From a virus: a stretch of DNA of 20,711 nucleotides. The position numbers and the translations under genes are program-made. Shown here in pieces: positions 1 through 20,711 of the stretch; within the stretch, counting starts at the first letter, position 1, and each line of letters begins with the position of its first letter. The stretch lies in the IMG/VR virus record IMGVR_UViG_3300048828_000831, positions 1 to 20,711 of that record. The stretch is one strand, 5' to 3'. Under the pieces are notes generated by a model. The model searched no databases and was not told the DNA's origin. It was given only the letters and a program-made list of their open reading frames with translations.

Positions 1-330
1 GAGTTCTTCTTTTCATCATTGAAAGAGAGTCCGAAAGGAAGAGGAAGAGGAAATGAAGTCAAGTTAAGATCAAGAGATGTTCTTCTTTATAAAATCTATA
101 AGTTAGAAAATCCTAGTGTTGGAGATGGTTCATTATCTCAAAATATTCTTCCTAGTCTTTCCGATTTTCCTCAAGTTTGTTATTCCAAGGGAAAAAATAT
201 TAGATCGGGTGTTTATGATCATTTATTGAATCAAGAGGATAAAGAGTTATTAGAAAGTTTTAATGGTCTTGGAGATATCCTCGGAATGGATTCAATCGGG
301 TCGGGTAATTTTTCTAAATTAATTAATTAA
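1..330 (+). CDS. Hypothetical protein, 5' end outside the window
   Basis: The reading frame is open from base 1 and ends at TAA 328-330. The first possible in-window start is a TTG at 19, but the frame continues upstream of it without a stop (codons for EFFFSS) and no ribosome site is visible, so the gene most likely begins before the window. The visible part is about 109 codons. It is hydrophilic and basic at its start (KGRGRGNEVK) and acidic or neutral later, ending in a Gly/Ser/Asn-rich tail. There is no signal peptide or membrane segment. I recognise no family. It is followed after 15 bases by a small gene with a good ribosome site and then a terminator, so it belongs to the transcription unit that ends upstream of the packaging genes. 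Function unknown. Confidence 0.6.
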   Translation, partial: EFFFSSLKESPKGRGRGNEVKLRSRDVLLYKIYKLENPSVGDGSLSQNILPSLSDFPQVCYSKGKNIRSGVYDHLLNQEDKELLESFNGLGDILGMDSIGSGNFSKLIN

Positions 331-345
331 TGAGAGGTTTTAAAA

Positions 346-504
346 ATGTTAAAAAAAGATATTCTCTATTTTTTGTCATTCGATTTCTCATTGAGAAAAT
401 CAAAAAAAGAAATCAATTTTGATTTATTCCAAGATTATATGTTCTTGTTTCATAATCGATTAATAAAAGAGAGTTATTATAATTTAATCAAAAAATCCCT
501 TTAA
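346..504 (+). CDS. Small hypothetical protein (52 aa)
   Basis: ATG at 346 is preceded by GAGAGG at 333-338, about 7 bases upstream, which is a credible Shine-Dalgarno site. The frame runs to TAA 502-504. The product begins MLKKDILYFLSFDFSLRKSK and is rich in Lys, Phe, Leu and Tyr, without a clear membrane helix. It lies 15 bases after the preceding gene and about 22 bases before the terminator stem, so it would be the last gene of the upstream operon. No family is recognised. Its AT-driven amino-acid content means it could be a chance frame, but start, ribosome site and position make a small real gene plausible. Confidence 0.45.
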   Translation: MLKKDILYFLSFDFSLRKSKKEINFDLFQDYMFLFHNRLIKESYYNLIKKSL

Positions 505-526
505 AAGTTAGAAAGGTTTAAAAAAT

Positions 527-558
527 AAAGAGAGAGGTTTTTCCTCTCTCTTTTTTTT
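527..558 (+). terminator. Strong intrinsic terminator
   Basis: GAGAGAGG at 530-537, loop TTTTT at 538-542, perfect complement CCTCTCTC at 543-550, then eight T residues at 551-558. AAA at 527-529 can pair with the first T residues and extend the stem to 11 bp. It ends the unit containing the two upstream small genes. It also has a short A-rich run on the other side, but no gene was seen coming in from the right. Confidence 0.9.
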
Positions 559-571
559 GGTCTCAATATAT

Positions 572-732
572 TTTTTAAAAAATCTTTTAAAAATAGGTTT
601 TAAAAAAGGTTTTAAAATCGATTTTAAGGTAACAACCACGGGCATAAAAAGGTTTTAAAAAAGGTTTTAATGGTATTATTAAAAGAGGTTTTAAAAGAGG
701 TTTTAAAAGGTTTTTTAAAAAGAGTTTTAAAA
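572..732. repeat. Phased array of about 12-bp GGTTTTAAAA repeats
   Basis: Exact GGTTTTAAAA occurs at 596, 608, 651, 687 and 699. Degenerate copies fall in or near the same 12-base phase at about 620 (GATTTTAAGG), 663 (GGTTTTAATG), 675 (weak), 709 (with TTTTTT) and 723 (AGTTTTAAAA). Weaker TTTTAAAA copies at about 572-592 extend the series leftward. There are two blocks, about 572-629 and 651-732, separated by a short unrelated stretch around 630-648 that includes the only GC-richer bases. The core TTTTAAAA is self-complementary; the leading GG gives direction. The array lies between the terminator and the small terminase gene and contains no credible gene. Bases 733-845 hold nothing I recognise. 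Candidates are a packaging (pac/cos) recognition site, a replication iteron cluster, or an operator array. Confidence 0.7.
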
Positions 733-845
733 AAAAGTAAGGAATCTTTTATTTTTTGAGAAATCCCCAGCGGGTTTCGTGAGGTTCGGTTATCATCTGA
801 AAAAACTAATTTTCTGAATGTCTCATACATTTTAATCTTTATTAA

Positions 846-868
846 TTCTTATAAAGACTTTATAAGAA
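846..868. promoter_or_regulatory. Perfect 10-bp inverted repeat before terS
   Basis: TTCTTATAAA at 846-855 and its exact reverse complement TTTATAAGAA at 859-868 flank a 3-base GAC. The repeat ends 6 bases before the terS ATG at 875, exactly where a ribosome site would be expected, and no Shine-Dalgarno sequence is present. It could be a dimeric repressor or TerS operator, an RNA hairpin controlling translation, or contain a -10-like TATAAA/TATAAG element. The right-hand half, TTATAAGAACA, recurs at 10467-10477 at another gene start. Confidence 0.6.
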
Positions 869-874
869 CAGTTA

Positions 875-1489
875 ATGGGTGCAAAACTAATTACCGAGGA
901 GAATGCAGAGAAGGTTAAGCAAAAGGTTGTCTCTAATATACTTACGAAAGTAAGAGAAGGTAAAACACCAACGGCAATGGAGATGGAATTGTTGGATAAA
1001 TATACCGCTTCCTCCGATGTTGGCTTTAGTGGGACATATGCAAAGAACCAAACTGAGTTAGCTAAATTGATCGGGGTCGATAGAAAAACTATCCAGAGGT
1101 GGAGAAAGGACCCTACATTCCCAAAGCCAAAAGCTGATGGTCGTTACACATTAAGTGAAGCTGTAGCATGGAAGGATGCAATGGGATCAACGGCTGGTGA
1201 CCTAACAAGTAAGGAGTCTGCACAAGTTAAAAGCATTTTATTGCAAAATGAGAAATTGGAAATACAGGTAGGGATACTTAAAAGCGAGTATACGCCTAAT
1301 GTTGATATAGATCAACAAGTGGCAGAGATGGTTCAGCAAGCCAAAAGGGAACTTCTTGCCCTACCCTCCTCATTAGCTCCACAAGTTATTGGTCAGACTG
1401 TAGCAGAAGCAGAGAAAATCATTAAGCAAAGTCTAGTTGAAGCATTAAGATCACTACATGAAGGGGAATGGTTAAGTGGGGAAAAATAA
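875..1489 (+). CDS. Terminase small subunit (Nu1-like, HTH)
   Basis: Predicted DNA-recognition subunit of the packaging motor, which selects phage DNA and hands it to the large terminase. Of 204 residues, 57-80 (NQTELAKLIGVDRKTIQRWR and following) form a typical helix-turn-helix with a wing-like continuation at 89-102 (GRYTLSEAVAWKDA), as in lambda Nu1-type small terminases. The rest is largely helical; residues 150-196 resemble the oligomerisation part of this group, with LLALPSSLAPQV in the middle. Length fits the family. The start is the ATG at 875; it lacks a Shine-Dalgarno site and instead follows a perfect inverted repeat. It is the first gene after the repeat array and starts the long packaging-head unit; its end overlaps the next gene by 14 bases. 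The assignment rests on the HTH plus its place before TerL. Confidence 0.8.
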   Translation: MGAKLITEENAEKVKQKVVSNILTKVREGKTPTAMEMELLDKYTASSDVGFSGTYAKNQTELAKLIGVDRKTIQRWRKDPTFPKPKADGRYTLSEAVAWKDAMGSTAGDLTSKESAQVKSILLQNEKLEIQVGILKSEYTPNVDIDQQVAEMVQQAKRELLALPSSLAPQVIGQTVAEAEKIIKQSLVEALRSLHEGEWLSGEK

Positions 1490-1874
1490 TTCATTATTAC
1501 ATTTCGATGAAAATAGAGCTGATCTTCAGCTCGATGGGCAGTGTCACCACTTTGATTATGATGCGATAGATAATGAGCATAAAGAGCCTAGTTATGATCC
1601 AGATCAAGTTGCTCAAATGGGAGAGGTACTAAGAGAGATGCTTACTTGGCTTACAATGGGGGATGTAAATTCTGCCAGTTATGGGCAAACATTAATGAGA
1701 AAGACAATAGCTATGTGTTGGGTGTTAAGACCAGAATTATTTGAAGGGATGGCTTTATCGGAGATTGCAAAAGCAAAAGGAGTCAATGTCTACAAGCAGT
1801 CTCTTAGCAAGCAAGCAATTAAATTTTCCGAGAAATTTAGCGTTAAGGGTAGAGGTCAACGAAAAAGATTATGA
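1476..1874 (+). CDS. HTH-like protein of the packaging module
   Basis: 132-residue protein starting at GTG 1476, with an AGGGG ribosome site at 1462-1466, inside the end of terS. The N-terminal 40 residues are polar with several His (CHHFDYDA). Residues 45-90 are predicted helical and include a Met/Trp-rich stretch. Residues 93-130 (ALSEIAKAKGVNVYKQSLSK, then KGRGQRKRL) look like a helix-turn-helix followed by a very basic tail, so DNA binding is likely. Its place next to TerS suggests a role in packaging-site recognition or in regulating the module, but the family was not recognised and no enzyme motif is visible. The downstream gene starts within its stop codon (ATGA). Confidence 0.7.
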   Translation: MGKNNSLLHFDENRADLQLDGQCHHFDYDAIDNEHKEPSYDPDQVAQMGEVLREMLTWLTMGDVNSASYGQTLMRKTIAMCWVLRPELFEGMALSEIAKAKGVNVYKQSLSKQAIKFSEKFSVKGRGQRKRL

Positions 1875-2479
1875 AAACTGTAGATAAAAAAATAGGTGTT
1901 TTAAAACCAAGTGAGTACAATCCAAGGGAGCTGACCAAGAAGCAGTATGGTGACCTCAAGTCAAGTTTGCAAAAGTTTGGCTTAGTTGAGCCCGTGTTAG
2001 TCAACATGCAAAAAGGGCGTGAGAATATTGTAATCGGTGGGCATCAAAGATTGAAGATATGGGCAGAGTTAGGCAACGACACCGTACCATGCGTTGAAAT
2101 CAAACTTACTCTAGCGAAAGAGAAAGAATTGAATGTTCGTATGAATAAAAATGGTGGACAATGGGATTGGGACTTATTGGCAAACAACTTTGATGCCGAG
2201 GATTTAATTGATTGGGGATTTGAGGCAGATGATGTTTTAAAAGAGCTTACAGATGAGGATGCGGAAGAAGAACCAGAAGTTAAGTTTTCTGAATTTATAG
2301 ATGAATCAAATAATTATGTAGTTCTTACTTTTGACAACGATGTAGATTGGTTGTCTGCACAAACTCATTTTGACCTGGATTCTGTTCACTCACGGAGAGC
2401 CAATGGAAAGCCGTGGAGTAAGGGAGTTGGACGAGTTATTAAGGGTGCAGATTATATAAGGAGCTTAAATAAGAAATGA
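1871..2479 (+). CDS. ParB-domain nuclease-like protein
   Basis: The N-terminal half (residues about 7-90) is a ParB/Spo0J N-terminal domain: LKPSEYNPRELTKKQ, then KFGLVEPVLV, and the signature GGHQR at 56-60. In phages this domain appears in proteins tied to DNA methylation or base modification as well as in partition proteins. The middle (90-125) resembles the extension seen in modification-linked ParB proteins (MNKNGGQWDWDLLANNFD). An acidic linker at 128-137 leads to a C-terminal segment (about 145-200: NYVVLTFDNDVDW and GVGRVIKGADYI) found in phage versions. No ParA partner or methylase is seen, so plasmid-style partition is unlikely. Coupled at both ends (ATGA with the previous gene, overlap with the glycosyltransferase start). 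Likely role: handling or marking DNA together with the next gene. Confidence 0.8.
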   Translation: MKTVDKKIGVLKPSEYNPRELTKKQYGDLKSSLQKFGLVEPVLVNMQKGRENIVIGGHQRLKIWAELGNDTVPCVEIKLTLAKEKELNVRMNKNGGQWDWDLLANNFDAEDLIDWGFEADDVLKELTDEDAEEEPEVKFSEFIDESNNYVVLTFDNDVDWLSAQTHFDLDSVHSRRANGKPWSKGVGRVIKGADYIRSLNKK

Positions 2480-3222
2480 TGATATTAGCTCCCAGTTGGA
2501 AGAGAGCTAACATATGCACCTCTCATAAGTATTTTCCTAGCCTTAAATATGTTGTATGTAATTCACAAGCGCAGAGTTATTTAGATAAAGGTTTGCCCGT
2601 CTTGACATGTAAAGATTCCGATCAAGGCAATGTGAGTCGCGTCAGAAATTGGATACTTGATTATGCTGGCGAAAAAGATGTGTGTATAGTCGATGATGAC
2701 CTCAAGTGCCTTTCAATGTGGAATGGCAACGATTGTCGGAAGATGATTGGGGAGGAAGCGGAAGAGTTTATCGAATATGGTTTCACCCTAGCAAAGGAAT
2801 TTGGTGTACGAATGTGGGGAGTTAATATTATACAAGATAAAGGTGCGTTTAGGGAATATACTCCTTTTAGTCTGACAAATGTTATTCTCGGACCCTTTGG
2901 TGGATTCTCAAATCCTATTTGCAGGTATGACGAAAATCTCCCCTTAAAGGAAGATTATGATTTAAGCTTACAGATGATAAATAAGTACCGGAAGATACTT
3001 AGAATCAATCATGTTCATTATATATGTGACCAGCACACAAATGTTGGGGGATGTGCCGAGTACAGAACTATTGATGAGGAAAAAGATCAGTTTGAACTAT
3101 TAGAAAAAAAGTGGGGTAAGGATATTGTGCGAAGAGATAAAGGTAATTCAAATACCGAAAGAAAGCGACAAGTCACCTATGATATAAACCCTATTATAAA
3201 AATACCCATAGGAGGTGTCTAA
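2476..3222 (+). CDS. TET-associated-type glycosyltransferase (TAGT-like)
   Basis: Predicted nucleotide-sugar glycosyltransferase of the type phages use to decorate hypermodified DNA bases. In 248 residues: an opening APSWKRANICTSHKYFP, the QGNVSRVRNWILD segment at 50-62, the DDD metal/sugar-nucleotide motif at 73-75 (VCIVDDDLK), an acidic KEDYD at 158-162, and HTNVGGC at 187-193, followed by a basic tail ending NPIIKIPIGGV. This order matches what I recall of the TET-associated glycosyltransferase family. It has no signal peptide or membrane segment, so it acts in the cytoplasm. It starts at ATG 2476, overlapping the ParB gene; ATG 2479 is an alternative. No TET/JBP dioxygenase, hydroxymethylase or thymidylate-synthase-like gene is in the window, so the acceptor base is unknown. 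A protein-modifying glycosyltransferase is the main alternative. Confidence 0.7.
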   Translation: MMILAPSWKRANICTSHKYFPSLKYVVCNSQAQSYLDKGLPVLTCKDSDQGNVSRVRNWILDYAGEKDVCIVDDDLKCLSMWNGNDCRKMIGEEAEEFIEYGFTLAKEFGVRMWGVNIIQDKGAFREYTPFSLTNVILGPFGGFSNPICRYDENLPLKEDYDLSLQMINKYRKILRINHVHYICDQHTNVGGCAEYRTIDEEKDQFELLEKKWGKDIVRRDKGNSNTERKRQVTYDINPIIKIPIGGV

Positions 3223-4127
3223 TGAATGAAAAACCATTTAAAATAAGAAAAGTATCAGATGGTGTATTTTTTATTGATATATTTTTTGAAGATAAAAAAG
3301 TAAACAAACCCATCTGGTGCTTGTTAAGAAGTGATGCCCATCACGATAATCCTCATTCAGATAATGATATGGAGAGGAGGCATCTTGATCAGGCTTTGCA
3401 AAGAAAGGCATTCATATTGGATAACGGAGATGCTTTTTGTGCAATGCAAGGCAAGGGTGATCCAAGAGCAAGTAAAGATGATATAAAGGAGGAGCATAAA
3501 GGTGGCAATTATCTCGATAAATTGGTGGACTCGTACGCAGATTGGCTTAAGCCGTATGCGGAGAATATTCTCGTTATGGGTAAGGGTAATCACGAAACGG
3601 CAGTATATAAACATAGGGAGACTGATCTCACCCAAAGACTGGTCAATTCACTCAATGGAAAAACAAATGCAAAAATCAAAAGTGGGCAAATTGCAAACTG
3701 GATCGGGATTAGAGCAAGGTGCCTTCAAGACCCAAAGAGGAGGAGCATGGGAACAGTATGGTTTTATATGTTCCACGGAGCAGGAGGGGGAGGACCCGTC
3801 ACTAAAGGAGTCATCGGCGCGAACAGGATGGGGGTTACTCATCCCGACGCTAATATCATTGCTACTGGGCATACCCATGATAGTTGGTTTCTGCCTAATG
3901 CTCGCGCTCGCATTACCGCTAATGGTGTTGAATACATTGATGAGCAATTACATATCAAAATTCCAACATATAAGAATGAGTATGGGGTTAAGGACTCAGG
4001 CTTCCATATGGAGAAAGGTCGACCACCAAAACCCCTTGGGGCGGTGTGGATCAAGTTTTATATGGGGAGCAGACCCGAGTTGGCGGGATCTGAACAATTG
4101 AAATACGAAGCTACTAGAGCAGATTAA
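3222..4127 (+). CDS. Calcineurin-like metallophosphoesterase
   Basis: The full set of metal-binding motifs is present in order: SDAHHD at 37-42 (D-x-H), NGDAF at 68-72, GNHE at 122-125, FHG with His185, and GHTH at 216-219. This defines an active two-metal phosphoesterase of 301 residues. Substrates of the fold include phosphoproteins, nucleotides and nucleic acids; the sequence does not decide. The start at 3222 shares one base with the previous stop (TAATG) and has a strong GGAGGTGT site at 3211-3218. It follows the ParB and glycosyltransferase genes and precedes TerL, so it may take part in DNA modification (removing a phosphate from a base-modification intermediate) or in DNA processing before packaging; both are inference. 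Family confidence is high, role low. Confidence 0.88.
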   Translation: MNEKPFKIRKVSDGVFFIDIFFEDKKVNKPIWCLLRSDAHHDNPHSDNDMERRHLDQALQRKAFILDNGDAFCAMQGKGDPRASKDDIKEEHKGGNYLDKLVDSYADWLKPYAENILVMGKGNHETAVYKHRETDLTQRLVNSLNGKTNAKIKSGQIANWIGIRARCLQDPKRRSMGTVWFYMFHGAGGGGPVTKGVIGANRMGVTHPDANIIATGHTHDSWFLPNARARITANGVEYIDEQLHIKIPTYKNEYGVKDSGFHMEKGRPPKPLGAVWIKFYMGSRPELAGSEQLKYEATRAD

Positions 4128-4135
4128 AATGAAAT

Positions 4136-5917
4136 ATGAGTGTAGTCGAAATTGCAGCACGGAGGTCGTGGAAGCCTCCAGACACCCGATTGACATGGGA
4201 GTGGGCTGACCAAAATGTTAAGTTAGACCCCACCTCACCCTATCAAGGGTATTGGAAGTCGGAAATATCTCCTTGGGTCAGGGAGTTAATGGAAACATTC
4301 TCAGATAACGAAGTGTCTGATATTAGTGTTATGTGTTCAGCTCAATCAGCGAAGACTCAGACAATGATTTGTTTGTTAATGTGGGCTTTAGCTGAAGAGC
4401 CAGCTCCCACTATGTGGGTAACAAGTACTGCTGAAGAAGCTGCGTTTTTAATGAAAACCCGCCTGATTCCGACTATTAAAGCTTGTGCTCCTGTTGCAGA
4501 AACGCTTATTGAGGACAGAAGTGCGGTGTCAAAGATGGAGGTTCACCTAAAAGGGGCATCATTAGGAGTAGTAGGCTCGTCATCTCCCTCACGATTACAG
4601 TCTAAGCCCGTTAGGTGGTTATTCCTGGATGAGGTTAGGAATTACCCAGAGGGCGCGTTAGAAATGGTTCTAAAGAGGACGCGAGCTTATTGGAATGCAA
4701 GAAGGTGTATTGTATCAACTCCTGATAATCATAATGATGCAACTCATAGAGCTTACCTTCAAGGAGACCAAAGAGTTTGGCATTTTAAGTGTAGGAGTTG
4801 CGGTGATTGGTTTCCAATGAGTTGGGAATATATGAAGTGGACAGAGGATGAAGAGACTAAAAACGAAAGAGGATATAATTTTGATAAACTTGCAGAAACC
4901 GTAAGATTTGAATGCAAGTGTGGAGAAGTATATAAGGATGAACCAGCGGACAGAAGACACTTTGTAAATAGTGGTAAGTATATATCTTTAAACCCAAATG
5001 CACCTAAGAACAGAAAGTCTTTTCATTGGAATGCGTTGCTTCCTCCTTGGGTTAAGTGGAGAGACCTCGTTGAGGAGTTTCTTATAGCGAAGGGGGCAAC
5101 TTATAATGGAGATACTTCGCCATTAAAGGATTTCATCAATGAGTCACTCGGAGAGCCGTGGGAGGATCGATTAGGAGATTTTGAAGACTTTGGGCAATTG
5201 CAAAAGCGTGCTGGGGATTATGCCTTGGGAGATGATTGGAAGGATGAGGAGGTTAGATTCTTAGCTGCTGATAAACAAGCCAAGGGAGGGATACATTATT
5301 GGTATGTTGTAAGGGCATTCGCAAAAGAGGGAGCAAAGTCTAGGTTGGTGGATTACGGACAAGTTGGTGGCGATAAAGAATTGTTGGAGGTAGCTGAACT
5401 CAACAATGTTATTCCAGATAATTGTATAATAGATTCAGGATTTGATACTACTTCTGTATATAAATTTTGCCAGCGTCATGGGTGGAAGCCGATGAAGGGC
5501 TCGGGGACTCAAGGATTCAAGCACCGAAATAAAAAGACAGGAAGAATGTCTACTCAGTTATGGACATGGACAAAAGCTGAAGTAGGTATTGGTACAAAAG
5601 AGCATGGTCTGCATAAAGCCATAAGATTGTTTCTTTGGTCTAATGATGGTTTGAAAGATATGTTTGCTGAGTTAATGCAAGGATTTATAGGGGATTGGAC
5701 AATAGCCAAAGATGTTACGAGTGAGTACACAAGACAAGTTACGGCAGAAAAGCGGGTACAAACTATAGATATAAAAGGAAGAAGTAAGTACGAGTGGCTC
5801 CCAGTTCGGAAGGACAATCACATGTTAGATTGCGAATTGATGATATTAGTAGCATCACTAGCTAACAAGCTTATCACGCAGACATATACGGAAATGGAGA
5901 CTGAAGGGCTAGAGTAG
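4136..5917 (+). CDS. Terminase large subunit (GpA family)
   Basis: Packaging motor ATPase and nuclease. The 593 residues fit lambda GpA-type terminases. A deviant Walker A is at 67-74 (CSAQSAKT), Walker B at 162-166 (LFLDE), and the coupling motif around STPDN at 194-198. A zinc ribbon follows (CRSC at 219-222, CKC at 260-262). The C-terminal nuclease has acidic candidates Asp379 (FLAADKQ), Asp433 (IIDSGF) and Asp565 (HMLDCE). The N-terminal ITPWVRE-like region (SPWVRELMET, about 45-54) is also typical. The start is ATG 4136, 8 bases after the phosphoesterase stop, with no strong ribosome site; ATG 4129 is in another frame. It lies about 2.6 kb from terS because of the inserted ParB, glycosyltransferase and phosphoesterase genes. 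Partner of the small terminase and the portal. Confidence 0.95.
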   Translation: MSVVEIAARRSWKPPDTRLTWEWADQNVKLDPTSPYQGYWKSEISPWVRELMETFSDNEVSDISVMCSAQSAKTQTMICLLMWALAEEPAPTMWVTSTAEEAAFLMKTRLIPTIKACAPVAETLIEDRSAVSKMEVHLKGASLGVVGSSSPSRLQSKPVRWLFLDEVRNYPEGALEMVLKRTRAYWNARRCIVSTPDNHNDATHRAYLQGDQRVWHFKCRSCGDWFPMSWEYMKWTEDEETKNERGYNFDKLAETVRFECKCGEVYKDEPADRRHFVNSGKYISLNPNAPKNRKSFHWNALLPPWVKWRDLVEEFLIAKGATYNGDTSPLKDFINESLGEPWEDRLGDFEDFGQLQKRAGDYALGDDWKDEEVRFLAADKQAKGGIHYWYVVRAFAKEGAKSRLVDYGQVGGDKELLEVAELNNVIPDNCIIDSGFDTTSVYKFCQRHGWKPMKGSGTQGFKHRNKKTGRMSTQLWTWTKAEVGIGTKEHGLHKAIRLFLWSNDGLKDMFAELMQGFIGDWTIAKDVTSEYTRQVTAEKRVQTIDIKGRSKYEWLPVRKDNHMLDCELMILVASLANKLITQTYTEMETEGLE

Positions 5918-5918
5918 T

Positions 5919-6470
5919 ATGTTCATAAAAGGTATATATGTAGGTTTACCAGTCCCAGAATTGGAAAGAATACGCACTCAATTATTCGAGGCTCTTAATT
6001 CTGCGAGAGAAGGAAGTCGGTTTAGCGAAGTCGATATGGGAGGGAAAATGGGCAAGAAAGCCCTACTCTCTTATAATGAAATCGTACATGAGTTGCAGGA
6101 AGTGTTATTTGCTTTAAAGAAAGCACAGCCTGATATTTATGGAAAGCCAATCAAGAGGTTAATTCCTAATTTTAATAAAAGTATTGGAACAAGAGTGCTA
6201 GAACCCTTTGTGTGCGTAGCTGGGATAGATAAGCATACCGGTGGTCTTATAAAAGATGGGTCATTTACCTATAAGTCTGGTCGATCCTTATTAACCTTCG
6301 AGCATGGATATTATGAGCATTTTGAAGAATCTGCTCAATTAGCGAAGAATGGCAACGGACTATGGGGATTATATGGCATAGCGGGATATCGCTATGATTT
6401 TCAGCGAGAGTTTAGTGGATCACCCCTAACCTCAAGTGGTAACTGGGATGTCATACAAGTAACATTATGA
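5919..6470 (+). CDS. gpW-like head-tail connector with C-terminal extension
   Basis: 183 residues, directly after TerL (1-base gap) and overlapping the portal start (ATGA), the place lambda uses for gpW. Residues about 11-70 (PVPELERIRTQLFEALNSAR, then YNEIVHELQEVLFALKKA) form the helix, short beta hairpin, helix pattern of gpW connectors, which seal the portal after packaging and give the tail a docking site. Lambda gpW is only about 68 residues. Here a further 110 residues follow, rich in Gly, Tyr and Phe (GIAGYRYDFQREFSGSPLTS), with no family I recognise. The gpW call comes from fold pattern and gene order, so it is moderate; the extension may be a separate virion-binding domain. Confidence 0.6.
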   Translation: MFIKGIYVGLPVPELERIRTQLFEALNSAREGSRFSEVDMGGKMGKKALLSYNEIVHELQEVLFALKKAQPDIYGKPIKRLIPNFNKSIGTRVLEPFVCVAGIDKHTGGLIKDGSFTYKSGRSLLTFEHGYYEHFEESAQLAKNGNGLWGLYGIAGYRYDFQREFSGSPLTSSGNWDVIQVTL

Positions 6471-7975
6471 ATTTAATAAATACTTTAAAAAGATTGGTTA
6501 TCCCAGAGGGCGAGCCTAAGCAAAACCCTGATTCAGTTCCAAGTGCATATCATCCAACTTATTGGGATGGAATACAGAGAACGAGGCATAGGAAAAATAT
6601 TCCATATACCTTTAAGTCTGCTAGGTCTAATAGCACTTGGACTCGAAAGGAAATGGCAAGTATTTCAAGGTATTTATATGATAATGATGGCATAGTGCAT
6701 GGTGCTATAAATGATATGGCTCGTTATAGTTTTCCTTTATCGCCACAAGCTATATCGGATGACCCGTATTGGAATCTTGAGGCAGAATCAATATTTAAGG
6801 AGTGGGCATATAGTGCGGATATCGGTGGGAGATATGGATTTGATGAGATGCAGAGACTATTATCGATTGCGATAGATAGAGATGGAGATGCTGGAGTATT
6901 ATTTGTGCGTTATAATGGATTGAAATTGCAAATGATAGAATCGCATCGAGTTGGTGATTTTATAGAGCAAGATTCTGGTTTTATGGATGGTGTGAGAACT
7001 AATCGATTTGGAAAGCCAATTGAGTACCTTATTGCCGATGAGTCAATTCATGGAGAGTTTTATCCGAAATCTACTAAATATAGGAGAGTTCCCGCAAATG
7101 CTATATCGTGGTTATTAGACCCAGAACGAGCAGAGCAACAAAGAGGGTTACCAGCGATCAAGCACGCCATAAATCACCTTAGAGATATTAAGGAGATATT
7201 GGAGTTTGAGAAGGATGGAGTAAAGAACCTTAGTACTATTGCTGCTGTATTGGAATCTGAGACAGGAGAGGCAGACCCAGATGCGTGGAATACATCAGAG
7301 ATTATGGATGATGCCACCAGATTAACAGTTAATGATATACAGAGTGGTAGCATTCCTGTTTTAAAGAAAGGTGAGAAATTAAGCCCTTTCTCTTATAATC
7401 GACCCTCCCCTACCTTTCAAGGATTCTTAGAATTTATAATACGGGAGTTCTCGGTTGGTATGGGATTGCCTTATGAGTTTTTGTGGCATCCCGCTGGAAT
7501 AACGGGACCCGCTCAAAGGTTTATAATGGGCAAAGCTCAAAGGAGATTTAATGAAAGGCAGAGGTTATTTGGACCTTTCTTGAGGAAAGTTTGGGCGGTA
7601 GTAATTAGCGATGCCATTGCCAATAAAAAATTAAAGTCAGTACCTGAGTGGTATAAGTGTAGAATACAAGCACCAGCCGAGTTGACTATTGATGCGGGAA
7701 GAGAAGCGTCTCAAGAAAGAGAAGATGTGCAAGCTGGGTTAATGACCATGAGAGAGCATTTTGGTAAGAGAGGCATGGATTGGCAATCGGAGTGTCAGCA
7801 GAAAGCCAAGGAGATGAAGTACATTTTAGAGAAGTCCAAGCAAATCGCAGATGAAACGGGAGTGAATTTTGATACAATAGTTAATTTAATGATAAAAGGA
7901 GAGTTTGCCGGAAATGCACCAGAACCAAAAGAAGATGATGACAATACACCAGATAAAGACCCAACTGATAAATAA
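6467..7975 (+). CDS. Portal protein (lambda GpB family)
   Basis: Dodecameric channel at one head vertex, through which TerL pumps DNA. Of 502 residues, the N-terminal part (SISRYLYDNDGIVHGAINDM, about 65-84), the RDGDAGVLFVRYNG block at about 138-151, RGLPAIKHAINHL, and the segment EFSVGMGLPYEFLWHPAGIT are typical of the lambda-type portal family. The C-terminal tail is charged and disordered (EPKEDDDNTPDKDPTDK). It overlaps the gpW-like gene by ATGA and overlaps the protease gene by about 60 bases, a junction common in phages where protease and portal are translationally coupled. Length is close to that of the family. Confidence 0.92.
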   Translation: MNLINTLKRLVIPEGEPKQNPDSVPSAYHPTYWDGIQRTRHRKNIPYTFKSARSNSTWTRKEMASISRYLYDNDGIVHGAINDMARYSFPLSPQAISDDPYWNLEAESIFKEWAYSADIGGRYGFDEMQRLLSIAIDRDGDAGVLFVRYNGLKLQMIESHRVGDFIEQDSGFMDGVRTNRFGKPIEYLIADESIHGEFYPKSTKYRRVPANAISWLLDPERAEQQRGLPAIKHAINHLRDIKEILEFEKDGVKNLSTIAAVLESETGEADPDAWNTSEIMDDATRLTVNDIQSGSIPVLKKGEKLSPFSYNRPSPTFQGFLEFIIREFSVGMGLPYEFLWHPAGITGPAQRFIMGKAQRRFNERQRLFGPFLRKVWAVVISDAIANKKLKSVPEWYKCRIQAPAELTIDAGREASQEREDVQAGLMTMREHFGKRGMDWQSECQQKAKEMKYILEKSKQIADETGVNFDTIVNLMIKGEFAGNAPEPKEDDDNTPDKDPTDK

Positions 7976-8747
7976 TCCGTGGCTTATAACTCAGGAAGCG
8001 TATATAACGATTCAGAGTGCTATAGATGAGTTATCATTTGAATTACAAGAAGTAGAAGTAGAAGCTGAAGAGCCTTCTATCGCAAATGACATTGGAGTAT
8101 TGAACCTCCAAGGTACTGTAATGAGGGATGTACCACCTGTTTTGGCTAAGTTGTTTGGTATAGCCGATGTTGCAGTTTTCAGGGATCAAGTAAAAGCACT
8201 TGCTGATGATGATAGTGTTAAAGGAATAATGTTAAACATTGATTCACCTGGAGGTTCTGTCACGGGAGTCGAGGAGGCGGGAGAAGCAGTAGCTTATGCA
8301 AATTCAAAGAAGCCTGTGTATGCATCCGTAGAGGGTCTTATGGCATCAGCCGCTTATTGGATCGGTTCGCAAGCAAGAATGATTGTTGCGTCTAATAGTT
8401 CTAAAGTTGGATCAATTGGTGTGTATTTGCCTGTTGTCGATAGTAGTGAGTCGTATAAAGCACAAGGCATACAAGTGGAGTTAATCAAGAATAAAGAAGC
8501 TACATATAAAGGAGCTGGATTTGATGGGACATCTCTAACCAAAGACCAAAAAGATTATATGGGAGAAATGGTGCAAGATATATTTAATAGTTTTAAGGGG
8601 GCGGTAGTTTCTGCCAGAAGCCAAGTAAAAAGTGGTGCTATGCGTGGGCAATCTTTTTTAGGAAAAAAGGCAAAGGAACAAGGTTTGGTTGATGTGAATG
8701 GATCATTTGAAGAAGCAATGGCACTTCTTAAATATGAAATTAATTAA
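7914..8747 (+). CDS. S49/SppA-type head maturation protease (GpC-like)
   Basis: Serine protease of the ClpP/crotonase fold that matures lambda-type heads, cleaving scaffold or connector proteins. Using ATG 7914 (277 aa), the N-terminus carries NPWLITQEA, a hallmark of phage S49 proteases. GVLNLQGTV begins the fold; DSPGGS at 110-115 forms the oxyanion region; MASAAYW at 143-149 holds the nucleophile Ser145; SKVGSIGVY follows; and the general-base Lys is near YKGAG (about 199). Start choice: GGAG at 7898-7901 lies 12 bases before ATG 7914. A TTG at 7905 is too close to that site, and ATGs at 7935 and 7938 are in-frame alternatives. The N-terminus overlaps the end of portal in another frame. 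The separate coiled-coil gene downstream, not a fused C-terminus, probably supplies the scaffold. Confidence 0.9.
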   Translation: MHQNQKKMMTIHQIKTQLINNPWLITQEAYITIQSAIDELSFELQEVEVEAEEPSIANDIGVLNLQGTVMRDVPPVLAKLFGIADVAVFRDQVKALADDDSVKGIMLNIDSPGGSVTGVEEAGEAVAYANSKKPVYASVEGLMASAAYWIGSQARMIVASNSSKVGSIGVYLPVVDSSESYKAQGIQVELIKNKEATYKGAGFDGTSLTKDQKDYMGEMVQDIFNSFKGAVVSARSQVKSGAMRGQSFLGKKAKEQGLVDVNGSFEEAMALLKYEIN

Positions 8748-8761
8748 AAAATAAATTAAAC

Positions 8762-8780
8762 AGGGAGACAATAAAGCTAT
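8762..8780 (+). promoter_or_regulatory. AGGGAGACAA leader motif, copy 1
   Basis: AGGGAGACAATAAAGCTAT lies in the 37-base gap before the scaffold candidate. The GGGAG core is 17 bases from ATG 8785, too far for a normal ribosome site. A close copy (AGGGAGACAAAAAGGCTTTA) is at 18138-18157, before the fibronectin-domain gene. Shared leader or processing signal, or coincidence. Confidence 0.3.
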
Positions 8781-8784
8781 AGCA

Positions 8785-9207
8785 ATGAGTGATGCAAAAA
8801 ATCTAGTCGAAGAACATGCCGAACTAAAGGAGAAGGCAAAAGAGTCAGCAATCGAAATTACTGCTCTAAATGAACTCCTTGATGAAGCGAATGGACAATT
8901 TAAAAAATCTGCTGAAACAATTGCAGAACTTGAATCGCAGTTAAGTCAAACATCTGAAGAGCTTGAAAAAGCACAGTCAGAGGTAGAGGAACTTACTACT
9001 CAAGTTCATAAGCTTACTGATGAAGAAGCTTCTGTTGAGGTTAAGGTAATAGAAACCTGCCAAGACTTAGGAGTTCAACCAGTAAGCGCAAGTGCTTCGG
9101 TTGAAGAACATAATTTCGCAGCTGAGTTCTCTTCTATATCTGATCCAGCTGAAAAAACTAAATATTACAGAGAACACAAAGAACAAATCCTCGGAGGAAT
9201 TAACTAA
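8785..9207 (+). CDS. Coiled-coil head scaffold candidate
   Basis: 140-residue acidic protein between the head protease and the capsid gene, the usual place of a scaffold. Residues about 5-85 are an almost unbroken coiled coil with Glu/Lys/Leu heptads (AELKEKAKESAIEITALNEL and ETIAELESQLSQTSEELEKA). The C-terminal 50 residues are less regular and end NKYYREHKEQ-like (KYYREHKEQILGGIN), a short basic patch that could bind the capsid. It matches lambda Nu3-type scaffolds in order and character, not in recognisable sequence. ATG 8785 follows a 37-base gap, the largest inside the head module; the leader is noted separately. A decoration-protein role is less likely given the coiled coil. Confidence 0.6.
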   Translation: MSDAKNLVEEHAELKEKAKESAIEITALNELLDEANGQFKKSAETIAELESQLSQTSEELEKAQSEVEELTTQVHKLTDEEASVEVKVIETCQDLGVQPVSASASVEEHNFAAEFSSISDPAEKTKYYREHKEQILGGIN

Positions 9208-10223
9208 TGGCTAATTTAGGAAGTATCGCAGTAAAGTACGCGTCAAGTGGCGCTAACCCCAACTTGCAAGTTGATTTAATTTTGCAAGAAGCTTTAGACA
9301 CATTTACGCAAGACCTTGGTATTCTTGGTTCTATTCATCGTGATTTCGGTGGAGAAGCAATGAGGTTTAATCAGTCTTTACAGACAAGAATTTTCTCAAC
9401 TCGGGCTAAAACTGATGTTGTTGATTGGTCTGCTCAAAAAGGTCAACTTGCTAATTCTGCAAATTCTTATAATGGTGGTGCTGAAGATCAAGATGCTGAT
9501 GCAGTAGCAATTAAGCTTGATAAGCATAAATTCATCAAGTTTCATCTTACCGATCTTGAGCGTGAGCAAACAATGGTACAGTATGTATCAGAAGCTGCTA
9601 AATACGCTGCTCATGCATTAGCTCAAAAGGTAACTGAAGATTTATTGGAAGTGGCATTTGCGAATGACAAAGTAGTAAATGGTCAGCAGATTGCACAAAA
9701 TGCTTTCGATATCGATGATCTTTATGATGTCGCAAAAGCAATGGATGATCTTAATATGCCAAAGACTGGAAGATGGATGGTATTAGATCACACAGCATAT
9801 TACTTATTGCTTAAGACTTTAACAACTATCAGTAATGCCTCTTATGACATTAAGCCTGGCATTAATCGTGCATTCCTTGATCAAAACCTAGCAGGGTTTA
9901 AAATCTTTACCTACAATGGTATGGCTGGTCTTACTAATGGTGCTAAAGTGCTTGCTGGTTATGAAGGTTCTCTTGCTATGGTAAATCGTTTGCCTGAGTT
10001 CGCAGATGCTTCCATGCAGATTGGTGATATTGCAAATGCTTCTGAACCTAATAGTGGTCTTTCACTTCAACTTCGCAGGAAGTACGATGTGTTTGCATCC
10101 AAAGAAGAGTATGCTCTTACTTGCATGTATGGTCTTAAAGCTCCAAATGATTATGTAGCTGCGGTACAAGGGGGAGCTGCTGCTTCAGGAAACAAGAGAC
10201 TCTTTACTTTAAATATTGCATAA
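9207..10223 (+). CDS. Major capsid protein (HK97 fold, predicted)
   Basis: 338 residues, immediately after the scaffold candidate (TAATG) with a strong GGAGGAATT ribosome site at 9194-9202, as expected for the most highly made virion protein. The N-terminus lacks an obvious cleavable delta domain. The central spine-helix region (VSEAAKYAAHALAQKVTEDL, about 127-146) and the A-domain phrase GRWMVLDHTAYYLLLKTL (about 191-208) followed by FKIFTYNGMAG resemble HK97-fold coat proteins that have a long spine helix and an A-domain with a W-[ML]-V-[LI] strand. Codon use is richer in T-ending codons (GCT, CTT) than in the terminase genes, as often seen in highly expressed phage genes. No lambda GpE-type signature was recognised, so the subfamily is left open. 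Confidence 0.8.
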   Translation: MANLGSIAVKYASSGANPNLQVDLILQEALDTFTQDLGILGSIHRDFGGEAMRFNQSLQTRIFSTRAKTDVVDWSAQKGQLANSANSYNGGAEDQDADAVAIKLDKHKFIKFHLTDLEREQTMVQYVSEAAKYAAHALAQKVTEDLLEVAFANDKVVNGQQIAQNAFDIDDLYDVAKAMDDLNMPKTGRWMVLDHTAYYLLLKTLTTISNASYDIKPGINRAFLDQNLAGFKIFTYNGMAGLTNGAKVLAGYEGSLAMVNRLPEFADASMQIGDIANASEPNSGLSLQLRRKYDVFASKEEYALTCMYGLKAPNDYVAAVQGGAAASGNKRLFTLNIA

Positions 10224-10459
10224 TGGATGCCTCGACCTCCAGTCTTCATATAGTGGTTGGCATTAAGGCTAAAGGTGCACCTGTGGTGTATGCTGGAGAT
10301 GCCACTACTGCTACGGAGAAGTTTAAAGAAAAGCTTTTAGCTAAACAAGTAGTGAAGGGTAAAATGGATGAGGCTGATAAAGAAACAGATAACCCATTAT
10401 ATACATCTGTTATTTGGTATGGTAAGGGCAGATTAATTGATTCAAGGAAAACATCTTAA
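10223..10459 (+). CDS. Small hypothetical head-region protein (78 aa)
   Basis: Begins one base inside the capsid stop (TAATG) and ends 17 bases before the next gene. Basic and Lys-rich (KFKEKLLAKQVVKGKMDE), with a short beta-like N-terminus (SLHIVVGIKAKGAPVVYAG) and a C-terminal KGRLIDSRKTS. No membrane segment and no known motif. Coupled to the capsid gene, so probably made in similar conditions. Candidates are a small decoration protein or a head-completion factor; neither is shown by the sequence. Confidence 0.6.
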   Translation: MDASTSSLHIVVGIKAKGAPVVYAGDATTATEKFKEKLLAKQVVKGKMDEADKETDNPLYTSVIWYGKGRLIDSRKTS

Positions 10460-10466
10460 AACTAAA

Positions 10467-10477
10467 TTATAAGAACA
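10467..10477 (+). promoter_or_regulatory. TTATAAGAACA half-site at a gene start
   Basis: The same 11 bases occur at 860-870 as the right arm of the terS palindrome (with one extra base). Here the last base is the A of ATG 10477 and the left arm is missing, apart from a short TCTTA at about 10454. This gene, like terS, has no Shine-Dalgarno sequence. Confidence 0.3.
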
Positions 10478-11868
10478 TGGCACAAATAAATTCAATCGAC
10501 GTATTTCCTAGTATTAAGGAAATTGAAACGGACGCTAATGGCGACCTACAAGAAATTCTTTCAGCGGATGGCACACGGGCTTCGTTAGTTTATGACCTCG
10601 GTGGAGGAAATGGTGCTCAGTTTAATGCTGTTGCTGATGGAGCTGAAGGTAATAAAGTGTATATGCAAATATCTGACGGCACTAACGCAGGAGCGGATCA
10701 AATTGATGTTCGCAATCATGCTACGGTAGATGGAGCAAAGGTTGTTGATGTGCAATTTACCGAAACTCTTGCGAATGCAATTGGTGGCACAAGTGACTCA
10801 GTTATTTATAATAATAATTTTTCTGTAACTCGAATTGCGCAAGGTGCTGGTTCTGTTCAGTTGCATGTTATCGACCAAGTTGATAATGGATTAGCTGCAA
10901 AAGCTTCTGTTTCAAAAGCTAAGTTTAAGCTCGAAAAAAATGTAGCTGGAGCATTTGCTGGTAGTTTAGCAATTACAGACAACACTGGATTAGCTGATGT
11001 CGTTACTAATAATGGTGGAGTTATTTCGGTAGATTTAGAATTAGCTGCTGATCAATCTTCAATTCAAGATATTGTTGATCTTTTAAATGCTAATCTTGGT
11101 GCTGATTTTACCGCAACTGTTACTAGTGGTGCAAATGATGTTGCAACTGTTTCGGTTGCTTCTGCTTTTACTGGTGGTGCTGATGATGAAGATCAAGTAA
11201 AGATTCATGCTGCTGATAGTGATATTTCTGTATGTCTTGTGCAGAATATTAATAATTATACCAATAATGAAATTTATACTTTGCTCAATGATGGTACGGC
11301 TTCATGGTCAAGTAGTTTTACTGGTAATACAGCTAAGTTTAGTTTAGCAATTACAAATGCTCCAAACAATGCTAGCCCAGCAATTAATGGTAGTTTTGAT
11401 TTAGTTGGTGGCTCTGACCCATCTGGTCAAACTGGAACTCTTACTGTTATTAAAACCCTCATTGATGGAAGTGAAGATGCATCAGCATTGGTTAATGTAA
11501 CTTTATCTGGAAATGCAACTACATTGCCTGTTGTTTTAAGTGAAACAGTTTTAGATGGTGGGTTAGATGCAACCATATCTGACCTCGATCCAAATTCACA
11601 ATACATCATGATTAAGCGTGATGATATTTATGAATTAGAAGAAGGTGAATCTGGAGATGCTAGAAAAATTGTTTGGGGCGTATTAGACAAATACACAAGT
11701 CATGTGTCTGGTCTTTCTGCTGAACAATTGCCTGAGAACTTTGTAGCTACCCGTGGTAACCCAGCTTTACTTATTGATAATGCCGGAACTCGCATTAGGC
11801 AAGCCTACTCAGTTCAAGCATTCTATGCTACTGGTGATTGGGATTTAGAAGACGAGACTTCCGTTTAA
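10477..11868 (+). CDS. Large beta-rich virion protein, unassigned
   Basis: 463 residues, acidic, rich in Ala, Gly, Asp, Thr and Val, almost no Cys, T-ending codons as in the capsid gene. It appears built from repeated beta domains: ADGAEGNKVYMQISDGTNAG (about 53-72) resembles the GN-containing strands of tail-sheath and tube proteins; GSLAITDNTGLADVV and AKFSLAITNAPNNASPAING look like two related units; FTGGADDEDQ and LVGGSDPSGQ mark similar turns. The last 60 residues (FVATRGNPALLIDNAGTRIR and DWDLEDETSV) form a distinct end. It lies between the capsid and the head-closure candidate. Likely a structural protein: head fibre, decoration protein, or tail tube/sheath-like. The start is ATG 10477 without a ribosome site. 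The product name is not certain. Confidence 0.6.
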   Translation: MAQINSIDVFPSIKEIETDANGDLQEILSADGTRASLVYDLGGGNGAQFNAVADGAEGNKVYMQISDGTNAGADQIDVRNHATVDGAKVVDVQFTETLANAIGGTSDSVIYNNNFSVTRIAQGAGSVQLHVIDQVDNGLAAKASVSKAKFKLEKNVAGAFAGSLAITDNTGLADVVTNNGGVISVDLELAADQSSIQDIVDLLNANLGADFTATVTSGANDVATVSVASAFTGGADDEDQVKIHAADSDISVCLVQNINNYTNNEIYTLLNDGTASWSSSFTGNTAKFSLAITNAPNNASPAINGSFDLVGGSDPSGQTGTLTVIKTLIDGSEDASALVNVTLSGNATTLPVVLSETVLDGGLDATISDLDPNSQYIMIKRDDIYELEEGESGDARKIVWGVLDKYTSHVSGLSAEQLPENFVATRGNPALLIDNAGTRIRQAYSVQAFYATGDWDLEDETSV

Positions 11869-11890
11869 GGCTTGTAAGTGGAAATGAAAG

Positions 11891-12205
11891 GTGAGCAACC
11901 TTACTTCGTTTGTTGCGGAAGCGTTTAAAGACCATCTCAAATATCTATCTGTCGAAGTTAATATCGGCGGGTCAATTTATTACGCATTACCTGCGGAAGC
12001 AGAAATAGCACCTGATCTTGATTTGGGTGGGGTCTCTGATCAAGCTGACGGTGCTATTATTTTAGAGAAGGCAAGTATTATTATAATGCCTAAGGTAGGG
12101 TCACGAATAATCATAGATGGTGAGTTACAAAGAATATATACCATCAAGAAGAGTGTTGGTAACCCTTTGGTCGTAATAGAGTATATGGGGGTAACTGAGC
12201 GATGA
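11891..12205 (+). CDS. Head-closure (FII-like) candidate
   Basis: 104-residue beta-rich protein starting at GTG 11891; the frame continues from the GTG without a better start, and the nearby upstream site is weak. The pattern VEVNIGGSIYYALPAEAEIA, an acidic loop (DLDLGGVSDQAD), IIIMPKVGSRIIIDGELQRI, then YTIKKSVGNPLVVIEYMG is that of small head-tail joining proteins of the lambda FII/head-stopper kind, where a 'G..v.i.g..Y.i' strand closes the barrel. Position after capsid genes and before tail/fibre genes fits. Overlaps the next gene by ATGA. No sequence signature allows a firm family name. Confidence 0.5.
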   Translation: MSNLTSFVAEAFKDHLKYLSVEVNIGGSIYYALPAEAEIAPDLDLGGVSDQADGAIILEKASIIIMPKVGSRIIIDGELQRIYTIKKSVGNPLVVIEYMGVTER

Positions 12206-12954
12206 GCTTTGGTGCTAGGGAATTATTTTTCGACCTTGGTTCGCAAACAGATGGGTTAGTTTCGAGTAAGAATCTAGGAGGAACATCTGAATCTTTCTTT
12301 GAGGGTGACACTTATACATTACGAGTGCATCTACGCAAAAAAGTAGACTCTGGAAGTGAGCCGTACCATTTAGATACAAATGAAACATTAGCCTTAGCGT
12401 TATCTCTTGAAGATGATCTTCGTCAACAAGAGCAGACTGTATTAGCATATACAAATACTTTTGATAGTGTCTTGGATGCGGATGGAGATATTTGCTATGA
12501 GACTCAATGGGAGTTAAATACCGAAGAGATTATAACTGCTTTAGGAACTCGTAGTTCTATTAATTGCGTCGTAGAGATGGTTATCTTGGATGGTGCTTTG
12601 GGTAGGCAATATACTGTCCAAGGAAGTGCGAGAGTAAGAAGATCAATAGTAGATACGCAAAATGTAAACCAATTAGGATTGCCGTCTGTAAATATAGGTT
12701 CGTTTAGCACTGTAAAAGAGCTTTGTGAGAATTTAGTAGATGAACGAATTATAGGTTTAAAGGATGGAGCTCCTGTTGAGTTTGATACTTTATTTGAGCT
12801 AGCTGAAGCTGCGATGGGAATGCAAAGTCTTCGGGCAGAGGTGGGTACATATGCAGATTATATTGAGGGTAAAGCTCTAGCAGATTCTGGTCTAACCGTA
12901 ACGGCATTAGGTGCTATAGCTGCTGATGGAGCGTCCGTAACAGTTGTTATATAA
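12202..12954 (+). CDS. Beta-sandwich virion protein, unassigned
   Basis: 250 residues, coupled at both ends (ATGA before, TAATG after). The first 150 residues are beta-rich (FFEGDTYTLRVHLRKKVDSG, ALALSLEDDLRQQEQTV and a long ILDGALGRQYTVQGSARVRR strand pair), similar in style to the Ig-like N-terminal domains of phage baseplate or fibre proteins (the 'F..GDTYTL' opening). Residues 165-215 look helical (TVKELCENLVDERI, LFELAEAAMGMQSLRAEVG) and could be a short trimerising segment; the end is Ala/Val-rich. It precedes the large adhesins, so it may anchor them to the virion. No family is recognised with confidence. Confidence 0.55.
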   Translation: MSFGARELFFDLGSQTDGLVSSKNLGGTSESFFEGDTYTLRVHLRKKVDSGSEPYHLDTNETLALALSLEDDLRQQEQTVLAYTNTFDSVLDADGDICYETQWELNTEEIITALGTRSSINCVVEMVILDGALGRQYTVQGSARVRRSIVDTQNVNQLGLPSVNIGSFSTVKELCENLVDERIIGLKDGAPVEFDTLFELAEAAMGMQSLRAEVGTYADYIEGKALADSGLTVTALGAIAADGASVTVVI

Positions 12955-14501
12955 TGATAACCGATGTTACCGAAAGATTAATTCAGAAAACCATAGATGA
13001 AGGAGGCAAAGTCTATGCTTATACTGATACAGAGCAGATAGAGGTAGTCTCTGCTACTGGTAGCAACATTGTACTTAAGTTAGATAGTCATGTCTTATCA
13101 ATAGGTGATAAGATTAGGTTTCTATATGAGCCGTTATTTAAAACTCCATATTGTATTGATGTGGATACAGATGGTGACGGCATTATAGATCGATTTGATT
13201 TAGATGCTGATGGTGATGGCGTATGGGATGATAGAGCGCCTGATCTGCCTTCGCATATTGTCCTAAAGGTCACCTATGAGGCGTTAGCACCCGATCAAGT
13301 TACCTTGGATATATCACCTTTGGAGGTGGATACGGTTAGATGCCGTGAATGGGGTAAGGCATTGATTGTAGATAGGCACTACCCTCTTTATATAACTGAA
13401 GAAGAAGCGTTACTTGCCTCTCCGTGTGCAGTACCAGAAGCACATGATCATTTCTTGGATGAAAGGCAATATTGGATGCCAGAGTGTGTAGATCAATGGC
13501 ACGGAAACTACCATACTTGTAAGCCTCATGCCGTAGATAATGTACAGGTAAGTGCGGTAGAGACCTATGACTTTGAGTATGTAGATCGCGTGTATGGGGA
13601 TACTGGGTTTAATTCCATAATACCTAGAGATTATGAAAGAAAGTTATTAGCACTAGATACCGATGAAAATGGCACATTTGATAGTGAGGTATTCTATTCG
13701 CTTCAAACCACATATAATGTAGGAGAGGAATATAGGCATATCCATTATCATACTATTCCTCCACAAGCATGGCTATATCGTGTTGCTAGTGTTAATGCTA
13801 GTGAAGATTTCTTGCCAGATGGTCATTCATTTAGATTAGGAACTTGGGTGTATCAAGTAAGTGTAACAACCAAGTTTGATTATAGGTCGGAAGATAATAT
13901 TACTCATACTCAAAGTATATTTAAGTATTTATCGCAGTTGTCAAATGGGTCAGAGGCTACATTAGATTCAACCGGTGGAGGTATTATAAGGTATGTTGAT
14001 GGCAACGAGGTTTGGCAATCATTACCAGCTCTAGAATTAAATGCACAATCATATGTAGTTTTAGAGGATCGTTTGTTTGAGGAGGGTGATGAGTTTTATA
14101 TACATGCTGAGTTACCACCTAGTGAGCCAGTAAATGTTAGATTGGATATATTGGAGAGCGGCGATGCTCCTTCAAATGTTAGGGCAGTTGGTAGTGATAT
14201 AACTGATCCGTCTAATGTAAATGCGATTGCAATCATTAATCCAACCGAAGTAAGCAATGTGGTTGCTGGTGAGGTAGTGCCTCCAAATGGGACTCCGTCA
14301 TTAGTAATTGCGGGAATATTATCGGGTGCTCCTTCTGAAGTGCATGCTGCATCGGAAGTTAAATTCGCAAGTCATGTATATGCTATAACAGTGCCATCTG
14401 CTGACCCAAATAATGTCACTGCTGAAATAATATTTGATCCATCTACATTGAACCTTTTGCACTGGTATGATGCTAGTGATCCCAACTCTCAAGTGCCATG
14501 A
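12954..14501 (+). CDS. Calcium-repeat adhesin ending in a partial LamG-like domain
   Basis: 515 residues. Residues 69-92 hold two DxDxDGxxD loops (DVDTDGDGIID and DLDADGDGVWD), the thrombospondin-type-3 / EF-hand-like calcium motif. A third looser copy (LDTDENGTFD) is further on. The middle is Tyr/His-rich with beta strands. Residues about 405-498 carry short repeats of the form P-S-N-V-x-A (APSNVRA, DPSNVNA, APSEVHA, DPNNVTA). The C-terminus ends LLHWYDASDPNSQVP, the standard opening of a LamG/concanavalin-like domain (W-x-D-A-S-D), but stops there. The matching remainder lies in the next gene. Starts at TAATG 12954; ends in ATGA with the next gene. Virion adhesin or fibre component; not an enzyme as far as visible. 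Confidence 0.65.
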   Translation: MITDVTERLIQKTIDEGGKVYAYTDTEQIEVVSATGSNIVLKLDSHVLSIGDKIRFLYEPLFKTPYCIDVDTDGDGIIDRFDLDADGDGVWDDRAPDLPSHIVLKVTYEALAPDQVTLDISPLEVDTVRCREWGKALIVDRHYPLYITEEEALLASPCAVPEAHDHFLDERQYWMPECVDQWHGNYHTCKPHAVDNVQVSAVETYDFEYVDRVYGDTGFNSIIPRDYERKLLALDTDENGTFDSEVFYSLQTTYNVGEEYRHIHYHTIPPQAWLYRVASVNASEDFLPDGHSFRLGTWVYQVSVTTKFDYRSEDNITHTQSIFKYLSQLSNGSEATLDSTGGGIIRYVDGNEVWQSLPALELNAQSYVVLEDRLFEEGDEFYIHAELPPSEPVNVRLDILESGDAPSNVRAVGSDITDPSNVNAIAIINPTEVSNVVAGEVVPPNGTPSLVIAGILSGAPSEVHAASEVKFASHVYAITVPSADPNNVTAEIIFDPSTLNLLHWYDASDPNSQVP

Positions 14502-17500
14502 ACCCAAATGATGTAGATAATGTAGAGTGCCTATGCGAGCCTCATTATAATGAACCAGACCAAGTAGCTTGTTCCAAGTTACCTACAGTAAGTAAATTAT
14601 TGGATAAAGCAGAGGGTGCATTAGATAGCAGTGATTTGAGTTTCGCAAAACCTTTATATCCATATGCCTCGGGGGGTGTTACCTCTCTGGCTTTTACTGG
14701 GCAAGATTTTGGGGCAACGGAAAAAAGTCGAATCACTAATTCAAATCAGACCTGGGTGTTTGCTGCCCAAATGGACCCAGAAACAATAGAGGCTGACGGC
14801 ATATTGGCATATGGCGATAGACCTCAAGTAGGAACATTTGAATTTAGCGCTGGAGATAGTTCTTTTAATGGTAATCTAAGAATCACGAAAAGAGGTGTTG
14901 GTAGCGCAGGGTTTGTGCCTGTGGTCGAAGGAACTTCATTTAAGATATGGGGAAAGGGAGGCAAGGGGCATGGTGAAGCTTTGATCTACTATGATGGTGG
15001 AATTAGAAAGTGGATATGGCATTATTATGAAGAGATAGACAGGAATGGTCAGCATCAATCGCCATATTGCTTTTATGTGGGTGATAAGGATGGCAATAGA
15101 AATATGGTAGATGGTGAATATGTTGGGGGGTGGAGCCTGCCTTATGGTCAATTCGATGACCCCGATATAGACATTGATTTATATATACATTTTAACCGAA
15201 CAGATGTGTTGGGTAGATCAAGTAATTTTGATGGCAGATTAGATGTTCCTGTCGGTGCAAATGCATCATTTAATGTCTATAGTATAGAGTTTGACCGAGA
15301 ATTATATTTATTAAATTTTTATGTAAATGGAGTTAATACTGTATCCCAAGGGTTTGCCAAAAATCCATTAGCGGAAAACCAAAGGATTTTAGTTTTTGCA
15401 GATTTAACTGCTAGTCTGAAAGCAGAAGGTAGATTTGCTGAATTATTAGTGTTACCCTATATAGACCAAAATACACGAAAGGGAGTAGAGTCTTATTTGG
15501 GGAATAAATGGAATATACCTATATTAAATCCAGCAACTGTTGCTCCAGATTTTAATGGACCAGTAGAGCCTAAGGGTCGATCAGAAGTAGTAAATTTTTA
15601 TCCGCCCACATTAGAAGACAAGCCTTCATCGAGTTCGGTTTTTGTATTAGATGAAGGATTAGTGGCGGGAGGACCTTCTGCAAATATTTGGCTTAGTCAA
15701 GGAGGGTCATCGAGCCTAACAGTAATACGACCAGATCTCCCCTCACATGCTACAAGCATAAGTGGAGGTATTTTTTGGTGGAATGATGATGTTAAAACAG
15801 GAATTGGGTGGATACAATATAGAGTTTCAGATATGGTTTTCGTACAGCTCGTCTTTCAGTATTACCAGTTTATTTACATAGGAAGTAGTCTTATAACCCA
15901 GAAAGTAATAAAAAAAGGTGGTATATTTTTCGATATAAATCAGCCTGATGCCTCTCGAAAGGCGTTAGAGCAGAGTAGGCATATATTTAAAATAGGCACT
16001 CCAGATTACCGGCGATTCTATCCTGTGTCATGGGCAAGTGACCCATTCGACCCTGCAAGAATAACCCACAAGGTAAGTGGATTTAATGATTATAGGGATG
16101 GATATTATGCTAAGATAAATAATGAGTTAGGTGCTTATGTGTATTTTAGGCATAATAGAAGTGCGTGGTTGGCTTCCCAATATCGAACATATAGAACTTA
16201 TGATGGAGAGTTTACGGATCAATTTAGTCATTTCATATCAGGCTTTATTAACGAGATAGATCGTGATTTAGTAGAGAATGACGAAGTGTTCTATAGGTAT
16301 GAGAAGATCGCTGAATTGGACTGTTCTCTTCCCCAGATACCAGCATATATTTATTCAGTAATGACTGGGATGGATGATGATGTATATAACTTAAATAATA
16401 CTGTTACAATAAGCTCAAAATTAGGAAGCGAGAATGTAGGAGGATACCATGTTGATAAAAATCAGAATAGCATGGATTCCTTGTCGGATGATGATGGTGT
16501 ATTTCCACTCCAAACCGTAGAGGAAGTTACGCAAGCATGCTCTAGTGTAACACCTATTGTGCCTCTTATAACCATTAGGGATGATGTAGAAAACTTTAGT
16601 TATAATACAAGTATCGTAAATGGGGATTTAGTATTAGAGGAAGTGAGTGGAGATCACTTTAGGAAAACCTTTAATGGTAATATATGCATATTATCTGCAA
16701 AGTATCAAAGTGGTGAAGAGCCTCTAAGCTTGGATGACAATGGTCTAAGAGGATTCTACCATGTAGGATTAGATCAAGTGGATTACCATCGAAGGGGTGA
16801 AGATGGCTATGTATTTGAGGGTGCAGTAAAAAGATTAGTAAGAGAGCCAAGGCTTCCTGACTTAGTAAATGCCGGACATCAAGTCAAAGACCCATTGGAT
16901 GTAGATTGTTTTATAATTTCAGATGATGTCTCCAATGTAAGTGCAGAACTTGATTATGATTATGAGTTTCACGATGAAATAACAGGGACTCCGTCATGGG
17001 CTAATTATTTTGGCTGGGTAAGTCTTTCTAATGATGGGTTGAGAATGGTCACGACTTATGGGTCTGTTTATGCGAGGGATGGCATAGGGAGTGGTGACCA
17101 ATGGTATAGCATAGGAAGCGTGACAGGGAATGTTTCAGTTGGTAGTTACCTTGGAGATGGCTGTAAAATTTCGGGCGATGGTCAATACATTGTAAAATCT
17201 TATGGAGGAATACACATTTATCGTATTTACCAAGATCAAACCATAAGTAAGGTTTCCGAAATTGATTCACCTTATCCCGCTAATCTGCACTTCTCTTCCT
17301 ATTTCGGGGGGTCAATAGATATCAGCCGAGATGGTAAATACATTGCGGTAGGTGCTTCATATTCAAATGGAGTCGAAGGTACGAGATCGTTTGAAGGAAT
17401 ATTTTATATATATGAAAAACAATCAAATGGAACATATGAACAATCTCGCGCAACAACCCCAATAAATTTAAGAGGGCAAGATTTTGGTCTAAAGAGTGGT

Positions 17501-18139
17501 TTTGGTCGCAATAATGTTCGGTATGGTTGCAACTTTAGCCCAAATGGTGAAAGGCTTATTTTCTCATGTGATTCAGTAGCATATGAAACATATAGAACGC
17601 CCGTCATGGTCTTAGAGCCAGGAACTAATAAGTGGACTTTTAAGTATGAAGCACTTGGCACTTCATATAAGTTTGGGGGTTTTGTAGAAATAGATGATGT
17701 GTATGGAATAGTGCATACGGGCACCAGAAATAGTGTGCAGCATTTTGCTCATACCGATTCACTTATTTATTCCAGAAAGGAAATGTTCCCAGCATCAAGA
17801 ATGTATGTTTCTAATATGAGCCTGCAGAGAGATGGACGAGTAGCGATACAAAGTAATCAAGCTAGACATGCCTTTAATGGCATTGATTACTACCCAAGAC
17901 CTCAAGAAATTAATGTTTTTAGATCTACCCCTCATGTTAAGCGGGAAGCTAGAACGATAAAAAATAACTATTATTATAATCCAAATAATCATTATAGAAC
18001 TACTCAAACAGGAGATTATACTTTTCGGGGACCAATGAATCTAGCGGGATTACAGCTTCAGTCGGGTAATTTAAGTGAGTTGTATATTTTCGCGGAAAAT
18101 AAATTAAACGTATTGAGGTTGGATCAAACTACATTATAG
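14498..18139 (+). CDS. Giant adhesin: LamG remainder plus beta-propeller
   Basis: 1213 residues, no signal peptide, so a virion protein rather than a secreted one. Residues 1-340 complete a LamG-like fold: VSKLLDKAEGALDSS (about 30-45), SLAFTGQDFG, QTWVFAAQMDP, and the closing VESYLGNKWNI around 330-340, which is the usual end of this domain. Its expected opening strand is in the previous gene. The middle (about 345-830) is beta-rich and Tyr-rich with no clear family. From about 840 to 1150 there are five blade-like motifs of the kind S-x-D-G-x-x-hydrophobic (SLSNDGLRMV about 842, ISGDGQYIV about 888, ISRDGKYIAVG about 939, FSPNGERLIFSC about 1011, LQRDGRVAIQS about 1107), as in WD40/PD40 beta-propellers. 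The start is the ATG in ATGA 14498-14501. Predicted receptor-binding or host-surface protein. Confidence 0.7.
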   Translation: MNPNDVDNVECLCEPHYNEPDQVACSKLPTVSKLLDKAEGALDSSDLSFAKPLYPYASGGVTSLAFTGQDFGATEKSRITNSNQTWVFAAQMDPETIEADGILAYGDRPQVGTFEFSAGDSSFNGNLRITKRGVGSAGFVPVVEGTSFKIWGKGGKGHGEALIYYDGGIRKWIWHYYEEIDRNGQHQSPYCFYVGDKDGNRNMVDGEYVGGWSLPYGQFDDPDIDIDLYIHFNRTDVLGRSSNFDGRLDVPVGANASFNVYSIEFDRELYLLNFYVNGVNTVSQGFAKNPLAENQRILVFADLTASLKAEGRFAELLVLPYIDQNTRKGVESYLGNKWNIPILNPATVAPDFNGPVEPKGRSEVVNFYPPTLEDKPSSSSVFVLDEGLVAGGPSANIWLSQGGSSSLTVIRPDLPSHATSISGGIFWWNDDVKTGIGWIQYRVSDMVFVQLVFQYYQFIYIGSSLITQKVIKKGGIFFDINQPDASRKALEQSRHIFKIGTPDYRRFYPVSWASDPFDPARITHKVSGFNDYRDGYYAKINNELGAYVYFRHNRSAWLASQYRTYRTYDGEFTDQFSHFISGFINEIDRDLVENDEVFYRYEKIAELDCSLPQIPAYIYSVMTGMDDDVYNLNNTVTISSKLGSENVGGYHVDKNQNSMDSLSDDDGVFPLQTVEEVTQACSSVTPIVPLITIRDDVENFSYNTSIVNGDLVLEEVSGDHFRKTFNGNICILSAKYQSGEEPLSLDDNGLRGFYHVGLDQVDYHRRGEDGYVFEGAVKRLVREPRLPDLVNAGHQVKDPLDVDCFIISDDVSNVSAELDYDYEFHDEITGTPSWANYFGWVSLSNDGLRMVTTYGSVYARDGIGSGDQWYSIGSVTGNVSVGSYLGDGCKISGDGQYIVKSYGGIHIYRIYQDQTISKVSEIDSPYPANLHFSSYFGGSIDISRDGKYIAVGASYSNGVEGTRSFEGIFYIYEKQSNGTYEQSRATTPINLRGQDFGLKSGFGRNNVRYGCNFSPNGERLIFSCDSVAYETYRTPVMVLEPGTNKWTFKYEALGTSYKFGGFVEIDDVYGIVHTGTRNSVQHFAHTDSLIYSRKEMFPASRMYVSNMSLQRDGRVAIQSNQARHAFNGIDYYPRPQEINVFRSTPHVKREARTIKNNYYYNPNNHYRTTQTGDYTFRGPMNLAGLQLQSGNLSELYIFAENKLNVLRLDQTTL

Positions 18140-18157
18140 GGAGACAAAAAGGCTTTA
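18138..18157 (+). promoter_or_regulatory. AGGGAGACAA leader motif, copy 2
   Basis: AGGGAGACAAAAAGGCTTTA begins on the stop codon of the giant adhesin gene and precedes the fibronectin-domain gene. It is the partner of the motif at 8762-8780. Its GGGAG core could also serve as a poorly spaced ribosome site for TTG 18158. Confidence 0.3.
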
Positions 18158-18178
18158 TTGAATCTAATAAATTATATT

Positions 18179-18508
18179 ATGGCTAAAGTACAAATATCAT
18201 GGAGAGACAACTCAGATAATGAGGATAGTTTCAAAATCTTTAAAAGCACAAATACTCCAGTTACGAGTTCAGATGCACAAATTGCTGAAGTAACTCTTGC
18301 ATCTGGTCAATGGAATGTGTCGGGGACTGCATCAAATGTAGCGTTGACAAGTTCAAATACCACTAATTCTTCAACCACTGGAGAAACTTTTGTGATTAGC
18401 TATGATGAAGATACCCCAAATACTTATTTTTATGGGGTTGCTGCATCAAATGCAGTTGGTGATTCATTGGTCGTAACCTCTACCGGTTCAGTTGAAGTTC
18501 TTGCGTGA
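18179..18508 (+). CDS. Fibronectin type III domain virion protein
   Basis: About 109 residues forming one fibronectin type III-like beta sandwich. The opening MAKVQISWRDNSDNEDSFKI is the classic Fn3 A-B strand with the 'W-x-D-N-S-x-N-E-x-x-F' phrase; the end (YFYGVAASNAVGDSLVV) is the F-G strand pair. I place the start at ATG 18179 because the domain begins there; a TTG at 18158 in the same frame would add seven residues (LNYI-like) and has GGGAG 14 bases upstream, while ATG 18179 has no ribosome site. Phage Fn3 domains act as weak carbohydrate-binding or spacer units on tails and capsids. The next gene starts at GTG 18505 within its end. Sits between two large fibre genes. Confidence 0.7.
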   Translation: MAKVQISWRDNSDNEDSFKIFKSTNTPVTSSDAQIAEVTLASGQWNVSGTASNVALTSSNTTNSSTTGETFVISYDEDTPNTYFYGVAASNAVGDSLVVTSTGSVEVLA

Positions 18509-20711
18509 GCCACCTGAAATCCATCGGCATTGATGTCGGTGTCATTGCAAAAGGCTTAAACCACAAAGTTTCTATATTTAGCGGTCGGCTTGATGACACC
18601 GCTGGTAAAGTGTCACTTTATGCTACCCATCTCCCGTATGAGCCAGTATCTCTAGCTAATTATGAGGATTGTGGGTGCCATGATTTAAGTACCGCACAAG
18701 GTGCGTTAGATAGATTAGCACAATTAAGAGCCGAGGGTGGAGATAGGCTTGATGCACTAGAAGCCCAAGGAGGTGTTGGGGGTGGATTAGCTCAATGGAC
18801 AGAAAATGGCAACGGTGATATATTACCTGATGCAGATGATGGTCAAGATTTAGGTTCACCAGATAAAAGAGTACGAGATTTATATTTAGGACCTGCCTCA
18901 CTTAAAATTGTAGATGACCAAGGGAATGTACAAGCATATGATAAAAGTTGGTTTGAGGGCGCAACTGGATCATCTGCATACCAAATAGCAGTCGCGAATG
19001 GATTTTCGGGTACGCAAGGCGATTGGTTGGATTCCCTAAAGGGAGCTGATGGACAAGATGGAGTAAATGGACAAGATGGCGCGAATGGACAAGATGGCGC
19101 GAATGGACAAGATGGTGTAAACGGGCAAGACGGTGCGAATGGGCAAGACGGTGCGAATGGGCAAGACGGAGTTAATGGCGTAAATGGGCAAGATGGCGTA
19201 AATGGCGTAAACGGACAGGATGGCGTAAACGGACAGGACGGACAGGATGGTGCAAACGGACAGGACGGACAGGATGGTGCAAACGGACAGGATGGACAGG
19301 ATGGTGCAAACGGACAGGATGGTGCAAACGGACAGGATGGTGCGAATGGAGTAGATGGAGCAGATGGAGCAGATGCGACTATAAGCAAATACCTAGTAAG
19401 CACACTTCCAAATAAAGCCGAAGATGGGACAATAGTTTTTGTAGAAAATGGATCATCCCAAGGAGAGCCTTGCCTAGCATATTTTAACAGTGGTAAGTGG
19501 CAGAGGAGTTCGGATGATTCTGTTATAGTGGATAGAACAATTGATATTTTCTTATTAGCTGGTCAATCAAATGCCCATGGACATGCACAAGTAAGTGATT
19601 TAAGTGCAGGACAGTCATCACAAGATGGTTTTTTTTATCATTCCTGGCATCAAGATACCTCAAATGCGTCTACTACTCAGATTTATTCTGATATAGCTAC
19701 ATCGGTAGAAGCGGGATATACGAGAGGTGGAGATGCTTCTAGGTTTGGACCTGAAATGGGATTCTTCTATCAAGCTAATAATATTGATTTAGCTAATGGA
19801 AAGCCAATCGGCATGATTAAACATGCCATAGGTGCATCTCAATTAATAGATGATCCAAGTGACCCTAATTCAGCCATTTTTTCAGATTGGGACTTAACTG
19901 CAACTGGTGATAGGCGAGGTGATGCACTAAGAGCTTTTAAGGTAGCTTTAGCAGATGGATTGAGCAAGTTTGAGGCAGAGGGTTATGCCTATCGAATAGC
20001 GGGAATGATTTGGTGGCAAGGAGAGAGTGGGTCAAGCGTTTCGGGCTTAAATGCACTCATCGATCATTTTAGAACTTACTTAGATGACAATTACACATTG
20101 GATATGCCAAAGGCTGAGTTCCCCGTAGTCATTACAAAAATTGGTTATGGTACTGATTTAACTCCCGTGGCAGATGCAGATGATTATGTGGGTATAGTAG
20201 ATGCTGGAAATTATGGTCATAGTGGTACTCAAAACCATGTTGGTGATGTAACTGATGGCTCTGCTGATATAAATAATAGTGGCGTAAATGATATGTTTGA
20301 AATTGGGGAAGCATATGCAGTTGCCATGGAGAGCACAATTACCCCAGCTTGGAATCCTTCTAGTATTGCAACTAGATTCTGGATGGATGCTAATGACTTA
20401 TCGACTATTGGCACAACGAATGGAATTGTTACTAGTATCAATGATTTATCGGGAAACAGTTCAACAGTAATACCACTGGGGTCTTCCACTGTTCAATCTG
20501 TATTGGCGAGCCAAAATGGAAGAAACATATTAAGGTTTGATGGGGATAGTGATGCCTCAAATTGGACTGGCGTTAATTTTAGTTCTACTGCCGTACACAA
20601 GTGGTTCATGACCTTAAAAGTTACTCAGGCGGATCAGAACGATGGGCTCTTACATGTGAATGGTAATGGATTGCATTTAATGTTATTTCAATTTGGTGCT
20701 AATTTCAAAGC
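18505..20711 (+). CDS. Collagen-like tail fibre with SASA-type esterase domain, 3' end outside
   Basis: Open for 735 codons from GTG 18505 (GTGA overlap with the previous stop) to the window end without a stop. Domains in order: a beta-rich N-terminus; a short coiled coil (GALDRLAQLRAEGGDRLDAL, about 70-95); the phage-fibre phrase NGDILPDADDGQDLGS with RVRDLYLG; then GSSAYQIAVANGFSGTQGDW, a known lead-in to collagen-like repeats; 37 Gly-X-Y triplets at residues 180-290; a small beta segment; an SGNH/SASA (sialate O-acetylesterase-type) domain with LLAGQSN (nucleophile Ser355) and WWQGES at 503-508; and from about 625 a second LamG-like domain (FWMDANDLST, then INDLSGNSS, RNILRFDG), cut by the window end. 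Predicted receptor-binding fibre that removes acetyl or related ester groups from host surface glycans. The catalytic Asp/His pair is not firmly placed. Confidence 0.85.
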   Translation, partial: MSHLKSIGIDVGVIAKGLNHKVSIFSGRLDDTAGKVSLYATHLPYEPVSLANYEDCGCHDLSTAQGALDRLAQLRAEGGDRLDALEAQGGVGGGLAQWTENGNGDILPDADDGQDLGSPDKRVRDLYLGPASLKIVDDQGNVQAYDKSWFEGATGSSAYQIAVANGFSGTQGDWLDSLKGADGQDGVNGQDGANGQDGANGQDGVNGQDGANGQDGANGQDGVNGVNGQDGVNGVNGQDGVNGQDGQDGANGQDGQDGANGQDGQDGANGQDGANGQDGANGVDGADGADATISKYLVSTLPNKAEDGTIVFVENGSSQGEPCLAYFNSGKWQRSSDDSVIVDRTIDIFLLAGQSNAHGHAQVSDLSAGQSSQDGFFYHSWHQDTSNASTTQIYSDIATSVEAGYTRGGDASRFGPEMGFFYQANNIDLANGKPIGMIKHAIGASQLIDDPSDPNSAIFSDWDLTATGDRRGDALRAFKVALADGLSKFEAEGYAYRIAGMIWWQGESGSSVSGLNALIDHFRTYLDDNYTLDMPKAEFPVVITKIGYGTDLTPVADADDYVGIVDAGNYGHSGTQNHVGDVTDGSADINNSGVNDMFEIGEAYAVAMESTITPAWNPSSIATRFWMDANDLSTIGTTNGIVTSINDLSGNSSTVIPLGSSTVQSVLASQNGRNILRFDGDSDASNWTGVNFSSTAVHKWFMTLKVTQADQNDGLLHVNGNGLHLMLFQFGANFK
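19042..19374 (+). repeat. Collagen-coding repeat, 37 Gly-X-Y triplets
   Basis: 333 bases made of 9-base units, mostly paired as 18-base units of the type GGACAAGATGGTGCGAAT. They encode Gly-(Q/V/A)-(D/N) without one Pro. Neighbouring units differ mainly at silent positions, and the right-hand part (about 19200-19340) is more homogeneous than the left, which suggests recent copy-number change there. It lies inside the fibre gene. Confidence 0.9.

Follow-up and report, generated by a model that had tools for sequence, protein, structure and literature searches.

The window, meaning the whole stretch of DNA analyzed here, is the complete virus record IMGVR_UViG_3300048828_000831, a fragment of 20,711 bases. 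It carries a ParB/Srx-family gene directly followed by a TAGT-type glycosyltransferase (GT) gene, here called the cassette, between the genes for the small (TerS) and large (TerL) terminase subunits. The features of the locus are as follows.

875..1489, + strand: TerS-like HTH protein, 204 aa (phrog_57, terminase small subunit, 8.2e-19); left flank, outside the cassette
1476..1874, + strand: U132, 132 aa (no Pfam or PHROG match of weight); in the terminase module of the lineage
1871..2479, + strand: ParB/Srx-family protein, 202 aa (ParB_N, 27.6 bits; phrog_620, 9e-30); cassette gene 1
2279..2476, + strand: ParB C-terminal GT-partner module (C-module), residues ~137 to 202 (62% mean identity, 37 non-redundant loci)
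2476..3222, + strand: TAGT-type GT-A glycosyltransferase, 248 aa (TAGT, 25.9 bits; phrog_842, 1e-11); cassette gene 2
2692..2700, + strand: DDD (DxD-type) metal/donor motif of the GT, residues 73 to 75 (invariant in 41 relatives)
3222..4127, + strand: calcineurin-like metallophosphoesterase, 301 aa (phrog_7339, 7e-9); lineage gene, outside the cassette
4136..5917, + strand: TerL, GpA type (GpA_ATPase, 1.2e-40; GpA_nuclease, 3e-29); right flank

Overlaps join U132 to ParB (4 nt), ParB to GT (4 nt), and GT to the phosphoesterase (1 nt), and a gap of 8 nt precedes TerL. An earlier note on this DNA had described a block of three genes, for ParB, GT, and the phosphoesterase, lying between the HTH protein and TerL with overlaps of 1 to 4 bases; the open reading frames bear this out at exactly the coordinates it gave. 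U132 is an additional gene between TerS and ParB, absent from that account.

The glycosyltransferase and its ParB partner

The GT of the window scores just below the Pfam cut-off for TAGT (PF20691; 27.5 bits), and its relatives score above it, at 31.1 to 37.9 bits. An AlphaFold2 model built from 41 relatives has a mean pLDDT of 86.8 and matches TAGT-named proteins in BFVD with TM scores of 0.69 to 0.77, the top match (0.83) being unnamed. Its BFVD neighbors include several TET-associated glycosyltransferases and the β-glucosyl-HMC-α-glucosyltransferase of Klebsiella phage PKO111. A profile of the GT family matches the TAGT of T6 at 45.8 bits, and the motifs DDD, ED, and GG align with those of the T6, Acadian, and LuckyBarnes enzymes. 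By predicted fold (TM, 0.69 to 0.83) and profile homology to the T6 enzyme, the 248-aa product, which had been proposed to be TAGT-like, is a real TAGT-type GT-A glycosyltransferase, for which sugar transfer to a DNA base is the putative activity. In a tree of the family, cassette GTs separate from TET-linked TAGTs and make up two groups, the main one and one holding the first GTs of tandem pairs, with long branches that leave the deep order unsettled.

Sequence searches of the PDB with this GT, and with a second GT-like protein from the near-complete relative G002, returned nothing of weight. By structure, the nearest solved protein is AvpGT, a nucleoside 3′-O-glucosyltransferase of family GT2 that acts on free nucleosides (PMC11959488). 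AvpGT-like chemistry, in which the GT would act on the nucleotide or nucleoside pool or on DNA 3′-OH ends rather than on bases, draws on this neighbor, but the TM score is only 0.55 at 17% identity and TAGT proteins are far closer, and we consider such chemistry very unlikely.

The N-terminal domain of the partner exceeds the ParB_N cut-off of 26.3 bits, and Foldseek matches the fold to ParB and Noc structures (best, 5.5e-7); by both domain sequence and fold, the protein belongs to the ParB/Srx superfamily. The nucleotide motif contains an invariant GxxR (G57 and R60), and CTP-clamp activity is putative. No ParA partner was recognized by Pfam among 20 scanned open reading frames of G002. Many plasmids share ParB/Srx N-terminal domains with this protein, and few match it at full length.

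The C-module, comprising the last ~65 aa of ParB (consensus, FSE...NYVVL.FDND.DWL.AQTHF...NGK.WSKG.GRV..G), is conserved more strongly than any other part of the cassette: the mean identity across the 37 non-redundant loci is higher there than in the GT (51%) or the ParB domain (36%). It is poorly modeled, with much of it below pLDDT 80 and loops below 50. In a search with the C-module only, the GT adjoined in 77/77 readable viral loci among the best 80 of 253 matches, beyond which weaker members without a GT may occur, and TerL lay within seven open reading frames in 74 of these 77 loci. The profile also matches the ParB of the Streptococcus prophage Javan291 (1.2e-31) and, weakly, that of Microbacterium phage Jayden; it matches none of the ParBs paired with DNA methyltransferase, PAPS reductase, DUF4417, or Mom. 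Over 22 loci, divergence of the C-module is correlated with that of the GT (r, 0.70) rather than that of TerL (0.13), coefficients that are indicative only, as pairwise values are non-independent. The C-module is thus dedicated to the GT and may serve to dock it, while the N-terminal domain would be the exchangeable part that contacts DNA.

Distribution of the pair, the phosphoesterase, and the terminases

Viral contigs yielded 236 relatives, of which the best 80 were read; six loci (L022, L023, L048, L102, L147, and L165) were unreadable by a simple ORF caller and stand outside the counts. Of the 74 viral loci that have both, 70 place ParB directly before the GT, whose earliest in-frame start lies anywhere from 67 nt upstream to 2 nt downstream of the ParB end. 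In three other loci of the 74, a gene for an FkbM-type methyltransferase intervened. Accessory genes seen between ParB and GT encode an FkbM methyltransferase, a SAM methyltransferase, or a radical SAM enzyme. Ten loci were also found in bacterial genomes (Bacteroides, Treponema, Phascolarctobacterium, Victivallaceae [two], Spirochaetia, Chitinophagaceae, Phycisphaerae, Roseibacillus, and one further bacterium), with ParB directly before the GT in all nine that were readable. Given the order in 70 of 74 viral loci, the arrangement in the window is not due to chance, and this adjacency, together with the C-module search, upholds the proposed functional link between the GT and ParB. Nine large carriers from different phage groups, chosen because they have both genes, share only these two gene families, a comparison that speaks to the absence of a third common family; most carrier records are fragments.

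The phosphoesterase has a different history. All of its metallophosphatase motifs are present (DxH, GD, GNHE, and GHxH), and the earlier note had suggested that it might process a modification intermediate. A pathway in which ParB, GT, and phosphoesterase act together, with the phosphoesterase stripping phosphate from an intermediate, is consistent with the overlapping genes, which form one apparent transcription unit in the lineage of the window. However, three relatives of the same lineage (L288, L289, and L290) have the order TerS-U132-phosphoesterase-TerL without ParB or GT, with TerL 72 to 73% identical. These loci are natural empty sites, i.e., they record presence or absence of the pair at one site, whether by gain or by loss, and U132, kept in 12 loci, is retained at them as well. 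Furthermore, the phosphoesterase has at least 538 viral relatives, with a GT in only 8 of 79 loci, and is missing from GT loci outside the window lineage. Since it is kept at the empty sites and seldom accompanies a GT, the phosphoesterase lies outside the cassette, and its candidacy as a pathway enzyme was rejected; a joint three-gene pathway is accordingly a most improbable reading. Of the three genes, ParB and GT travel together and the phosphoesterase does not: the cassette unit is ParB plus GT.

The pair is mobile, and phages of many bacterial phyla carry it close to a terminase, the adjoining TerLs belonging to several families (GpA, Terminase_3, Terminase_6, and T7-like). In Javan291, a prophage of Streptococcus marmotae HTS5, the order is ParB-GT-TerS-TerL. 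The two Victivallaceae loci carry the pair with no terminase recognized beside it, and the terminase neighborhood is therefore a strong preference and not a rule. This bears on the suggestion that DNA modification is coupled to packaging. The association with terminases of several families stands, but the C-module diverges with the GT and not with TerL and two bacterial loci have no terminase recognized beside the pair, so the position need not mean physical coupling.

Acceptor and proposed mechanism

The earlier note saw no base-hydroxylating or nucleotide-hydroxymethylating enzyme in view and proposed searching the rest of the genome. G002 (47,823 bases; 82 to 93% identical to the window proteins of this region) closes on itself relative to the window within ~20 nt and is therefore practically a whole genome. 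Its early genes encode ERF, a pyrimidine-dimer glycosylase, DnaC, RusA, a MoxR-type ATPase, and a VWA protein, and many of its small open reading frames have no family match. G002 yielded no recognizable TET/JBP, thymidylate synthase, DNA methyltransferase, or nucleotide kinase.

Wider searches gave the same picture. TET/JBP was found in 0/30 viral and phage carrier records and in 0/8 bacterial genomes with the pair (among the control loci and carriers, L210, L218, and L226 were positive and G002, G014, Javan291, and L212 were negative). Thymidylate synthase was found in 0/30 carrier records (controls T6 and LuckyBarnes positive), the T4 α-GT in 0/13 carriers (T6 control positive), and TGT/DpdA, of 7-deazaguanine DNA modification, in 0/13 carriers (controls positive in 14/14). 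A search of the carriers for C5 methyltransferases gave only two partial matches, in G015 and G030. An acceptor-making enzyme encoded elsewhere in the genome, in the form of TET/JBP, thymidylate synthase, TGT, or α-GT, was thus rejected for G002 and the carriers searched. As no acceptor is made by a recognized TET/JBP, thymidylate synthase-type hydroxymethylase, or TGT/DpdA, the acceptor would be a host-made, novel, or otherwise unmodified group.

We propose that the cassette, a ParB and a TAGT-type GT inserted in a tailed phage between TerS and TerL, is probably a system for TET-less, ParB-guided DNA glycosylation. The N-terminal domain of ParB would bring the GT to phage DNA, and the GT-A active site may move a sugar from a nucleotide-sugar donor to the acceptor on that DNA. 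DNA is the suggested target because of homology with the T6 TAGT and the TET-TAGT operons. The place beside the terminase genes could bring about late expression, shortly before packaging, and the purpose would most likely be to shield phage DNA from host nucleases. The neighboring phosphoesterase would be a separate gene of the phage lineage.

Two forms of this proposal differ in how the acceptor arises. In one, a sub-case, the pathway has two steps, with an acceptor such as a hydroxymethylated base supplied by an enzyme, from phage or host, whose family went unrecognized and the GT then adding the sugar, as in T-even or TET phages. The T6 TAGT uses a base that is already glucosylated (PMC13216743), accessory genes vary among loci, so that primary enzymes could too, and the small genes of G002 without a family match leave room for such an enzyme; against this, the nine large carriers have no third gene family in common and the TET/JBP and thymidylate synthase searches found nothing in the carriers while their positive controls worked. 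Two steps are possible, if doubtful. In the other form, ParB and GT alone would glycosylate otherwise unmodified DNA in one step (e.g., on an exocyclic amino group), with the C-module as an obligatory guide subunit, a suggestion that we offer tentatively and regard as somewhat improbable.

Because no enzyme making a DNA acceptor was found, the acceptor could also be a protein or a small molecule. The GT might modify ParB itself, a terminase subunit, or the capsid, the pair then regulating or marking the packaging machinery rather than DNA. The conserved position beside TerS and TerL of several families and the lack of an encoded DNA acceptor pathway in the carriers fit such a role. However, DNA bases are the known or inferred substrates of the GT family, in T6 and in the TET operons; the adjoining terminases come from unrelated families and do not diverge together with the pair; and the ParB domain recurs with enzymes acting on DNA bases (methyltransferase and Mom). 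A protein target is therefore unlikely.

Should ordinary DNA be the substrate of the pair, this would represent a new kind of DNA modification, a DNA-labeling tool, and a counter-defense found in phages of many bacterial phyla; direct glycosylation of a DNA base by a two-gene, transferable system would, to our knowledge, be the first known.

Comparison with known systems

That ParB, TAGT, and terminase genes are linked is already known, or at least to be expected, as contigs with ParB-TET/JBP-TAGT operons (L210, L218, and L226) and the gene order of mycobacteriophage Acadian indicate. Iyer and others, naming the TAGT family in 2013, reportedly discussed its linkage to ParB and terminase. In Acadian, gp1 to gp6 encode, in a row, ParB, a weak TET/JBP match, TAGT, a PIG-L deacetylase, TerS, and TerL; gp2, annotated as a queuine tRNA-ribosyltransferase, was considered as a DpdA and rejected, as its match, weak and below the cut-off, is to Tet_JBP. 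The association of TAGT enzymes with ParB and terminases put forward in the earlier note therefore holds for these related operons, Acadian's lying directly before TerS and TerL. Like the cassette, the TET/JBP-TAGT operons combine a ParB-like gene with a TAGT; unlike it, they encode TET/JBP and, in some cases, a PIG-L deacetylase, a P-loop protein, or a second GT. Moreover, the ParBs of L210, L218, and L226 have a different C terminus, and cassette GTs fall in clades separate from the TET-linked TAGTs. We read the cassette as a variant of the known ParB-TET-TAGT-terminase operons that lacks TET, and as a new one.

The T6 TAGT, a β-glucosyl-HMC-α-glucosyltransferase, is homologous to the cassette GT and has DDD, ED, and GG in common with it. 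T6, however, has a thymidylate synthase-family hydroxymethylase and an α-GT, neither of which was found in the cassette carriers searched, and we know of no ParB partner for its TAGT. The T6 enzyme acts downstream, on a base already glucosylated, and solitary TAGT homologues, without α-GT or β-GT, were described in 2026 from 288 of 753 phage genomes, with their function left open and novel transferases suggested (PMC13216743). For a subset of these solitary enzymes, the present analysis establishes ties with terminase genes and with a ParB partner of their own; that paper is silent on both. The result is a large clade of solitary TAGT homologues linked to one partner with a diagnostic C-terminal module, and no known acceptor-making enzyme accompanies this clade in the carriers searched; with one partner protein and no known acceptor enzyme, the role of solitary TAGTs becomes directly testable. 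A more distant counterpart occurs in Quhwahvirus (Microbacterium phage Jayden), where a ParB with a weak trace of the C-module lies directly before a TAGT-like GT; that pair has ~25% identity, is not near a terminase in the region read, and is followed by a UDP-glucose-dehydrogenase-like gene.

Finally, the same ParB N-domain family recurs next to, or fused to, an enzyme that modifies DNA or is a putative modifier: DNA methyltransferase, PAPS reductase, DUF4417, or Mom. Phages with these combinations share the ParB N-domain with the cassette, and several carry it before terminase genes, but the effector and the ParB C terminus are different and the GT-partner module is absent. Taken together, these systems suggest that, as a general rule, the ParB-like DNA adaptor is retained among phages, often at a position just ahead of TerS and TerL, and that the modifying enzyme joined to it is exchanged: a methyltransferase in some, and Mom, PAPS reductase, TET together with TAGT, or, as in the window, TAGT alone in others.

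Genes accompanying the ParB-glycosyltransferase pair

Among the viral and bacterial regions surveyed (L numbers, with coordinates local to each region), several carry additional genes beside or within the pair formed by the ParB gene and the TAGT-type glycosyltransferase (GT) gene.

L039:3510-3959, cytidylyltransferase-like gene immediately upstream of ParB (PF01467, 4e-11)
L280:2448-3326, radical SAM/SPASM enzyme of 292 aa, between ParB and GT
L045, L051, and L053, FkbM methyltransferase, in the same slot as in L280
L212, SAM methyltransferase, also in this slot
L057, L061-L065, L067-L071, L079, L080, L082, L084, and L092, tandem GTs as in L081

A cytidylyltransferase-like gene likewise immediately precedes ParB in L038, L046, and L049, and such a gene is perhaps the source of an activated donor. 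The slot between ParB and GT seems to be a place for sugar- or base-tailoring enzymes. In L081 (1251-2709), two GTs of about 238 and 247 aa follow ParB in tandem; the first GT of the tandem loci forms a separate clade of its own, and the arrangement may point to a two-sugar modification.

In L109 (3919-5177), a second ParB gene and, immediately after it, a gene for a Mom-family DNA modification protein (PF25680, 1.8e-38) lie 3' of the ParB-GT pair, giving two tandem ParB-led modification pairs upstream of a terminase. In the Victivallaceae genomes (L104 and L106), no terminase was recognized adjoining the ParB-GT pair, which has opposite-strand genes on its flanks.

Further genes of the relative G002 and the window end

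L013:13681-14805, minus strand, 374-aa protein behind the tail genes of G002, the near-complete relative
L013:2719-4957, minus strand, adjoining genes for a MoxR-type AAA ATPase and a VWA/metallopeptidase-like protein (DUF2201) of G002
Window 18843-19403, minus strand, repetitive long open frame

The 374-aa protein, possibly a second glycosyltransferase, has a glycosyltransferase-like ESD motif, spotted by eye; Pfam, PHROG, and PDB searches returned no match. The MoxR-VWA pair seemed unusual given the genome size. The plus strand of the repetitive frame probably encodes a collagen-like repeat within a tail fiber gene that continues past the window end.

Annotation of mycobacteriophage Acadian gp2

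L296:813-1691, gp2 of Mycobacterium phage Acadian, annotated as queuine tRNA-ribosyltransferase

This label is probably a misannotation: the gene is flanked by those for ParB and TAGT, and its product matches the Tet_JBP domain at 21.6 bits, below the cutoff.
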